A stretch of 64,000 nt of DNA from assembly GCA_937872925.1 (NCBI GenBank), contig CALMUT010000103.1:1-64000 (forward strand), read 5' to 3'. The notes under the pieces were generated by a model that was not told the origin of the DNA, did no database searches, and saw only the letters and a program-made list of their open reading frames with translations. Numbering within the stretch: position 1 is the stretch's first letter; each line of letters opens with the position of its first letter. The translations under genes and the position numbers were made by a program. The DNA comes from an uncultured Myxococcales bacterium. GTDB taxonomy: Bacteria; Myxococcota_A; Polyangia; Polyangiales; Polyangiaceae. Positions 1 through 64,000 of this stretch are shown in pieces.

Positions 1-175
1 CGAAACCGCCTGTTGCGCCGAAGCCGCCCGTCGCGCCGAAACCGCCTGTTGCGCCCGTCCCCGCGAAGCCGCCTGTCGCGCCGAAGCCGCCCGTCGCGCC
101 CGTCCCCGCGAAGCCGCCTGTCGCGCCGAAGCCGCCCGTCGCGCCCGTGCCCGCGAAGCCGCCCGTCGCGCCAAA
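1..175. repeat. In-frame tandem repeat (18/27/45 bp units) in lipoprotein gene
   Basis: The stretch is made of near-identical units reading on the minus strand as GATGGF (18 bp) and AGTGATGGF (27 bp), combining into a 45-bp compound period. All units are multiples of three, so copy-number change keeps the frame. It is coding repeat DNA and not a CRISPR array: there are no unique spacers. Confidence 0.8.
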
Positions 176-307
176 TCCGGCGTTTCCGCCCAGCGCCCCC
201 ACGCCGCCAAAGCCCCCGCCGTCGAATCCGTCGTCGAGCAGATCCTCGGGCCCGGACCGGCCACAGGCCGTGACAAAGAGCAGAGCAACGAGACACACGC
301 TTCGCAT
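1..307 (-). CDS. Gly-rich repeat lipoprotein, N-terminal part (cut by window edge)
   Basis: This reading frame is open from an ATG at 305-307 to the window edge, so only about 102 N-terminal residues are visible. The protein starts with a short basic, hydrophobic signal (MRSVCLVALLFVTAC) ending in a lipobox-like VTAC, so a lipidated, envelope-anchored protein is predicted. The mature part is low complexity: after a short acidic stretch it consists of GATGGF and AGT units arranged as a 15-residue compound repeat (45 bp) present about three times. Such linkers in myxobacterial lipoproteins usually tether a downstream domain, which lies outside the window. Function is unknown. It follows dnaB on the same strand with a 95-base gap. 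Confidence 0.7.
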   Translation of the reverse strand, partial: MRSVCLVALLFVTACGRSGPEDLLDDGFDGGGFGGVGALGGNAGFGATGGFAGTGATGGFGATGGFAGTGATGGFGATGGFAGTGATGGFGATGGFGATGGF

Positions 308-402
308 GGGTGATCAGCGTAGCGAAGATCCCCGGCCGCTGCCACGTAACGGGCGGAATTTAGGGCTCAGCGCGGGCTCAGAGACCGCATAGAGACGCTC
401 CC

Positions 403-1902
403 TCAACCGCCGGAGGGGTCGAAGTCGTCGTGCTGGTCAAACTCGTATTCGTCTGCGGCGAGGTTATCGAAGCGCGTGAACTCCGGTGTGAATTTGACCC
501 TGAAATTGCCCGTAGGCCCGTTCCTCTGCTTGGCAATGATCACTTCTGCGACCCCCTTGTCCGGGCTGTCTTTGAAGTAATACTCGTCCCGGTAGATAAA
601 GAAGATGGTGTCAGCGTCCTGCTCAATTGCGCCGGATTCGCGCAAGTCGCTGAGCTGCGGGCGCTTGTCTTTGGTGGCGCGGGTTTCGACCCCGCGGTTG
701 AGCTGACTGAGGGCCAAGACCGGCACGCGCATCTCTTTGGCCATGGCCTTCAGGCCCCGGGACAGCTCGCTGATCTCCTGCTCACGGCTCTGAGCGTTCT
801 GCCGACCTTGCATCAGCTGCAAGTAGTCGATCACGACGAGGCCGAGCTTGCCGCTCACGCTCAGCCCTTCGGGACCGCGCTCGAGCTCTGCCTTCAGTCG
901 CCGGATCTTGGCTCGCAAATCCAGTAGCGTGAGCGCCGGAGTGTCATCCAGGAACAGTGGCAGTCGGCCAAGCCGAGCCGCCGCGCCGGTGAGCTTCTCC
1001 CAGTCCTCACGGCGCATGTCCCCGCTCCGGATCCGCGATACGTCCACCCTCGCCTCGCTGGCGAGCATGCGCGAGGCCAGTTGCTCCCGGGGCATTTCCA
1101 AAGAGAAGAACGCTACCCCGTCCCCCGGCTCCTCCACCGAAGCGTCGTCGTAGGGGTCTGCTGAATCCGCCGTGCTGCGCCTACGCGGCTGCGACACGTT
1201 CACCGCCAGATTCAGCACGAACGCGGTCTTCCCCATGCCAGGGCGGCCCGCCACGATGTACACGTCGCCGCCATGCAACCCGGCGCAACGCTTGTCGAGT
1301 TCGGTAAACCCGCTCGGGGTGCCCGTCACAGCCCCGCCACGCTTGGCAGCCTCGGTCAGGATCTTGAAAGCGTCATGAATCGCATCCCGCACCGGAACGA
1401 CGGTCGTGCCTTCGGGAACGCGTGCGATGTCGAACACCGCCTGCTCCGCGCGGTCGATGAATCCCTGGGCCTCACCATAGTCCGCGTAGCCCTCTGCGGC
1501 GAAGCTTTGACACGCTGAAATGAGCTGGCGCACGCGCCACTTCTCTCGGATGACGCGCGCGTGGTGTTCAACGTTTGCGACCGCTGGGGTCGCGTCTGCG
1601 AGCTGGGCCAAATAGGGAGAACCGCCCACCTGGTGCAACCGCTCACGATCTCGCAACCAACCCGCCACGCTGATCAAATCAACGGGCCGGCCTTCTCGCT
1701 GGAGATCCAAGACCGCCTCGAAGATCCGCCGGTGTCGATCTGCATAGAAGTGATCGGGCTGGAGGATTTCTTGAACGCGGTCGAAAGCCTCACTCGTCAG
1801 TAGCACCGAGGCAAGAACCGCCGCTTCCGCGTCGAGATCTTGCGGGGGCACGCGTCCGCCCGCTCCGCGGGACTCTTCGTCGAATACTGGGTGCGCCTGC
1901 AT
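403..1902 (-). CDS. dnaB: Replicative DNA helicase DnaB
   Basis: 499 aa. This is the hexameric helicase that unwinds DNA at the replication fork. The N-terminal primase-interacting domain occupies about residues 20-165. The RecA-like motor follows, with Walker A GRPGMGKT at about 219-226, the FFSLEM motif near 265-270, and Walker B LVVIDYLQLM at about 355-364. A hydrophilic, acidic insertion of about 25 residues (about 238-261) separates the Walker A helix from the FFSLEM strand. The frame can be extended to a TTG at 1938, but the ATG at 1902 is preceded by an AGAGAG purine tract and fits the family better. The gene lies downstream of rpsF-rpsR-rplI, a common bacterial neighbourhood for dnaB. 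No intein is visible. Confidence 0.95.
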   Translation of the reverse strand: MQAHPVFDEESRGAGGRVPPQDLDAEAAVLASVLLTSEAFDRVQEILQPDHFYADRHRRIFEAVLDLQREGRPVDLISVAGWLRDRERLHQVGGSPYLAQLADATPAVANVEHHARVIREKWRVRQLISACQSFAAEGYADYGEAQGFIDRAEQAVFDIARVPEGTTVVPVRDAIHDAFKILTEAAKRGGAVTGTPSGFTELDKRCAGLHGGDVYIVAGRPGMGKTAFVLNLAVNVSQPRRRSTADSADPYDDASVEEPGDGVAFFSLEMPREQLASRMLASEARVDVSRIRSGDMRREDWEKLTGAAARLGRLPLFLDDTPALTLLDLRAKIRRLKAELERGPEGLSVSGKLGLVVIDYLQLMQGRQNAQSREQEISELSRGLKAMAKEMRVPVLALSQLNRGVETRATKDKRPQLSDLRESGAIEQDADTIFFIYRDEYYFKDSPDKGVAEVIIAKQRNGPTGNFRVKFTPEFTRFDNLAADEYEFDQHDDFDPSGG

Positions 1903-2118
1903 CAACTCTCTCTCATCATGGTGACCGCCCGCATACAAGGACGATCCAATCTTGGTAGCAGACCCAAAGGGTCCCGGACGGACAAACTACTTCCGACCCG
2001 TCACACCCGAAGCACGGCACGCGGCACGCCCGCGACATACGACTGAGGTTCTCCAGAACTTCTCAAGGATCTGTCCACGACTTGTCCCCAGGCGCCCAAT
2101 CAGGCCCCGAAATGCAGA

Positions 2119-2148
2119 GCACCCCGACAACCGTAGCTGCCGGGGTGC
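2119..2148 (-). terminator. Candidate terminator hairpin after rplI
   Basis: An 8-bp perfect inverted repeat (GCACCCCG / CGGGGTGC) with a 14-base loop lies about 30 bases beyond the rplI stop. On the minus strand it is followed by TCTGCATTT, which is only a weak U-rich tail. It may end the rpsF-rpsR-rplI transcript before dnaB. Confidence 0.4.
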
Positions 2149-2175
2149 GTAAGGGTCGCTTAAGTCCGACCTGAC

Positions 2176-2637
2176 TCAGCCCTGCTTGACAACTTCTACG
2201 CGGAGCTGGACCACCACGTCTGCATGGAGCTTCAGGGGGACCTCGGTCAGACCAAGGGTCTTGATCGGATCCGGAAGAACCAGCTTACGCCGCTCGAAGT
2301 TCAAGCTGTGTTGGGCCGCATACGCTTCTTCGATGTCCTTCGACGTCACAGAACCGTACATCTTGTTTTCCGCGCCCACCGCACGCTCAAGCTTGATGCT
2401 CGCCGCTTCCAGCTTGATGGCCAGCGCCTTCGCCTCTTCCAACGCACGCTCAGCCTTTTGGGCCGCCAAGCGCTTGAGGTCTCCCACGCGGGCCAAACTC
2501 GCAACCGTTGCTGGAACCGCAAGGCCGCGGGGGATCAGAAAATTGCGAGCGTAGCCGGGACGTACTTTGACTACGTCGCCGCTGCCGCCCAGGCTCTCAA
2601 CGTCGTCCTGAAGGACCACTTTGATGGATGTCGCCAT
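2176..2637 (-). CDS. rplI: 50S ribosomal protein L9
   Basis: 153 aa, the usual length for L9. The protein binds 23S rRNA at the base of the L1 stalk. The N-terminal signature is visible: VVLQDDVESLG, then a GDVVKVRPGYARNFLIP stretch, which is the rRNA-binding domain. The long central helix is rich in Lys, Glu and Ala (about residues 45-75), followed by the C-terminal domain ending in LRVEVVKQG. The frame extends upstream to 2727, but that extension is not conserved-looking sequence and overlaps rpsR; the ATG at 2635-2637 begins MATSIKVV as expected. It sits 10 bases after rpsR, forming a typical rpsF-rpsR-rplI operon. Confidence 0.96.
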   Translation of the reverse strand: MATSIKVVLQDDVESLGGSGDVVKVRPGYARNFLIPRGLAVPATVASLARVGDLKRLAAQKAERALEEAKALAIKLEAASIKLERAVGAENKMYGSVTSKDIEEAYAAQHSLNFERRKLVLPDPIKTLGLTEVPLKLHADVVVQLRVEVVKQG

Positions 2638-2647
2638 AACGGTCTCC

Positions 2648-2965
2648 TCAGGTGGAAGTAAAGGGCAGGAGTGCGATGTTTCGGGAACGCTTGATGGCCA
2701 CGGCCAGCTCGCGTTGGTGCTTCGCACAGGATCCGGAAATGCGACGCGGCACGATCTTGCCGCGCTCGGTCACGAAGTACTTGAGTGACTGTGGGTCTTT
2801 GTAGTCGATGATGAGAGCTTCATCCGAACAGAAGCCACAGCCCCGAGGCCGACCGCGGCGGAACGCGCCATCCCCAGACTTGAAGTCCTTCTTGTCGCCG
2901 TAGCCGCCCTTGTCGCCGTAGCCGCCCTTGTCGCCGTAGCCGCCCTTGTCGCCGTAGCCGCTCAT
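2648..2965 (-). CDS. rpsR: 30S ribosomal protein S18 with repeated N-terminal tail
   Basis: 105 aa. S18 binds the platform of the small subunit as a heterodimer with S6. The conserved core begins around residue 35 and is of the zinc-binding type, with CGFC followed by a later C-A-K-H; it ends in the expected [11 protein letters not shown]. Residues 1-25 are an unusual tail of four GYGDKG units (18-bp DNA repeats) followed by a Lys/Asp-rich linker. Normal S18 is about 75-90 aa. The ATG overlaps the rpsF stop by 4 bases (ATGA), which implies translational coupling. Confidence 0.95.
2886..2960. repeat. 18-bp tandem repeat encoding the S18 N-terminal tail
   Basis: Four near-perfect copies of an 18-bp unit (GCCGCCCTTGTCGCCGTA on the plus strand) encode GYGDKG repeats at the N-terminus of S18. 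The unit length keeps the frame, so the tail can vary in copy number without disrupting rpsR. Confidence 0.85.
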
Positions 2966-3582
2966 TTCGCTTCCTCCTCGCCATCACTGTTGGCGGGTGC
3001 GTCTTCGCTCTTGGCAGCTGCGCCTTCGCTCTTGGCAGCCGCGCCTTCGCTCTTGGCAACTGCCTTGCCCGGAATCACATCTCCATCATCGTCGTCGGAG
3101 TCATCGGAATCGTCCGAGTCCTCATCGTGAGGAACGCGACGGGCGCCTTCAACCAGCCCAAGACGCTGCTCGAGGGTTTCTTCCACTTCGTCGTCGCCGG
3201 GTGGTTCAACCGCGTCAAAGACAATCGAAGTCGGATCCACCTGTACCGTGGATGCATCAACCGCGTCGTTGAGCAGCACCGTCTGGTACTTGATCACGTC
3301 ATCGAGCATCCGGAGATTGCGCTCCAACTCAGCAACCACGGGACCTTGACCCAGGTACTTGAGGTAGACGTAAACGCCGCGGCGCTGCTTGCCCACGGCG
3401 TAGGCCAGCTGACGACGACCCCAGCTCTCGACGGCGGTGAGTTTGCCGCCTTCCTTGCTGATGGCGTCGCTCGTTCGGTCCGCGACCTTTTGTGCCGCTT
3501 CCTTGCTGGTATCCGAGCGTAGGATGTAGATGGTTTCGTATTCGCGTGCGGGCATTTGCCCGACGCTCTGACTAATCGACAT
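2962..3582 (-). CDS. rpsF: 30S ribosomal protein S6 with long acidic C-terminal extension
   Basis: 206 aa; S6 is normally about 95-135 aa. The S6 fold is clear: [10 protein letters not shown] at the start, a WGRRQLAY motif, [14 protein letters not shown], and [19 protein letters not shown], ending near residue 105-110. What follows is about 95 extra residues: an acidic linker, a run of DSDD repeats, and three repeats around AAAKSEG before an acidic end. S6 is C-terminally modified with Glu in E. coli; an encoded acidic tail may play a similar role, but that is inference. It is the first gene of rpsF-rpsR-rplI and overlaps rpsR by 4 bases. Confidence 0.95.
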
Positions 3583-3649
3583 TGAGATGGCTTCTCCCTT
3601 CGGACTGTTTCGGCCCCCGACGAGGTGTCGGGAGCAAGGAGCCAGCGCC

Positions 3650-4240
3650 TTAGCGCTGGTTCACCGTGTTCATTGCCGCGGCATAGCCGATATCGACGCA
3701 GAGCACGGTGGCCTCGACGGCTCGATCCACACTGGAATCCAGGGCGGCGCGAGCAGCAAGGGGAACGGCTTCTAGCACGAAATCCGCCACCGTCCCGACA
3801 AAAGACTCGGCCGGGCGGCCGATCCCGACCCGAAGGCGTACATAGTCCGCGCTGGCCAGCTGCTCGGTGATGCTGCGCAGGCCGCGATGGCCCCCGTCCC
3901 CCCCTCCCCGCTTCAGCCGCAGACTCCCCTCGGGCAAGTCGAGCTCATCGTGCACGACCAGGATATCGTCGGCGCTGATGCCGAGGCGCTGCACCAGCAC
4001 CTGCAGCGCGCGGCCCGACTCGTTCATGTAGGTCCCTGGCATCGCAGCAGTCAGCGTGCGGCCCGCGCAACTCAGGTCCACGCAGCTGACCGGCGGAAAG
4101 CTGCGAACCCGTCCCGGCCCGAAGCGTTCGACGAGTCGCTCAGCCACCATGCGTCCGGCGTTGTGGCGGGTGGACGCATACGCCTCACCCGGATTGCCGA
4201 GGCCGACGACCACCCGGGGTCTGGCTAGCAGATCAGCCAT
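3650..4240 (-). CDS. pth: Peptidyl-tRNA hydrolase
   Basis: 196 aa, normal length. The enzyme releases peptides from peptidyl-tRNA that has dropped off ribosomes. The family motifs are present: VVGLGNPGEAY near the start, the catalytic His in the TRHNAG motif (H26), GTYMNESG, and VVHDELDLP with the conserved Asp, followed by the Gly-rich GGGDGGHRGLRSI segment. It lies between rplY (upstream) and rpsF (downstream) in the same direction. The rplY-pth-rpsF order is a frequent translation-gene arrangement. Confidence 0.95.
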   Translation of the reverse strand: MADLLARPRVVVGLGNPGEAYASTRHNAGRMVAERLVERFGPGRVRSFPPVSCVDLSCAGRTLTAAMPGTYMNESGRALQVLVQRLGISADDILVVHDELDLPEGSLRLKRGGGDGGHRGLRSITEQLASADYVRLRVGIGRPAESFVGTVADFVLEAVPLAARAALDSSVDRAVEATVLCVDIGYAAAMNTVNQR

Positions 4241-4295
4241 GCGAGTGCCGGCCTCGCCGATCTAAAGGGACGGCGCCAACCGCCCCTCCCAAGAC

Positions 4296-4973
4296 CTAGT
4301 CCTTGCCCTCGGACTTGTCCTTGCCTTCGGCCTTGGCATCTGCAGCCGGTGCGGCAGCCGCGGCAGCTGCAGTCGCCTCGGCTTCCTTGGCGGCCTCGGC
4401 TTCCTCGTCAATGCGGCGCTTCTCGGTGACGACCGCCGCGACGGTCTGCGCCGGCGGCAGTCGGACCTCGACACCAGGCGGTAGTTGCAGATCGCTGGTT
4501 GCGACCGTGCCATCGATCTCCAACGCCGTCACGTCGTGCGTGATCTTCGTTGGAATGTCCTTGGGCAGGCAGCGGACGGGGAGTCTACGGAACACCTGCC
4601 GGAGCACCCCACCCAGCACCACGCCGGCAGCCTTGCCTTTGAGCTCGAGGGGCACGTCCACCTCGACGGGTTCGTCGAGGGAGATCCGGTAGAAGTCGGC
4701 GTGCAACAGATCCCGAGACACCGGGTGATACTGGTACTCCGTCAACAGCACCGTTAGCGTGTCTTTGCCATCGACGGAAAGCTCGATCACCGAGTTGCGG
4801 CCGTGCTCTGCAGCGAGGACTCGTTTCACGTCCTTCGGAGCGATGGAGACCGCCTCCGCGGGCTGACCCTTGCCGTAGGCCACGGCGGGGATTTGACCGG
4901 CTGCGCGGAGTCGGCGCGCGACTCCTTTGCCCTGGGCCTGACGACGACTAGCTTCGATCTTTACGGTTTCCAT
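4296..4973 (-). CDS. rplY: 50S ribosomal protein L25 / general stress protein Ctc
   Basis: 225 aa, the long TL5/Ctc form of L25 that binds 5S rRNA. The N-terminal 5S-binding domain (about 1-90) has KGVARRLRAAGQIPAVAYG and the YHPVSRDLLHADFYRI motif. The C-terminal beta domain (about 95-185) follows with VDVPLELKGKAAGV and an RCLPKDIPTKI segment. The last 35 residues are a low-complexity Ala/Lys/Glu tail. The gene starts 32 bases after prs, with a strongly purine-rich leader just before the ATG. The prs-rplY-pth order is widespread in bacteria. Confidence 0.95.
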   Translation of the reverse strand: METVKIEASRRQAQGKGVARRLRAAGQIPAVAYGKGQPAEAVSIAPKDVKRVLAAEHGRNSVIELSVDGKDTLTVLLTEYQYHPVSRDLLHADFYRISLDEPVEVDVPLELKGKAAGVVLGGVLRQVFRRLPVRCLPKDIPTKITHDVTALEIDGTVATSDLQLPPGVEVRLPPAQTVAAVVTEKRRIDEEAEAAKEAEATAAAAAAAPAADAKAEGKDKSEGKD

Positions 4974-5005
4974 GAGTCTTCTCTTCTTCTTTTCCCGTGG
5001 TGCCC

Positions 5006-5953
5006 TCAGACGAACAGCGAGCTGACGCTGTCGCTGTTGTGAATGCGGCGAATTGCCTCTCCCAACAGTCGCGCGATTGAAAGCACTCGAATTTTACTGC
5101 ACGCCTTCGCTTCCTCGGAAGGCGCAATGGAGTTGGTGACGACCACCTCGGTCAACTTGGATTCGGCGATTCGCTGAACGGCTGGGCCGGACAGCACGCC
5201 GTGCGTAGCGCAGGCCACGACACTCCTAGCCCCCTGCTCCATGACTGCCGCAGCTGCGTTGCACAACGTGCCGGCGGTGTCGATCATGTCATCAATGATG
5301 ATGCAATCACGACCCTCCACGTCACCGATCAAGTGCATGACTTCGCTGACGTTGGCCGCTTCTCGACGCTTGTCGATGATGGCCAGGGAGGCATGCATGC
5401 GCTTCGAATACGCGCGCGCACGCTCGACACCACCAGCGTCCGGCGAAACAAAAACGGCGTTTTCGTCGAACTTTATCTTCAGATAATCGTCCAGCATGAC
5501 GGGAAGCGCATGCAGATGGTCGAAGGGAATGTTGAAGAAGCCCTGGATCTGCCCGGCATGCAAATCGACGCACAGGACCCGGTTGACGCCGGCGGCGACC
5601 AATAGGTCGGCGACCAGCTTCGACGTGATCGGTGTGCGCGGGGCGACCTTTCGGTCTTGGCGCGCGTAGCCGTAGTACGGAATCACAGCAGTGATGGACG
5701 CCGTGGACGCGCGCCGCAGTGCGTCACATAGGATCAGGAGCTCCATCAGGTTGTCGTTGACCGGCGAGCTAGTCGGCTGCACCACGTAGGTGTCGAGTCC
5801 GCGAACGTTCTCTTTGAGTTCGCAAAAGGTCTCCCCGTCGCTGAAACGAGAGACACGGGCCTCACCCAAAGGAGTGTCCAAGACCTGGGCGATTTCCACG
5901 GCCAGTTCTGGATTGGCGTTACCCGTAAATAGACAGACTCGCTTGACGGCCAC
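5006..5953 (-). CDS. prs: Ribose-phosphate pyrophosphokinase (PRPP synthetase)
   Basis: 315 aa with the chosen start, exactly the usual length. It makes PRPP from ribose 5-phosphate and ATP for nucleotide, His and Trp synthesis. Visible motifs are the N-terminal [18 protein letters not shown], the catalytic-loop region [10 protein letters not shown], the [11 protein letters not shown] segment, VSPDAGG, and the PRPP-binding [13 protein letters not shown]. The frame runs upstream to 6049, but the GTG at 5951-5953 has an AGGAAGG ribosome-binding site 6 bases before it and gives the canonical N-terminus ([11 protein letters not shown]). Confidence 0.95.
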
Positions 5954-6071
5954 GGCAGGCCTTCCTGAGGTGAGCGGGCTCCGGCGCCGTTGACGCCGAA
6001 CCCCGGAAAATGGGCGCCGACAGGTAGCAGCCGACCCCACGACTGTCAATCTGGCGCGGCCCGTTCGCCGC

Positions 6072-7538
6072 TCAGCGGTAGGGATTACTGGGCAAATCTT
6101 CCCCGCCTGGGCCGGGTTTCGGCGGCGGTGGTCGCAGCGGGGCGCGAGGCTGGGGGCGGGGGGCCTGGGTGGGCGTGAGGGCTGACGGTTCTACCGGCGG
6201 ATTCACCTCCGGTGCGGCCGAGGCTTTGGGGAGAGCTGTCGCCGGGGCGCTGGCCGTGGCTTCCGGAGCTGCCGTAGAAAGGCCGGTCCCGGACGCGGTC
6301 CCAGGCGCCACCGGGGCGTTGTCTCGGTTCTTGGTCCCCACCCACCAGGCGATGGCAGCCACTCCGCAAAGCGCGAATGCCCCCACCAATAGCAGCCACG
6401 CGCGCGAACGCTTCGGCTGCGGCTGCTCCAAGATCGCCGAACGCACACTTGGGGTGGCCATTTGCGTGACGCCGGACCGATCCGTGCGATCCGCACGGAT
6501 CATCTCGGCCGTGGGGAATTGGATCTGGCTCGGCTCACTGCGAGCCAGCCAAGCGCGCACTGCCTCCCGCTGCTGCGCAATCTCGTTGCCGATGACCTCC
6601 GACACATAAGACGCAAGCTCCCGGCCCGACGCCACTTTGTCCGCCTCGTCCGCTGCGCGTTCGAGTGCGTCTGCAAAATGCGCGCAGGTCGGATAGCGTG
6701 CAGAAACGACGCGCTCGAGCGCTTTCATCGCCACATCCCCAATCGCCCGGGGAACGTCCGGCGCAACTTCGCATACGTGGGTGATCTCTTCGGTCAAAAC
6801 CCGCGAAAGAGTGGCGGCCTCGTTCTCAGACTTGAACAGCCGTCGACCGGCGAGCACTTCCCACAGCACAATGCCTGACGCAAAGACATCCGCGCGGCGA
6901 TCGATGTCGCTCTTACCCATGGCCTGCTCCGGAGCCATGTAGGCGATCTTGCCTTTCAGTTGTCCCACCCGCGTGGCACTGAGTCGCGACGCAGCGCGAG
7001 CCACACCGAAGTCCGTGATCCGGCAGATCCCGTCGAGTCCGACCAATACGTTCTGCGGAGACACGTCGCGATGCACCAGCTCCGTAGGCTGCCCCATTTC
7101 GTCTTTGAGTTCGTGGGCGGCGTGCAGGCCCGTCAGCGTGTCGAGAACGATCTTCACAGCTACGGGACGCGGTAGCCGCTGCCCGCTGGTGGCAGCCCGT
7201 GCCAGAAGGCGCGCCAGGGTGTCACCCTCCACGTACTCCATGGCGAGGTAGTAGCCGCGCTCGCTCGCACCCACTTCCAATATGCTGACCACATTGGGGT
7301 GATGGATGCCGGCGGCTAGCCGCGCCTCGTCCAAAAACATCTCGACGAATTCGCGCTCCCCCGCCAAGTGTGGGTGCAAGCGCTTGATGGCGACAAACTT
7401 CTGGAACCCGCCCATCCCGCTGAGCCGAGCGAGGAACACCGTGGCCATGCCCCCTGACGCAACCTCCGCGACAAGCTCATAGCGGTCGATATGTTGTCGA
7501 CCTTCGAGCCGCACGTCGATCAGCTTGGCCGCGACCAC
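6072..7538 (-). CDS. Membrane-anchored Ser/Thr protein kinase
   Basis: 488 aa. The kinase domain covers about residues 20-295: glycine loop [14 protein letters not shown]-binding K52 in VAIKRL, catalytic loop HRDVSPQN (H156-D158), DFG at 176-178 and APE at 202-204. The HRDVSPQN form is characteristic of myxobacterial kinases. A single transmembrane helix lies at about 380-401, with the kinase predicted inside and a Pro/Ala-rich tail of about 85 residues outside that lacks a recognisable sensor. The upstream TPR/membrane gene ends at 7539, directly against this start, so the two are very likely co-transcribed and may act together. Its substrate cannot be told from sequence. Confidence 0.93.
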
Positions 7539-8573
7539 TTAGAAACTCCCGCGAGCCCCCACGCTGGCGCCGCCCACTACGTTCACGTACGGCTCGATCC
7601 GCGTAGCTTGTTTAGAGTCGCCGCCACCACTCCAATTGGTGAAGAATGCCCCGATCACGCCAGATACGACGCCCACACCAGCAGTGACTCCAATCAGCAC
7701 GTTGGTACGACGCTGACGACTCAACCCGTCTTGGTACAAATCGCAATCGGTGCCCTGCCCGGCGCACTCTTCCCGCACACGATCCGCCCCTGGGTTGTTC
7801 TGGGTATCCAGTCCACTCCACACCGTGGCCGCCCCCGCGGCAACGGTCAGTCCGGCGCCGATGAAGAACACGACCGGGGGAAGCCCTGAGCCGGCTTCGG
7901 CGGTGGGTCCGGGATCAGGCCCGCCGGGGCCGCTGGCAGCCCCCGAACCGACCGGAGTCGGCGTCGGGCCAGCACCCGGCGTGGTGGGCGGGGTAGTTTC
8001 TTCCGGTGGTGCTTCGAAACTCAGCTCGCTTTTTCCCGCCTTCTTTGCGCTGATTTTCTCGGAAATCGAGCGTCCCCCGGACCAGCCGGCGCGCACTTCG
8101 TGCTCGCCCGCCGGTACGAAAACGGTGCGACGCTCCGCTGGTTCGCCGTGAACCAACTTCGTGCCCAATACGATGTCGCATGCCGGCTGACACTCGACAC
8201 GTATTCGATGCAGCTCTTTTTCGGCGCGCTGCAGAATCGGGCTTGCAAGCTCGGCGAGCTTCTTGTCCGTGGGATGCCTATCGAGGGCGAGTGCGGCGAG
8301 GGTCGCGGCGCGATCGAGTTGCTTGGCCTTTTCACGCGCCCGCATTGCCAGCTCCAGGGTCACCGACGCAGGGGCACTGCGATCCGCCGTCTCGAAATGC
8401 TCGGCAGCGGCCACCCATTCGCGATCCTTGTATGCGCGCTTCCCCTGGTCATAGGCGTCGGCGGCACGTTTGACGTCCTCAGCGGACGGAGCTGTCTGTG
8501 CGCCCGCCAAAGGGGACGACGTCAGGACCGCTAGCCCCAACAGTCCTGACAGTAGCGCCGATTTATGCCTCAC
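7539..8573 (-). CDS. Exported TPR protein with C-terminal membrane helices
   Basis: 344 aa from a GTG at 8571-8573. The N-terminus (VRHKSALLSGLLGLAVLTSSPLAGAQ) is a signal peptide with a likely cleavage site after AGA. TPR-like helices follow (about 30-120: YDQGKRAYKDREWVAAAEHF and similar). A small beta domain (about 125-190: IRVECQPACDIVLGTKLVHG, RTVFVPAGEHEVRAGWSGG) resembles the PEGA-type modules often paired with TPRs. A Pro/Gly linker and two hydrophobic segments near the C-terminus (about 240-265 and 295-320) complete it. This architecture next to a Ser/Thr kinase is common in myxobacteria. Longer upstream frame to 8684 was rejected because it would bury the signal peptide. Function unknown. 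Confidence 0.8.
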   Translation of the reverse strand: MRHKSALLSGLLGLAVLTSSPLAGAQTAPSAEDVKRAADAYDQGKRAYKDREWVAAAEHFETADRSAPASVTLELAMRAREKAKQLDRAATLAALALDRHPTDKKLAELASPILQRAEKELHRIRVECQPACDIVLGTKLVHGEPAERRTVFVPAGEHEVRAGWSGGRSISEKISAKKAGKSELSFEAPPEETTPPTTPGAGPTPTPVGSGAASGPGGPDPGPTAEAGSGLPPVVFFIGAGLTVAAGAATVWSGLDTQNNPGADRVREECAGQGTDCDLYQDGLSRQRRTNVLIGVTAGVGVVSGVIGAFFTNWSGGGDSKQATRIEPYVNVVGGASVGARGSF

Positions 8574-8685
8574 CCTGCCCTCGTACCGATCATGGTTTGT
8601 CGCGTGGTGACAGGCTACCGCGGATCTGCTCATTCGGCGAGCAAGCCGCAAGCCGACGCGGCCGCGGGTATTACATCCACCCACA

Positions 8686-10083
8686 TTAGCTCATGGAGAC
8701 CAAGAGGCGATCCGGGTCCTCCAGGAATTCGATGATTGTGCGCGCAAAAGCCGCTCCCGCATGGCCGTCAATCACTCGGTGGTCGAAGCTGAGGGAGAGC
8801 AACATGACTTCGCCGATGACGATCTGGTCGTCTTTCACCACAGGCCGGGGCTTCATTTCGTGCACCCCCAAGATCGCCACCTCGGGGTAGTTGACGATGG
8901 GGGTGGCAAAGAGGCCGCCAAGTTTTCCCAGGGAAGTGATGGTGAAACTCGAACCGCCAAGGTCCTCCACACGTAGCTTGCCGCTGCGCGCGTCTTCGCC
9001 AAGTCGCTCCAACTCTCGAGCAATGTCCAAGATACTCAGACGGTCCACGTCCCGCAGTACAGGCACGGTCAAACCGGCGTCTGTCGCCGCCGCGATCCCG
9101 ATATCGTAGTTGCCCTTGATCACGATCTCCTGGCTTGCGTCATCCACCAGGCAATTCAGGGTTGGGTGGCGCTTCAGCGCCGCCACCACGGCCTTGATGA
9201 TGAAGGGCAGAAAACTCAGCTTGATGCCCTCCGCCGCCGCAATGGGCTTGGTACGCTCACGAAGTGCGCGCAGCGCCGACGTTTCGCACTCGTCGACAAA
9301 CGTGAAGTGCGCAGCCGTATGTTTCGAGCGCGCCATATTCTCGTAAATTCGACGACGGATGCCACGGATCGGGATCCGTTGCTCGGCGGCCCCAGGTAGC
9401 AGGGGCTGCGGGCGCGTCATCGCGACGGGTCGTGCCCCCGTCGCCTCTGGGCGCACGGTCACAGCGTTCTGATCGACGGGCTGCGCCGGCGACGTATCGA
9501 GCAGCGCGCGAGCCGCGAATCTCTCGACGTCTTCACGAGTCACGCGTCCTGCGGGACCGCTCGGCGGAACGCGACGCAGGTCGACGCCCGACTCCCGGGC
9601 AAACTTGCGCGTGGCGGGCGCTGCCAGGGGCTTCTCCGCAAAATGCCCTCCCGCGTCCTGAACGGTGATGGCGGGGGCCTTGGGCGGCCGGGGGATCCCC
9701 ATGCCCGGCAGCGACTCCTTGATGTCTCCCACCGCGGTGGCGGCGGGGCCTTCCTCTTTGTTCGCCGAAGCGGAGGCGCCGTTTCCCGCTGCAGGCCCTG
9801 GGGCGGACTGCGGCGCCACGGGCGCAGGAGAGGCCGAAGCACCCGACACATCAAGCACGCCCAGCACGGCGCCGACGGGAACGTTCTGCCCTTCTTTGCC
9901 CCCTAGCTCCAGGACTCGACCCGCCTTGGGCGCTCCGATGGTGACAGTCGCTTTGTCGGTCATCACCTCGACCATTTCCTGGTCTTCGGTCAGGACGTCG
10001 CCAACTTTGACGAGCCAAGTGACGACTTCGCCCTCGGTAACGCCTTCGCCAATGTCTGGCAGCTTGAATTCGAATCGGTCCAT
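8686..10083 (-). CDS. Dihydrolipoamide acyltransferase (E2) of a 2-oxo acid dehydrogenase
   Basis: 465 aa. E2 carries acyl groups on a lipoyl arm and transfers them to CoA. The lipoyl domain occupies about 1-80, with the lipoylated Lys at K44 in the MTDKAT motif. A Pro/Ala linker leads to the peripheral-subunit-binding domain (about 150-190: TRKFARESGVDLRRV, GRVTREDVERF). The catalytic domain ends with the HRVIDG motif (H435, D439). One lipoyl domain and the pairing with separate E1 alpha and beta subunits fit a branched-chain 2-oxo acid or Gram-positive-type pyruvate dehydrogenase. No E3 gene is adjacent; lipA, which makes the lipoyl cofactor, is about 3 kb upstream. Confidence 0.92.
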   Translation of the reverse strand: MDRFEFKLPDIGEGVTEGEVVTWLVKVGDVLTEDQEMVEVMTDKATVTIGAPKAGRVLELGGKEGQNVPVGAVLGVLDVSGASASPAPVAPQSAPGPAAGNGASASANKEEGPAATAVGDIKESLPGMGIPRPPKAPAITVQDAGGHFAEKPLAAPATRKFARESGVDLRRVPPSGPAGRVTREDVERFAARALLDTSPAQPVDQNAVTVRPEATGARPVAMTRPQPLLPGAAEQRIPIRGIRRRIYENMARSKHTAAHFTFVDECETSALRALRERTKPIAAAEGIKLSFLPFIIKAVVAALKRHPTLNCLVDDASQEIVIKGNYDIGIAAATDAGLTVPVLRDVDRLSILDIARELERLGEDARSGKLRVEDLGGSSFTITSLGKLGGLFATPIVNYPEVAILGVHEMKPRPVVKDDQIVIGEVMLLSLSFDHRVIDGHAGAAFARTIIEFLEDPDRLLVSMS

Positions 10084-10100
10084 CGCTTCTTCCTCTAGGT

Positions 10101-11075
10101 TCAGGCTCGAGCAGTCTCCAGCACAGCCGGCACAATTCGATGCGACAGCGGCAAGTATTCCATCTCCAGCGTATAGGGAAACGGCGTGTCGAATCCGGTG
10201 ACTCGCCTCGGCGGTGCCTCTAGGTGGTAAAACACCTTCTCACAAATGAGGCTCACGAGTTCGGAGCCAAAGCCGCAAGTCTTTGGAGCCTCGTGCACGA
10301 CGACGACTCGCCCGGTCTTCTTGACGCTCTCCACAACGGTGGTGACGTCTAGCGGCCAAAGCGTGCGTAGGTCTATCACGTCGCACTCCACACCCTCCGC
10401 AGCGGCTTTCTCCGCGGCGTCCAGGCATTCGTAGAGCATCGCGCCGTAGGTGATGATCGTGACTGCGTCCCCCTGCCGCACGACGGAAGCGCTCTCCAAC
10501 GGCACAGTGTAGCGGCCTTCGGGGACGTCCCCCTTGGCGGCCCGATAGATCCGCTTCGGTTCGAAGAACAGCACGGGATCCGGATCGGCGATGGACGCGA
10601 GCAACAGGCCCTTGGCGTCATAGGGGTTGGCCGGACAGACGACTTTGAGCCCCGCAACGTGGATGAACTGCGCCTCGGGATGCTGTGAGTGGTAGTGCCC
10701 GCCGCGAATGCCGCCGCCCACGGGGGTGCGGATCACCATCTTGCACGGGTACTCCCCACCGGATCGATAGCGGTACTTGGCGACCTCACTGACGATCTGG
10801 TCGTATGCCGGCCAGATGAAGTCCGAGAATTGAATCTCCGGAATGGGCAACATGCCGTAGAGCGCCATGCCAGCCGCCGTCCCGATAATGCCGCCCTCAG
10901 ACAAGGGGGTGTCGATCACGCGGTCGTCGCCGAACTCGTCAAACAACCCCGCGGTCACGCGGAATACGCCACCTACTTTGCCGACGTCCTCACCCATCAG
11001 GACAATCTTGTCGTTTTCCTGCATGGCAAGGCGCAGCGCGTCGTTGATGGCCTGCACCATGTTCATTTCCGGCAT
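10101..11075 (-). CDS. 2-oxo acid dehydrogenase E1 component, beta subunit
   Basis: 324 aa, typical for E1 beta. It begins MPEMNMVQAINDALR and shows the family motifs VLMGEDVGKVGGVFRVT, DTPLSEGGIIGTAAGMA, EIQFSDFIWPAYDQIVSE and TPVGGGIRGGHYHSQ, and the C-terminal transketolase domain with VIDLRTLWPLD and VVVHEAPKTCGFGSE. It forms the heterotetrameric, thiamine-diphosphate E1 with the product of the gene just upstream. The frame runs on to 11384, overlapping the E1 alpha gene, but the ATG at 11073-11075 is the homologous start. Substrate (branched-chain 2-oxo acids or pyruvate) is not decided by the sequence. Confidence 0.93.
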   Translation of the reverse strand: MPEMNMVQAINDALRLAMQENDKIVLMGEDVGKVGGVFRVTAGLFDEFGDDRVIDTPLSEGGIIGTAAGMALYGMLPIPEIQFSDFIWPAYDQIVSEVAKYRYRSGGEYPCKMVIRTPVGGGIRGGHYHSQHPEAQFIHVAGLKVVCPANPYDAKGLLLASIADPDPVLFFEPKRIYRAAKGDVPEGRYTVPLESASVVRQGDAVTIITYGAMLYECLDAAEKAAAEGVECDVIDLRTLWPLDVTTVVESVKKTGRVVVVHEAPKTCGFGSELVSLICEKVFYHLEAPPRRVTGFDTPFPYTLEMEYLPLSHRIVPAVLETARA

Positions 11076-11131
11076 GGTTTGTTTCTCCGAATACTCCCTA
11101 AGAGGTCTGTCAATCTGTGCGGGTGCAGCAC

Positions 11132-12262
11132 TCAGTGCGCAGCTGGAGCCCGCGGTCCGGCCAATAGCTCGTCTTTTTGTTCCTTCAAGAACCACGGCAA
11201 GCTCTTGAATACGTCCTCGAACATGGTCTCCAAGGCGGGCCCTGGCGTGCTCTCGGCGATCGCCACGGCGTCCTTGATCTTCTTGTCCAGCTCCGTTCGC
11301 AGGGCTTCCTCCTGCGTCGCGTCCCAATGCCCGCCCTTTTCCAGGTGCGCCCGCACGCGCTCCAGGGGGTCCCGCGACACCCAAGGCTCAAGCTCCGTTT
11401 GCTTGCGGTAGCGGGTCGGGTCGTCGCTCGTCGAATGCCCGCTCATTCGATAGGTGATCGCTTCGATCAAGGTGGGGCCCTGGCCGGCAGCAGCGCGCTC
11501 AACGGCCTTTCGAGTCACCGCAATTACGGCCAAAAGGTCATTGCCGTCCACGCGGACGCCGGGGACGCCGTATGCGACGCCCTTCTCCGCAAAGGTACGA
11601 CTGGCGGTTTGCCGTTCGACCGGAACGCTGATGGCCCAACCATTGTTGCGGCAGAAAAAGACGACGGGCGCAGCGAATACGCCCGCGAAGTTCAACCCAT
11701 TGTGAAACTCGTTCGAGCTGGTCGAGCCGTCGCCGAAATAAACCAGACACGCCAGATCCTCTCGACGGATCTTGGCCGCCCAGGCGAAACCGGTAGCCTG
11801 GGTGATCTGTGTCCCGATGGGGGAACTCACGGATCCGAACTTCGCTTCGCGGCAGGTGTAGTGGTCGGGCATCTGCCGCCCTTTCACCGCATCGTTTTGA
11901 TTGCCGTACATATTGTCGAAGTAGCGCTGAAACGGAAAACCCCGAAGCAGACCGGCACCGAACTCCCGATAGCAGGGGAAGACCCAGTCTTGCTTGCGCA
12001 TGGCATAAGCGGACCCGATGATCGCCGCTTCTTCACCCAGGGACCCAATGTGAAACCCAATTCGGCCCTGGCGCTGCAAGGTGACTAGACGTTCATCCGT
12101 GATTCGGGTCAGCACCATGTGCCGATACAGCGCCACGATCTCGTCTGCGGCGAGCTTGGGGTCGTGCTCTGGGTCGAGGCTGCTGTCTTCGCGCAGCACC
12201 CGGACCACGCCGCTCGAAGCGCGGCCCGATTCGAATGTTGTCGTGGATGCGGTGGTCGTCAT
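11132..12262 (-). CDS. 2-oxo acid dehydrogenase E1 component, alpha subunit
   Basis: 376 aa. This is the thiamine-diphosphate-binding subunit; the TPP motif runs from GDGSTSSNEFHNGLNFA to CRNN. Other conserved parts are RQGRIGFHIGSLGEEA, YREFGAGLLRGF, GRQMPDHY and the phosphorylation-loop region TYRMSGHSTSDDPTRYR. The N-terminal approximately 40 residues are a Thr/Ser-rich tail and an acidic stretch before the fold. The sequence resembles branched-chain (BKD) E1 alpha more than AceE-type E1, so a branched-chain complex is my preferred reading. In myxobacteria BKD supplies iso-fatty-acid primers (established for the group), which would fit, but this is inference. Confidence 0.92.
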   Translation of the reverse strand: MTTTASTTTFESGRASSGVVRVLREDSSLDPEHDPKLAADEIVALYRHMVLTRITDERLVTLQRQGRIGFHIGSLGEEAAIIGSAYAMRKQDWVFPCYREFGAGLLRGFPFQRYFDNMYGNQNDAVKGRQMPDHYTCREAKFGSVSSPIGTQITQATGFAWAAKIRREDLACLVYFGDGSTSSNEFHNGLNFAGVFAAPVVFFCRNNGWAISVPVERQTASRTFAEKGVAYGVPGVRVDGNDLLAVIAVTRKAVERAAAGQGPTLIEAITYRMSGHSTSDDPTRYRKQTELEPWVSRDPLERVRAHLEKGGHWDATQEEALRTELDKKIKDAVAIAESTPGPALETMFEDVFKSLPWFLKEQKDELLAGPRAPAAH

Positions 12263-12409
12263 GAAAATCCTAGATGTTGAAGCTAGCGCGGCAGCCCGAG
12301 CCTAGTCGAACCTAGACGAGAGCGAAAAGCCCCTTATCTACAAGTCCGCTGCCCAGCCCTCTGGGCCGCTGCATCTTCGCCGTCGCCGCAGCGCGTCGAA
12401 AACCAACAC

Positions 12410-12979
12410 TCAATCGCTGAGCGCCTGTTCGGCTTCGGCAAAGGCGCGGTCAAGCGCTGTCTCGTCCGAGCCAAAACTCTTCGCCAGCTGTTGGAGCACT
12501 TCGCGTTCAACGTCACTGACACCACCCGACACTTGCGCGAGGAGTGCCGCGACGCGCAAAACCTCTTGCGCGTGCTCGGGCTTCGTCACGGTGCGAGCGA
12601 CCATTTGCACCCGCTTTTCGATGCCGTCCTCATGCATCTGATCCTCAAGGTCGGCCACTAGTGCGTGGACCTGGCCCTGGCCGACTACGCCCTCACAAGC
12701 CGACAGCACCACGTGCTCGAATGCCGCACGCTCGGTCGGATCGAAATCGCCATCCGCGTTGGCAACGAGAAACGCCGCTTCGACCACGGCTTCAAAAAGC
12801 GCCGCCGCGTCCGGATCAAAACCAGTCGGCTGTGTGATGTCGTCTGTCGTGGGCTTGGACCCGTACGACGCCGCAGCAACCGTCAGGATGGAAGACTTGG
12901 TCCCGTCTTCGGAATAAGACGGCGGGAGGCTCAGCTTGTTAGCCACACGCTCGAGCAAGTTCTGGTCGGGGGCGGTCAT
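12410..12979 (-). CDS. TerB-like (tellurite resistance B family) protein
   Basis: 189 aa, soluble, mostly helical and acidic. The segment from about residue 60 (LFEAVVEAAFLVANADGDFDPTERAAF) to the C-terminus (GVSDVEREVLQQLAKSFG) matches the two-half acidic helical pattern of TerB-like proteins, in which DGD/E motifs bind divalent metal. The first 55 residues are a non-conserved, Ser/Thr-rich lead. It lies between lipA and the 2-oxo acid dehydrogenase genes on the same strand, with short gaps on both sides (147 bases downstream, 53 upstream). Its biochemical role is not known. Confidence 0.75.
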   Translation of the reverse strand: MTAPDQNLLERVANKLSLPPSYSEDGTKSSILTVAAASYGSKPTTDDITQPTGFDPDAAALFEAVVEAAFLVANADGDFDPTERAAFEHVVLSACEGVVGQGQVHALVADLEDQMHEDGIEKRVQMVARTVTKPEHAQEVLRVAALLAQVSGGVSDVEREVLQQLAKSFGSDETALDRAFAEAEQALSD

Positions 12980-13032
12980 GTCGGTTCTTCAAGAAGGGGC
13001 GCGGCGAAGCCTAGCCGAAAGCGCCCGGCGCG

Positions 13033-14025
13033 TCAGCGCTCGACGACGGACCGACGAACTAGGGATTCTACGGGCAAAATCCCCGGGTCCGGGGGGCCTA
13101 GCGGGGGGCTCCGGTCCGGCAGCGCGCCGCCGCTCGCAAGCACAAAGGCCTCGGCTGCGTGGTAGCTCGAACGAACCAGGGGGCCCGAAGCGACGTAGCG
13201 AAAGCCCATGGCGCGGCCCTGCTCTGCCCACGCCTCGAACCGTTCGGGCTCCACGTAGCGCTTTACGGGCGCATGCTTCGGCGTGGGGCGCAGATACTGG
13301 CCAAGGGTGACGATATCCACCCCTGCTCCGCGCAAATCCGCCATGGCCTCGACCACCTCTTCGTCGCGCTCTCCAATACCGACCATCAAGGAGCTCTTCA
13401 CGTAACGTGCGGGCTGGGCGGCCTTTGCGTGTTGCAGCACGCGCAAGCTCTGATCGTAGTTGCAGCGCTGGTCGCGGATCGTGCCGGTGAGCCGGCGAAC
13501 GACTTCGAGGTTATGCGCGAAAACCTCGGGCTCCGCCGCCAGAATCGCGTCCACATCCCTGGTCCGTCCGGAAAAGTCCCCCACGAGCGTTTCCACTAGG
13601 AGGCCAGGACTCTCGCGATGAATCGCGCGCACCGTCTTGGCGACATGGGCAGCGCCACCATCCAGCAGGTCGTCGCGATCGACCATGGTGAGCACCACGT
13701 AGCGCAGCGCCATTTTTGCAATGGCCCTGCCAACATGGTCGGGCTCTCGCGGGTCGACAGCGCCCCGGGGACTTCCCGTAGTCACCGCGCAGAAGCGACA
13801 ACCGCGGGTGCACGTGTGGCCAAGCACCATCACCGTCGCGGTGCCGGCACTCCAGCACTCGCCCACGTTTGGACAGCGGGCTTCCTCGCACACGGTGTTC
13901 AAGTCCAACCCACGCAGCGTCTCTTTCAGCTGCGTGTAGCGCTCGCCTCCGGGCGCACGCACCTTCAGCCAGGGGGGTTTTCTTTCCCGAAAAATAGGCT
14001 CTGAACCACTCACCTTGGGGAACAT
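13033..14025 (-). CDS. lipA: Lipoyl synthase (radical SAM)
   Basis: 330 aa. LipA inserts two sulfur atoms into octanoyl groups on lipoyl-domain proteins. Both iron-sulfur clusters are visible: the auxiliary cluster cysteines C46, C51 and C57, and the radical SAM triad C72-x3-C76-x2-C79 (CTRGCRFC). The C-terminal RSSYHAAE motif holds the conserved Ser that ligates the auxiliary cluster. The last 35 residues are Pro-rich and look unconserved. Its position upstream of the E1/E2 genes fits its role in supplying their lipoyl cofactor. No lipB is seen in the window. Confidence 0.95.
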   Translation of the reverse strand: MFPKVSGSEPIFRERKPPWLKVRAPGGERYTQLKETLRGLDLNTVCEEARCPNVGECWSAGTATVMVLGHTCTRGCRFCAVTTGSPRGAVDPREPDHVGRAIAKMALRYVVLTMVDRDDLLDGGAAHVAKTVRAIHRESPGLLVETLVGDFSGRTRDVDAILAAEPEVFAHNLEVVRRLTGTIRDQRCNYDQSLRVLQHAKAAQPARYVKSSLMVGIGERDEEVVEAMADLRGAGVDIVTLGQYLRPTPKHAPVKRYVEPERFEAWAEQGRAMGFRYVASGPLVRSSYHAAEAFVLASGGALPDRSPPLGPPDPGILPVESLVRRSVVER

Positions 14026-14086
14026 AGGCGCGGCGAGCGAACTTGGCCAGGCACGAGCCCGCTTCGGAACGACCCGCTTGAAAAAC

Positions 14087-15154
<1,068 letters not shown>

Positions 15155-15226
15155 CTTTTCCGGCGGAGCCTGACCTAGCCACGTCCAAGTTGGCAAGGCG
15201 CCTTATGAATTGACGAAAATCACGAT

Positions 15227-15643
15227 ATGCTTGCCGCCATGGCCCGCCGACTTCTGCCCTGCCCCAGCTGCAGCCGACACGTCAATCTCGACGAAGCGAA
15301 GTGTCCCTTCTGCGCCCAGATCGTTCATTTCGCGCATGTCCCTGCCGCCGTCAGCGTGGCGCAGACCGCGCGGCTTTCGCGTACCGCGCGGGTCGCCCTG
15401 GGAGCCGCATTGGCCGCGGCCCTCCCGGCTTGCGGCGGTTCGGGCCAGCCCGCCCACGGCCCAGAGCCCCCGCCCGCCACCCCCACGGCTCCCCCGGACG
15501 ACGACGGCTCCCCCGCTGCGGAATACGGCGCGCCCATGCCTCCGGACGATCCCGGCGCCGTCGCGCCCCTCTATGGCGAGCCGGCTCCCCCGGACGACGA
15601 CGGAGCCGGCGCCCCCGAATACGGCGCTCCTCCCGAGCATTGA
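15227..15643 (+). CDS. Small zinc-ribbon membrane protein with Pro-rich tail
   Basis: 138 aa. The N-terminus has two CxxC pairs, CPSC (C12, C15) and CPFC (C26, C29), forming a predicted zinc ribbon. A hydrophobic segment (about 52-68) then leads to a low-complexity tail rich in Pro, Asp and Gly with repeated YGAP / YGEP and PPDDDG motifs. The layout suggests a cytoplasmic zinc ribbon and an exported disordered tail. Such small proteins are common in myxobacteria and of unknown function. Start may instead be the second Met at 15239; neither has a clear ribosome-binding site. I regard it as real because the codon pattern and zinc-ribbon are coherent, but there is no known family I can name. Confidence 0.65.
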   Translation: MLAAMARRLLPCPSCSRHVNLDEAKCPFCAQIVHFAHVPAAVSVAQTARLSRTARVALGAALAAALPACGGSGQPAHGPEPPPATPTAPPDDDGSPAAEYGAPMPPDDPGAVAPLYGEPAPPDDDGAGAPEYGAPPEH

Positions 15644-15652
15644 GCCCAGACG

Positions 15653-15669
15653 GCCCCCGCGGCGGGGGC
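15653..15669. terminator. GC-rich hairpin between convergent genes
   Basis: The palindrome GCCCCCGC / GCGGGGGC lies between the stop of the zinc-ribbon gene (15643) and the gatB stop (15676), which converge here. There is no U-run on either side, so it could be a bidirectional transcript end or only a structured spacer. Confidence 0.35.
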
Positions 15670-15675
15670 GCGGGA

Positions 15676-17109
<1,434 letters not shown>

Positions 17110-17128
17110 GACGAGGCGGCGCGACCCG

Positions 17129-17797
17129 TCAGTGGTGCTTTTCCCGGTCCACGCCAGGATGCGTCGAATCCCCGGGCTCGTGCCTTGGGTTGGCAGTGAG
17201 CTGGGTGCCGTCCCGACCCACGAAGGACATCAGCGTATCTTTTTCGTAGATGAACTGTTCGCGGGAGTCGTAGGGAGCCGCGTGCACGCCCGTGTCCATG
17301 CGAATGGCGTCGCAGGGGCACGCCTCCACACAGAAACCGCAAAACACGCAGCGCAATTCGTCGATCACGAAGCGTGTCGGGAAGCGCTCGTAGCCTCGGC
17401 GCGGATCCCCTTCCGGGTACTCCCCCGCGTCGATGTGGATGCATTGCGCGGGGCACGCCGTTGAGCAGCACAGGCAGGCCACGCAGCGCACTGAACCGTC
17501 TTCACGATGGGTCAGGCGGTGCAGCCCGCGAAAGCGCTCCGGATACGGACGCCGCTGTTCCGGGTACGAGATGCAGTTGATGCCGTCGTCGATCCCCTCA
17601 AGCACCGGATCGTTGCGCTGCGAAAGCACCATCTCCTTCGTGTTCTTGAAGAAGTGGCTCATGGTGATGCCAAGACCTTTGGCGATCTCCGGAACGTAGC
17701 TCTGCACCCCCGCGCTGCGCACCGGGCGTTTTACGGGCTTACCACTGACCTTATTGGGACCGAGTGCACCGCCGACGACGATATTGCTCATGGCCAT
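17129..17797 (-). CDS. nuoI: NADH-quinone oxidoreductase subunit I
   Basis: 222 aa. NuoI carries two 4Fe-4S clusters (N6a, N6b) that pass electrons from NuoG to NuoB. Both ferredoxin motifs are intact: C105-C108-C111-C115 (CVACLCCSTACP) and C150-C153-C156-C160 (CVFCGFCVEACP). The N-terminal approximately 35 residues are longer than usual and basic, with a GLGITMSHFF amphipathic segment before the cluster domain. The ATG at 17795-17797 follows nuoH by 7 bases; the longer frame to 17863 would overlap nuoH and is not needed. Confidence 0.95.
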   Translation of the reverse strand: MAMSNIVVGGALGPNKVSGKPVKRPVRSAGVQSYVPEIAKGLGITMSHFFKNTKEMVLSQRNDPVLEGIDDGINCISYPEQRRPYPERFRGLHRLTHREDGSVRCVACLCCSTACPAQCIHIDAGEYPEGDPRRGYERFPTRFVIDELRCVFCGFCVEACPCDAIRMDTGVHAAPYDSREQFIYEKDTLMSFVGRDGTQLTANPRHEPGDSTHPGVDREKHH

Positions 17798-17804
17798 AGT
17801 TCTC

Positions 17805-19601
17805 TCATGCCCCCATGCGCGCCGATTTGACGCCGCCCAGCGCAGCAGCGAACTTCTGCGCACTGCTCACCACCATGCGCTTCTTTTCCGCCGGCGCGAG
17901 CACGAACCGAACCAGCGCGCCCAGCGCGACGATGCCGAGCACGGCAACCAGCAGCTCAGTCATGTCGCCAGCGATGCGCAGGGCATTCATGACGCTCGGG
18001 CTGGCCGACGCGATGGCGAGGATGATCAGTCCCGTCACCAGGATATTGACCAAGGACGCCGGCAGCAGCTTGCGCCAGCCGAGGCGCATCAGCTGATCGT
18101 AGCGGAATCGCGGCAGGGTCCAGCGAATGGTGATCTGCAGCCAGCAAAGCAGCAGGGTCTTGCCAACGAAGGCAAGCACCCCCAAAAGCACCACCGATAG
18201 ATGGGTCAAGGACTGGCGGACGAGCACGGTGTCGCCGATCGCCAGGTAGATGCCGTCGCGTTCGATAAACGGCAGGGCCCAGCCACCCAGAAAGATCGCC
18301 GCCATGAGCGCGCTGGAGGCGACGACGGCGACGTACTCGGCAAAGAAGAACATGGCGAACTTCATTCCGGAGTATTCGGTGAAGTAGCCCGCGACGATTT
18401 CGCTTTCACCCTCCGGGATGTCGAAGGGGATGCGCTTGCTCTCCGCCACGGCCGCGGCAAAGAAAAGGAAGAACGCCACAGGCTGGACGAATAGGCCCCA
18501 GGTGTTTTCCGCCTGCCAGCGAACCATCTCGTCGATGCGGAGCGTGCCGTAGACCATGATGGCGCCAATCAGAGTGAGCCCCAGAGTGACTTCGTAGGAA
18601 ACCATCTGACTGGCGGCGCGGAGCCCACCGAGCAGACTGTATTTGTTGTCACTGGCCCAGCCAGCCAACGCGGCGCCGACGATGCCCGTGCCTGCCAGGG
18701 CAAAGAAGTAGAGGATGCCTACGTTGACATCCACGACCTGAAGCGCCACTGCGCCGTCCGTGCATAGCCCTTCCCGAGGCACCGTGCGCGCCAGGGACCC
18801 GAAGTCGATTTTGCCGCCCTTGTCGCCGAAGCACAGCGTGTCGCCGAAGGGCACCACGGCCAAGACCACCAGCGCCGGGAAAAACGAGATGAAGGGTGCA
18901 AGGCTGTGTAGAAAGCGGTCCGCGTTCGGTGGAACGAAGTCCTCCTTGAACATCGTCTTCAGGCCGTCCGCTGCGGGATGCAGCAGCCCAAAGAGGCGCA
19001 AGCCCACCCGATCCTCGGTAAAGCTGCTGGCCGCGTAGACCGCGCCCCCTGCCACCGCCACTGCGAAGATCGCCGGGCTCGCACCGTACGCGACCTCCCG
19101 CAGACTGGTCCCGGTGGTCGTGCCGCGTAGCAGGCCAGAGGCAAGCAAGGTGACCGCGTGGGCGCCCAGCCCCGCGTACACGAAGATGCGCGGATCCCCA
19201 AGCCAGGCGAAGAAACGGTCTAGATTCGCGACGACCGCACCCGCTTCGGCGTTGACGCCACGAGCGCGCACGCGCCCTGCAATGGCCAAGCCCGTGAGCC
19301 AGGTCGCGAGGATCGCCAGATGCGTGAAGAGCAGAGCGCGGCCCATACGCTCGACGCCTTCGGCCTTGTTGGTCAGGAAGAATGCGATGACACCGACGGC
19401 CAGTAGCAGCGCCGGACCGGCAACCATGCCCTGCGCCAAGCGCCGTGGCAGCCAGATCACGGCACGGTTGGGGCCGACGCGATCGGCGATCACCGCGCCT
19501 TGGCGGCGATCCACCCAGGTCAAGATCACCGCGACGTTCATGCCGAACATCACGACGAAGAGCGCCTTGGCCACGAAGGAAAAGACCAGAGCCGTCGTCA
19601 T
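17805..19601 (-). CDS. nuoH: NADH-quinone oxidoreductase subunit H, with large insertion
   Basis: 598 aa, against about 325 for E. coli NuoH. NuoH forms the quinone-site membrane subunit next to NuoB/D. The conserved parts are all present: RVGPNR (41-46), HPAADGLKTMFKED (208-221), DVNVGILYFF (291-300), GWASDNKYSLLGGLRAASQ (314-332), the acidic loop PFDIPEGESEIVAGYFTEYSG (392-412) and ITIRWTLPRFRYDQLM (490-505). Between the first two, residues about 48-198 are inserted and contain four predicted membrane helices (about 59-76, 89-109, 139-158, 174-193). A second loop of about 30 residues (254-284) has two Cys (C257, C280). Start is the ATG at 19599-19601, overlapping the nuoG stop by 4 bases. 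Confidence 0.93.
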   Translation of the reverse strand: MTTALVFSFVAKALFVVMFGMNVAVILTWVDRRQGAVIADRVGPNRAVIWLPRRLAQGMVAGPALLLAVGVIAFFLTNKAEGVERMGRALLFTHLAILATWLTGLAIAGRVRARGVNAEAGAVVANLDRFFAWLGDPRIFVYAGLGAHAVTLLASGLLRGTTTGTSLREVAYGASPAIFAVAVAGGAVYAASSFTEDRVGLRLFGLLHPAADGLKTMFKEDFVPPNADRFLHSLAPFISFFPALVVLAVVPFGDTLCFGDKGGKIDFGSLARTVPREGLCTDGAVALQVVDVNVGILYFFALAGTGIVGAALAGWASDNKYSLLGGLRAASQMVSYEVTLGLTLIGAIMVYGTLRIDEMVRWQAENTWGLFVQPVAFFLFFAAAVAESKRIPFDIPEGESEIVAGYFTEYSGMKFAMFFFAEYVAVVASSALMAAIFLGGWALPFIERDGIYLAIGDTVLVRQSLTHLSVVLLGVLAFVGKTLLLCWLQITIRWTLPRFRYDQLMRLGWRKLLPASLVNILVTGLIILAIASASPSVMNALRIAGDMTELLVAVLGIVALGALVRFVLAPAEKKRMVVSSAQKFAAALGGVKSARMGA

Positions 19602-21205
19602 GGGGTAGCTCCTACGCTGGCTTGATTGCCTTCCAATGCAGCTCCTGCGTCCGGAGCCATGGCCCGCCGGACCTGAGAGAGTTTCGACATTTCCAGCTCG
19701 TGGCCGAGTGCCTGGGCCAACCTGAAGACCAGCTTCCAAGCAGGCAGGCTGTCGCCTTGGGGGAAGATTGCCCGCTCACTTTCCTGCGCGAGCCCCTTGG
19801 CATTGACGAAGGTGCCGTCGCACTCGGCCCAGCTCGAAGCGGGTAACACGACGGTGGCCGCCTGGGACAACGGGCCGTCATGAGTCGACAACGCAATCAG
19901 CGCCTTGGCCTTCTTGAAACCATCGGCCTTGTTCGGATCGGGGATCGCCGACCCCAAGGCGACCACATGGGTGATGCGCCCCTCCTCCAAAGACTTGAGC
20001 AGCACCGGCATGCTGAGCAGGGGCGTGCTGGTGCACAGGGCGGTGACGCCCGCCATATTCGGATTCTTGTCGCGATGCCGCAGGATGTCGTCGCCCTCGC
20101 CCGGGGGTCGCCCGGTCACGAATAGATGCCCGGTACCCAGGTAGTCCCGCGCCAAAGCCAGCAGCGCAAAGTTGTCTTCGTTGCTGTGTTCGGCGCTGAG
20201 TACCACCGCGATGCTGTCCGCCACGACGCCCTTGAGCAATTTGGCGGCACGGCTCAGCGCTGCGTCCATGCTTGCTTCTTTGCCCTGCACCCGAGCCTGG
20301 AGCACCCGTCGCTCGTGAATGCGCGCGTAGTCCAACATGCCTTCGTCACACATCCAGTATTGGTTGACGTCGAGGTTTTCTCGGGGGCGATAGCGCTGCA
20401 CGTTCTGAGTGCGCGGATCATAGTCCGTAAACGAATTGCACCCCGTGGCGCAACCCACGCAGACGCTGCGAACGCTGCGTAGGAACCAGACTCGGGCTTT
20501 GAAGCGGAAGTCCTTGGCCGTCAGAGCTCCGACGGGACAAACGTATTCCGTCATCAGCGTATACGGGTGGTCCAATTGACGACCCGGAGCCACGACGATC
20601 TCGTTCAGGTTGCCACGCTCGCGCACGTCTAGGACCGGGTCCTTGGCCACTTCATCCGAGAAGCGCACGCAGCGGGTGCAAACAATGCAACGCTCCGCGT
20701 CGTACACAATAGTGGGCCCGAAATCCTGCGCCTTTGGTTTGTGGATGGGCTCATCCCGCATGCGCTTCTTCGTGCCCTGATGCTCGAGCCAGTAATCTTG
20801 CAGGCGGCACTCCCCGGCCTGATCGCAGATCGGGCAGTCTACTGGGTGGTTCAAGAGCAGCATCTCTTGCACTGCTGAGCGGGCTTGTTTCACGTGCTCG
20901 CTGGACTGGCTCAGCACTTCCATCCCTTCGCCAGCTCGCAGCTGACAGGAGGGCTGCAGCTTTGGCTTCTTCTGCTCGACGTAGTCTTGCTTCTCGGCAT
21001 CCCACTCCAGAACGGAAAGCATCATCGCAGGGCGACCGGGAGGCGGTTTGACTTCCACCAGGCACATGCGGCAGTTCGCCGCGATGGAGAGCCCGGGGTG
21101 CCAGCAGTAGTGGGGAATGTCCACTCCGGCGCGATGCGCGGCTTGGATCACGGTCTCCCCGGCTTCGAAGGGGATCTCTCTGTCGTCTAGTTTGAAGGTA
21201 GGCAT
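19598..21205 (-). CDS. nuoG: NADH-quinone oxidoreductase subunit G
   Basis: 535 aa, a short NuoG (E. coli is about 900 aa). Electron-transfer ligands are clear: 2Fe-2S cysteines C34, C45, C48 and C87; the His-Cys cluster H120, C124, C127, C133; 4Fe-4S cysteines C173, C176, C179 with a fourth in EYVCPVGAL. A further CVGCATGC motif near 250 opens the molybdopterin-oxidoreductase-like half, which is truncated relative to larger members. Stop of nuoG and start of nuoH overlap by 4 bases. The NADH-binding partners NuoE and NuoF are not in this cluster, so they must lie elsewhere or the complex uses another electron input. Confidence 0.94.
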   Translation of the reverse strand: MPTFKLDDREIPFEAGETVIQAAHRAGVDIPHYCWHPGLSIAANCRMCLVEVKPPPGRPAMMLSVLEWDAEKQDYVEQKKPKLQPSCQLRAGEGMEVLSQSSEHVKQARSAVQEMLLLNHPVDCPICDQAGECRLQDYWLEHQGTKKRMRDEPIHKPKAQDFGPTIVYDAERCIVCTRCVRFSDEVAKDPVLDVRERGNLNEIVVAPGRQLDHPYTLMTEYVCPVGALTAKDFRFKARVWFLRSVRSVCVGCATGCNSFTDYDPRTQNVQRYRPRENLDVNQYWMCDEGMLDYARIHERRVLQARVQGKEASMDAALSRAAKLLKGVVADSIAVVLSAEHSNEDNFALLALARDYLGTGHLFVTGRPPGEGDDILRHRDKNPNMAGVTALCTSTPLLSMPVLLKSLEEGRITHVVALGSAIPDPNKADGFKKAKALIALSTHDGPLSQAATVVLPASSWAECDGTFVNAKGLAQESERAIFPQGDSLPAWKLVFRLAQALGHELEMSKLSQVRRAMAPDAGAALEGNQASVGATP

Positions 21206-21226
21206 CGGGATTCCTGGGCCACGCTG

Positions 21227-22441
21227 TTAGCGGTCACACTCCCCACCGATCATGTTCAGGGAGCCGAAGCAGGGCACGATATCCGGCATCATGCGGCCGG
21301 TGATGACTCGCTCGAGACCACCGGTAACGTAAAAACACGGCGGACGGATGCGCACACGGTACGGCGTGCCGCTACCATCACTGACCAGATAGAAGCCCAG
21401 CTCCCCGTTGCCGCCCTCGGTGCTGGAATAGACTTCACCGGCGGGGATTTTGATGCCTTCCATCACGATCTTGAAGTGCTGGATGGTCCCCTCGATGCTG
21501 GAGTAGACTTCTTCTTTCGGGGGCAGCACGACGCGGGGATCGTCCACATTGACCGGGCCCTCTTCCGGCATGCGCTCGAGACACTGCTCGATGATCCGCG
21601 CGCTCTGTTTGATCTCTTCCACGCGCACGATGAAGCGATCCAAACAATCGCTCTTCTCGCCTACCGGGACGTCGAAATCGACTTCGCCGTACTTCATGTA
21701 GGGGAATGCCTTGCGCACATCGAAGGGCACGCCCGCGGCGCGCAGGCTCGGCCCGGTCCAGCCCAGGCTGATGGCATCCTCCGCCGAGATCACGCCGACG
21801 TCTTCTACCCGGTCGAGGAAGATCCGATTGCCGTAAAGCAGACGTTCCACTTCGTCGACCATGTGCAGCACCTGGGCGACGACCGCTCGAGAGTGCTCTT
21901 TGAAGCCATCCGTGGGTGGATGCGCCATGCCTCCGACGCGGCCGAAGCTATGAGTGAGGCGAGCGCCGCATTCCTCTTCGAAGACGTCCCAGACCATCTC
22001 CCGGCCCTTCACCAACCAGAGGAAGGGCGTGAATGCCCCAAGCTCCATGGCCATGGCGCCGACGCAGGTCATGTGATCGGCAATTCGCGCCAGCTCGCCC
22101 AGTGCCATGCGATACCACTGGCAGCGTTCGGGCACCTCGATGCCCAGCGCCTTCTCACACGCCAGCGCAAAACCCACGTTGTTGAGCATCGGCGACACGT
22201 AGTTGCAGCGGTCAACGTACGGGAAGACTTGGCTCCAGGTGCCGCGTTCGCACATCTTCTCGAAGCCGCGGTGGAGGTAGCCGACTTGCACGTCGCAACG
22301 ATCGATGGTCTCGCCAGATAGCTCCATCACGATGCGCACGGTGCCGTGCATGGCCGGGTGTGCCGGCCCCACATTCAGCAGCATCGGCTCAGCGCCGATT
22401 TCGATTTCGGACGCGTCCAGGTCTTGGTCTAGGGCTTCCAT
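21227..22441 (-). CDS. nuoD: NADH-quinone oxidoreductase subunit D (49 kDa)
   Basis: 404 aa. NuoD lines the quinone-binding cavity with NuoB and NuoH and descends from the NiFe-hydrogenase large subunit. Visible motifs are NVGPAHPAMHGTVRIVMEL with the quinone-site His, VGYLHRGFEKMCE, PYVDRCNYVSPM, IADHMTCVGAMAMELGAFTPFLW, and the C-terminal GELGFYLVSDGSGTPYRVRIRPP ending FGSLNMIGGECDR. The ATG at 22439-22441 follows nuoC by 13 bases. The frame upstream to 22651 overlaps nuoC and is not part of the protein. Confidence 0.95.
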   Translation of the reverse strand: MEALDQDLDASEIEIGAEPMLLNVGPAHPAMHGTVRIVMELSGETIDRCDVQVGYLHRGFEKMCERGTWSQVFPYVDRCNYVSPMLNNVGFALACEKALGIEVPERCQWYRMALGELARIADHMTCVGAMAMELGAFTPFLWLVKGREMVWDVFEEECGARLTHSFGRVGGMAHPPTDGFKEHSRAVVAQVLHMVDEVERLLYGNRIFLDRVEDVGVISAEDAISLGWTGPSLRAAGVPFDVRKAFPYMKYGEVDFDVPVGEKSDCLDRFIVRVEEIKQSARIIEQCLERMPEEGPVNVDDPRVVLPPKEEVYSSIEGTIQHFKIVMEGIKIPAGEVYSSTEGGNGELGFYLVSDGSGTPYRVRIRPPCFYVTGGLERVITGRMMPDIVPCFGSLNMIGGECDR

Positions 22442-22454
22442 GTCGCTCGGTTCC

Positions 22455-23066
22455 TCAGCGCATCCGTTCTTGGTCGGTGGCGACCAAGGGCTGTTCGTCT
22501 TCGCCCACGCGATCAAAGCTCTGTCGCCCAAAGGGCATGCCCTCGTCGGCTCGGAAGGGCGGCAGCTTTTCGAGACCGGGTTCTTCCCGGTAGGGAACGA
22601 GGGGCTGGATCTTGTTTGCCGGGTAGTCCTTGCGTAGCGGATGGCCGACAAATTCTGGGTACATCAGGATGCGTCGCAAGTCCGGGTGCCCCACGAACTG
22701 CACGCCGAACATGTCGAAGGCCTCGCGCTCAGACCAGTTCGCCGAACCCCATAGTTCGGTGAGACTGTCGATCTTTGCGTCGTCTCCGTCTTCGTCGCCG
22801 ACGCGACACTTGATGCGCAGGCGGTGGCCCTTGGAGAGGGACAGCAAATGCACCACGACCTCGAAGCGCGGGTTTCGATCCGGGTAGTCGACGCAGGTCA
22901 GGTCCACCAGCATCTCCATGCTGGCCTTGGGGCTGTCGCGTAGCAACCGGGCAGCGGCCAGCCACGCTTCAGGAGCGATCACCGCCGTCTCGTCGCCGTA
23001 TTGAGCGTGTGTCTCCAGCACGCTGGCGCCCAGTTCCGACTTTAGAAGTTCGAGCAAGCTAGCCAT
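22455..23066 (-). CDS. nuoC: NADH-quinone oxidoreductase subunit C (30 kDa)
   Basis: 203 aa. NuoC is a peripheral-arm subunit with no cofactor that packs against NuoD. The family signature is complete: NWSEREAFDMFGVQFVGHPDLRRILM followed by EFVGHPLRKDYP (motif shown in two parts: ERE-AFDMFG and GHPDLRR). It is a separate gene, not fused to nuoD as in E. coli. The ATG at 23064-23066 gives MASLLELLKSELG; the extra upstream frame overlaps nuoB. The C-terminal 25 residues are variable and Asp/Arg-rich. Confidence 0.94.
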   Translation of the reverse strand: MASLLELLKSELGASVLETHAQYGDETAVIAPEAWLAAARLLRDSPKASMEMLVDLTCVDYPDRNPRFEVVVHLLSLSKGHRLRIKCRVGDEDGDDAKIDSLTELWGSANWSEREAFDMFGVQFVGHPDLRRILMYPEFVGHPLRKDYPANKIQPLVPYREEPGLEKLPPFRADEGMPFGRQSFDRVGEDEQPLVATDQERMR

Positions 23067-23082
23067 GGATCTCTCCGCCTCC

Positions 23083-23673
23083 TCAAACCGGTGCGCCGTC
23101 TTTGCCCCGACGGAGCGTGACCACCCCCATCTCGGGATGCGCAACGGGGTCAAAACGAGGCTTGACGATGGCCGGACGGCGATCGCCACTTTGGATCTTG
23201 TCCTGGAGCAGCATCAGACCGTCCAAAACGGCCTCGGGCCGTGGTGGGCAACCCGGGATGTACACATCGCAGGGGATGATCTTGTCGATGCCGGCCACGC
23301 AGGCGTAGTTGTCGTAGAAACCGCCGACGCTGGCGCAGGTTCCGAACGCCAGTACCCACTTGGGCTCCGCCATCTGCTCGTAAATGCGCTTCAGCACTGG
23401 AGCTTGTCGCTGCACGATCGTGCCGACTACCCAAAGCAGGTCGCTTTGTCGCGGTGAGAAACGCGGCGCTTCCGCACCGAATCGGGCCAAGTCGAAGCGC
23501 GGCCCCGTGACGGCCATGAACTCCATGCCGCAGCACGCCGTGACGAAGGGGTACATGAACAGCGAGTACTTCTGCGCCCATGCCAAAACGTCTTGCAAGC
23601 GCGTGGTCGCAAAACCCGCGCCTTGCCCTGTTTCGATCACCTCTTGTGTCGACGGCTGTTTCAGCTCTCCCAC
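23083..23673 (-). CDS. nuoB: NADH-quinone oxidoreductase subunit B
   Basis: 196 aa from a GTG at 23671-23673. NuoB holds the terminal cluster N2 that reduces quinone; its ligands are the adjacent C47-C48 (TACCGMEF), C113 (FGTCASVGG) and C142 (YIPGCPPRPEA). The longer frame to 23892 lies inside nuoA and is a shadow. The GTG has a GGGAG sequence upstream, begins VGELKQPSTQEV, and overlaps the nuoA 3' end by 13 bases, so translation of the two is probably coupled. C-terminal 35 residues are a basic extension. Confidence 0.94.
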   Translation of the reverse strand: MGELKQPSTQEVIETGQGAGFATTRLQDVLAWAQKYSLFMYPFVTACCGMEFMAVTGPRFDLARFGAEAPRFSPRQSDLLWVVGTIVQRQAPVLKRIYEQMAEPKWVLAFGTCASVGGFYDNYACVAGIDKIIPCDVYIPGCPPRPEAVLDGLMLLQDKIQSGDRRPAIVKPRFDPVAHPEMGVVTLRRGKDGAPV

Positions 23674-24020
23674 TCGAGGGCTCCCTTCTTCCAACAATAC
23701 GCAAGCGCAACAAGTAGCGCTGCGATGAACGCCACCATGGTGGCAAACCCGGTCCAGCCGAGGCCTTTGAACAGAACGGCCCACGGGTAGATGAAGACGA
23801 CCTCGATATCGAAAACAACGAACAGGATCGCCGTGAGATAGAACTTCACGCTCAGCTTCACGCCGCGGGCGCCCGAAGTGTCGTTGCCGCACTCGAAGGG
23901 CATCAGTTTTTCGGCCGTTGGGTTCTTCGGGCCGATGAGCTGACCGCCGCCGAACATCACCAAGCAGATCGATCCTGCGATCAGGAACATGATGAACATG
24001 GGCAGGTAGAGTTCGAGCAT
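23661..24020 (-). CDS. nuoA: NADH-quinone oxidoreductase subunit A
   Basis: 119 aa, standard length. NuoA is a small membrane subunit with three helices (about 6-27, 60-82, 88-108) at the junction of peripheral and membrane arms. The diagnostic FECGNDTSGARGVKLSVKFYLTA loop (FECG with the conserved Cys) and the FDIEVVFIYPWAV motif are present. The ATG at 24018-24020 is preceded by an AAGAAGAAAGCG purine-rich leader. It is the first gene of nuoA-B-C-D-G-H-I-gatB; the promoter should lie in the 408-base intergenic region upstream. Confidence 0.95.
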   Translation of the reverse strand: MLELYLPMFIMFLIAGSICLVMFGGGQLIGPKNPTAEKLMPFECGNDTSGARGVKLSVKFYLTAILFVVFDIEVVFIYPWAVLFKGLGWTGFATMVAFIAALLVALAYCWKKGALEWES

Positions 24021-24428
24021 CGCTTTCTTCTTTTTGCGGCGGGCACCCGAGCCGGCCGCCAGACGGGACAAGCTTCGAGGGATTTCAGTCAGAAGACTGC
24101 ACCCCGCATCTACCACAGGGTCCCGTGGACTTCCTAGGGGCAGCACGCGCGCGATGTGTCGCGTATTTTCAGGCAATATCCAACACTTAGCACCACGGTG
24201 GCTGCGGGCGGCGCGAAACCCGAGGGGGAATGGGGCGCAAAAGCCCGGTTGGGCCGCACGCCGTGTCGCTCTGTCACCCCCGGCGGGGGCTGGGGACAGG
24301 ATGGCGCGCTTGGCGCCCGCGCGGGCTCAGGGCTTGCAAGAAAGCCGCTACGAGGCCCGTGGCATGCGGGTTGCTGTGGGCACCGCGTCCCATCGCAACG
24401 CAACCAATCACCGAAAGGTTTTTCGCCC
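24021..24428. other. Intergenic region between divergent nuoA and exported-protein gene
   Basis: This is the only gene-free stretch above 300 bases. It should hold divergent promoters for the nuo operon (minus) and the exported protein at 24429 (plus), but I cannot pick confident -35/-10 elements. A strong GC-rich hairpin lies at about 24272-24298 (TGTC...CCCCC / GGGGG...GACA). No tRNA-like fold or conserved riboswitch pattern is visible, and the open frames crossing it have no family resemblance. Confidence 0.5.
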
Positions 24429-25016
24429 ATGCAGCTACGCCTCGCAGCCCCCCTCCTGACCGTCAGTCTGATCTTGTGTTCCTCGCCACAGCTTCGGGCA
24501 GAGCCGACCGAACCCGCTCACCCCCGGGTGGATCAGCGGCGCGCTGCCGCTCCTCCGTCCGCCGCCGGTCCGCAGTCGCGCGCGCCGCGCGGGTCGAAGC
24601 GCGCCGCGCGATCACGGCGCCCCGCGCGCATCTCAGTCCAACCCGTGCAGCATCCCATCGCGACGCCCGGCCCCGGCGGTCAAATCCACTCCGTACGCGT
24701 GCACATCGTCGATCGTGATAGCGCTGGCGGAACGAAGCGACAGAGCTTCCTGCTCCGCCTCGACGGACATGCGCCCGCACGAGTCGAAATGCACGGCAGG
24801 CCGCGCAGCATCGAGCTGGGCGTGCAACGCCGAGGCCCCGCCCACGCGCAGTCCTTGGCCTTCCACATCGAGCGTCGCGACCACGGGCCAGACGGAGCTG
24901 CTTACTCCTTGCAATTGCGTGCGCACGTCCGCATGCGACCCGGAGCACGCGCGACGGTGGCGCAGCTAGAACACCCCGACGGAAGCAGCACGAATGTCAG
25001 CGTCGAGGCCCGCTGA
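24429..25016 (+). CDS. Exported protein of unknown function
   Basis: 195 aa from the ATG at 24429, preceded by AAAGG. A signal peptide is clear (MQLRLAAPLLTVSLILCSSP, likely cut after LRA). Residues about 25-80 are a very basic Arg/Ala/Pro-rich segment. The last 115 residues alternate hydrophobic and polar residues in a pattern suggesting beta strands (SFLLRLDGHAPARVEM, IELGVQRRG, LAFHIERRD, YSLQLRAHVRM). I do not recognise a family. It is divergent from nuoA and converges on the lipoprotein gene at 25041, so it appears to be a single-gene unit. Confidence 0.6.
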   Translation: MQLRLAAPLLTVSLILCSSPQLRAEPTEPAHPRVDQRRAAAPPSAAGPQSRAPRGSKRAARSRRPARISVQPVQHPIATPGPGGQIHSVRVHIVDRDSAGGTKRQSFLLRLDGHAPARVEMHGRPRSIELGVQRRGPAHAQSLAFHIERRDHGPDGAAYSLQLRAHVRMRPGARATVAQLEHPDGSSTNVSVEAR

Positions 25017-25040
25017 CCCAGGAGGGGGCGGCGATCCGGG

Positions 25041-28000
25041 CTACGGGGCCGGCAATTCCAGGCTCAAGTCTGCCTGAAAATCCAGGAGTTCTGGGGGGTT
25101 TTGGGGATCGAAGCCGAGGATGCCGCTGAGGGTTTCGAGTGCGCCTTTTTGGTCGAAGCCCGCAAGTACGATCAACGCTTGCACAACGTCCGCCAGTACC
25201 AGCTGCCCCGCAAGCTTGGCCACACCATCCAAACCCGACCCCACCGACACGACCAGCTTCTGTGCGCGCACTTCCGCCGCGACCGCGGTGCCGCCGGGGG
25301 CAACAATGGGCAGCAGCAGCGTGAACGCCTCGGTCTGCAGAGCACCTGCGTCGCTCGCCAGCGGAGCCACCGTGACGCGCGTAAAATCGAGTTTCCCGTC
25401 GGATCGTGTCTCCGGAATCAGCACGAGCTGACCGCCCACGCGAGCCAACCAGATGCGCGGCACCAACGAGCCGAGCAGGTCCTTTGCCAGTTGGCTCTCC
25501 GGCTTTGTGAGGGCGAAGCCGCCCTGAGTTGAGCGTGCCAGGTGGTCGCTGCGCACGACGTGACCCGACACAGGCAGCGGGTTTCCGTCCGCCTCCAGTG
25601 CGCCGCCGATGGTGTAGACGGCAGCGCCCCCGGGATAGTTGTGGGAGGTCACCTTCGGGTCGATCTCCGTGCCGTCTCCAAGTTGCAGCTTGCCCGCTAG
25701 CCCCGGGATCTGCGGCCACACGACACTGAGCGGAGTTCCAGGGGCCGCGAGCACCGGGTGCAGCAGCAATTCCGTGCCCGAAGCCGCCTTGCCTTCGATG
25801 ATTTCGCGCGCCGCCAATTGGCGGTTGTTCCAAAACGTCAACAGATGCGTCTTGGTATGAACGCGGTATGGGTACGTCGTCCCGTTTGCCACCGCGGTCT
25901 CCGGCGTCAGCCCGCCGCCAAAGACTTGCTCCGCGGGATAACGATACTGCGCCTCCCGGCGCGCGATGATCTTGCCCGCTTCGGCCAGAGCGGTCTCGGC
26001 CCGTGCCAGCTTTTCCTTGGCGCGCAGCGAGGGGTCGGGCGCCGACGGATCGGCGTCGTGCTTGAGCGTATCTTCACGAAAGGCGACGACGGCGTCGTAC
26101 AGCGCCTCGGCTTGCCGCACACGCTGCTGGTTGATCTCCGTGCCGTCCACGAGCTCATCGAACCAAGGCAGCCCTTGCTTGGGGACTTGTGCGCGCACGG
26201 CGCTGAGCCGATCGGCAAGATCCGTGTAGGTATCGTCCATCTCGATCAACGCCTTTTGATCGCTGAAACGAAAGTCCGTCAGGGTCTTCTTGTCCCAGGA
26301 AAGCACACTGGAAAAGCTTGTGCGCACCGGTCGGAACTCGAAACCGGTCGCCGCAGCGATTTCGTCGCCGGGCTCCTCTCCCGCCAGATACGTAAAAAGC
26401 CCCCCGGGCTTCCCGCCGAATCGTGGCTTTTCCAGCAAGGTATCCCGCTGGTATTCGATCATTTCACCCAGCACCGCCTTGGCTTCCGTGGCAGCCGGGC
26501 AGCCCTTTGGCCAGGCCGCGGCCGGACAGAAGGGCTCGACCAATTCGTCCAACACCTGATCCAGACTGACGTCGCTGTTCCAATGCAACAGGCCCACGGC
26601 GTAGTCCTGTTGCCAGTAGCCCCACTCGTGCCCGCTGTTGAACATGCGGTGCCCGTCCAGGCTACCGCCGCTCTTGGTCAAGAGCGGCTGCACCAGATCG
26701 ATGTCACGCTTGCGCGCCCACATATACAGCGGCAGGTACACCGGCACCGGGTTGTCGAAAGACAGCCACCAGGAACCCTCTGGGAAGTAGACCAGGGGGC
26801 GCCCTTGGGCGCTGGCGCGCTCCATCAAGCACAGCTTGTGGGCGAAGGTCTTCTGATTATAGACATGCGCCGGTCCCTCCAACGGATAGAACATGACCGT
26901 GTGCACGCGCACTCCGAGCCGCGGGTCCGTGTGAAAGGAAAGATCGTAGTAGTCCCCGTAGCCGCTTTCGTTGGTGCCCGTCGGGCAACCCAAATCCCCA
27001 AAGTGCTCGGTCGGCTGCGACCCCGTGATGTGGTTGTTGATCGACACGGGTAGATCCGGACGCCGGGAAAGCACACGGCGCCCCGCCCAATTGATCCAGT
27101 CCACAGTCTGCTGATCCGGCGTGACCGTGACTTCCGTCGGGCCGAAATGGATGCCAAACTCGGCCAGATCCGGCCCCGCGGCTTCCAGCTGGGCGTCCAC
27201 GTAGTCTTCGATCTGCTGCTGCGGTGGCTCCGGAAGTGCCAAATCCACTACGGCGCTCGCGCCTTGCTGCTGGTTGTGCAGGGTGATGCCCGCCGTGGAG
27301 GGCATGCCCCAACTGATACGCAGTGCGTTTAGCTCGTCGGCGCGGGCCTTGCGCCGGCTCTCGGGCGCGACGCCCCTGCCCGGCCCGCGAAATCGATTCC
27401 CGCGGTTCTTCAGGATCCACAAATTAGCGTTGCGCGCTTCGTCGATCGGATGAGACGAATCGCTGAAACTTTCCAGGTGTTCCAACGGATGACTGCCGTG
27501 GAAAGTGTAGCCACGCTGGGCGTAGTCCGGCACGTGCTCGATGACGACCTGGCCCTTTGAGTCACGGCGGGACTCCACGGTTGGAGTGGCCGCCCGCGCC
27601 TGGACCTGATGCGCTGGCAGGCGCGGCACATATTCTTGCTCCGGGTGATAAAAACGCACGCCCAGACGGCGCAGCAGCTCATACACAGCGTAGCGGATAC
27701 CGAGCCCACTGGCGCTCGCCAGGTACACCAAGGTGCCACCGGCGCCGCCATCCAGGCGGTTGGAAAAGTCGCCGCCGTGCTCGGCGCCCAGCAGGTAGCC
27801 GCCCTCGGGAAGTCCGGCAACACGCGCATCTGCATACTCCGGGACAGCCAACAGGTGGGCGTCGAGGACAATCGTCAAACCTGCCCGCTGTCGCCGTTGG
27901 GCAGCGACGACGCCATCTTGTCCAGCTGCCAAAGGCAGCAAGGCCCGACTCGGCGTGCTGCCGAGCAACGCGGTCAAGTAAACGCTCAACTCGTCCGCGG

Positions 28001-28163
28001 CGCTCAGCGTCGCCGCCTGGGCGTTCTGGGGCACGATCAGCAGCACCGCCCCAGCCTGGGTGCCGGAGTAGGCTTCGTCCCGGCCACACGCCAGGAAAAG
28101 TAGCGTCCCGAGGAGCAACAGAAGGGTCCGGCCCTTACGCGCCAGCGACGACTTGCGTCGCAT
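25041..28163 (-). CDS. Large lipoprotein, possible carbohydrate-active (DUF4838/alpha-glucuronidase-like)
   Basis: 1040 aa. The N-terminus (basic, then LLLLLGTLLFLAC) ends in a lipobox LFLAC, so it is a predicted lipoprotein. Residues about 35-175 contain YLASASGLGIRYAVYELLRRLGVRF-type sequence (key part: GIRYAVYELLRRLGVRFYHP) that resembles the N-terminal module of alpha-glucuronidases and the DUF4838 group. The central part (about 230-560) has ordered W/Y/H-rich segments such as WINWAGRRVLSRRPDLP, fitting a barrel-type hydrolase fold. About residues 560-760 are helical and the C-terminal 250 beta-rich. No catalytic residues can be named. It starts 7 bases after the TPR gene at 28171, so both form an operon. 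Confidence 0.6.
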   Translation of the reverse strand: MRRKSSLARKGRTLLLLLGTLLFLACGRDEAYSGTQAGAVLLIVPQNAQAATLSAADELSVYLTALLGSTPSRALLPLAAGQDGVVAAQRRQRAGLTIVLDAHLLAVPEYADARVAGLPEGGYLLGAEHGGDFSNRLDGGAGGTLVYLASASGLGIRYAVYELLRRLGVRFYHPEQEYVPRLPAHQVQARAATPTVESRRDSKGQVVIEHVPDYAQRGYTFHGSHPLEHLESFSDSSHPIDEARNANLWILKNRGNRFRGPGRGVAPESRRKARADELNALRISWGMPSTAGITLHNQQQGASAVVDLALPEPPQQQIEDYVDAQLEAAGPDLAEFGIHFGPTEVTVTPDQQTVDWINWAGRRVLSRRPDLPVSINNHITGSQPTEHFGDLGCPTGTNESGYGDYYDLSFHTDPRLGVRVHTVMFYPLEGPAHVYNQKTFAHKLCLMERASAQGRPLVYFPEGSWWLSFDNPVPVYLPLYMWARKRDIDLVQPLLTKSGGSLDGHRMFNSGHEWGYWQQDYAVGLLHWNSDVSLDQVLDELVEPFCPAAAWPKGCPAATEAKAVLGEMIEYQRDTLLEKPRFGGKPGGLFTYLAGEEPGDEIAAATGFEFRPVRTSFSSVLSWDKKTLTDFRFSDQKALIEMDDTYTDLADRLSAVRAQVPKQGLPWFDELVDGTEINQQRVRQAEALYDAVVAFREDTLKHDADPSAPDPSLRAKEKLARAETALAEAGKIIARREAQYRYPAEQVFGGGLTPETAVANGTTYPYRVHTKTHLLTFWNNRQLAAREIIEGKAASGTELLLHPVLAAPGTPLSVVWPQIPGLAGKLQLGDGTEIDPKVTSHNYPGGAAVYTIGGALEADGNPLPVSGHVVRSDHLARSTQGGFALTKPESQLAKDLLGSLVPRIWLARVGGQLVLIPETRSDGKLDFTRVTVAPLASDAGALQTEAFTLLLPIVAPGGTAVAAEVRAQKLVVSVGSGLDGVAKLAGQLVLADVVQALIVLAGFDQKGALETLSGILGFDPQNPPELLDFQADLSLELPAP

Positions 28164-28170
28164 GGCTCCT

Positions 28171-29292
28171 TCAGATCTTCTGACCAATGAGCTGTTCCCA
28201 CGCACCGAGCGTATCCCCCAGCTTTGTGCTGATCAGGCCGCGTGGGCGCTCCAATTCCGACTCTTCGACGCCGGCTGCCTTGGCTTCCAACAGGGCGCCG
28301 AGCGCGGCTGCATGGCGTCCTCTTTGCGCAAAGGCCTCGGCCAGCAGCGGCCAGACGGTTTCGGGAGCGGCGCCCAGATTGGCGGCCCGACGCAAGGGTC
28401 CGATCGCTTCGCCGTAGCGCTGGTCGAGCATCATGCTCGCGCCCAATCGCGAAAAGATCTCCGGAGCGCTCGGGCCATCCCCGGCATATTGCACAGCCAG
28501 GCGCAGGACCTCTTCGCCCTTCTCGACTTCACCCAGGTGGATGCAGGCGCTGCCCAAAGAGCCTAGTCCCTTTGCGATCAGCGCTTTCGTCTCCCCACCG
28601 AGTAGTTGCCCCTCCGGGGTGCGCAGGAAGATGGCGAGGGGAGCCGGCCAGGTGCCGAGCAGTTCCACGACGCGCACCCAATCGCGTTTTTGTTCGGCAG
28701 CATCCGCTTCGGTCACGCGCCCCAAGTCGATGGCGCCTTTGCCGCCGCCGCGGGAGATACGCTCCAGCTCCTCGCGCACATGCGTGCGGATCCGAAATCG
28801 GAACTCGTCGAGGGTATAGGTCTCTTGGATCCCGTCGTGGGTGAGTTCGAGCTCGTCGGTGTCGTCGCCGAGCGTCAAGTGGTTCAGGCTGTAGCCATAC
28901 AGCGGCGCCAGGAGCAGGTAGCGCACTCCGACAAAGAGCTGGAGTGCCTCGGTGTCCGTCGCGCGGGTTGGCGGAAGACCCGGCGGCTCGTCGGTAACGA
29001 GCGCCGCCACCAACCGCCGGCGAAAATCTGCCAGCGTCAGCCGCTGCGTGTCGCCCTCGGCGACCTCCATGTCTGGTGGCCCCACCACGAAATCCACAAG
29101 TGTGTGATCGGGGTTGCGTCGGTCAACGGTCAGCGCAGTGATACGCGCCCCCGTGATCATGGCGAAGGCAAAGAAGCGAGTGCCAATGATGTCGCAGAGC
29201 GCCTGAAAGCTGCCGATCCCTTCGCCAATGCGTTCGAACCATCCGTCGGTCCGGATGGAGTCCAGGGAGAACTCAAGGGGCGCTGTTGGCAC
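28171..29292 (-). CDS. TPR-containing protein of unknown function
   Basis: 373 aa from a GTG at 29290-29292 (VPTAPLEFSLDSIR); no signal peptide, so cytoplasmic. The first approximately 215 residues are an unrecognised alpha/beta domain with an acidic linker (LTLGDDTDELELTHDGIQ). The C-terminal half is TPR-like (helical pairs from about 225: AEQKRDWVRVVELLGTWP, LGSACIHLGEVEKGEEVL, LGASMMLDQRYGEAIGPL, LAEAFAQRGRHAAALGAL). It is transcribed with the large lipoprotein downstream. The longer frame to 29460 has no convincing N-terminus. Possibly a chaperone or assembly factor for the lipoprotein, which is only inference. Confidence 0.65.
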   Translation of the reverse strand: MPTAPLEFSLDSIRTDGWFERIGEGIGSFQALCDIIGTRFFAFAMITGARITALTVDRRNPDHTLVDFVVGPPDMEVAEGDTQRLTLADFRRRLVAALVTDEPPGLPPTRATDTEALQLFVGVRYLLLAPLYGYSLNHLTLGDDTDELELTHDGIQETYTLDEFRFRIRTHVREELERISRGGGKGAIDLGRVTEADAAEQKRDWVRVVELLGTWPAPLAIFLRTPEGQLLGGETKALIAKGLGSLGSACIHLGEVEKGEEVLRLAVQYAGDGPSAPEIFSRLGASMMLDQRYGEAIGPLRRAANLGAAPETVWPLLAEAFAQRGRHAAALGALLEAKAAGVEESELERPRGLISTKLGDTLGAWEQLIGQKI

Positions 29293-29542
29293 TTCGGGCC
29301 AGCTTATCGTGGATTTCGTTCGATAGCGACGCCCGCCGCCCCGGTCGTTCCGGATTTTTCGGGGGGCGGGCCGGCGGCAGCGTTTCCGCGCACAGCGGCC
29401 CGCGGCCTTTCCACCAAGCGCGCCACGCGCCGCCGTCGGAATGCCGGTTTTCGCGAACACAGCCCCGGACCCGACCGCCGACGCCGAGCAGCAGGCAGTG
29501 GTCCGAATTCGTGTACCCTGGGGCCTTGGCGACGACCTGAAT

Positions 29543-30385
29543 ATGAAAGTCCACCATCTAAACTGCGCAACGATGTGTCCCTACGGCGGGCGCCTGCTGT
29601 CGGGCAGCGGCGGTCTCACGTCCCCCGCTCAGATGATCTGTCATGTGCTCCTGATCGAGACGGACGCGGGCCTGGTGCTCGTCGACTCCGGACTTGGCCT
29701 TCAAGATCTGCGCATGCCGGCTCAGCGACTGGGGCGTCAGTTGCTCACGCTCATGCGTCCCGTGCTGGACGCCGACGAGACGGCCGCCCGGCAGGTCGAA
29801 GCCCTGGGGTTTTCGACGGATGACGTGCGCCACATCGTCCTGACACATATGGACCTCGATCACGCCGGTGGTCTCTCAGACTTCCCGAAAGCACACGTGC
29901 ATCTGCATGCTGCGGAGCACGACGCCGCAATCACTCGGCGCACCCCGCTGGAGCGCTCGCGCTATCGACCCCTACAGTGGGCGCACGAGCCCACCTTCGA
30001 GACTTATCGACCGACGGGGGAAACCTGGTTTGGCTTCGAGGCCGTGCGGGATTTGCGCGGGCTGCCGCCGGAAATCCTGATCATCCCCCTACTCGGCCAT
30101 TCACGAGGACATAGCGGCGTGGCCGTCGAAACCGAACACGGCGTGTTGCTGCATGCCGGGGACGCGTACTTTCATCGCGCAGAGATGGACAGCGACCGCA
30201 GGCGCTGTCCGCCGTTCTTGGATGTATTTCAGCGTATCGTGGAGATAAGCAGCTCCCAGCGTCGGGAAAACCAGGAGCGCCTGCGCCAGCTCGCGCGGGA
30301 AAACCGCGGCGCGGTCCGGGTGTTTTCCGCGCACGATCCCGTGGAGCTCGAACGCTGCCAACAGCGCGCTGAGCGTGCAGCATGA
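29543..30385 (+). CDS. Metallo-beta-lactamase fold hydrolase (lactonase-like)
   Basis: 280 aa from the ATG at 29543. The metal-binding motif THMDLDHAGG (H102, D104, D106, H107) is the HxDxDH type found in N-acyl-homoserine lactonases, where the second His of the usual HxHxDH is replaced by Asp. Further ligands are in GHSRGHSG and HAGDAYF. Early residues VLLIETDAGLVLVDSGLG are the expected beta strands. Substrate cannot be told; quorum-quenching lactonase or another hydrolase are both possible. Its stop overlaps the GFA gene start by 4 bases (ATGA), so it belongs to the MBL-GFA-mutY transcript. Confidence 0.85.
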   Translation: MKVHHLNCATMCPYGGRLLSGSGGLTSPAQMICHVLLIETDAGLVLVDSGLGLQDLRMPAQRLGRQLLTLMRPVLDADETAARQVEALGFSTDDVRHIVLTHMDLDHAGGLSDFPKAHVHLHAAEHDAAITRRTPLERSRYRPLQWAHEPTFETYRPTGETWFGFEAVRDLRGLPPEILIIPLLGHSRGHSGVAVETEHGVLLHAGDAYFHRAEMDSDRRRCPPFLDVFQRIVEISSSQRRENQERLRQLARENRGAVRVFSAHDPVELERCQQRAERAA

Positions 30386-30762
30386 ACGCTCCAGAGCCCG
30401 GCCAGTGGCTCCGGGGCGGCTGCCACTGTGGAAGCGTGCGCTTCCGGGCGCGGTCACAGCGCTACGCGGCCCTGCGTTGCAATTGCTCCATCTGCACCAA
30501 GAAAGGCTACTTGCACTGGATCGTGGCGCCCGAAGACTTTGAGCTCGAGCAAGGGCACGACGCGCTGACCACGTATCAGTTCAACACGGGCGTGGCGAAG
30601 CACAGGTTCTGCGCGACCTGTGGCATCCACCCGTTCTACACGCCGCGCTCGCATCCTGATCAGATCGACGTCAACGTGCACTGCCTGGACGAGCGTCACG
30701 CTTTCGACGTGGAAGAGTTCGATGGCGAAAACTGGGAAGCGAACGTCAACGCCATCCGCTGA
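30382..30762 (+). CDS. GFA-family (glutathione-dependent formaldehyde-activating / CENP-V) protein
   Basis: 126 aa, typical size. The zinc-binding cysteines of the family are present: CHC (C14, C16), CNCSIC (C33, C35, C38) and CATC (C77, C80). The KKGYLHWIVAP and HRFCATCGIHPFY motifs match. GFA proteins were named for formaldehyde-glutathione condensation, but most members have no proven reaction. It overlaps the upstream MBL gene by 4 bases, and the mutY start codon lies 41 bases inside its 3' end. Confidence 0.9.
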   Translation: MNAPEPGQWLRGGCHCGSVRFRARSQRYAALRCNCSICTKKGYLHWIVAPEDFELEQGHDALTTYQFNTGVAKHRFCATCGIHPFYTPRSHPDQIDVNVHCLDERHAFDVEEFDGENWEANVNAIR

Positions 30763-31837
30763 GGTAACGACCGACGCCGCACGCCGACTGCGCCGCGCGC
30801 TACTGGCTTGGTACCAGCGGGAGCAGCGCGATCTGCCCTGGCGGCGCCGGCCGGATCCCTACGCGGTGTGGGTCAGCGAAAGCATGTTGCAGCAGACTCA
30901 GGTAAAGACCGCCGTGCCGTACTTCGAAGCGTGGATGCGGCGCTTCCCGACGCTCACCGCCCTGGCCCAGGCAAGCGAAGCGGATGTGCTGCGGCAATGG
31001 CAAGGCCTCGGATACTACTCCCGAGCGCGCAATCTTCGCCTCGGCGCGCAGCAAGTATTGCGCAACCATGGGGCGACCATCCCGAGAGATATCGCCCGGC
31101 TACGCACCCTTCCAGGCATCGGTCCGTATACGGCCGGTGCCATCGCCAGCATTGCGTATGGCGAGCGGGCGGCCCTGGTGGACGGCAACGTCAGCCGGGT
31201 ACTCGGGCGGCTCTTCAGCGTGCCCGGCTATGTCGGCACCCCAAGCCACGATCGGCAAATCTGGACGCTTGCCCGCAGGCTCGTTCCAACGAAAGCCCCC
31301 GGCAACTTCAATCAAGCCCTGATGGAGCTCGGCGCACTCGTGTGTCGACCGGTGTCGCCCGAATGCGCGCGCTGTCCGGTTCGCAGACAGTGCGCGTCGA
31401 GCGCAACGGGAAGCGTTGATCAATTCGGCCGAAAGGCGCCGAACAAGAAGACCGTTCGGCTGCGCATGGCTGCGGCGATCGTCCGGCGCAAGCGGCTCCT
31501 GCTGGTCGTGCAACTGGAAGACAGCGCGCCCCGCTGGGCGGGCATGTGGCAGTTCCCCTGCGTCGAACTGCAGCGCGACGAGAGCCCCGAGCTAGGAGCG
31601 CAACGAGCGGCAGCGGCATTCGCAAAGCTTCTCGTCTTCCCCAGAAAAACGCTCCCACTCGTGCGCCACAGCGTCACCCACCACCGCATCGCCCTCACGC
31701 CCGTCGCTTGTGACACCCCTCGCAGCAAGCTCACCCCTACCGGCGTCGCCAATGCTTGCTGGCTCGATCAAGACGCACTGCTCGCGCTCCCCATGCCCGC
31801 GGCGCACGGTCGAATCCGCAGCGGGCTCATGGCGTAG
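30722..31837 (+). CDS. mutY: A/G-specific adenine glycosylase
   Basis: 371 aa. MutY removes A mispaired with 8-oxoguanine. The catalytic Glu is E53 (WVSESMLQQTQV), the helix-hairpin-helix is LPGIGPYTAG (130-139) and the catalytic Asp D154 (LVDGNVSRV). The 4Fe-4S ligands are C208, C215, C218 and C224. A NUDIX-like C-terminal domain (about 240-371) recognises 8-oxoG. The frame extends to 30620, but the ATG at 30722 has GGAAGAG just upstream; it overlaps the GFA gene by 41 bases. The 3' end overlaps the EamA gene on the other strand by 11 bases. Confidence 0.94.
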   Translation: MAKTGKRTSTPSAEVTTDAARRLRRALLAWYQREQRDLPWRRRPDPYAVWVSESMLQQTQVKTAVPYFEAWMRRFPTLTALAQASEADVLRQWQGLGYYSRARNLRLGAQQVLRNHGATIPRDIARLRTLPGIGPYTAGAIASIAYGERAALVDGNVSRVLGRLFSVPGYVGTPSHDRQIWTLARRLVPTKAPGNFNQALMELGALVCRPVSPECARCPVRRQCASSATGSVDQFGRKAPNKKTVRLRMAAAIVRRKRLLLVVQLEDSAPRWAGMWQFPCVELQRDESPELGAQRAAAAFAKLLVFPRKTLPLVRHSVTHHRIALTPVACDTPRSKLTPTGVANACWLDQDALLALPMPAAHGRIRSGLMA

Positions 31838-32741
31838 CGCGGCGCGCCAACGCGCGCCGCCAGACCCCACGCAGCCCAGGCACCACGTTCGCAGCAATGG
31901 TCACGCCGACAACGATCACCGCGCCCGCCACGAGCGCCCTGGGAGTGGGCCGCTCACGAAAAAGCGCGTACGCTGCTAGCGACGCGATCACAGGCTGCAG
32001 GTAGACGTAAACAGCGACCACGGAGCTTTCCACGCGCCGCAATGCGAATGCGTTGAGTGTATACGTTGCCAGGGTCGCTCCGAAAAGGATGAAAAGCAGC
32101 GCGCCGTAGACCCATCCGGGCAGCGAAAGCCACGGCACCCGCAGCATGGGGCCATAGGTGAACGGCAACGCTTCCACAGCACCGAACACAAACACCCAGG
32201 CGATGGTCGTCAACGACCCAAGTCGGGCAATCACCGGGCGAGCCAACACCAAGAACAGCGCGTACAAGCTGGCGTTGGTCACAAGCAAGACATTACCAAC
32301 CACGCGCTGGCTGCTGAGGTCGAAGTTCTCCACCTCCAAGAACACCGCAGCACCCCCAAGCGCCACTGCCACGCCCACCACGCGCCGAACCTCGAGCTTT
32401 TCCATGCCCAGCGCCGTCGCGACCGCCACGCTGACCGCAGGCACGAGCAGGATCGATAGCGACGCGTTGATGGGTCCCGCTCGCAGCAGTCCCTCAGCGA
32501 AGAGCAGCTGATTGAGACTGATGCCCACGGCAGCGAGGGCTGCCAGGCGCAGCAACTCCGCCGGCGGCGGCGCGCGCTTGAAAAGGAGCCCAGCGGCGAG
32601 GGCCAGAAGCGGCGCACCCAGCACCAGCCGCATGCCAACGAGCGCGGCAGGCGACATGTGGGCAAACACCGCCGTGCCGGCGACGGGCCATAGCCCGAAC
32701 AAGATTTGCACTGTGAGCAGTGCCAGGTGCACTCGAAGCAT
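31827..32741 (-). CDS. EamA/DMT-family transporter
   Basis: 304 aa with ten predicted membrane helices in two five-helix repeats, the drug/metabolite transporter layout. The first EamA unit covers about 7-140 and the second about 150-285; the AlaPro-rich stretches between helices (ALAAGLLFKR, LNQLLFAEGLLRAGPINASL) are typical. Substrate is unknown; relatives export amino acids or metabolites. It is divergent from the amidase at 32805 across a 63-base region and its stop overlaps the mutY 3' end. Confidence 0.88.
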   Translation of the reverse strand: MLRVHLALLTVQILFGLWPVAGTAVFAHMSPAALVGMRLVLGAPLLALAAGLLFKRAPPPAELLRLAALAAVGISLNQLLFAEGLLRAGPINASLSILLVPAVSVAVATALGMEKLEVRRVVGVAVALGGAAVFLEVENFDLSSQRVVGNVLLVTNASLYALFLVLARPVIARLGSLTTIAWVFVFGAVEALPFTYGPMLRVPWLSLPGWVYGALLFILFGATLATYTLNAFALRRVESSVVAVYVYLQPVIASLAAYALFRERPTPRALVAGAVIVVGVTIAANVVPGLRGVWRRALARRATP

Positions 32742-32804
32742 TGGCGCTTGTCTACGCGGCAGGTTTGGTCCCAGACCGGCGGGAGGGCGACTATAAACGG
32801 CGCC

Positions 32805-34355
32805 GTGAGCCTGTATAGTCGAACCGCCACGGAACTCTCGCAGCAGCTCGCGCGGCGCGAATGCTCCAGCAGAGAGATCGTCGAAGCCCTGATTGCACGG
32901 CGCGAAGAATTAGGTACCGGCGTACCGGCGTTTGTCCTGGGCCTCGACGCAGAAGCCCGAGCCGCCGCTGACGACGCGGATCGGCGACTCGCGAGCGGCG
33001 AGCGCTCTCCGCTCATGGGACTACCGATCTCCGTCAAGGAGAATATCGACGTAGCGGGCACGGCGTCGACGCTGGGGCTTTCCGCGCGACGCGATCACCG
33101 CGCAGACACGGACGCGGCAGTCGTCCGCTGCCTGCGCGAAGCCGGCGCAGTCGTTTTGGGCAAAACGAATGTCCCGCAGTCGCTGCTCAGTGTGGAGACG
33201 ACCAACTTCCTATTTGGCACTACACCGAATCCGTGGTCGCGGGAGCGCGCGCCCGGCGGCAGTAGCGGCGGGGAAGCGGCCGCGCTGGCCAGCGGCCAAA
33301 GCGTGCTCGGGATCGGCACGGACATTGGCGGCTCACTCCGCATCCCCGCAGCATTCTGCGGCGTGGCCGCCCTCAAACCCACCGAGCACCGCTGGAGCAA
33401 CTTGGGGAGCCGCACTGCCATCGCCGGTCAAGAATCTATCCGCTCCCAAATCGGACCGATGGCGCGCACCTCCGCGGACGTTGCGCTGCTATTCGAGGCA
33501 CTGGAGAGTTCGCGCTTCGCTGCGCAGGATCCCTTCGTCCCCCCGGTGCGGAACCCGAGTGCAGCCGGCGTGGACGTCAGCAAGTTGCGTGTGGGCTTCT
33601 GGGAAAGCGACGGGCTACTCACGCCCGCTGCGAGCGTGATGCGGGGCGTGCGTGCTGCCGCCAAGCACCTCGCGGACGACGGCGCTGACGTCGTCGAAGT
33701 CGACCCGGAGAACGCGCGACGGCTCACTTGGCTGTTTTTCGCGATCCTCAGTGCGGATGGCGGACGCACTTTGGACGCAGCACTCCAAGGGGAGCGTGTG
33801 ATCCCGCCGCTGCGCCGGATCAAACGCCTGGCAAGCCTGCCGAATCGAGCACGCCGCGCCCTGGCATTGGCGATGCTCGTGCTGGGCGAGGAACGCAGCG
33901 CTTACCTGCTTGATGCCTTAGGCGAGAAATCCGTAGGCCAGCTATGGCGGCTGACCTCCGAACGCGGCGCGCTCAGACAGCGTGAGCTTGAGTTCTTCGA
34001 GCGCCATCGGCTGGATGTGGTGGTGTGTCCGGCATTCGCAACGCCCGCGCTGCAACACGGCTCGTCCGCGGACTTCAGCGTCGGAGCTTGCTACAGCATG
34101 CGTTACAACGTGCTCAACTTCCCCGCGGGCGTCGTGCCGGTGACCCGCGTGCGCACAAACGAAACCGAGCGCAGCGAGCTGCGGGATCGACTCGACCGCA
34201 CTGCACGCAGCATCGAGCAAGGCAGCGCCGGGCTTCCCGTGGGCGTACAAGTCGTGGGGCGCCCGCACTGCGAGCACCACGTGCTGGCGGCGATGCTGGC
34301 CATCGAAGCCCGTGCACGGACCGGGCAGGACTTCCCCGAAACCCCCTGTCCCTGA
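32805..34355 (+). CDS. Amidase (amidase signature family, FAAH-like)
   Basis: 516 aa from a GTG at 32805. The Ser-cisSer-Lys catalytic triad is visible as K78 (ISVKENID), S153 (GGSSGG) and S177 (TDIGGSLR). The spacings (75 and 24) are the same as between K142, S217 and S241 of fatty acid amide hydrolase, as I recall them. The enzyme hydrolyses an amide bond; the natural substrate is not evident. The GTG lacks a close ribosome-binding site, but an upstream start would overlap the divergent EamA gene. It stands alone upstream of the DUF1592/DUF1552 pair. Confidence 0.88.
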   Translation: MSLYSRTATELSQQLARRECSSREIVEALIARREELGTGVPAFVLGLDAEARAAADDADRRLASGERSPLMGLPISVKENIDVAGTASTLGLSARRDHRADTDAAVVRCLREAGAVVLGKTNVPQSLLSVETTNFLFGTTPNPWSRERAPGGSSGGEAAALASGQSVLGIGTDIGGSLRIPAAFCGVAALKPTEHRWSNLGSRTAIAGQESIRSQIGPMARTSADVALLFEALESSRFAAQDPFVPPVRNPSAAGVDVSKLRVGFWESDGLLTPAASVMRGVRAAAKHLADDGADVVEVDPENARRLTWLFFAILSADGGRTLDAALQGERVIPPLRRIKRLASLPNRARRALALAMLVLGEERSAYLLDALGEKSVGQLWRLTSERGALRQRELEFFERHRLDVVVCPAFATPALQHGSSADFSVGACYSMRYNVLNFPAGVVPVTRVRTNETERSELRDRLDRTARSIEQGSAGLPVGVQVVGRPHCEHHVLAAMLAIEARARTGQDFPETPCP

Positions 34356-34488
34356 GCGCGCGTTTTCGTGCCGCCGAAGCCCGCGGCAGTGCGACCCGCC
34401 GCGTCGCACCGGACGTGTCGCGTCGCATGCGCCAAGCCCAACGCATCCGAAAATGGCCCCAGTGCGCTGGCCAAATCGTGACAGTGGG

Positions 34489-34504
34489 TGGCGCAACTCT
34501 TGCT
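34489..34504 (+). promoter_or_regulatory. Sigma-54-like promoter candidate before the DUF1592 gene
   Basis: The sequence TGGCGCA-4 bases-TTGCT closely fits the sigma-54 -24/-12 consensus (TGGCAC-N5-TTGC). Transcription would start near 34515, only about 3 bases before the ATG at 34518, so the mRNA would be nearly leaderless; the ATG indeed has no Shine-Dalgarno sequence. In GC-rich DNA such a match may be chance. Confidence 0.3.
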
Positions 34505-34517
34505 GTACTAATTGACT

Positions 34518-36590
34518 ATGCGCAAGTCGGTCCTGCTCAGGCCATCCCTCAGTAGTCTGCTTTGTATCAGTGCACTGTCCCTCGCCGCGTGCGTCGGCAG
34601 CATCGACGAAGAGGGCGGATCGAGTGGCGGCGGCGGCGGACCCAAAGGGCCGCAGACTTCGCCAACGGGTCGTGACCCGGGCCGTGTCACCCTGCACCGC
34701 CTCAACCGCGCGGAGTACGACAACACGGTCCGCGACCTGCTGGGCACCGCGTTGACGCCAGCCAAAGACTTTCCCGCCGACGACCACGGCTATGGCTACG
34801 ACAACATCGCTGACGTGCTGACCATCTCGCCAACGCAAGTCGCTCTCTACGAACGCGCAGCAGAACTGGTCGTGGAAGATGCCATGGCGCCCCCGCTCGC
34901 GACCTCTGCAACACAGCTCGTGGAAGCCGAAACGCTTACGGGAACCACCGGATCCGCCACCAGCGATGCCTACAACCTATTCAGCAACGGCGATATCGCC
35001 GCGACGTTCTCCCTGCCCTCGGACGGAACCTATGAGGTGCGCGTACGCGCCTGGAGCACGCCGGCCGGCACCGAAGCCGCGAAGATGAACATCATGTTTG
35101 GCGCTGCGGATTTGGGCGTCTTCGACGTTCCGAACGACAAGAACAACCCGCTGATCGTGACCAAGCAGGCTGCGGTAACCGGCGGCAGCAAAGTGGTGAC
35201 GGTGAGCTTCACGAACGACTTCTACGAGCCGCCCAACGATCGCAACTTGTACGTCGACTACATCGAAATCGAAGGCCCCATCGGTGCCACAACCGGCAAG
35301 AACGCGATGCGTGATCGCATTCTGGTGTGTGACCCCAAAACCGGCGAGGCCTGCCAACGGCAAATCATCGAGGCATTCACCAAGCGAGCTTGGCGTCGCC
35401 CGGTCAGCAGCACCGAAATCGACAAGCTGATGGCGTTCATGGCTCTGGCGAAGAGCGAAGGCGAAGACGAAGATGCCGGCATCAAGCTGGCACTGCGCGC
35501 CGCGCTCATGAGTCACAACTTCGTATTTCGCGTGGAGCTAGATCCCACGCCAACCGGTGGCACCGTGCGCGCCCTGAATGCCTGGGAGCTGGCTTCACGG
35601 CTTTCCTACTTCCTGTGGAGCTCGATGCCGGACGAAGCCCTCTTCGCCAAGGCCGAGTCTGGGGAGTTGCTCGACCCGGCCGTGCTCGCTGCGGAAACCA
35701 AGCGTATGTTGCAGGATCCAAAAGCCGGCGCCTTGACCGACAACTTCGCCGGGCAGTGGCTGTACACCCGCGCGCTGGTAGAGCACGAACCGGACTACAA
35801 CTTCTTCCCGGAATATGAAGACGGCTTGCGCATCGCTATGGAGCAAGAGACGCGGCTGTTCTTCCAGGAGTTCCTACAGCAGCCCCATCCCGTTCAAGAT
35901 CTGCTGAAGGCCGACTTCGGCTATGTCGACACGCGCCTAGCCCAGCACTATGGCCTGAGCGGAGTGAGCGGTTCGTCGCACACCCGGGTCACGATGACTG
36001 ACCCGCGGCGCGGCGGGCTCCTGGGTCAGGGAAGCCTATTGACCATCACCAGCTACCCCACCCGCACCTCGCCGGTGAAACGCGGACGCTGGGTTCTGGC
36101 GCAGTTGCTATGTGACAAACCCGCCGACCCGCCCCCCGGCGTGGAAGGCGAGATCAACCCCACACCGCCTGCGGGCACGACGCAAAAAGATCTGCTCGCC
36201 AAGCACCGCGAGGACCCGACCTGCGCCAGCTGCCACGACGTCATGGACCCCATCGGCATCGCGTTGGAGAACTTCGACGGCATCGGGCGCTACCGCACCG
36301 AAGACAACGGTGCGCCAGTGGACCCAACCGCGGACATGCCGGACGGCACGAAGCTTGATGGTCCGGTTTCCCTGGCCGACGCCGTCGTCAGTGACGAGCG
36401 TTTCCCGGCTTGCGTGATGCAGCAGATGTTCGTCTACGCCCTCGGCCGAGGCACCCAGGATTCGGATCAGCCCTATTTCGACGAGATGATGAAAGCCGTG
36501 GGCTCCGGATTTACCTTGGAGCAAGCCATTGTTCAGATTGTGAGCAGCGAACCATTTCGCATGCGCCGCGCGGAAGGAGGTGGCAAATGA
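34518..36590 (+). CDS. DUF1592-family lipoprotein (DUF1587/1595/1592/1588/1585 multidomain)
   Basis: 690 aa from the ATG at 34518. It has a lipoprotein signal (LCISALSLAAC). The domain series is the one found in myxobacterial and planctomycete surface proteins: PSD3/DUF1587 (about 50-120, LNRAEYDNTVRDLL), a beta-sandwich like calcium-dependent carbohydrate-binding modules (about 125-255), DUF1595, DUF1592 (YFLWSSMPDEALF), DUF1588 (GQGSLLTITSYPTRTSPV) and DUF1585. A single c-type heme motif CASCH is present in the DUF1588/1585 part. The function is unknown. The stop overlaps the next gene by 4 bases (ATGA). Confidence 0.88.
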   Translation: MRKSVLLRPSLSSLLCISALSLAACVGSIDEEGGSSGGGGGPKGPQTSPTGRDPGRVTLHRLNRAEYDNTVRDLLGTALTPAKDFPADDHGYGYDNIADVLTISPTQVALYERAAELVVEDAMAPPLATSATQLVEAETLTGTTGSATSDAYNLFSNGDIAATFSLPSDGTYEVRVRAWSTPAGTEAAKMNIMFGAADLGVFDVPNDKNNPLIVTKQAAVTGGSKVVTVSFTNDFYEPPNDRNLYVDYIEIEGPIGATTGKNAMRDRILVCDPKTGEACQRQIIEAFTKRAWRRPVSSTEIDKLMAFMALAKSEGEDEDAGIKLALRAALMSHNFVFRVELDPTPTGGTVRALNAWELASRLSYFLWSSMPDEALFAKAESGELLDPAVLAAETKRMLQDPKAGALTDNFAGQWLYTRALVEHEPDYNFFPEYEDGLRIAMEQETRLFFQEFLQQPHPVQDLLKADFGYVDTRLAQHYGLSGVSGSSHTRVTMTDPRRGGLLGQGSLLTITSYPTRTSPVKRGRWVLAQLLCDKPADPPPGVEGEINPTPPAGTTQKDLLAKHREDPTCASCHDVMDPIGIALENFDGIGRYRTEDNGAPVDPTADMPDGTKLDGPVSLADAVVSDERFPACVMQQMFVYALGRGTQDSDQPYFDEMMKAVGSGFTLEQAIVQIVSSEPFRMRRAEGGGK

Positions 36591-37921
36591 GCCGCCGCAG
36601 CCCCATCTGGCAGAAACGCCACAATCGTCGCTTTTTCTTGGGGGGTGCAGCTGCCCTCGTGGGCCTACCGGTATTGGAAAGCATCGTCGGCAGCAGCGCG
36701 ACCGCCGCGGGCAGTGGGATCCCGACACGCTTCATGGCCTTCTACGTGCCGTGCGGCATGCACATGGCGAAGTGGACCCCGCAGAACACTGGCCCGGGCT
36801 ACGACCTTCCGGAAATCCTGGCTCCCCTCGCCAACGTGCAAAACAAGACCATGGTGCTGAGCGGACTGGCCAACGAACCCGCCAAACCTGATGGCCCCGG
36901 AGATCATGCTTCGGGCACTGGGGCGTTCCTGACCTCCGCGCATCCCTACAAAACCGAAGGCGCCGACATCAAGAACGGCATCAGCATGGACCAAGTGGCC
37001 GCCAGCGCCATCGGCGCGGAAACCCGCATCGCTTCCCTGCAACTCGGCATTGACGGCGGCGCAGGCGTGGGCGGCTGCGATAGCGGCTACAGCTGCGCCT
37101 ACGCCCGCAATATTTCCTGGGCGAGCGAGACGCAGCCTTTGCCCAAAACCATCAACCCACAAGTGGTCTTCGACCAGATCTTCGACGGCTTCGATCCCAG
37201 CCAGAGCACGGCGGCGCAGGCGCGCACCCGCAAGTATCGTTCAAGTCTTTTGGACTACGTCAATCAGGACGCCAAAGACCTCTCCGCGCGACTTGGCCAA
37301 AAGGACAAAGCCAAACTCGACGAATACCTGACCGGGATCTTCGACTTGGAACAAAGCATCGCCAACGCAACGCAGCTGACCTGCGACAGCATTGCGCGGC
37401 CCGACAAGAACCTCTCGTTCCCGGACCACGTGAAGATGATGCTCGACCTCAGTGTCTTGGCCATGCAGTGTGACGTGACCCGCATCGTCACATTCATGCT
37501 GGGCAACGCTGGCAGCGGCCGCAACTACGACTTCATTGGCGTCAGCGGCGGACACCACCAGATCTCGCACCATCAAAGCCAACAGGCAAACTACGACAAG
37601 CTGACGCAGATCGACATCTGGGAAGTTCAGCAACTGGCGTACTTGCTTGAGGCGATGGACAAGGTGCAAGAGGGAAGCAGCACCCTGCTCGACAACACAG
37701 CCGTGTTCTTCTCGAGCGAAATCGAGGATGGCAACTCCCACGCGCACACCAACCTGCCCGTTGTTCTGGCAGGCGGACTCGGGGGCGCGCTGCCCACGGG
37801 CCAACACCTCAAGTTCCCGAACAAGACGCCCCTCGCCAATATGTTTGTCACGATCCTGAACGGCATGGGCGTGCCCACCACGAAGTTCGGCAACAGTACC
37901 GCCGCACTGACCTTCACCTGA
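36587..37921 (+). CDS. DUF1552-family Tat-exported protein
   Basis: 444 aa. The N-terminus RRFFLGGAAALVGLP (around residues 14-28) has the twin-Arg signal of Tat substrates, so the protein is folded before export. The rest resembles DUF1552/DUF1501 proteins, distant relatives of alkaline phosphatase/sulfatase fold proteins, with MAFYVPCGMHM at the start and SSEIEDGNSHAHTNLP and GGLGGALPTGQHL near the end. A very strong ribosome-binding site GGAAGGAGG (36572-36580) precedes the ATG. It is always found paired with a DUF1592 protein in my experience of such genomes, so they act together in the envelope. Confidence 0.88.
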   Translation: MSRRSPIWQKRHNRRFFLGGAAALVGLPVLESIVGSSATAAGSGIPTRFMAFYVPCGMHMAKWTPQNTGPGYDLPEILAPLANVQNKTMVLSGLANEPAKPDGPGDHASGTGAFLTSAHPYKTEGADIKNGISMDQVAASAIGAETRIASLQLGIDGGAGVGGCDSGYSCAYARNISWASETQPLPKTINPQVVFDQIFDGFDPSQSTAAQARTRKYRSSLLDYVNQDAKDLSARLGQKDKAKLDEYLTGIFDLEQSIANATQLTCDSIARPDKNLSFPDHVKMMLDLSVLAMQCDVTRIVTFMLGNAGSGRNYDFIGVSGGHHQISHHQSQQANYDKLTQIDIWEVQQLAYLLEAMDKVQEGSSTLLDNTAVFFSSEIEDGNSHAHTNLPVVLAGGLGGALPTGQHLKFPNKTPLANMFVTILNGMGVPTTKFGNSTAALTFT

Positions 37922-37924
37922 GCC

Positions 37925-37969
37925 AGCGCGCCTCTCTTCCTATCGCGCTATCGCGCGAGGCTGCGCGCT
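37925..37969. terminator. Hairpin between convergent DUF1552 and ABC-F genes
   Basis: An imperfect inverted repeat (AGCGCGCCTC pairing with GAGGC...GCGCGCT, with a 3-base bulge) fills the short gap between two converging genes. Both sides lack a clean U-run, but the plus side continues with TCTCAGTCTTT. Likely a bidirectional end; not certain. Confidence 0.35.
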
Positions 37970-37971
37970 TC

Positions 37972-39891
37972 TCAGTCTTTGCGTTGTTCGAGCTCAAGCC
38001 AACGCTCGGTGCGTTGATCGACTTCGGCGCGCAGAGTCTCCAGCGTGCGCCCCAGCGCAGCCACATCGACGCTACCGTCCGCGTAGGTGCTCGGATCCGC
38101 CAGCTGCTCGTCCAATGCGGCGACCTTCGCCTCCAGCGCCGCAATCTCGTCCGGCAAGGCGGCAAGTTCCTGCTTTTCGCCGAAAGAAAGCTTTTTGGGG
38201 CGCGTTTTCGGTGCACGTACGGACGGCGTCGCGGCGCTCTTCTCCGTCGTGGCTTCCCGTGCGGCGCGCAGAGCCGCGTCGGCCTTCAGTTTGCGGAAGC
38301 TGCTGTAGTTCCCAGGATACCGCACCACCTTTGCCTCGCCTTCGAAGGCAAGAATGTCCGTGGCAACGCGATCAAGGAACCAGCGGTCGTGGGTGACGAC
38401 CAACGCCGTCACATTCATTTCCACGAGCAAGCCCTCCAGGGCCGCAAGCGTGCTTACGTCTAGGTCGTTGGTGGGTTCATCCATCACGACTAGATTCGCG
38501 CTTTGCCTCAGCATGCGCGCCATGGCCACCCGCGCGCGTTCGCCACCAGAGAGAGCCGCGACCTGTTTGCGCTGGTCCGCGCCCTTGAATCCAAAACGCT
38601 CAAGGTAGGAGCGCGGCTCGACGACCTCGCCGGCCACTTCGATGCGTGACATATCACCGACGACATTTTCGAAGACCGACTTGTCGGGATCCAGCCCGCT
38701 GCGCAGCTGGTCGAAGTAGGCGATGCGGGTGTTCTTGCCCAGCACCACGCGCCCAGAAGTCGGCGCAAGCTCTCCGAGGAGCGTCCGCAGCAAGGTGGTC
38801 TTGCCGCTTCCGTTTTTGCCAACAATTCCGAGCCGGTCGCCTTGGGTCAGATACAGCGTGAGATCTTGCACCAAACGCTTGCCGGCGATCCCCACCTCCA
38901 GATCATGCAACTCGAGAATGGTCTTGCCTGCGCGAGCCACGGAAAGCTCGAAGTTCACGCCGAGATCCGCCTTGGGCCCATCCGTCGAAAGCGCTCGTTC
39001 CGCGCGCTCTACCCGGGCCTTTTGTTTGGTGGTTCGGGCTTTGGGCTGTCGGCGCAACCAGCTGAGCTCCTGCCGCACGAAGTTCTGTCGGTTTTGTTCC
39101 GTGCGGGCCGCATGCGCTTCGCGTTCCGCCTTCCGCTCCAGAAATAGCTCGTAGCCGCCATCGTAGCTGTGCACGACGCCATCCGCGACCTCCCAGGTGC
39201 GTTGGGCGACACGGTCGAGCAGATAACGATCATGAGTAATGAGGAGCACCGCCCCGCGATACTCCTGCAGCAGATACCCTTCGAGCCATTCGATGGTCTC
39301 AGCATCCAGATGGTTGGTCGGTTCATCCAAGATAGCCAGATCTGGCCGTGCGATCAGGATCCGCGCCAGCGCCACGCGCCGCTGCTCCCCGCCGCTCATG
39401 CTTGCCACGCGCTGCGTCGGACTGAGCACGCCCAAATGCCCCAGCATCGCGCCCACCCGATGCCCCTGATCGAATCCCCCAAGCCGCTCGACATCTTCCG
39501 CAGCCTTGGCCTGCGCCTGCAGCCAGCTGGAGGCATCCCCTTTGCCCTCAGTCAGTGCGCGACTCGCCTCGGCGTGTCGCTCACCCGCATCGGACCACGC
39601 AGGCAGCGCGGCCGCCACTGCCTGCTCCGCCGTCGGATCGCCGTCAAAGCGCGGCACCTGGTCCAAATAGAGAACGGACGCTTCGCGCCGCAGGATGAGG
39701 TCGCCACTGTCGGCGACCTCCACGCCCGCCAAGATGCGGGCCAGGGTGCTTTTGCCAGCGCCGTTCTTGCCAACCACCCCCACGCGCTCGCCGCTGCGCA
39801 CGGTCACGTCGGGGCTGTCGATCACGACATGCGCGCCGTAGGCCTTATGCAGCTTTTTCCCGGTAACGACAGGCACGACTAGGGCACACAC
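37972..39891 (-). CDS. uup: ABC-F family ATPase (Uup-like)
   Basis: 639 aa; two nucleotide-binding domains with no membrane part. First domain: Walker A GKNGAGKST, signature MSGGEQRR, Walker B ILDEPTNHLD. Second: GKNGSGKTT, LSGGERAR, VMDEPTNDLD. The last approximately 90 residues form a coiled-coil domain (EIAALEAKVAALDEQL) as in Uup, which binds ribosomes or recombination intermediates. Start is a GTG at 39891, 13 bases inside the upstream Cys-rich lipoprotein gene; a GTG at 39876 would avoid the overlap. Either start keeps the fold. Confidence 0.9.
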   Translation of the reverse strand: MCALVVPVVTGKKLHKAYGAHVVIDSPDVTVRSGERVGVVGKNGAGKSTLARILAGVEVADSGDLILRREASVLYLDQVPRFDGDPTAEQAVAAALPAWSDAGERHAEASRALTEGKGDASSWLQAQAKAAEDVERLGGFDQGHRVGAMLGHLGVLSPTQRVASMSGGEQRRVALARILIARPDLAILDEPTNHLDAETIEWLEGYLLQEYRGAVLLITHDRYLLDRVAQRTWEVADGVVHSYDGGYELFLERKAEREAHAARTEQNRQNFVRQELSWLRRQPKARTTKQKARVERAERALSTDGPKADLGVNFELSVARAGKTILELHDLEVGIAGKRLVQDLTLYLTQGDRLGIVGKNGSGKTTLLRTLLGELAPTSGRVVLGKNTRIAYFDQLRSGLDPDKSVFENVVGDMSRIEVAGEVVEPRSYLERFGFKGADQRKQVAALSGGERARVAMARMLRQSANLVVMDEPTNDLDVSTLAALEGLLVEMNVTALVVTHDRWFLDRVATDILAFEGEAKVVRYPGNYSSFRKLKADAALRAAREATTEKSAATPSVRAPKTRPKKLSFGEKQELAALPDEIAALEAKVAALDEQLADPSTYADGSVDVAALGRTLETLRAEVDQRTERWLELEQRKD

Positions 39892-40313
39892 TTGCCATGG
39901 GTACGGTACGGCCGTCCCGGACAGCTCCCGCTGGTGCGGAACTCGGTTCCGTCACAGGCGCAGTAGAGCCGTAGATCTCGAGTGCAGGGGCGCTGCTTCG
40001 GCACGCAGCGAGCTTCGTCCGGACCACAGCCCTGCCCCTCGCAGACTCCGCTCTGACACTCCTCGGCGTTGGAACACGCCGCTCCGTCCGCTCGTTTATT
40101 CGGATCTGCTGGCTTTGGATCCGAGCCCGCATCGGGTTCCGCCGCCTGCGTGACAGGCACCGCTGCATCCGCGTGTGCAGCCTCCGGTTCTGGCGCCGGC
40201 TCCCGAGACAAGAGAGTCGGCGCCGGCGCGGGCTGTGCGGAAGGGCTTGCGCCGGCGCACGCAGCGGCGCCTGCGAGGGTGACCGTCACAACGAACCAGC
40301 TCTTGCTGCGCAT
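39879..40313 (-). CDS. Cys-rich lipoprotein
   Basis: 144 aa from the ATG at 40311-40313. The N-terminus (MRSKSWFVVTVTLAGAAAC) ends in a lipobox-like GAAAC. A Pro/Ala/Glu linker follows. The C-terminal 70 residues have about a dozen Cys (GAACSNAEECQSGVCEGQGC, then RPCTRDLRLYCACDG), suggesting disulfide-bonded small domains such as those repeated in many myxobacterial secreted proteins. Function unknown. It lies directly upstream of uup and divergent from the TPR gene at 40419. Confidence 0.8.
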   Translation of the reverse strand: MRSKSWFVVTVTLAGAAACAGASPSAQPAPAPTLLSREPAPEPEAAHADAAVPVTQAAEPDAGSDPKPADPNKRADGAACSNAEECQSGVCEGQGCGPDEARCVPKQRPCTRDLRLYCACDGTEFRTSGSCPGRPYRTHGKCVP

Positions 40314-40418
40314 CTTGGCATCGATGTACGCGACACGCGGCAGGGGCGCAATTGCAATGAAACCGCACGAGGCCTTGCGACGCCGGCGCGCCTGAGCTTT
40401 CGTTGTCAGCCCGCCGCC

Positions 40419-40889
40419 ATGTTGGGCACCAAACAACTCAAACGCCTCGGGCGCGATCTGACCGGGTCCGGGCGCTACGAGCAGGCCATCGTGGTCTTCC
40501 GCGACGCGATCCGCCTGGATGCAGGCGACGCCCGGCTGTGCGACGGACTCAGCTACGCCCTGTACATGAGCTGCCGCTTCGAAGAATCCATCACCTGGAG
40601 CGAGAAGGCGCTGTCCCTAGACCCGACAGACTACTTCGCGGCAAAGAACATCGGCCTGTGCTTGGCGCAGCTGGGCCGGAAGCTGGAAGCCCTCGAGCAT
40701 CTCCGGCAGTCCATTGCGCTAAAGCCAGACTACTTTGACGCCCATCACGACATGGCGATCGTGCTCATGGATCTTGCACGCTGGGACGAGTCCAAGCAAA
40801 GCATTGAAGCTGCTCGCCGCGTGAACCCATCGCGCAGCGCGACCCTGGACAAGATGCTCGCCAGTATCGCCGACCAGACCAAAGGCTGA
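40419..40889 (+). CDS. TPR-repeat protein
   Basis: 156 aa, soluble, with about four TPR units (GSGRYEQAIVVFRDAIRLD, CRFEESITWSEKALSLDP, LGRKLEALEHLRQSIALKP, LARWDESKQSIEAARRVNP). No enzymatic domain. The ATG at 40419 is chosen because the repeats begin there; the longer frame to 40173 overlaps the divergent lipoprotein. It converges on aceE with only 17 bases between stops. A scaffold role is likely but not identifiable. Confidence 0.8.
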   Translation: MLGTKQLKRLGRDLTGSGRYEQAIVVFRDAIRLDAGDARLCDGLSYALYMSCRFEESITWSEKALSLDPTDYFAAKNIGLCLAQLGRKLEALEHLRQSIALKPDYFDAHHDMAIVLMDLARWDESKQSIEAARRVNPSRSATLDKMLASIADQTKG

Positions 40890-40906
40890 GTCGCGCTGGA
40901 ACCGCC

Positions 40907-43624
40907 CTAGACCAGAGTCGGATCGAGCTTGTCGCCGGAAAGACCGAAGTCTTCCACAGCTGCTTGCACGGCGGCCGCGTCCAGTTTGCCGTCTTGTCGC
41001 AAGGCATCCAGAGCGGCTAGCGCGATATTCTCCGCGTCCACCTCGAAGTGCCGGCGCAAGGACTCACGGGTGTCGCTCATTCCAAAGCCGTCGGTACCCA
41101 GCGGCACAAAACGCCCCGGGACGAAGCGCGCGAGCTGGTCGGCGAGCACCTTCATGTAGTCGCTTGCCGCAATCACGGGTCCGCGCGCGCCTTCGAGCGC
41201 CGACTGGATGTATGGAACGCGAGCCGGCTCGGTCGGGTTCAAGCGGTTGTGCCGCTCGCAGGAAAGCGCGTCGCGTCGCAACTCGTTGTAGCTCGTCACC
41301 GTCCAGACGTCCGCCGCCACACCGCGCTCGGCCAACAGCTCTTGGGCACGTAGCGTCTGCAACATGATGGAAGCAGAACCGAATAGTTGCACAGACAGCT
41401 TGGGTTTCTTGATGTCCGACGTCTTGTAGCGATAGATGCCCCGCAAGATCCCTTCCCGGGCATCGGCGGGCATCGCCGGCATCACGTAGTTCTCGTTCTG
41501 GAGCGTGATGTAATAGAAGATGTTCTCGTCTTCGGCATACATCCGACGCAGGCCGTCTTCCACGATCACCGCCAGCTCGTAGGCATAAGTGATATCGTAG
41601 CTGACGCATGAAGGCAGCGTGCTCGCGAGCACCTGACTGTGACCATCCTCGTGCTGCAAGCCTTCGCCATTGAGTGTGGTTCGTCCAGCCGTCGCGCCGA
41701 GAACGAATCCCCGCGCCATGGCGTCCCCAGCTGCCCAGAGCAAGTCACCGGTGCGCTGGAAACCGAACATCGAGTAGAAGATGTAGAAGGGGATCATCGG
41801 TTGGCCTTGCATGGCGTAGCTCGTGCCGGCCGCGATGAAACTCGCAGTCGAGCCGGCCTCGGTGATGCCCTCTTCCAATACCTGCCCGTCTTTGCTCTCG
41901 CGGTAGTAGAGCAACTTGCCCTTATCGACAGGCTCGTACAGCTGCCCTTTCGAGGAATAGATCCCGACCTGCGAGAACAGAGCATCCATGCCGAAGGTGC
42001 GCGCCTCGTCGGGAATGATGGGCACGATGCGCTTACCCAGGCGCTTATCTCGGAGCAACTTGCTTAGCATGCGGGCGAACACCATCGTCGTACTCGCCTC
42101 GCCCGTACCCGTGCCCTCCAGGAACTCCTGAAAGACGTTGGCGGGAGGCAACTCCACGCGTACTTGCACGCGGCCACGCCGCTTCGGGATGGAGCCACCG
42201 AGTGCCCGGCGACGCTCAAGCATGTACTCCACCTCGGGACTGTTCAGCCCCGGGTGATAGAACGGCGCGTCTTCCAGCTTGTCGTCGGGGACCGGTAGGT
42301 GCAGAACGTCGCGGAACTTCTTGAGCTCCACGGCTTCCATCTTCTTTTTCTGATGGGTGACGTTGGACGCCTCGAAGCTTTCTCCCAGCGTCCAGCCCTT
42401 GACGGTATGCGCCAGGATGACCGTGGGTTGTCCGTCGTGTTCCGTCGCCTGTTTGTACGCCGCGTACACCTTCCGATAGCTGTGGCCACCCCGGCGGAGC
42501 TTGCGGATTTCCTCGTCCGAAAGGTGCGCCACCATATTCAGGAGCCGCGGATCGACGCCGAAGAAGTTCTTGCGGGTGTATGCGCCCTCTTCGGCCGCAT
42601 ACTTCTGCCACTGACCGTCGACGACTTCGTTCATGCGGCGACGCAACACCCCGTCGGTGTCTTGCTCTAGCAGCGCGTCCCACTCTGGGCCCCAAATCAC
42701 CTTAAGCACGTTCCAGCCCGCTCCGCGAAACACGGCTTCCAGCTCTTGAATGATCTTGCCGTTTCCTCGCACTGGACCGTCCAGCCGCTGCAAGTTGCAG
42801 TTGATTACGAAGGTCAAATTGTCCAAACCCTCGCGGGCAGCAATGCTCAAGCTGCCCAAGGACTCCGGTTCGTCCGTCTCGCCATCGCCTAGAAACGCCC
42901 AAACATGACTACCAGCCGTGTCCACGATGCCACGGTTGTGGAGGTAGCGCAGAAAGCGCGCGTGATAGATGGCGTTGAGGGGACCCAAGCCCATGCTCAC
43001 CGTTGGGAATTCCCAGAAGTTCGGCATCAACCGCGGATGCGGGTAGCTGGAGAGCCCACGCCCTCGCTCGACCTCGCGTCGAAATCGCTCCATGGCCTCG
43101 ACGGAAAGGCGCCCTTCAAGAAACGCTCGGGAGTACACGCCGGGCGCCGCGTGGCCTTGGTAGTAGACCTGATCCCCCACTTGCCCTTCTAGGTCGCGCC
43201 CTTTGAAGAAGTGGTTGAAGCCAACCTCGTACAAGCTGGCGCTAGACGCGTAGGTCGACAGATGGCCGCCGATGCCCGGGAAGTAGACGTTGGCCCGGTG
43301 CACCATGGCCACCGCGTTCCAGCGGATGATGCGCCGGATCCGCTTTTCCATCATCTCGTCGCCGGGAAAAGGCGCCTCTTCTTCCTTCGAGATGGTGTTG
43401 ACGTAGTCGGTCGTTAGCGGTCCGGTGGGAATGACACGGTGTTGCCGCGCCGCTTCAAGCACGCGTTTCAGCAAGTATTGCGCGCGGGCATTGCCCCCAC
43501 TGGCAATCACGCCTTCGATACTCTCAACCCATTCCCGAGTTTCCTCGGGATCCGGATCCACCGCGTCTTTGCGGTAGCTTGGGGGCGGGTATTCCGAGCG
43601 GCGTTGGTCGTATTGGATAGCCAT
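40907..43624 (-). CDS. aceE: Pyruvate dehydrogenase E1 component (homodimeric, AceE)
   Basis: 905 aa, standard for the AceE type. It decarboxylates pyruvate with thiamine diphosphate and passes the acetyl group to E2. Seen: GGHLSTYASSASLYEVGFNHFF (N-terminal TPP domain), the TPP motif GDGETDEPES, KVIWGPEWDALLEQD, DEARTFGMDALFSQVGIYSS, and C-terminal VPLGTDGFGMSDTRESLRRHF. The ATG at 43622-43624 (MAIQYDQRR) follows a purine-rich stretch. No aceF or lpd is adjacent. The window therefore has two E1 types: this one and the heterotetrameric E1 alpha/beta at 10101-12262. Confidence 0.96.
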   Translation of the reverse strand: MAIQYDQRRSEYPPPSYRKDAVDPDPEETREWVESIEGVIASGGNARAQYLLKRVLEAARQHRVIPTGPLTTDYVNTISKEEEAPFPGDEMMEKRIRRIIRWNAVAMVHRANVYFPGIGGHLSTYASSASLYEVGFNHFFKGRDLEGQVGDQVYYQGHAAPGVYSRAFLEGRLSVEAMERFRREVERGRGLSSYPHPRLMPNFWEFPTVSMGLGPLNAIYHARFLRYLHNRGIVDTAGSHVWAFLGDGETDEPESLGSLSIAAREGLDNLTFVINCNLQRLDGPVRGNGKIIQELEAVFRGAGWNVLKVIWGPEWDALLEQDTDGVLRRRMNEVVDGQWQKYAAEEGAYTRKNFFGVDPRLLNMVAHLSDEEIRKLRRGGHSYRKVYAAYKQATEHDGQPTVILAHTVKGWTLGESFEASNVTHQKKKMEAVELKKFRDVLHLPVPDDKLEDAPFYHPGLNSPEVEYMLERRRALGGSIPKRRGRVQVRVELPPANVFQEFLEGTGTGEASTTMVFARMLSKLLRDKRLGKRIVPIIPDEARTFGMDALFSQVGIYSSKGQLYEPVDKGKLLYYRESKDGQVLEEGITEAGSTASFIAAGTSYAMQGQPMIPFYIFYSMFGFQRTGDLLWAAGDAMARGFVLGATAGRTTLNGEGLQHEDGHSQVLASTLPSCVSYDITYAYELAVIVEDGLRRMYAEDENIFYYITLQNENYVMPAMPADAREGILRGIYRYKTSDIKKPKLSVQLFGSASIMLQTLRAQELLAERGVAADVWTVTSYNELRRDALSCERHNRLNPTEPARVPYIQSALEGARGPVIAASDYMKVLADQLARFVPGRFVPLGTDGFGMSDTRESLRRHFEVDAENIALAALDALRQDGKLDAAAVQAAVEDFGLSGDKLDPTLV

Positions 43625-43684
43625 GATCTTTCTTTTCCCGGCGCCAGGCACCGAACGCCAATCAAGCCGTTGAATGCTGCAGGC

Positions 43685-43700
43685 TGTCAACGGGGTGACA
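43685..43700. promoter_or_regulatory. Palindrome TGTCA-N6-TGACA between aceE and FHA gene
   Basis: A 16-base inverted repeat lies 61 bases upstream of the aceE ATG and 61 bases upstream of the FHA GTG. Two further TGTCA half-sites occur at 43743 and 43762. A dimeric repressor site controlling aceE is possible, but there is no known regulator in the window and the palindrome is short. Confidence 0.25.
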
Positions 43701-43760
43701 CATTTCCCGGCAGCGCTGCCGCTAGCGGAACGCGGCGCAGCGTGTCATTGTCGTATTGTT

Positions 43761-44654
43761 GTGTCAGCCAGAGACGCCATCGGGGGGCAAACCAGCGACA
43801 GCATTCGGCTGCGCTTAGGCGCCGGCTCCTGGATCCTGGTCACGGGCGCTTATCTGATTGGGCGCTCCGCGGAGTGCCACATCGTGATCGACAGCCCGAA
43901 GGTATCCCGACGTCACGCGGCACTGAGCGTGTCCGGGCGCGAGGTGACCGTGCGTGACTGCGAGAGCGCCAATGGCGTCTATGTCAACGGGCGGGCGATT
44001 GGGCAAGCGGCGGTCGCTCTCAAGCCGGGTGACCGCTTCGTGGTCGGCGACGCCGAGTTCACTCTGGAAACGGCACAGGTTTCGGCGGTGCACTCCAGTG
44101 CAGATACCTTGCCGCCGGACCGAGCGTCGGCGCCGCCCGAAGCCTACCGCACAACGTCCGGCACCTTCGTCGCTCCACCGCGCGCGCCGAGTGGCATCGC
44201 CCCCGCCAGCAGCGCCTCGCCGGAAGTGACTGCAAAACGCCACGCCCTCGAGCTCCTCGGCACCGTCGCGGATCGTGCCATTGCCGCGGGCAGCCCGCTG
44301 CGCGCGGAAGAACTGATGCGGCCCCGCCTCGACGAACTTCTGCGCAAGGCCAAGGCGCGTAAAGAGCTGGATCCCGACACCCGCGTCCAAGCCGTGCGCT
44401 GGTGTCTGCGGCTTTCCATCGCCCTCAAGCGCACAACCTGGCTTGAGCATGGCGTGGAGCTACTCACCCTGACACGAAGTGCCTGCGACGCGAGCACCCT
44501 CGCTCTTTTGGGCGAGGCCACCCAGACCGTGCCCTTCGATGCTGGACCCTTTCGCAACTACGCCGTCGTGCTGCGGGATCTGGGCGGCAGCCTCGACAAG
44601 ATGGCCACGGAGCGCTTCGTTTCCGGTTTGCTTGCTAGCAGCCTCACGCGCTAG
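43761..44654 (+). CDS. FHA-domain protein
   Basis: 297 aa with a GTG start at 43761 (an ATG at 43674 would add 29 residues; neither has a clear ribosome-binding site). The N-terminal FHA domain (about 10-105) has the phospho-Thr-binding pattern LIGRSAECHIVIDSP-KVSRRHAALSV and ESANGVYVNGR. The remainder is a Ser/Pro-rich linker and a helical C-terminal domain I do not recognise (EELMRPRLDELLRKAKAR and following). FHA proteins usually read Ser/Thr-kinase signals, abundant in myxobacteria. It is divergent from aceE; the partner kinase is unknown. Confidence 0.8.
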   Translation: MSARDAIGGQTSDSIRLRLGAGSWILVTGAYLIGRSAECHIVIDSPKVSRRHAALSVSGREVTVRDCESANGVYVNGRAIGQAAVALKPGDRFVVGDAEFTLETAQVSAVHSSADTLPPDRASAPPEAYRTTSGTFVAPPRAPSGIAPASSASPEVTAKRHALELLGTVADRAIAAGSPLRAEELMRPRLDELLRKAKARKELDPDTRVQAVRWCLRLSIALKRTTWLEHGVELLTLTRSACDASTLALLGEATQTVPFDAGPFRNYAVVLRDLGGSLDKMATERFVSGLLASSLTR

Positions 44655-44662
44655 AGCGACGG

Positions 44663-45592
44663 CTACAACGCGTCGAAACCCATGCGCAGCGTGAGCGTCG
44701 GCACGATGCTGTAGCTCTCCAACTCGCGATCCACTTCCGCGGCCGCTTCGTCAGTAAGCGCTTGGGAGTTGGAACTCACGGCTTTGCCTTGCGCGCTGAC
44801 CTCAGAACTTGCATCCAGCGCCCCCATCAATCCAATGCCAACGCCGAGCACGACGCGCTCCCCCAGATGACCTTGGTAGCCGGCTTCAACGAACCACAGG
44901 CTCAGTTTGCTACGCAGCTCAAACTCTGCGACGGATCCCGTGGCGCCAATCGGTTCATGCACGCTGCCACTGAGCGCCACCCGGATCATGCCGGCATCGA
45001 AATAGAGCCCCAGTTTCGGGCTTGGCCGCATGCCGATGCCGAAGCGCATCGCGTTGCCGCTGTCGTATAGAGACGACTCCACTTTCTGCCCGTTCTTCTC
45101 GTCGGGAGTCACCAACTCGATGTACGCGTTCGGAACAATCCCGTACCCACCCAAGAGTCGGAAGCCCCCCGGAGTCTCGAGCACCACCTGCGCGCCCACG
45201 TCGACGGGCACGTGCGTCACGCCCTCGAGGGACAGCATCCATTGTGACGACTCGTCGGCCTTCGGTTCCATTGGCCTGACGCCGCGATCGGGCGCCGGGA
45301 CCCAGCGGGGCGCCGGAGCAACGGTTGGGGGCGCGTAGCGGGTAGCTGCAGGCGGTTGCCACATGGGCGCGGCCACAGGCGAAGGGGGCGCGGTGGGAGA
45401 CGCCGGCGGCTGTGCCGGAGCAGGGAAAGCCGCGGAGCCGGTGTTGGGCTCGGGGACGCTGTCAAAGGAGGCCGTGGCCCCGGTGGCTCCAGCAACCCCA
45501 GAAACAGCCGTGACCAAAAGAAATACGGCGACGCGCGATCGGAAGCCACGCCGGACCGTTCCAGGGAGTACGGGGCGACTTCCGAGGCGCAT
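44663..45592 (-). CDS. Probable outer-membrane beta-barrel protein
   Basis: 309 aa from the ATG at 45590-45592. A signal peptide (RVAVFLLVTAVSGVAGATGATA) is followed by a Pro/Ala-rich linker (about 40-100) and then an alternating hydrophobic pattern ending in Phe near the C-terminus (LTLRMGFDAL), with segments such as GFRLLGGYGIVPNAYIELV and RFGIGMRPSPKLGLYFDAG that resemble strands of an outer-membrane barrel. Family not identified. It converges on the FHA gene with an 8-base gap. Confidence 0.65.
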   Translation of the reverse strand: MRLGSRPVLPGTVRRGFRSRVAVFLLVTAVSGVAGATGATASFDSVPEPNTGSAAFPAPAQPPASPTAPPSPVAAPMWQPPAATRYAPPTVAPAPRWVPAPDRGVRPMEPKADESSQWMLSLEGVTHVPVDVGAQVVLETPGGFRLLGGYGIVPNAYIELVTPDEKNGQKVESSLYDSGNAMRFGIGMRPSPKLGLYFDAGMIRVALSGSVHEPIGATGSVAEFELRSKLSLWFVEAGYQGHLGERVVLGVGIGLMGALDASSEVSAQGKAVSSNSQALTDEAAAEVDRELESYSIVPTLTLRMGFDAL

Positions 45593-45872
45593 CGACGAAG
45601 AGTTCTGTTGCACGGGCCGCACGGTGTGTTCAGACAGCAGGATCCAGGCCAAACCATCGCGCGTTTGCCGCAGCGACTTCTCATTGCAACGGCATTCCGC
45701 CAAGATCCCTGAGATCTCCCGTTTTCGCGGGCTCCTGCTGCTGTGGATCGCCTGAATCGGCCGCGAGGCCGCACCCCGGCACGCGCTTCGGGGTCCGGAA
45801 ACTTCGGCTCAGTCTGTGCCACCCGGGCGGTGCAAATGTTGACGGGCTATGAGCTCAAGGCAGCGCGCGCCA
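45593..45872. other. Intergenic region, 280 bases
   Basis: No gene is supported here. An inverted repeat (ACCCCG at 45773 / CGGGGT at 45789) lies about 80 bases beyond the stop of the minus-strand cytochrome gene and could mark its transcript end, but has no U-run. The promoter of the outer-membrane protein gene should lie at the low-coordinate end. Confidence 0.35.
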
Positions 45873-46964
45873 CTACTGACATGCTCCTGACAAACCGCTC
45901 ACCCACTGCTCCAGCAGTGTGACGCCGGCAGGATGCACGCGTTTGGTGGCCAGCGGCGGCATTTGCACCTGCGGCTCTCGGGACTTCACTCTGCAGATCA
46001 AGATGCTGCTAGCGGGATCCCCGGGAACCACGTCGTGCACCAAGCCGCAGGTGCCGCCGCCGGCGCTCGTCGGTACTTTGCAGACCCCAAAGGTTTTCGG
46101 GTCGGCCCCCGGCTTCGTCTCCGCCCATGAAAGGAAAAGGCCGCTCGGCGCAGCGACGCGATCCGTGTCGTGGCAATGCGCGCAGTTCGCATCCATATAG
46201 GCGCGCGCGCGTTCCTCCACCGAAGCGACGCCCTCCGGGTCCACCATGCGCTGTCGCTGGTCGCCGGGCTCGGGCTCACTCGTGAACCACCCGAGCGACG
46301 CAAGGTGGTCGATCTGGTTCTTGCTCTTTCCTGCGTACAAGTACTCGCGGTCCAGTTGCCGTGTGACGCCACCCAGAGTGTTTGGCTCATCTTTTCCGTG
46401 GCACTCGTTGCACAGGTTCGTATTTGGCACGCTGTAGCTGAGAGACTGCGATTCGCCTGCTGCGTCGATGAAGGAAACCGCGATGTCCGCGCCGGCGACC
46501 TTGCGCTCCGCGTCAGTCTGCTCTTCGTTCCAGACGTAAGTGTGCCCCACCCAACCGCTCGCTTCGTGCACCAAAAGCCGGGTTTCGAGCAGGCGTTCGC
46601 CAAGGCTCGGCTCACGGGCATCATGAAGGTACGAAAACGTCTTCACCAACACCGTGCCCACCGGGAACCCCCACGGCCCTTCCGAGGCGTAGTCGATGGT
46701 TTTTTCGTCGGGCAAATGGATGAAGCGGCGTTTGAAGGTCCCATCCGACCAGAGCGGGCTGATCACGTCGTAGGGTTCAACGCGCTGCGATGGCTCCTGG
46801 GAGGTCGCGTCGGAAAATAGCTTCCATTCCTCAAGGGTCGGCCAGGCGGCCCCGTCCGGCGCCGGGTTAACAAACACCTTGGGTTTTGGCTGGACGGGAT
46901 CTTCATCACTGCCACAGGCTGAGAGGACCAACAGGCTGGCGAACACCAATATACCGCGGCGCAT
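45873..46964 (-). CDS. Di-heme c-type cytochrome lipoprotein (SO_2930/HNE_0200-like family)
   Basis: 363 aa. A lipoprotein signal (LVFASLLVLSAC) precedes the mature part. Two c-heme motifs are visible, CNECH and CAHCH. The N-terminal domain (about 35-190) has a beta-rich FSDATSQEP-VISPLWSDGTFKRRF and WEEWKLF-like start typical of the uncharacterised family that I recall as TIGR03806, which occurs near beta-helix proteins of the TIGR03805 type. The gene is the last of three in one transcript with the peroxidase-like cytochrome and the beta-helix lipoprotein. Its role is unknown; electron transfer at the outer surface is a guess. Confidence 0.8.
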   Translation of the reverse strand: MRRGILVFASLLVLSACGSDEDPVQPKPKVFVNPAPDGAAWPTLEEWKLFSDATSQEPSQRVEPYDVISPLWSDGTFKRRFIHLPDEKTIDYASEGPWGFPVGTVLVKTFSYLHDAREPSLGERLLETRLLVHEASGWVGHTYVWNEEQTDAERKVAGADIAVSFIDAAGESQSLSYSVPNTNLCNECHGKDEPNTLGGVTRQLDREYLYAGKSKNQIDHLASLGWFTSEPEPGDQRQRMVDPEGVASVEERARAYMDANCAHCHDTDRVAAPSGLFLSWAETKPGADPKTFGVCKVPTSAGGGTCGLVHDVVPGDPASSILICRVKSREPQVQMPPLATKRVHPAGVTLLEQWVSGLSGACQ

Positions 46965-46980
46965 AATCTAGTCTCCAGAA

Positions 46981-48060
46981 TCATCGAGGGATGCGAAACC
47001 CATCTTCGGGCACGGGCAGACCACTCGGGACGTGTTTGGGGCGATGCGGCTCGCGGGAGCGATCCGTCAAGCCCTTGTCGATGAACGTGACGATGGCGTC
47101 GACCTCTGCCTCGGAAAGAACACGAGACAGACCCGCGTCTTGTTGCAGCTTGACCTCGTACGCCACGGCATCCCGCAGCAGGAGCACACTGCCGTCGTGG
47201 AAGTAGGGCTCTGTGTCCCGGGCGTTGCGCAGAGTCGGCACTCGAAACGCGCCTCGGTCGCCTTCCTTGCCGCTGACCTGAAAACGGCCGAGGTCATCGC
47301 TGTCGATGCCGCGTGCCGCGTACCTCGCAGAGTCGAAGCGGGGCGCCGTGTGACAAGCAGCGCAACCGGCTTCTGCAAACAGCTCCATACCGCGCAGCGC
47401 TGCATCGGAAAGCGCGCCCGGATCCCCAGAAACGTATTGGTCGTAAGGCGTGCGATCCGCGACGAAGCTGCGCTGAAACGCCGCGAGTGCGCGGGCGATG
47501 CTCTCGGGGGTCACGGGATCCGCGACCTGGGGAAACGCGGCGCTAAACAGCGTTCGATACTCGGGTATCGCGCCAAGATCCGCCGCAGCCTGCTTTGGGT
47601 CCTTGTTCAGTTCACCCGTGTTCTCCAAGGGGCGCAGCGCCTGGCTCTCCAGCGTCGGCTCTCGTCCGTCCCAAAACAGTTCTTCGACCAGCGCGACGTT
47701 CCAAAGCGTTGGCGCATTGCGAGTCGTCATATTTGGACCGGTTCGACCCGGCCCCGTCGGTCCGGTTCCGTCGACCCCGACACTGAGAGCAAGCCCGTCA
47801 CTGAGCCCCCAAATCTCGCTGTGGCACGTCGCGCAGGCCGTGAGGCCATCCCTCGACAGGATGGGATCGTAGAAGAGCATGCGCCCGAGCGCCTGCTTCT
47901 CCGGTGTGGTCGGGTTGTCCGGGGGGCCCTCGGAAATCCCAAGGGGCGCGTAAGCCCAGGGGATCGGCGGTCCGTCGTAGGCCGCCGCCTCGTCCACGGC
48001 CTGCTCCGCCGAACAAGCGAAGCAGGCGACCAACAACCCAACCGTGCCGAAAGCGCGCAT
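46981..48060 (-). CDS. Di-heme cytochrome c peroxidase-family lipoprotein
   Basis: 359 aa. The N-terminus (MRAFGTVGLLVACFAC) is a lipoprotein signal. Two heme c motifs, CATCH and CAACH, lie at the spacing seen in the bacterial cytochrome c peroxidase/MauG superfamily, with LGRMLFYDPILSRDG, RNAPTLWNVAL, FWDGREPTLESQA, and GDRGAFRVPTLRNARDTEPYFHDGS conserved. MauG-like and MbnH-like members oxidise protein side chains, so a peroxidase role is not certain. The ATG is 2 bases after the beta-helix gene stop and the gene ends 16 bases before the third cytochrome gene. Confidence 0.88.
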   Translation of the reverse strand: MRAFGTVGLLVACFACSAEQAVDEAAAYDGPPIPWAYAPLGISEGPPDNPTTPEKQALGRMLFYDPILSRDGLTACATCHSEIWGLSDGLALSVGVDGTGPTGPGRTGPNMTTRNAPTLWNVALVEELFWDGREPTLESQALRPLENTGELNKDPKQAAADLGAIPEYRTLFSAAFPQVADPVTPESIARALAAFQRSFVADRTPYDQYVSGDPGALSDAALRGMELFAEAGCAACHTAPRFDSARYAARGIDSDDLGRFQVSGKEGDRGAFRVPTLRNARDTEPYFHDGSVLLLRDAVAYEVKLQQDAGLSRVLSEAEVDAIVTFIDKGLTDRSREPHRPKHVPSGLPVPEDGFRIPR

Positions 48061-48062
48061 TC

Positions 48063-49400
48063 TCAGAAGCTAACAGCGCTCAAGGGCGTTAGCGTGCATT
48101 CGTGCGGAGTGGAGTCCGTGGTGTGAAGCTTGTCGTCAGCGATGCCGCCAAGGGGCGCCTGCAAATTTCGGAACGTTGGGTGCGGTTTCGCGCCTAGGCA
48201 AAGCTTTTCGCCAGTGCCCGCGCCCTCGAAGCCGTCCCAGGCGATTTCCTCGAAGGGCTTGATGTTGAAGGAGCCCACCAGCCCTTGGGGATCCGTGCCG
48301 TTGTTCTTCAGGGTGTTCTGGTAGATGTAGGTGCCTTCGGGATCTGGGTCCGTCGCCGGATCTGGCGTTCCACCGATCAGAATACTGAAGGTCTGCAGGC
48401 TAACGACAAGTACCGCCACGCTGTTGTTGTCCTCGATGGTGTTGTCGCGCACTTCAGTTTGATCCGACCCCAGGATCAACATGCCCGTCCCCGCCGGCAC
48501 GTACGACACCACCGTCTTGTCCTCAGCAAAATTCGCGCGATTGTTAGCTTTGATCATGTTGTTGCGCACCAGCGCGCGCATGCCGTCTTTCTTCTCCAAG
48601 TTCGGCAACACGAATACCAAGATCCCGGAGGTATTGTCGTAAGCTTCGTTTTCGTACACTTCTGCGTCGGTGGTGTTCTCGATCTCGATCCCCGCAACGT
48701 TGCCGTGCACCTTGTTGCGACGCACGATCGCCTGTTCGCACTGCCCAACATATACGCCGGCATCCGAGGCTCCGATAATTTCGGAGTCTTCGATAATCAC
48801 GCGTTTGCTCTTCACAGGATAGACCGCATAGGCGCCGTTTTTGGTCACGGACCCAGCATCCCAACTGACCTTCAACTTGCGAAACGTCACGTCCTCGGCG
48901 CCGGTAACGACAATGCCGTTGCCCGGTGAGTTCTTGACCCAGAGGTTCTCGACGGTAAAACCATCGCTGGTCACCGTGAAGCCGTCGTCGCCTTCGGTCT
49001 GATCTTTGAAGTCCAGGATGGTCTCTTCGGGCGTCGCCCCGAGCCCCTTTACGGTGACGCCCGCGACGTTGAGGCTGACCTCCTTGGTCACCGAATAGCT
49101 TCCCGCGCACAGGCAGACCGTGCCCCCTCTCTTGACCTCGATGAGCGCCGACTGCAGCGCCTCGGTGTCATTGCTGCCGGGCTCCACAACCTGAGTGCAG
49201 CCCGTTGTGTCGGCGCCGCTGCAGGCGCCCGCCGCGCCGCCCGCACCGCCCGCACCGCCCGCACCACCGGTCGCACCACCGCTGCCACCGCTTGCCGCGG
49301 CTTTGTCGTCGTCGCTGCAGCCAGCACTGAAGGCGGACAGCCCGACGATAGTGGCTAGACTGCAGATGGAAAGGCACTGGGAAAGGTTGCTAAGTCTCAT
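48063..49400 (-). CDS. Parallel beta-helix lipoprotein
   Basis: 445 aa. It has a lipoprotein signal (LSAFSAGC), a Gly/Ala-rich linker (about 35-60), and a right-handed beta-helix from about 80 to 380 (repeats such as GVTVKGLGATPEETILDF, GFTVENLWVKNSPGNGIVV, VIIEDSEIIGASDAGVYVGQ, AIVRRNKVHGNVAGIEIENT, AEVYENEAYDNTSGILVF). The layout matches the family I recall as TIGR03805, regularly found next to the SO_2930-like cytochrome, as here. Beta-helices usually bind or cut polysaccharides. It is the first gene of a three-gene operon with the two di-heme cytochromes. Confidence 0.88.
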   Translation of the reverse strand: MRLSNLSQCLSICSLATIVGLSAFSAGCSDDDKAAASGGSGGATGGAGGAGGAGGAAGACSGADTTGCTQVVEPGSNDTEALQSALIEVKRGGTVCLCAGSYSVTKEVSLNVAGVTVKGLGATPEETILDFKDQTEGDDGFTVTSDGFTVENLWVKNSPGNGIVVTGAEDVTFRKLKVSWDAGSVTKNGAYAVYPVKSKRVIIEDSEIIGASDAGVYVGQCEQAIVRRNKVHGNVAGIEIENTTDAEVYENEAYDNTSGILVFVLPNLEKKDGMRALVRNNMIKANNRANFAEDKTVVSYVPAGTGMLILGSDQTEVRDNTIEDNNSVAVLVVSLQTFSILIGGTPDPATDPDPEGTYIYQNTLKNNGTDPQGLVGSFNIKPFEEIAWDGFEGAGTGEKLCLGAKPHPTFRNLQAPLGGIADDKLHTTDSTPHECTLTPLSAVSF

Positions 49401-49438
49401 TCGGCTCCTCGATTTTCACGTAATACGGGTGTGTTGAA

Positions 49439-50368
49439 TCATTTGACGGGAGGCGGCAAGTCCGGAACGCATTCGATGCTGACGTTCGTGGCGCTGGGTG
49501 CCCAGGCCAGATTGAGCGGGTTGAATACGATGCCGCTCGGCTGAGTGATGGCACTCATGTTCGCAAAATCCGCGGTGGTAACCACGCCCTCGTAGTCCAT
49601 CACCGCCAGGAGACCCTTGCCGTGTACGGACACGAAGTCGCCCAACTCCGTGATCCAAGGATTCGGCCAGCCTTGACGGAAGCCGCAAAAGATCACCACG
49701 TCGAAATCTGAAGCGAGGGCAGCGGCATTGCCTTTGTACTTCGCCGGCAGGTCTTTGCCTTGATACTGGATGCTGGCCGGCAAGGCTTGGTTCGGGAGCT
49801 TGCCGGGCTCGCATAGGTAGTCGTCACCGAAGGAAGCAACCTTCGGTGTCGGAACCTGCCCCAGATAGCCCGCCACATCGAAGGCGGCGAGCAGCTCCGG
49901 AAGTGTAGTGGAATCACACCACGCCACGATGTGTCCGTTGCCCCAACGGTCCATGGCAAAAACGCGGTGTTGTTGTCCGCCGAGACTGATGAATCCTTCG
50001 CCGTCGACGCTTGCGCCGGGTTCGAGACCAATGGAGCACGACTGCTTGGTGTCGATATTGAACTCGAGCTTGCCGCAATCGCAACCCGGCTCTCCCGGAA
50101 CGCCGCCGTCCGGGCAGCTGCCGGTAGCGCCGCCACCTTCCGGCAGAGCCGCATCGATGATCACGCCACCGCCGCTACCGCCACTGGCACTGACGCCGCC
50201 TCCACCCGCGGCGCCAACGCCCGCGCTACCGCCAGCCGCGCTCGCTCCAAATCCGGCAGAGCCGGCCGCTCCGCCGTCCGTGGTGCCACCGCACGCCAGG
50301 GCGAGCGGTAGGCAGAAGAGGAATAACGCGCGCACGCCCATTGGTAGCAGCTTAGCGGAATCTGGCAT
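49439..50368 (-). CDS. Lipoprotein with Gly-rich linker, unknown function
   Basis: 309 aa from the ATG at 50366-50368, which has a GGAG-containing leader; a second ATG at 50341 is possible. The signal ends in a lipobox (LPLALAC). Residues about 30-75 are a Gly/Ala/Ser-rich linker. The rest has a Cys-containing beginning (SCPDGGVPGEPGCDCG) and an ordered alpha/beta part (FEVVIFCGFRQGWPNPW-like and DFVSVHGKGLLAVMDYEG) that I cannot assign. It lies upstream of the beta-helix gene on the same strand, 38 bases away, so it may belong to that operon. Confidence 0.7.
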   Translation of the reverse strand: MPDSAKLLPMGVRALFLFCLPLALACGGTTDGGAAGSAGFGASAAGGSAGVGAAGGGGVSASGGSGGGVIIDAALPEGGGATGSCPDGGVPGEPGCDCGKLEFNIDTKQSCSIGLEPGASVDGEGFISLGGQQHRVFAMDRWGNGHIVAWCDSTTLPELLAAFDVAGYLGQVPTPKVASFGDDYLCEPGKLPNQALPASIQYQGKDLPAKYKGNAAALASDFDVVIFCGFRQGWPNPWITELGDFVSVHGKGLLAVMDYEGVVTTADFANMSAITQPSGIVFNPLNLAWAPSATNVSIECVPDLPPPVK

Positions 50369-50407
50369 CACACGCTCGCTCCAGATCGCCAGCCGCATCT
50401 GCCCACT

Positions 50408-51457
50408 TCACACCGGCAGCTGCGAGGACCGCGAGAAGAGATAGTGCCCCACGAGCCATTCGTCACCGCCGCGATAACCCCACAGCTCCTCGCAAGCCAT
50501 GAAGAAGATCCGCCAGCGCTGTATCCAGCGCTCCGCCTCCAGCTCAGGGTAGACCCCGCGAAAGACGTCACGCACCTGGTCGCGGCGGGCGTCCAGATTG
50601 GAAAGCCACATGCTTGCAGTGCGCGCGTAGTGCCGCCCGCTGACCGCCCAGCGGCGCTCGAGCTGCCACCTGCTCTGGAAGTGCAGCAAGTAATCAAAGG
50701 ACGGCATCGAGCCGCCCGTGAAAAAGTGGCGCCCCATCCAGTTGTCGTCCCCTTCGGCCTCGAACGCGTAAGCGAAACGTCGATGGCAGAAAATGTGAAA
50801 AAAGCACTTCCCGCTTGGCTGCAAATGCGCGGCTAACTTGCGAAACAGGTGGTCGTGGTTCTTGACGTGCTCCAGCATCTCGACGCTGACGATGCGGTCA
50901 AAGTTCCCGTCGAGGCGCAACTGATTTACATCGCAGGTGACGACTTCGAGTCGGTCGGCCACGCAGAGCTCCCGCGCTCTCGCCAGGATGTACTCCCGCT
51001 GGCTGTGCGAATTCGAAACAGCCACCACCTGAACGGCAGGGAAGCGCTGCAGCAAGAAGAGTGTGAAGGAACCCCAGCCACAGCCAAGGTCCAAAACGCG
51101 CATGCCATCACGGACCTCCGCACGCTCCGCAGTCAGATCCAGCATGGCGCGTTCAGCGTCTGCCAGGGTGTGCACGCCAGGCGGGAACAGCGCGGAGCTG
51201 TACTTGAGATGGGGCCCGAGCACGCTGCGGAAGAACGCAGCAGGCACCTCGTAGTGCTGGGCGTTGGCGGCTGCGGGGGACTCCGCAATGGGAGACCGGG
51301 CGGCCCGGGCAAGGAAAGCTTGCAGTCGGCGCTGCTGTGCTTCGACGCCGCCGCGGGCCTCGTCCCGCAGTCGCCGATCGTTCAGCTGGCGGATCCCCAA
51401 ACGGATCAGCAGGTCGGGCAGTTTGCCGGTCTCGGCGAGTTCTAGGGGGCCCCTCAT
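50408..51457 (-). CDS. SAM-dependent methyltransferase, cyclopropane-fatty-acid-synthase-like (second)
   Basis: 349 aa from the ATG at 51455-51457. The SAM motif VLDLGCGWGSFTLFLLQRF opens a Rossmann fold; YSSALFPPGVHTLADAERAML matches the region near the substrate pocket of CFA-family enzymes. The C-terminal part has several aromatic residues (WLSNLDARRDQVRDVFRGVY, WRIFFMACEELWGYRGG). It lacks the long N-terminal domain of typical CFA synthase. Its start overlaps the DUF1295 stop by 4 bases. It is the last of six overlapping lipid-modification genes, so the substrate is probably an unsaturated fatty acyl chain. Confidence 0.88.
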   Translation of the reverse strand: MRGPLELAETGKLPDLLIRLGIRQLNDRRLRDEARGGVEAQQRRLQAFLARAARSPIAESPAAANAQHYEVPAAFFRSVLGPHLKYSSALFPPGVHTLADAERAMLDLTAERAEVRDGMRVLDLGCGWGSFTLFLLQRFPAVQVVAVSNSHSQREYILARARELCVADRLEVVTCDVNQLRLDGNFDRIVSVEMLEHVKNHDHLFRKLAAHLQPSGKCFFHIFCHRRFAYAFEAEGDDNWMGRHFFTGGSMPSFDYLLHFQSRWQLERRWAVSGRHYARTASMWLSNLDARRDQVRDVFRGVYPELEAERWIQRWRIFFMACEELWGYRGGDEWLVGHYLFSRSSQLPV

Positions 51458-52308
51458 TCTGGCGCCTCCGTAGCCGGCTCTGCTTCGCTGGCTTCCCTCG
51501 CCGCTAACTGCAGCTTCGCCGCGTTCCCCTCGCGCACGAACCAGGGCACAAACACGCTGGTGCTGCCCTGGTACTCGGCGTAGTCGGCTCCTCGGGAGCG
51601 CAGCGCCTGGGCTTCGGTGGCGGGGATGCCGGTCACTTTGAAAAGAAACAGCAGCATCAGCCCGGGACCTAGGAAACTGAGCGCGAAGTACGGACTGCCC
51701 ACAGCGCAGAGCACCCAAGCCCACCATCCGAGCCACTCAAAGAAGTAGTTGGGGTGGCGGCTGTAGCGCCACAGTCCAGTGCGACAGGTCTTGCCGCGGG
51801 CGTCGGGGCGCGCGCGAAAGGCCGCAAGCTGAGCGTCCGCCAGGGACTCGCCGGCCACGGACACAAGCGTCACGCCAGCGGCGAGTAGCTCGAAACCGCG
51901 GATCGATTGGCCAGAGTTGGCGATGGCGACCCAGATCGGAAGGCTGAACAGAAGCGCGAGGGCGGCCTGCAGCTGGAACACGACGAAGAACTGCAGTGAG
52001 TTTTGCTCGCCCCATTTCTCTCGCAACGCGCGGTAGCGGCCGTCCTCGTTCTTACCGATCACTCGGTTCTTGAGCAGGTAACCCGCGAGGCGAAAGGCCC
52101 ACAGCGCAGCCATGCCGCTGACCCATGCGCGTCGAGCGAGGTCCCCCGGAGTCGCCCAGGCGTAGAACAGCGCAAGCACGCCGATTGCCCCGGACCAGGC
52201 GACGTCGACGTGGCTGGCGTCTTTGCGCAGGCGCTCCACGACGAAGAGCAGAGAAAAGGCGATGAACAGCCCAAGCGCCGCCCACCCAAAGACCCACGTC
52301 GCGTTCAC
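51454..52308 (-). CDS. DUF1295 membrane protein (steroid 5-alpha-reductase/ICMT-like)
   Basis: 284 aa with about six or seven membrane helices. The C-terminal half has LWRYSRHPNYFFEWLGWW, the nucleotide-binding signature shared with isoprenylcysteine methyltransferases and 5-alpha-reductases. DUF1295 proteins are thought to be NADPH-dependent reductases or methyltransferases on lipids. The gene overlaps neighbours at both ends by 4 bases (52305-52308 with DUF2878, 51454-51457 with the methyltransferase), as in other bacterial copies of this lipid operon. Confidence 0.9.
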   Translation of the reverse strand: MNATWVFGWAALGLFIAFSLLFVVERLRKDASHVDVAWSGAIGVLALFYAWATPGDLARRAWVSGMAALWAFRLAGYLLKNRVIGKNEDGRYRALREKWGEQNSLQFFVVFQLQAALALLFSLPIWVAIANSGQSIRGFELLAAGVTLVSVAGESLADAQLAAFRARPDARGKTCRTGLWRYSRHPNYFFEWLGWWAWVLCAVGSPYFALSFLGPGLMLLFLFKVTGIPATEAQALRSRGADYAEYQGSTSVFVPWFVREGNAAKLQLAAREASEAEPATEAPE

Positions 52309-52847
52309 GCGGCGACCTGAGCGTCAACGTCTGGGCCGGCGCCAGCACGATGCAACCAACTGCTGAGGGCGATGAGCCCTGGCGTTGCCGCAGCCCAGCC
52401 GCCGACGAGCAGCACATAAGCCCGTGGGTCCAAGACTGAGAGCGCCCCGAGACGCTGCCCAGAGGCGTAGGCGATGGGTCCGAAGACCGCGCCCAGCAGC
52501 GCAGCGAGCAGCCGTCGCCGCGCCAGCCAGGCCAGCGCCGGCGCAAGAGTGGTCGCAAATCCGGCCCAGAGCGCGAGGATCCAACTGGGAGCCAGCCAAG
52601 CCGGCCCTGGGTGTGCTTGGTAGCGCACCCACCCCGTGCCCCCAAGCCCGCCGTCCAGGATCAGTGCAACGCAAAGCGCTGCCAGGATCGAGAGCAGTTC
52701 CGCGCGCAGATCCGGGGTCGTCTTCAAAGCCAGCGCAACCAAAAGAGCGCCGCTCGCCGGCCCGAGCAACGGCTCGCCCTTTGCGGCACCTAAGACCGCC
52801 GCAAACCAAACACCTTGAAACAACACGAAGGAGAGCCATGCGCTCAT
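52305..52847 (-). CDS. DUF2878 membrane protein
   Basis: 180 aa with about five predicted membrane helices and very few charged residues. The start (LSFVLFQGVWFAAVLGAAKG) and the loop KTTPDLRAELLSILAALCVALILDG match the DUF2878 family, which I know from CFA-synthase operons; no biochemical activity is established. The 4-base overlaps with both the CFA gene (52844-52847) and DUF1295 (52305-52308) argue for a membrane-bound member of one pathway. Confidence 0.88.
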   Translation of the reverse strand: MSAWLSFVLFQGVWFAAVLGAAKGEPLLGPASGALLVALALKTTPDLRAELLSILAALCVALILDGGLGGTGWVRYQAHPGPAWLAPSWILALWAGFATTLAPALAWLARRRLLAALLGAVFGPIAYASGQRLGALSVLDPRAYVLLVGGWAAATPGLIALSSWLHRAGAGPDVDAQVAA

Positions 52848-54142
52848 TTCGCAACAGCCTCCCCGGGCAACTTTGGCAAGGGCAACAGCTGCGGCAAAGC
52901 GCGCGCGCCCGGTCGCGCGAAGACGAGCTGCAGGTCACCCAAATAGCGCTCCCAGAACGCCGCCTCGCAGTACGAAAGATAAACCTCCCACATGCGGCAG
53001 AACGCGTCGGAGTGCCCCAGGGCGCGAACCTGCGCGCGCTGCTCGTCGAAGCGCTGGTGCCACGCGCGGAGCGTCATTGCGTAGTGCAGCGTGATGTCCT
53101 CGAGTTGCACTAGTCGCAAGTCGCTGGCACGGGTTGCGCTCGTCGCCAGCGCGGTGAGACTCGGGATACAGCTCCCGGGAAAGATGTAGCGCTTGACGAA
53201 GTCCACGTCGTCCTTGGCGGATTCGTAGCGCTGGTCTTCAATCGTAATGCTCTGGATCAGCGCCAGCCCATCGGGCTTGAGCAACCGCGCCAGCTGCGCA
53301 AAGTAGGTATCGTAATGGCGATGGCCTACGGCCTCGACCATTTCGATGCTGACGACTTTGTCGTAGTTCCCTCTGAGCTCACGATAGTCTGCGCACAACA
53401 CTTGGATCTGGTCGCCGAGCCCAGCGGCGTCGACCCGCTCGCGCACGTATGCAAATTGCTGCCGACTGAGAGTCGTGGTGGTGACCCGGGCTCCATATGC
53501 CTGGGCAGCGTGCAGGGCGAGGGATCCCCAGCCGCTGCCGATCTCCAGCAGATGCTGTCCCGGCGCGAGGCCCAGCTTGGCGCAGACTCGAGCATTCTTC
53601 GCGCGACTTGCCTGCTCCAGGGTCATGTCGCTGCGCTCGAAAATCGCCGCGGAATAGGACAGTGTGGGATCGAGCCACAACGCGTAAAACTCGTTGCCGA
53701 GATCGTAGTGCGCCTCGATGTTCGTGCGGCTGCCCTGGAGGGTATTCTCCCGAAGCGCGTGAAAGAGCCGCAGCGCCGGTTGGGCAAGGCGCGCCATGCG
53801 ACCGTCCAATGCTTGGACCACCTTGCGCTCTCGCAGTAGCAAGCGCACCAATCCGACCAGGTCGTCGCAAGTCACGCTGCCCCGCACGTAGCTTTCGCCG
53901 AAGCCAACGGTTCCGCGCAGAGCCACGTCGGCCCACACGCTTGGCTCGTGCACCGTGAGCTGCGCCTCTGCTCCTTCGCCGATACCGAGGCGCCAGCTGC
54001 CAGCTGGCTCGGAAACGACGAGGCAGCCACCCTCGAGCTTCGACAGCGCGGAAAGCACGAGCCGACGTGCAACGCCTGAAAGCAACGTATCGGGACGCGC
54101 TGCGCTCGGGTTCGCCGTGAGCTGCAGTGTGGTCTCCTTCAA
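52844..54142 (-). CDS. cfa: Cyclopropane-fatty-acyl-phospholipid synthase-like methyltransferase
   Basis: 432 aa from a TTG at 54140-54142, whose TTGA overlaps the DUF1365 stop by 4 bases and has GGGAG 7 bases upstream. The N-terminal domain (about 20-120) and the SAM-binding domain (LLEIGSGWGSLALHAAQAYGARV) are complete. The YDLGNEFYALWLDP motif is as expected, but the active-site Cys of E. coli CFA synthase (YSCA) is Ala here (TLSYSAAIF); many relatives have YSSA. Later motifs VSIEMVEAVGHRHYDTYF and YIFPGSCIPSL are conserved. The substrate is probably an unsaturated phospholipid chain. The frame reaches 54379 inside DUF1365 and was trimmed. Confidence 0.9.
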   Translation of the reverse strand: MKETTLQLTANPSAARPDTLLSGVARRLVLSALSKLEGGCLVVSEPAGSWRLGIGEGAEAQLTVHEPSVWADVALRGTVGFGESYVRGSVTCDDLVGLVRLLLRERKVVQALDGRMARLAQPALRLFHALRENTLQGSRTNIEAHYDLGNEFYALWLDPTLSYSAAIFERSDMTLEQASRAKNARVCAKLGLAPGQHLLEIGSGWGSLALHAAQAYGARVTTTTLSRQQFAYVRERVDAAGLGDQIQVLCADYRELRGNYDKVVSIEMVEAVGHRHYDTYFAQLARLLKPDGLALIQSITIEDQRYESAKDDVDFVKRYIFPGSCIPSLTALATSATRASDLRLVQLEDITLHYAMTLRAWHQRFDEQRAQVRALGHSDAFCRMWEVYLSYCEAAFWERYLGDLQLVFARPGARALPQLLPLPKLPGEAVAK

Positions 54143-55008
54143 GGGACAGCTCCCGGCGACGGGGAGTGCGGGGCGACGGACCCGGACGGCGTAGCCCTCG
54201 TCCCGCTGGCGGTCGGCGCTGTCGGCGCCGTTGACGGTCGGCGCGCCGACCCCGGATGCGCGTAAAAGGGCACGCCTTTGAGCCAGAGTCGCAGCGCGTT
54301 CCAATAGATCGCGCCGAACACTTTGGCGGCGACGACGGGCGTCACCGCAACCCGCCGCGCCAATCCGCGCCGGGACCAAGGCGCGCGCCGCAGCGAAAGC
54401 GTGGCGTCGAAAACGACGCGCTGTTCCTCCAGGGACTGCATGTGGATCACGAGGCCACGCCCGGGCTCGGTGAAACGCCAGCGATAGCGCTGCTGCATGG
54501 GCATGAAGGGTGAGACGTGAAATGCCTTGTCGAACTCGAAACAGAGCGCATCGTCCTGGCTGCCGCGCTCCAGCACATACAGATGGCGCTCACCCCAAGG
54601 GGTATTGTCCACTTCCGCCACGATGCTCTGCACACGCTGATCTTCGGCGTCGTAGACGAAATAGAAGCTCACCGGATTGAAGACAAAGCCAAAGCAGCGC
54701 AGGTGTGTCAGTACGCGGATCGGTCCGGCCGGACGCTTTCCGGTTTGCTCCTGAACTACCGTGCGAAGCGCAGCGTCCAGACTCCGCACCGCCCGCGTAG
54801 CGCCATGTGCCGCGCTCGCAAGGTGATCCGCAACCCGGAACCAAACCAATGCGGGTCGTCGCGCCGAAGCCAGAGGCCAAGGCTCCAGCAAGGCCTCCAC
54901 TTCGCTCAAGTCGAGGTATGGCTGGAAGATGCGGTAGCGCAAATCGTGGGGGCGCGGAGAGAAGCGCCGGTGTCGCACCCACCCGTCGTAGAGCGCGCTT
55001 CTCGTCAT
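54139..55008 (-). CDS. DUF1365 protein
   Basis: 289 aa from the ATG at 55006-55008, which overlaps the FAD-gene stop by 4 bases (ATGA). DUF1365 proteins occur almost only beside the FAD-oxidoreductase and CFA-synthase-like genes, and their role in lipid modification is unproven. Seen: LYDGWVRHRRFSPRPHDLRYRIF near the start, and LRCFGFVFNPVSFYFVYD and EVDNTPWGERHLYVLE in the middle. The C-terminal 35 residues (about 255-289) are a low-complexity Pro/Ser/Thr tail, longer than I would expect. Confidence 0.9.
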   Translation of the reverse strand: MTRSALYDGWVRHRRFSPRPHDLRYRIFQPYLDLSEVEALLEPWPLASARRPALVWFRVADHLASAAHGATRAVRSLDAALRTVVQEQTGKRPAGPIRVLTHLRCFGFVFNPVSFYFVYDAEDQRVQSIVAEVDNTPWGERHLYVLERGSQDDALCFEFDKAFHVSPFMPMQQRYRWRFTEPGRGLVIHMQSLEEQRVVFDATLSLRRAPWSRRGLARRVAVTPVVAAKVFGAIYWNALRLWLKGVPFYAHPGSARRPSTAPTAPTASGTRATPSGSVAPHSPSPGAVP

Positions 55009-56252
55009 GCTAGCCACTTCCCGAACCGCCGCGCGACGCGCAGCGCGCTACGCACGCCGTCTTCGTGAAATCCATTGAACCAGTACGCCCCGGCAAAGTG
55101 CGTGCGGTCGATGCCACTGATCTCTTCAAAACGTGCTTGGGCACGCACGGCCTCCTTGGAGTAGACCGGGTGTTGGTACACCATACGGCGGAGCACCAGG
55201 GTCGGATCGATCCGGTCGCTGCGGTTGAGCGTGACGCAGAGCGTCGCCGGAGCGACGAGGCCTTGCAACAAATTCATGTTGTAGGTGACGGCCACGGGCC
55301 CGCTGCGGCGACCATCCACGTGATAGTTCCATGCCGCCCACGCCTTGCGGCGTCGGGGTAGCAGGCGCTCGTCGGTATGCAGCACCGCTTCATTGTCTTG
55401 ATACGGCATCGCGGACAGGATTTCGCGTTCGGCTGCGCTTGGCGTTTCGAGCAACGAAAGGGCCTGGTCGCTATGGCAGGCGAAAACCACTTGGTCCGCT
55501 TCGGCCGTGTGGCCGTCCGCGAGCAACACGCGCACGCCACGCGCGCTGCGCTGCACACGCCTGACCGGGGTGCCGGTGAAGACCCGCTGCCGAAACGGCG
55601 CCGCAAGCGGCTCAACATAGGCCCGCGAGCCGCCGACGATGGTACGCCAAACGGGCTGGTCGAAGGCGCTCAGCATGGCGTGATTGTCGAAGAACCGGAT
55701 GAAGAAAGCTGCGGGCCCCTCCAGCACACGTTCCTGCCCTGACGACCAGATCGCCGCAGCCATGGGCAGAATGAACCGATCTCGAAACGCGGATCCGTAT
55801 CCCTCCGCGCTGAGCAGCTCGCCCAAACTCACGTCGCTGGGCAGACGCGCAAGGGCACGCCGCGCGGTGCGACCAAAGCGCAGAATTTCGTACACCATCC
55901 GATAGTGGGCCGGAGAGAGCAGCAGGCGGCGATCCGCAAAGAATCCGTGAAAGTCCGTTGCCGCGTACTCGAATCCCGAGCGTTCGTCTCGCACGCCAAA
56001 ACTCATGTTGCTCGCGCGTGAAGCAACGCCCAAATGCTCCAGCAGGCGCGTGAAGCGCGGGTAGGTCCAGGTATTGAAGACAATGAAGCCCGTATCGACC
56101 GCAAGCTCGCTTCCCGCAACGACCACGTCGTGGGTGTGGGTATGTCCGCCGACGTGGTCCCCGGCTTCGAACACCGTGATTTCGTGTTCCGGCGCCAACA
56201 AGTGGGCGCAAACGAGCCCGGCGATGCCCGAACCGACGATGATCACCCGCAT
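55005..56252 (-). CDS. FAD-dependent amine-oxidase-like oxidoreductase
   Basis: 415 aa. The dinucleotide-binding fold is at the N-terminus (MRVIIVGSGIAGLVCAHLL) with the GDHVGGHTHTHDV second signature. NTWTYPRFTRLLEHLGV and DTGFIVFN are typical of the protoporphyrinogen-oxidase-like group found with DUF1365 and CFA synthase genes. It may desaturate or oxidise an acyl chain; not shown. First gene of a six-gene overlapping operon. The 113-base upstream region carries a weak copy of the CGATCC-N16-CGTA-type motif. Confidence 0.9.
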   Translation of the reverse strand: MRVIIVGSGIAGLVCAHLLAPEHEITVFEAGDHVGGHTHTHDVVVAGSELAVDTGFIVFNTWTYPRFTRLLEHLGVASRASNMSFGVRDERSGFEYAATDFHGFFADRRLLLSPAHYRMVYEILRFGRTARRALARLPSDVSLGELLSAEGYGSAFRDRFILPMAAAIWSSGQERVLEGPAAFFIRFFDNHAMLSAFDQPVWRTIVGGSRAYVEPLAAPFRQRVFTGTPVRRVQRSARGVRVLLADGHTAEADQVVFACHSDQALSLLETPSAAEREILSAMPYQDNEAVLHTDERLLPRRRKAWAAWNYHVDGRRSGPVAVTYNMNLLQGLVAPATLCVTLNRSDRIDPTLVLRRMVYQHPVYSKEAVRAQARFEEISGIDRTHFAGAYWFNGFHEDGVRSALRVARRFGKWLA

Positions 56253-56279
56253 GGGCCGTCCATAGGTCGTCTAGGACAA

Positions 56280-56304
56280 AACGAACAGCGCCTTGGATGG
56301 ATTT
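56280..56304 (-). promoter_or_regulatory. Weak copy of the ECF-type motif before the lipid operon
   Basis: On the minus strand the sequence AAATCC-15 bases-CGTT lies about 28 bases before the FAD-gene ATG. It keeps the ATCC and CGT of the stronger motifs at 59155 and 60491 but has one base less spacing and a poorer -35. I rate it as possible only. Confidence 0.2.
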
Positions 56305-56365
56305 TTGTTCACCCAAGCGCCAGCCCCTTGGCAGTCCGAGGCGCCCGGCACATAGATAGACGGCT

Positions 56366-57544
56366 TTGCCCCGCGCCCTGGCCTTCTTCCTATTTTTTGC
56401 GGTTGCGCTCAGTTTGGTCGGGGGCGTGCATTACTACATTTGGGCGCGCCTGGTCCGGGACCTCGCCCTGCCGGCGTGGGCGCACCGTGGGCTGACGCTG
56501 CTCGTCGTCGTGCTGTGCTTGAGCGTTCCCCTCACCTTCTGGCTCGGGCGTCGCCTGCCCCTCGACAACACTCGGCCGTTCATGCTCGTCGCCTTCGGCT
56601 GGCTGGGAATGGTGTTCTTGCTGCTTGTGTTGCTTGGCATGAGCGAGGTTGTGCGCACGGCACTTTCGCTGGCGACCCGCCTGGTTTCCGATGCACCTCC
56701 AGAGGATCCGGAGCGGCGCTTGGCGCTGTCGCGCATCTTTGGCGCGTCCGTCGCGCTCCTCGCCGGCGGCCTTGGCGTGGCCGCAACCTATCAAGGCCTT
56801 GGCCGCTTCGTGGTCAAGCAGGTTTCCGTCGCTCTTGCTCGTTTCCCGAAAACGCTGAGCGGATTCACCATCGTGCAGATCAGCGATGTGCACGTCGGAG
56901 CGACGATTCGCAAAGAATTCATCGACAGCATTGTTGACCGGGTGAACGCCCTCGAACCCGATCTGATCGCCATCACTGGGGATTTGGTGGACGGCTCCGT
57001 TGCCCAACTCGCCGAACACGTGGCACCGCTCGCTCGCCTGCGCGCGCCCCACGGCGTGTACTTCGTCACCGGCAACCACGAGTACTATTCAGGCGTCGAG
57101 GCCTGGTGCGCAGAACTGCAACGGCTCGGCATCACGGTCTTGCAGAACGAGCGCGTGCAAATCGGTACGGGCTCCGACAGCTTCGACTTGGCGGGGGTCG
57201 ATGACTACAGCGCGGGACGGTTTGGAACGGGCCCGAGCCTGGAGCGCGCGCTGCAAGGGCGGGATCAGAGCCGCGAAGTCGTGCTCTTGGCGCACCAGCC
57301 GCGTGCAGTCTTTGAAGCCAGCGAGGCCGGAGTCGGACTGCAGCTATCTGGGCACACCCACGGCGGACAGATTTGGCCGTGGAACTTCTTCGTCCGGCTG
57401 CAGCAGCCCGTGGTCAGCGGGCTCGAGCGCGTCGGGCAAACCCTGGTCTACGTCAGCAACGGCACGGGCTATTGGGGACCGCCGATGCGACTGGGCGCGC
57501 CCGCGGAGATCACGCGATTGGTGCTGTCGGCCAGCTCCGGATAG
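56366..57544 (+). CDS. Membrane metallophosphoesterase (YaeI-like)
   Basis: 392 aa from a TTG at 56366. The first approximately 150 residues carry about four membrane helices. The calcineurin-like catalytic domain follows with SDVHVGATI, GDLVDG, GNHEYY and GHTHGGQIWPW, providing the two-metal ligands. Relatives such as YaeI act on lipid or nucleotide phosphoesters. It is divergent from the FAD oxidoreductase gene and its last 76 bases overlap, tail to tail, the FAD dehydrogenase gene at 57469. Confidence 0.9.
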   Translation: MPRALAFFLFFAVALSLVGGVHYYIWARLVRDLALPAWAHRGLTLLVVVLCLSVPLTFWLGRRLPLDNTRPFMLVAFGWLGMVFLLLVLLGMSEVVRTALSLATRLVSDAPPEDPERRLALSRIFGASVALLAGGLGVAATYQGLGRFVVKQVSVALARFPKTLSGFTIVQISDVHVGATIRKEFIDSIVDRVNALEPDLIAITGDLVDGSVAQLAEHVAPLARLRAPHGVYFVTGNHEYYSGVEAWCAELQRLGITVLQNERVQIGTGSDSFDLAGVDDYSAGRFGTGPSLERALQGRDQSREVVLLAHQPRAVFEASEAGVGLQLSGHTHGGQIWPWNFFVRLQQPVVSGLERVGQTLVYVSNGTGYWGPPMRLGAPAEITRLVLSASSG

Positions 57545-59103
57545 CTAGCCGCGATCCCTTGAGCCACTCGGATCCCATCCACGGCGGCGCTCACGATGCC
57601 GCCCGCGTAGCCAGCTCCCTCGCCAGCCGGATACAGACCGGCCAGTTCCAGGGACTGCAAGCTCTCTCCGTCGCGCGGCACGCGCACCGGCGCGCTGGTA
57701 CGCGACTCCGTCGCCACAAGTACGGCTTCTTCGGTAACAAAACCGCGCATGCGCCGGTCAAAGAATCGAAGCGCGTCCCGCAAGCGCTCCGCGAGGGGCA
57801 AACCCGACACGTCAAGCACCTCGGCGATGTTTCCGGCGCTGAGGCCCGGGCGATAGCTGCTTGCGGGCACGCTGCTCGAGCCGCGTTTTTCCAGGAAGTC
57901 GCTGACACGAGTGGCTGGCGCGCGTAGCGCGCCGCCGCCTGCGGCGAACGCCGCCGCCTCGACGCTGCGCTGCAATGCCACGCCGGCTAGCGCATCGAAT
58001 TGCCCCAACCCCGCGAGATCTTCCAGCTCGATGCTAGCGACGATGCCGGAGTTCGCATACGGAGAATCTCGGCGGGATAGGCTCATCCCGTTGACGACCA
58101 GTCCGGCTGTCTCCGTGGGTGCCCGCACGATGAAGGCTCCCGGGCACATGCAGAAAGAGAACACGCCCCGGCCTGCCTGAGTCTGCGCCAGCCGGTAGCT
58201 GGCGGCGGGCAGCTTCGGGTGTCCCGCCGCCTGGCCGTACTGGATGCGGTTGATCAGCGGTTGAGGATGTTCGACGCGCACGCCCAGCGCAAAGGGCTTG
58301 GCTTCCAACCGCTGGCCTGCGCGACGCAGCAGCGCGAAGACATCCCGAGCCGAATGACCCGTCGCGATCACGACCACAACAGCCGAAAGGCTCGTGCCAT
58401 CCGCCAGCTGCACGCCGACGACAGAGCGACCGTCCGGGCTGCGCAGCAGCTCCGTCACTCGAGCTCCGAAGCGAAACTCGACGCCCACGCCCTCGAGTCG
58501 GGTGCGCAACGCCGTGACCACTTCAGGCAGGCGATTGCTACCGATGTGAGGACGCGCCTCCGTCAAAACCGCCGCGGGAGCCCCGTGCGCCGCCAATACC
58601 TCGAGCACGTCGCGGACGTTGCCGCGCTTGTGAGATCGCGTGTACAGCTTGCCGTCGCTGTAGGTGCCCGCGCCACCCTCACCGAAACAGTAGTTGCTGT
58701 TCGGGTCCACCTGTCCGCGGACGTTGAGGCCCTTAAGGTCCTTGCGCCGGGGCTGCACGGGTTTGCCGCGATCGACAACGATGCTGGCCACGCCGCGGCG
58801 CGCAAGTTCATAGGCACAGAACAAACCGGCGGGACCGTCTCCAACGATAACGACCCGCGCCGGCCCGCGCACTTCCCTGGGCGCGGCTCCACCGATTTCG
58901 CGATCGTGCTGCACGGCACCGACGGTGACCAAGAAGCGCACGCGCCCGCGCCGCGCGTCCAGGGACCGCTTCTTGATCTCCAGCTGGGGTAGGTCCGCGG
59001 GGCTGCGCTGCAGGCGCGCGGACACGGCACGTGCTAAGGCCTCGGCGTCGTCAGCATCATCCAACCCAAGCTCGATCTGTACGTCTTCGAGCGGATCCAC
59101 CAT
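57469..59103 (-). CDS. FAD-dependent dehydrogenase (COG2509-like)
   Basis: 544 aa. The N-terminal 75 residues (EDVQIELGLDDADD...) precede an FAD fold VVIVGDGPAGLFCAYELARRG. The motifs VDPNSNYCFGEGGAGTYSDGKLYTR, RPHIGSNRLPEVV and YPAGEGAGYAGGIVSAAVDG match the uncharacterised 'FAD-dependent protein/NAD(FAD)-utilising dehydrogenase' group. Substrate unknown. Its 3' end overlaps the metallophosphoesterase gene by 76 bases on the opposite strand; the overlapping residues are a non-conserved tail. Start is at 59101-59103, 52 bases from the sigma promoter motif on the other strand. Confidence 0.88.
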   Translation of the reverse strand: MVDPLEDVQIELGLDDADDAEALARAVSARLQRSPADLPQLEIKKRSLDARRGRVRFLVTVGAVQHDREIGGAAPREVRGPARVVIVGDGPAGLFCAYELARRGVASIVVDRGKPVQPRRKDLKGLNVRGQVDPNSNYCFGEGGAGTYSDGKLYTRSHKRGNVRDVLEVLAAHGAPAAVLTEARPHIGSNRLPEVVTALRTRLEGVGVEFRFGARVTELLRSPDGRSVVGVQLADGTSLSAVVVVIATGHSARDVFALLRRAGQRLEAKPFALGVRVEHPQPLINRIQYGQAAGHPKLPAASYRLAQTQAGRGVFSFCMCPGAFIVRAPTETAGLVVNGMSLSRRDSPYANSGIVASIELEDLAGLGQFDALAGVALQRSVEAAAFAAGGGALRAPATRVSDFLEKRGSSSVPASSYRPGLSAGNIAEVLDVSGLPLAERLRDALRFFDRRMRGFVTEEAVLVATESRTSAPVRVPRDGESLQSLELAGLYPAGEGAGYAGGIVSAAVDGIRVAQGIAASYPELADSTNRVISAGAPSRIGGPQ

Positions 59104-59154
59104 GGCGAAACAATCCCACGAAGCGACCCTGCGCCGGAAGTATCCCGGGGCAAG

Positions 59155-59180
59155 CGATCCGTTTCGGCGCCTGATTCGTA
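59155..59180 (+). promoter_or_regulatory. Probable ECF promoter of the sigma factor gene
   Basis: CGATCC (59155-59160), 16 bases, CGTA (59177-59180). Exactly the same bipartite element, with the same spacing, occurs before the DUF4331 gene at 60491. The layout resembles what I recall of promoters read by RpoE/ChrR-class (ECF11) sigma factors (TGATCC ... CGTA). Predicted start is about 7 bases downstream, leaving a leader of roughly 78 bases. It would make the operon autoregulated. Confidence 0.5.
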
Positions 59181-59264
59181 CAAAACTTCGTGTTGCTCTC
59201 CTGCTCTGGGACTGACCCTCGGTCGCCGCTTCCGGTCTTGCATGGAGCCTGGTACTTTCGCCTC

Positions 59265-59843
59265 GTGAATCGCGCTGCGCTTGCCAACGCTTCCCGCGCT
59301 GAAGACGCCGAACTCGTCGGCCGGTTGGTGCGCGGCGATCAAAGCGCCCTCGGAGTCCTCTACGACGCCTACTCGGCCGCGGTTTTTGGCGTGGTTCGTC
59401 GCATCGTGCGCACGGCTGCGGAAGCCGAGGATATTTGTCATGACGTGTTCGTCGAAGCCTGGCGGCGCGCGGGCGACTACGATCCCGGGCGGGGCTCCGT
59501 GCGCACGTGGCTGGTGCTGCGTGCGCGCAGCCGCGCCCTCGATCACGTCAAGAGCGCAGCGGTGAGTCGCACAGATGCGCTGACGGAGCTACCGCGTTCC
59601 GACGATTCTCCGGATTCGGCCATGGCCCGCGCCAGCGACAGTGCGCGGGTGGTGCACGCGCTGTCAGCGCTACCCGACGAGCAGCGCAATGTGTTGCTCA
59701 TGGGCTACTTCCAAGGTCTTTCTTCGACGGAAATCGCAGCCGCCATGGGCACCCCGGTCGGCACCGTCAAATCCCGGGTTGCCTCCGCACTCGCCCGGTT
59801 GCGACGCGCCCTGGCCGAACCCGAGCGGGAGGGATCGCAATGA
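59265..59843 (+). CDS. ECF RNA polymerase sigma factor (RpoE/ChrR class)
   Basis: 192 aa from a GTG at 59265. Region 2 is at about 15-90 (YSAAVFGVVRRIVRTAAEAED, DVFVEAWRRAGDYDPGRGS, TWLVLRARSRALDHVKS) and region 4 at about 120-180 (LPDEQRNVLLMGYFQGLSSTEIAAAMGTPVGTVKSRV). The linker between is short, as in group ECF sigmas. It overlaps the anti-sigma gene by 4 bases. The GTG has GGAG only 17 bases upstream; an 8-codon ORF (59242-59268) ends across the start codon, and might feed ribosomes to it. Control is expected through its own promoter motif and the cupin protein. Confidence 0.88.
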   Translation: MNRAALANASRAEDAELVGRLVRGDQSALGVLYDAYSAAVFGVVRRIVRTAAEAEDICHDVFVEAWRRAGDYDPGRGSVRTWLVLRARSRALDHVKSAAVSRTDALTELPRSDDSPDSAMARASDSARVVHALSALPDEQRNVLLMGYFQGLSSTEIAAAMGTPVGTVKSRVASALARLRRALAEPEREGSQ

Positions 59844-60433
59844 ACGAGCCGAAGGACCTCGTTCCACAGTTTCTGGTGGACGCGCTTGCCGACTCGGAAG
59901 ACCCAAGCGCCGACGCCTACGAGCTCGCGGGTGCGCTGAGCCACGGGTTCGAGCAGCGGCCGCCGAGTGCGCTGCGGGCGCGGCTTCTGGAAACCGTGTC
60001 CCGCCGCGACGAGCGGTACGCGCCGTTCTGGCAGCGCCTTGGGGAGATGTTCGACCTGCCTCTCGACAAGATGCGGCGTGTACTGGCGGACCTGCACAGC
60101 CCGGAGCGTTGGCAGCCAGCGCCAATCCCTGGGGTCAGCCTGCTGCACTTTGCCGGCGGCCCCCAGGTCGCAGCGGCGGACTGTGGGCTTGTCCGACTCG
60201 CGCCGGGCACCCCCTTTCCAGAGCACTCGCATCTGGGCCGGGAGCTGGTGCTGGTACTGGCTGGCGGCTATAGCGAGGATACCGGCAAAATTTTCGCACC
60301 GGGCGATGCGCACGAGATGCTGCCGGGCACGGCGCATTCTTTGCGGGCAGATGCCGAACACGGCTGCCTTTTCGCGGTCTTGCTGAGTGCGGGCATCGAA
60401 ATTCAGGGCGTTGGGCGCCTCGGCGGGACTTAA
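59840..60433 (+). CDS. ChrR-type cupin anti-sigma factor
   Basis: 197 aa from the ATG at 59840, overlapping the sigma gene by 4 bases. The C-terminal cupin (about 95-195) retains the metal-site pattern HSHLGRE (H129, H131, E135) and H166 of the ChrR cupin. The N-terminal half is helical, but has none of the His/Cys ligands of the zinc anti-sigma domain of ChrR, so either it binds sigma without zinc or it is a different module. In Rhodobacter, ChrR holds the sigma factor until singlet oxygen is sensed; that role here is inferred from family and position. It precedes the DUF4331 genes. Confidence 0.82.
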   Translation: MNEPKDLVPQFLVDALADSEDPSADAYELAGALSHGFEQRPPSALRARLLETVSRRDERYAPFWQRLGEMFDLPLDKMRRVLADLHSPERWQPAPIPGVSLLHFAGGPQVAAADCGLVRLAPGTPFPEHSHLGRELVLVLAGGYSEDTGKIFAPGDAHEMLPGTAHSLRADAEHGCLFAVLLSAGIEIQGVGRLGGT

Positions 60434-60490
60434 TTTCCGTCAAGGTTACGCGACGTTACACGCAAACTTCGCGCGCTGCCCTAGGCACTT

Positions 60491-60516
60491 CGATCCGCCC
60501 GGGTTACAGCCTCGTA
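60491..60516 (+). promoter_or_regulatory. Probable ECF promoter of the DUF4331 operon
   Basis: CGATCC (60491-60496), 16 bases, CGTA (60513-60516), identical in both boxes and spacing to the motif before the sigma gene at 59155. Predicted start lies near 60523, giving a 69-base leader with the GGAGGG ribosome-binding site at 60581-60586. Two identical 10-base-plus-spacing matches upstream of adjacent genes in one window make chance less likely. Confidence 0.5.
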
Positions 60517-60591
60517 CGTACCGTGCAGCTGTTTGGAGTCTTTGGACCCCGGCCGGCTGCACTCACCCCACTTCATTATCGGAGGGAATTC

Positions 60592-61227
60592 ATGCGTAAC
60601 CAATGGTGGCTCGCCTTAGGCGTGCCGGCAGCGCTCGGCGCTGGTCTCCTGTTCGTGGGCTCGCGCAGCAATGCTGCCGATCACCTCGACGCCCCCGGAG
60701 CGATAGCCGACCCCGCAGCCGACATCAATGATCTGTACGTCTTTCGCAGCAAAGACACCGCCGCCGGCACAACCGAGCGCACCGTGTTCGTGATGACCGT
60801 CAATCCGCTTGCAACCGCGGCGACGCGCTTCAGCGACAAGGTCGACTACGAATTCCGGATCTCGGACAAGGACACACCCGCGACGACCTTCACCATCAAG
60901 TGCACGGCCACCGCGGACGCCACCCAAAAGGTGACCTGCGCCATCGGCAGTGACACGAAGACCGTGGACTTCGACGCTGTCGAAGCCGGGGATGCCGCAA
61001 ACGACAACATCCGTGTCTTTGCCGGATTGCGTGACGATCCGTTCTTCATCGATCTGCCAGAAGTGCAAGACACGCTGAAGACGGGCAAACCCGACAAGAT
61101 GATTGACGGCACCGGCGTCGACTTTCTCGCGGGCAAGAACGTCCTCACCCTCGTGGTTGACTTGAAGAACTCTGTGTTCGGCTCGTCCACCAAACTCAAG
61201 GTCCACGCCGTCACCGTGCGGAAGTGA
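60592..61227 (+). CDS. DUF4331 protein, N-terminal-half type
   Basis: 211 aa from the ATG at 60592, with GGAGGG 5 bases before. A signal peptide (WWLALGVPAALGAGLLFVG, cut near NAA) is followed by DHLDAPGAIADPAADINDLYVF and VFVMTVNPLATA, then AGLRDDPFFIDLPE and NVLTLVVDLK. These are the opening and middle motifs of DUF4331 proteins, but the usual closing part (RMGRPAVN... FPYLAPPH) is absent and instead encoded in the next gene. Exported, function unknown. Its stop lies 11 bases before the second gene's ATG. Confidence 0.82.
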   Translation: MRNQWWLALGVPAALGAGLLFVGSRSNAADHLDAPGAIADPAADINDLYVFRSKDTAAGTTERTVFVMTVNPLATAATRFSDKVDYEFRISDKDTPATTFTIKCTATADATQKVTCAIGSDTKTVDFDAVEAGDAANDNIRVFAGLRDDPFFIDLPEVQDTLKTGKPDKMIDGTGVDFLAGKNVLTLVVDLKNSVFGSSTKLKVHAVTVRK

Positions 61228-61238
61228 GGAGTACGAAC

Positions 61239-61925
61239 ATGAGAAAACTACTCACAGTAGCCCTCTGCGGCTTGCTCAGCAGCACGATGATCATTGCCTG
61301 CGGCAGTGACGACGACGACAAGAAAGCGGCCACGGGCGGAACCGGCGGCGGCGGAACCGGCGGCGGCGGAACCGGCGGCGCAACGGGCGGCACCGCTGGC
61401 TCAACGGGCGGCACCGCTGGCTCAACGGGCGGCACGGCTGGCTCAACGGGCGGCACCGCTGGTTCTGGCGGCGCGCTACCCACGGGTCAAATCGACCGCA
61501 TGGGACGTCCCGCGATCAGCACAGCGCTCATCGCTGCCGCCAACAAGGACAGCTACAACCAGGCCGCGCCCGCGGCGTGGGCGGGCTTCGCCACGGAAAT
61601 CGAAACGTCTCTCGACACCATCGACGGCCTCGACGGTGACAAGACCAACGGTCTCTTGGCGGCGACTCGTAGCGTGCTGGCCGGAGTCGTAGCGGACGAC
61701 CAGCTGCAGATCGACATCAGTGTAGCCGACTGCGACGGCGCGTACCTGGGCCTAGAGCTTGGCGTACCAGCCAAATGCGGCGGACGCACCCTCGCCCAAG
61801 ACGTGGTCGACACCACGTTGCAGTCCCTGGTGGACGCCACAGGCACGACCAAAGTCAGCGACGACGCCGGACCGAACGACAAACCGTTCACCGACGCCTT
61901 CCCCTACTTGGCCGCTCCACACTGA
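61239..61925 (+). CDS. DUF4331 C-terminal-half lipoprotein with Gly/Thr linker
   Basis: 228 aa from the ATG at 61239, with GAGGAG upstream. The lipoprotein signal (LLSSTMIIAC) leads to a linker of GGTGG and GGTAGST repeats (about 30-85). The rest, from IDRMGRPAISTALI through GGRTLAQDVVDTTLQSLV to NDKPFTDAFPYLAAPH, matches the C-terminal part of DUF4331 proteins. With the upstream gene it makes a whole DUF4331 split in two, the second half anchored to a membrane. Possibly the two associate. Confidence 0.82.
   Translation: MRKLLTVALCGLLSSTMIIACGSDDDDKKAATGGTGGGGTGGGGTGGATGGTAGSTGGTAGSTGGTAGSTGGTAGSGGALPTGQIDRMGRPAISTALIAAANKDSYNQAAPAAWAGFATEIETSLDTIDGLDGDKTNGLLAATRSVLAGVVADDQLQIDISVADCDGAYLGLELGVPAKCGGRTLAQDVVDTTLQSLVDATGTTKVSDDAGPNDKPFTDAFPYLAAPH
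61326..61466. repeat. 9-bp and 21-bp in-frame repeats in DUF4331 C-terminal gene
   Basis: First a run of GGCGGCGGAACC-like 9-15-bp units, then about three and a half copies of a 21-bp unit (GGCGGCACCGCTGGCTCAACG) encoding GGTAGST. All are multiples of three. The lipoproteins at 1-307, 48063-49400 and 49439-50368 have similar but shorter linkers. Confidence 0.8.
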
Positions 61926-61952
61926 GGGAAGCCCCCTTCACAGATAGTCGAG

Positions 61953-61991
61953 AGCGCCTCGGCGGGCTTGTCCTGCCGGGGCGCTGTTTTT
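61953..61991 (+). terminator. Rho-independent terminator before the TPR lipoprotein gene
   Basis: The stem AGCGCCTCGGC pairs with GCCGGGGCGCT (11 pairs, one G-U), loop GGGCTTGTCCT, then GTTTTT. It sits 28 bases after the DUF4331 stop and 12 bases before the TPR lipoprotein ATG, whose ribosome-binding site (GAGGA) follows the U-run. It would end the DUF4331 transcript; the next gene then needs its own promoter, for which there is almost no room, or transcription must read through. Confidence 0.75.
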
Positions 61992-62003
61992 CCTGAGGAC
62001 ACC

Positions 62004-63395
62004 ATGAGACCGAGCCTATGCATTGCCGTTCTGCTCAGCGCGTCGGCATGTGCGAAGAACGACGCACCCACCGCATCCCTAAGCGCCTCGGCGAGCGCCA
62101 GGGCGAAAAGCGCCCCAGCGACAGCCTCCGCGGTGGTAACGGCCGAAGCGAAGCCTTCCCCGCAGGCGCTGTTGCAACGCCCGCGTTCCCAAGACGAACT
62201 GGGAACCACTCATGCCCGCATCTTCATGGGCAACCTGAGGGGCTCTGTCGCCGCGGCGAAAGAGGGCTGGGAAAAGGACAAGCCCGCAGCCACCGCAGCG
62301 CTGCTGTACGCGACGCCGCTTTCCACTGCCGCCAAGATCTCTGGGGACCTCGAGCAATTCGGCGAGGCCTTGCGCGTCGTAGAAGCCGCCCTGAAGAAGG
62401 AGCCCGAACACGAAAAGCTTCTCCTCCTTCAGGCCGAGTTGCTCTCGAGTCTGCACCGCTTCGACAAAGCCGCCACAGTGGCAACCAAGCTGCACGCGCG
62501 GGCGCCGTCTGACGCGACGCGGGTGTTGCTCGCGGACGTGGCGTGGAATCGCGGAGACTACGAAACCGCGATCAAGGAAGTCCGCGCCATCGCCACGGAG
62601 AAACCGTCGCTTTTTAGTCAGGTGCGTCTAGCCCAGTTGGAGCTGTCCTTGGGCAACTTGCAAGCGGCCAAAGATGCCTTCGCCCGCGCGGAGACGCTGT
62701 ACCGAGACGTATCGCCGGTCCCCATTGCGTGGTTGAACGTGCAGCGGGGCCTCATGGGGCTACACACGGGACAGTGGGAGGACGCCGAAGGATTTTATCG
62801 CGAAGCTGTGACGCGCATGCCTGACTACCCCATGGCCGTCGAGCACCTCGCGGAGGTCGAGGCGCTCCTTGGCAAACGCGAAGAAGCGGTCCGGCGCTAC
62901 AAAGGCGTCGTTGAAGCAACGGACAATCCGGAATTGATCGGTGCCCTGGCGGGTCTGCTGGCGGAATTTGGCCAGAAGGAAGAAGCCGAACGGCAGGTGG
63001 TGCACGCAAAGAAGCGCTTCGGTGACCTGCTCAAACGCTACCCCGAGGCCATGGCGGGGCACGCGGCGGACTTCTTTCTGAATGAGGGTGATGACAAGAA
63101 GCAGGCGCTATCGCTTTTGGAACGCAACTTCAAGCTGCGCCCCAACGCCGAAGCCCGGGCGGCCCTGGCCCACGCCAAGTTGGAAAACGGTGATTTGAAA
63201 GGCGCAGCAAAGCTCGCGGATGAAGCGCTCGCCACGCCCGTGAAGAAGGCCGAGATCTACTGGATTGGAGCGCGGATCCGTCTGGCAGAAGGCCGCGCTG
63301 AAGACGCCAAGTCCTTGGAGTCGAAGGCCAAAGCACTGAATCCAAAGATCGAGCAGCTCGAAGGGCCCCTAGCGACGCCTGGGGAAGCGAAGTAA
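62004..63395 (+). CDS. TPR-repeat lipoprotein
   Basis: 463 aa from the ATG at 62004. The signal ends in a lipobox (LLSASAC). An Ala/Ser-rich linker is followed by about ten TPR-like helical pairs (about 70-440; for example GDLEQFGEALRVVEAALKKEP, NRGDYETAIKEVRAIATEKP, TGQWEDAEGFYREAVTRMP). No catalytic motif. Located in the periplasm or outer membrane, it may scaffold the DUF4331 proteins, which it follows directly, separated by a terminator. Confidence 0.85.
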   Translation: MRPSLCIAVLLSASACAKNDAPTASLSASASARAKSAPATASAVVTAEAKPSPQALLQRPRSQDELGTTHARIFMGNLRGSVAAAKEGWEKDKPAATAALLYATPLSTAAKISGDLEQFGEALRVVEAALKKEPEHEKLLLLQAELLSSLHRFDKAATVATKLHARAPSDATRVLLADVAWNRGDYETAIKEVRAIATEKPSLFSQVRLAQLELSLGNLQAAKDAFARAETLYRDVSPVPIAWLNVQRGLMGLHTGQWEDAEGFYREAVTRMPDYPMAVEHLAEVEALLGKREEAVRRYKGVVEATDNPELIGALAGLLAEFGQKEEAERQVVHAKKRFGDLLKRYPEAMAGHAADFFLNEGDDKKQALSLLERNFKLRPNAEARAALAHAKLENGDLKGAAKLADEALATPVKKAEIYWIGARIRLAEGRAEDAKSLESKAKALNPKIEQLEGPLATPGEAK

Positions 63396-63405
63396 GCCCG
63401 AAGAC

Positions 63406-64000
63406 ATGCCGAAGGTCCTCGAGTTCTTCTACGACTTCTCCTGCCCTTACGCCTACCTCGCTTCCACGCGCGTGGAGCGAATCGCCAAGGCCACGGGCGC
63501 GCAGCTCGAATACAAGCCCTTCCTGCTCGGTGGCGTGTTCCGGGCCTTGGGCAGCCCCACGCCGGACGTGCTGCCGATGTCAGCACCCAAAGCGCGTTTG
63601 AACGGCCTAGACATGCAGCGCTGGGCGGAGCTCTTCGATGTTCCGCTGCGCATGCCCGCCGCACATCCGAACCGTACCGTCACGGCACTCAGAGCGACAC
63701 TGGCATCCGGCGACATCCCTCGCGCGTCCCACGCGCTCTTTCGAGCCTACTGGGTGGACGGCGCGGATTTGAGCGATCCGGCCGTCATCGGGGCCGCGTT
63801 CGAGGCCGCGGGGCTTTCGCCGACGGCCGCCCTCGCCGCGGCGCAGCAGGCCGATTGCAAGGCGGAGCTGCGGAAGCGCACCGACGAAGCCATCACGCGC
63901 GGTGTCTTTGGCGCGCCTGCCTGTTTTGTGGACGGCGAGATGTTCTGGGGACAAGACCGCCTCGGTTTCGTCGCAGAAGCGCTCGGCGGGCATGCGGCTC
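63406..64000 (+). CDS. DsbA-family oxidoreductase / 2-hydroxychromene-2-carboxylate isomerase-like (cut by window edge)
   Basis: The visible 198 residues begin MPKVLEFFYDFSCPYAYLA. The FYDFSCPYAY start and GVFGAPACFVDGEMFWGQDRL end belong to the thioredoxin-fold family of glutathione-dependent isomerases (HCCA isomerase, GST kappa). Only one Cys is present in the CPY motif, as usual for that group. The gene runs off the window near its natural end, since typical members are about 200 residues. It starts 10 bases after the TPR gene and may be co-transcribed. Confidence 0.82.
   Translation, partial: MPKVLEFFYDFSCPYAYLASTRVERIAKATGAQLEYKPFLLGGVFRALGSPTPDVLPMSAPKARLNGLDMQRWAELFDVPLRMPAAHPNRTVTALRATLASGDIPRASHALFRAYWVDGADLSDPAVIGAAFEAAGLSPTAALAAAQQADCKAELRKRTDEAITRGVFGAPACFVDGEMFWGQDRLGFVAEALGGHAA

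Follow-up and report, generated by a model that had tools for sequence, protein, structure and literature searches.

The best explanation for two identical CGATCC-N16-CGTA motifs in the 64,000-nucleotide stretch of DNA analyzed here (the window) is, very probably, that both act as promoters recognized by an ECF sigma factor whose gene lies between the two and which would be held by a ChrR-like protein and freed via that protein's cupin metal site. The finding is real, and stronger than was stated in the earlier note in which the motifs were reported. Its basis in the sequence is the motif itself, its spacing and orientation, its conservation, the order of the genes, the absence of a zinc motif from the anti-sigma protein, and the retention of that protein's cupin ligands. 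The result provides a testable regulon for a ChrR-type sigma beyond the Pseudomonadota; in the lineage concerned, the anti-sigma is devoid of the zinc site on which inhibition depends in Rhodobacter. It also gives a clue, through regulation, to the DUF4331 family, whose function is not known. Features of the window are summarized in Table 1.

Table 1. Genes and motif sites of the window, in order of position.
Feature	Position	Strand	Remarks
Second CMAS-family methyltransferase	50408..51736	-	
DUF1295 gene	51454..52308	-	
DUF2878 gene	52305..52847	-	
Cyclopropane/methylating fatty acid synthase (CMAS)	52844..54379	-	
DUF1365 gene	54139..55017	-	
Flavin-containing amine oxidase (RSP_1091 type)	55005..56252	-	Core-regulon gene list in PMC5507510
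Third exact motif, possible internal promoter	55184..55209	-	Inside amine oxidase gene, ~167 nt before DUF1365 start
FAD-dependent oxidoreductase-like gene, divergent from sigma gene	57469..59103	-	Synteny kept in G124, G216
Predicted ECF promoter of sigma/ChrR operon	59155..59180	+	-35 CGATCCG, 16-base spacer, -10 CGTA; orthologue conservation
ECF sigma factor gene	59265..59843	+	GTG start; Sigma70_r2, Sigma70_r4_2
One-mismatch look-alike in sigma gene	59480..59505	+	Arises from coding motif YDPxRGxVRT
ChrR-like anti-sigma gene	59840..60433	+	Cupin_7; overlaps sigma stop
Predicted ECF promoter of DUF4331 operon	60491..60516	+	Like-type site before other DUF4331 genes
DUF4331 N-terminal half, separate gene, probably secreted	60592..61227	+	ATG after GGAGGGAATTC
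DUF4331 C-terminal half, separate lipoprotein-like gene	61239..61925	+	Profile positions 252-421
TPR protein, third gene of DUF4331N-DUF4331C-TPR set	62004..63395	+	

Exact matches to the motif lie at 59155-59180 (CGATCCGTTTCGGCGCCTGATTCGTA) and 60491-60516 (CGATCCGCCCGGGTTACAGCCTCGTA), in gaps between genes of 161 bp on the sigma side and 158 bp on the DUF4331 side. Measured from the end of CGTA, 84 nt separate the first from the sigma GTG (59265) and 75 nt the second from the DUF4331 ATG (60592), in agreement with the approximately 80 and 70 bases given earlier; the same boxes, the 16-base spacing, and the shared G and C flanks that had been described are likewise all present. A base-composition model predicts 0.0004 matches in those 319 bp, for a pattern chosen after both sites were known. 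One further exact match in the window lies on the reverse strand within the amine oxidase gene, and a matrix built from orthologous sites (see below) reaches its full score in the 64 kb only at these three places (59155, 60491, and 55184). One-mismatch matches in the window were set aside as background. The candidate at 59480-59505 was rejected as a promoter, since the sigma coding motif YDPxRGxVRT produces its sequence; because this coding motif yields look-alikes inside sigma genes, motif counts call for caution.

ChrR-like homologues are present in 129 of the 290 genomes of the class. For 38 ChrR-like pairs with an upstream sigma gene, the 320 bp before the estimated sigma start were searched, and YGATC-N17-CGTA occurs upstream in 22 of these polyangial pairs, compared to 0.07 expected under a first-order Markov model and none for the reversed control. 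With the stricter YGATCC box, 21 regions have a spacer of 16, and no other length between 10 and 23 is seen in more than one region. These orthologous sites begin with C in 16 cases and with T in 5. The shared flanks fared unequally as a feature: a purine follows CGATCC at all 21 sites (G at 15), but C follows CGTA at only 8 of 21 and is thus not conserved. With 22 of 38 orthologous sigma genes preceded by the motif at fixed spacing, coincidence is excluded for the sigma promoter. The comparison with orthologues proposed in the earlier note therefore finds the boxes and the 16-base spacer kept, and this upstream conservation supports the self-regulated module of ECF sigma and cupin anti-sigma that it had suggested. 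The motif is absent upstream of the other 16 sigma genes. One subgroup of sigma/ChrR pairs (L057, L064, L066, L070, L071, L075, and L077) has no upstream motif and an anti-sigma N-terminus like DVRELLPLYALGVLEADE, and for ChrR-like cupins identified by profile matches in three genomes (G297, G308, and G264) no adjoining sigma gene was detected.

The resemblance to RpoE/ChrR promoters, previously noted, agrees with published work. TGATCC-N16-CGTA is the ECF11 promoter of PSPTO_1043 of P. syringae, as determined by ChIP-seq and qRT-PCR (PMC5507510), and promoters of the same form with mapped start sites belong to RpoE2 of S. oneidensis (PMC4336711). As a positive control, named ECF11/ChrR loci on alphaproteobacterial and Variovorax plasmids mostly carry the boxes and spacing before sigma, and many have them before the divergent gene as well. 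The window module shares with the ECF11 sigma-E/ChrR systems (Rhodobacter sphaeroides; PSPTO_1043; RpoE2) overlapping genes for sigma and cupin anti-sigma, an autoregulatory promoter YGATCC-N16-CGTA, the cupin metal ligands, and adjoining amine oxidase-DUF1365-CFA genes. It differs in that the polyangial promoter mostly has C for T at its first base, the polyangial anti-sigma lacks HxxxCxxC, the sigma falls outside the ECF11 clade in our tree (although their union was not rejected), and the predicted polyangial targets include DUF4331, hemerythrin, haemoglobin-like, and bufferin-like genes.

The nearest PDB chains to the 192-aa sigma factor are SigK (the top match, 89.6 bits) and R. sphaeroides RpoE (85 bits), which are about equal. 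In a tree of 48 sigma factors, the polyangial proteins fall into one group and the ECF11 references into another (99/99 each), with the former nearer to SigK and Bacillota sigmas at moderate support; a clade uniting the two was not rejected by an AU test (p 0.296). The ECF19-type SigK/RskA system is also represented by sigma/RskA_C pairs that adjoin DUF4331 operons in Pseudoalteromonas and Croceicoccus, together with GCATCC-N16-CGTA. Unlike RskA, the window anti-sigma is a cupin protein, and it has no RskA_C match. It matches the ChrR cupin family (Cupin_7, 33 bits; PDB 3o14), and H129, H131, E135, and H166, invariant in 11 sequences, correspond to the four metal ligands of ChrR, which have been described for R. 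sphaeroides (PMC6852236). HxxxCxxC, the ZAS zinc motif, is absent from the window protein and from 36 of 40 polyangial relatives; the zinc site of R. sphaeroides ChrR is required for inhibition (PMC6852236), and anti-sigma domains without zinc exist in other groups (PMC7406223). The N-terminus of the anti-sigma is poorly conserved, and a structure predicted from two sequences had low confidence (mean pLDDT 50). The module probably works like sigma-E/ChrR and is best regarded as ECF11-like in its working and only possibly a member of that group: one defining feature of ECF11 (HxxxCxxC) is missing, and the sigma does not group with ECF11 in the tree, although a joint clade was not rejected.

From these features we infer the pairing of sigma factor and promoter, inhibition by the ChrR-like protein, and signal release at the cupin metal site. 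The ChrR-like protein, encoded in the same operon in an overlapping frame, would hold the sigma factor inactive until a stress signal, sensed at the cupin metal site, releases it. Together with RNA polymerase, the released sigma would then start transcription at the CGATCC-N16-CGTA before its own operon, giving positive feedback in which the inhibitor is made in step, and would also start the DUF4331N-DUF4331C-TPR operon. Elsewhere in the same genome, it would most likely drive a hemerythrin gene, a truncated-haemoglobin-like lipoprotein gene, and a bufferin-like (MNIO) operon. By analogy, the signal may be singlet oxygen or peroxide; the predicted targets hemerythrin, haemoglobin-like protein, and bufferin-like chelator possibly point to metal or oxygen stress.

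What was least expected is how widely DUF4331 is associated with putative ECF-type promoters. The split DUF4331N-DUF4331C-TPR set recurs in many genomes of the family, and the motif precedes 4 of the 24 split loci, at 90-153 nt from the estimated start. ATCC-N16-CGTA occurs in 12 of the 62 regions upstream of DUF4331 that were compared from beyond the window, whether split, full-length, or plasmid-borne, and 0.12 would be expected; control patterns with other spacers or altered boxes gave 0-1, except for the -35 variants ATCT (4) and AACC (3). These sites occur in Polyangiaceae and Pseudomonadota, some of them adjoining sigma/anti-sigma pairs. In G264 (L165 9067-9988), an ECF11-type sigma gene and the start of a ChrR-like gene are divergent from a split DUF4331 operon, with TGATCC-N16-CGTA between the sigma gene and DUF4331. 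GCATCC-N16-CGTA precedes DUF4331 in both Pseudoalteromonas sp. CF6-2, with the order sigma, RskA_C anti-sigma, DUF4331, Ig-like protein, TPR protein, HupE, and Croceicoccus marinus, with the order split DUF4331, TPR, HupE, sigma, RskA_C anti-sigma. DUF4331 thus turns out to be a recurring predicted target of ECF-type sigma factors, with ECF-type promoter sequences far more common than chance. The proposal that the DUF4331 operon is the nearest target of the window sigma is supported by like motifs before DUF4331 genes elsewhere, but it is not the only likely target nearby, the divergent furan-fatty-acid-type operon being another candidate. A search of 5.39 million open papers returned no mention of DUF4331 by that name, and no relevant paper linking RskA with CCATCC. 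As a side observation, the operons adjoining sigma/RskA_C pairs at L377 and L383 (Pseudoalteromonas, Croceicoccus) are of the form DUF4331-TPR-HupE/UreJ.

That other sigma factors are found beside DUF4331 also bears on how the window site is read. Its promoter could be real but normally read by another ECF sigma of similar specificity, the adjacency being incidental, which we consider improbable. Such a situation must hold in G255, where a DUF4331 site is present and a ChrR homologue was not found, so that another sigma has to read it there; the ECF11-type neighbor of DUF4331 in G264, the sigma factors with RskA-type anti-sigma and GCATCC-N16-CGTA in Pseudoalteromonas and Croceicoccus, and a genome of the same genus without any DUF4331 match (G124) point the same way. 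In the window, however, the boxes and spacing before DUF4331 are identical to those of the autoregulatory site and the genes are adjacent, and an ECF11-type query found no sigma elsewhere in the genome closer than the window sigma. We rate at about even the chance that a broader, two-part proposition is correct: that DUF4331 (often with TPR and HupE/UreJ) would be a conserved output of ChrR-cupin, ECF11, and RskA-type ECF sigmas sharing ATCC-N16-CGTA, from Polyangiaceae to alpha- and gammaproteobacteria, and that the ChrR-like sensor of Polyangia would have lost the zinc anti-sigma motif and would control oxygen-, haem-, and metal-related proteins.

Operator sites bound by a repressor or activator, instead of -35 and -10 elements, are a highly unlikely reading of the boxes. 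Sequence alone cannot fully separate an operator from a promoter, but neither box is the inverted repeat of the other. Promoters fit what is seen here: an asymmetric arrangement, a spacer of 16 bases, one orientation only, toward genes, and the same sequence as mapped ECF11 promoters (PMC5507510, PMC4336711).

The genome to which the window belongs (G000; 9.39 Mb in 377 contigs) was scanned by pattern search, and contains 21 exact matches to CGATCC-N16-CGTA, vs. 7 for the reversed pattern and approximately 21 predicted from base composition. According to a simple codon-usage gene finder, 16 of these are inside genes and 5 in gaps. With the total at chance level and most matches within genes, single matches prove little and the count itself is no evidence; position and conservation across species are. 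As to whether matches fall upstream of genes, which the earlier note had asked, all five intergenic matches point at a start codon. The genes behind them are sigma/ChrR, DUF4331, a truncated-haemoglobin-like lipoprotein, a hemerythrin, and a bufferin-like operon. Three of the five sites recur in same-genus G124 (Polyangiaceae bacterium ACE_MYX3), namely those before the sigma/ChrR, hemerythrin, and bufferin-like orthologues. The TGATCC form has 14 matches in G000, 13 within genes; the remaining one is intergenic and more than 350 nt from any gene start. Coincidence of the two window motifs in GC-rich DNA, the least likely reading of all, would accommodate the chance-level genome total, but is refuted for the sigma promoter by the orthologues and contradicted by fixed-spacing conservation before hemerythrin, bufferin-like, and DUF4331 genes.

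Hemerythrin and bufferin-like genes are better conserved predicted targets within the genus than DUF4331. The hemerythrin belongs to Pfam PF01814, and its homologues have the motif at most 50 nt from the start in 7 genomes from several families, compared to none for the reversed pattern. In the bufferin-like operon, the gene for a small Cys-rich protein comes before that for an MNIO enzyme (PF05114, 347 bits), and 5 of 30 such operons have the motif. Caulobacter sigma-F is an ECF sigma known to control bufferin (DUF2282-DUF692) operons (PMC3511200); its regulon resembles the predicted one in this target, but its promoter is GTAACC-N16-CGAA and its anti-sigma the membrane protein DUF1109, unlike in the window module. 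In the bufferin-like loci L019 and L129, a Cys-rich precursor ending in CKxxGGCNAHCPK is accompanied by an MNIO enzyme, with the motif approximately 190 nt before the precursor gene. The lipoprotein has no Pfam match, and its domain matches group 1 truncated haemoglobins in the PDB (E 4.4e-5). Its gene is located at L004 1501-2234 (reverse complement), with an exact motif just upstream.

The operon at 50408-56252 on the reverse strand, not mentioned in the earlier note, is of the ECF11 core-regulon, furan-fatty-acid type. The ECF11 core regulon comprises amine oxidase, DUF1365, CFA synthase, and photolyase (PMC5507510), and among its genes are those for making furan fatty acids, which ChrR turnover requires (PMC6852236, PMC5507510). 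A search for a promoter site ahead of the leading gene in the divergent amine oxidase operon found none. The third exact match of the window, inside the amine oxidase gene, is absent in more distant homologues. It lies at the same place in G124 (L128), with the GAT and CGT codons and the next A kept; the residue after CGT changes from Met to Thr between the species, and the retention of CGTA despite this change suggests a possible internal promoter. In G143 (L220), a site is found at -37 of the amine oxidase gene.
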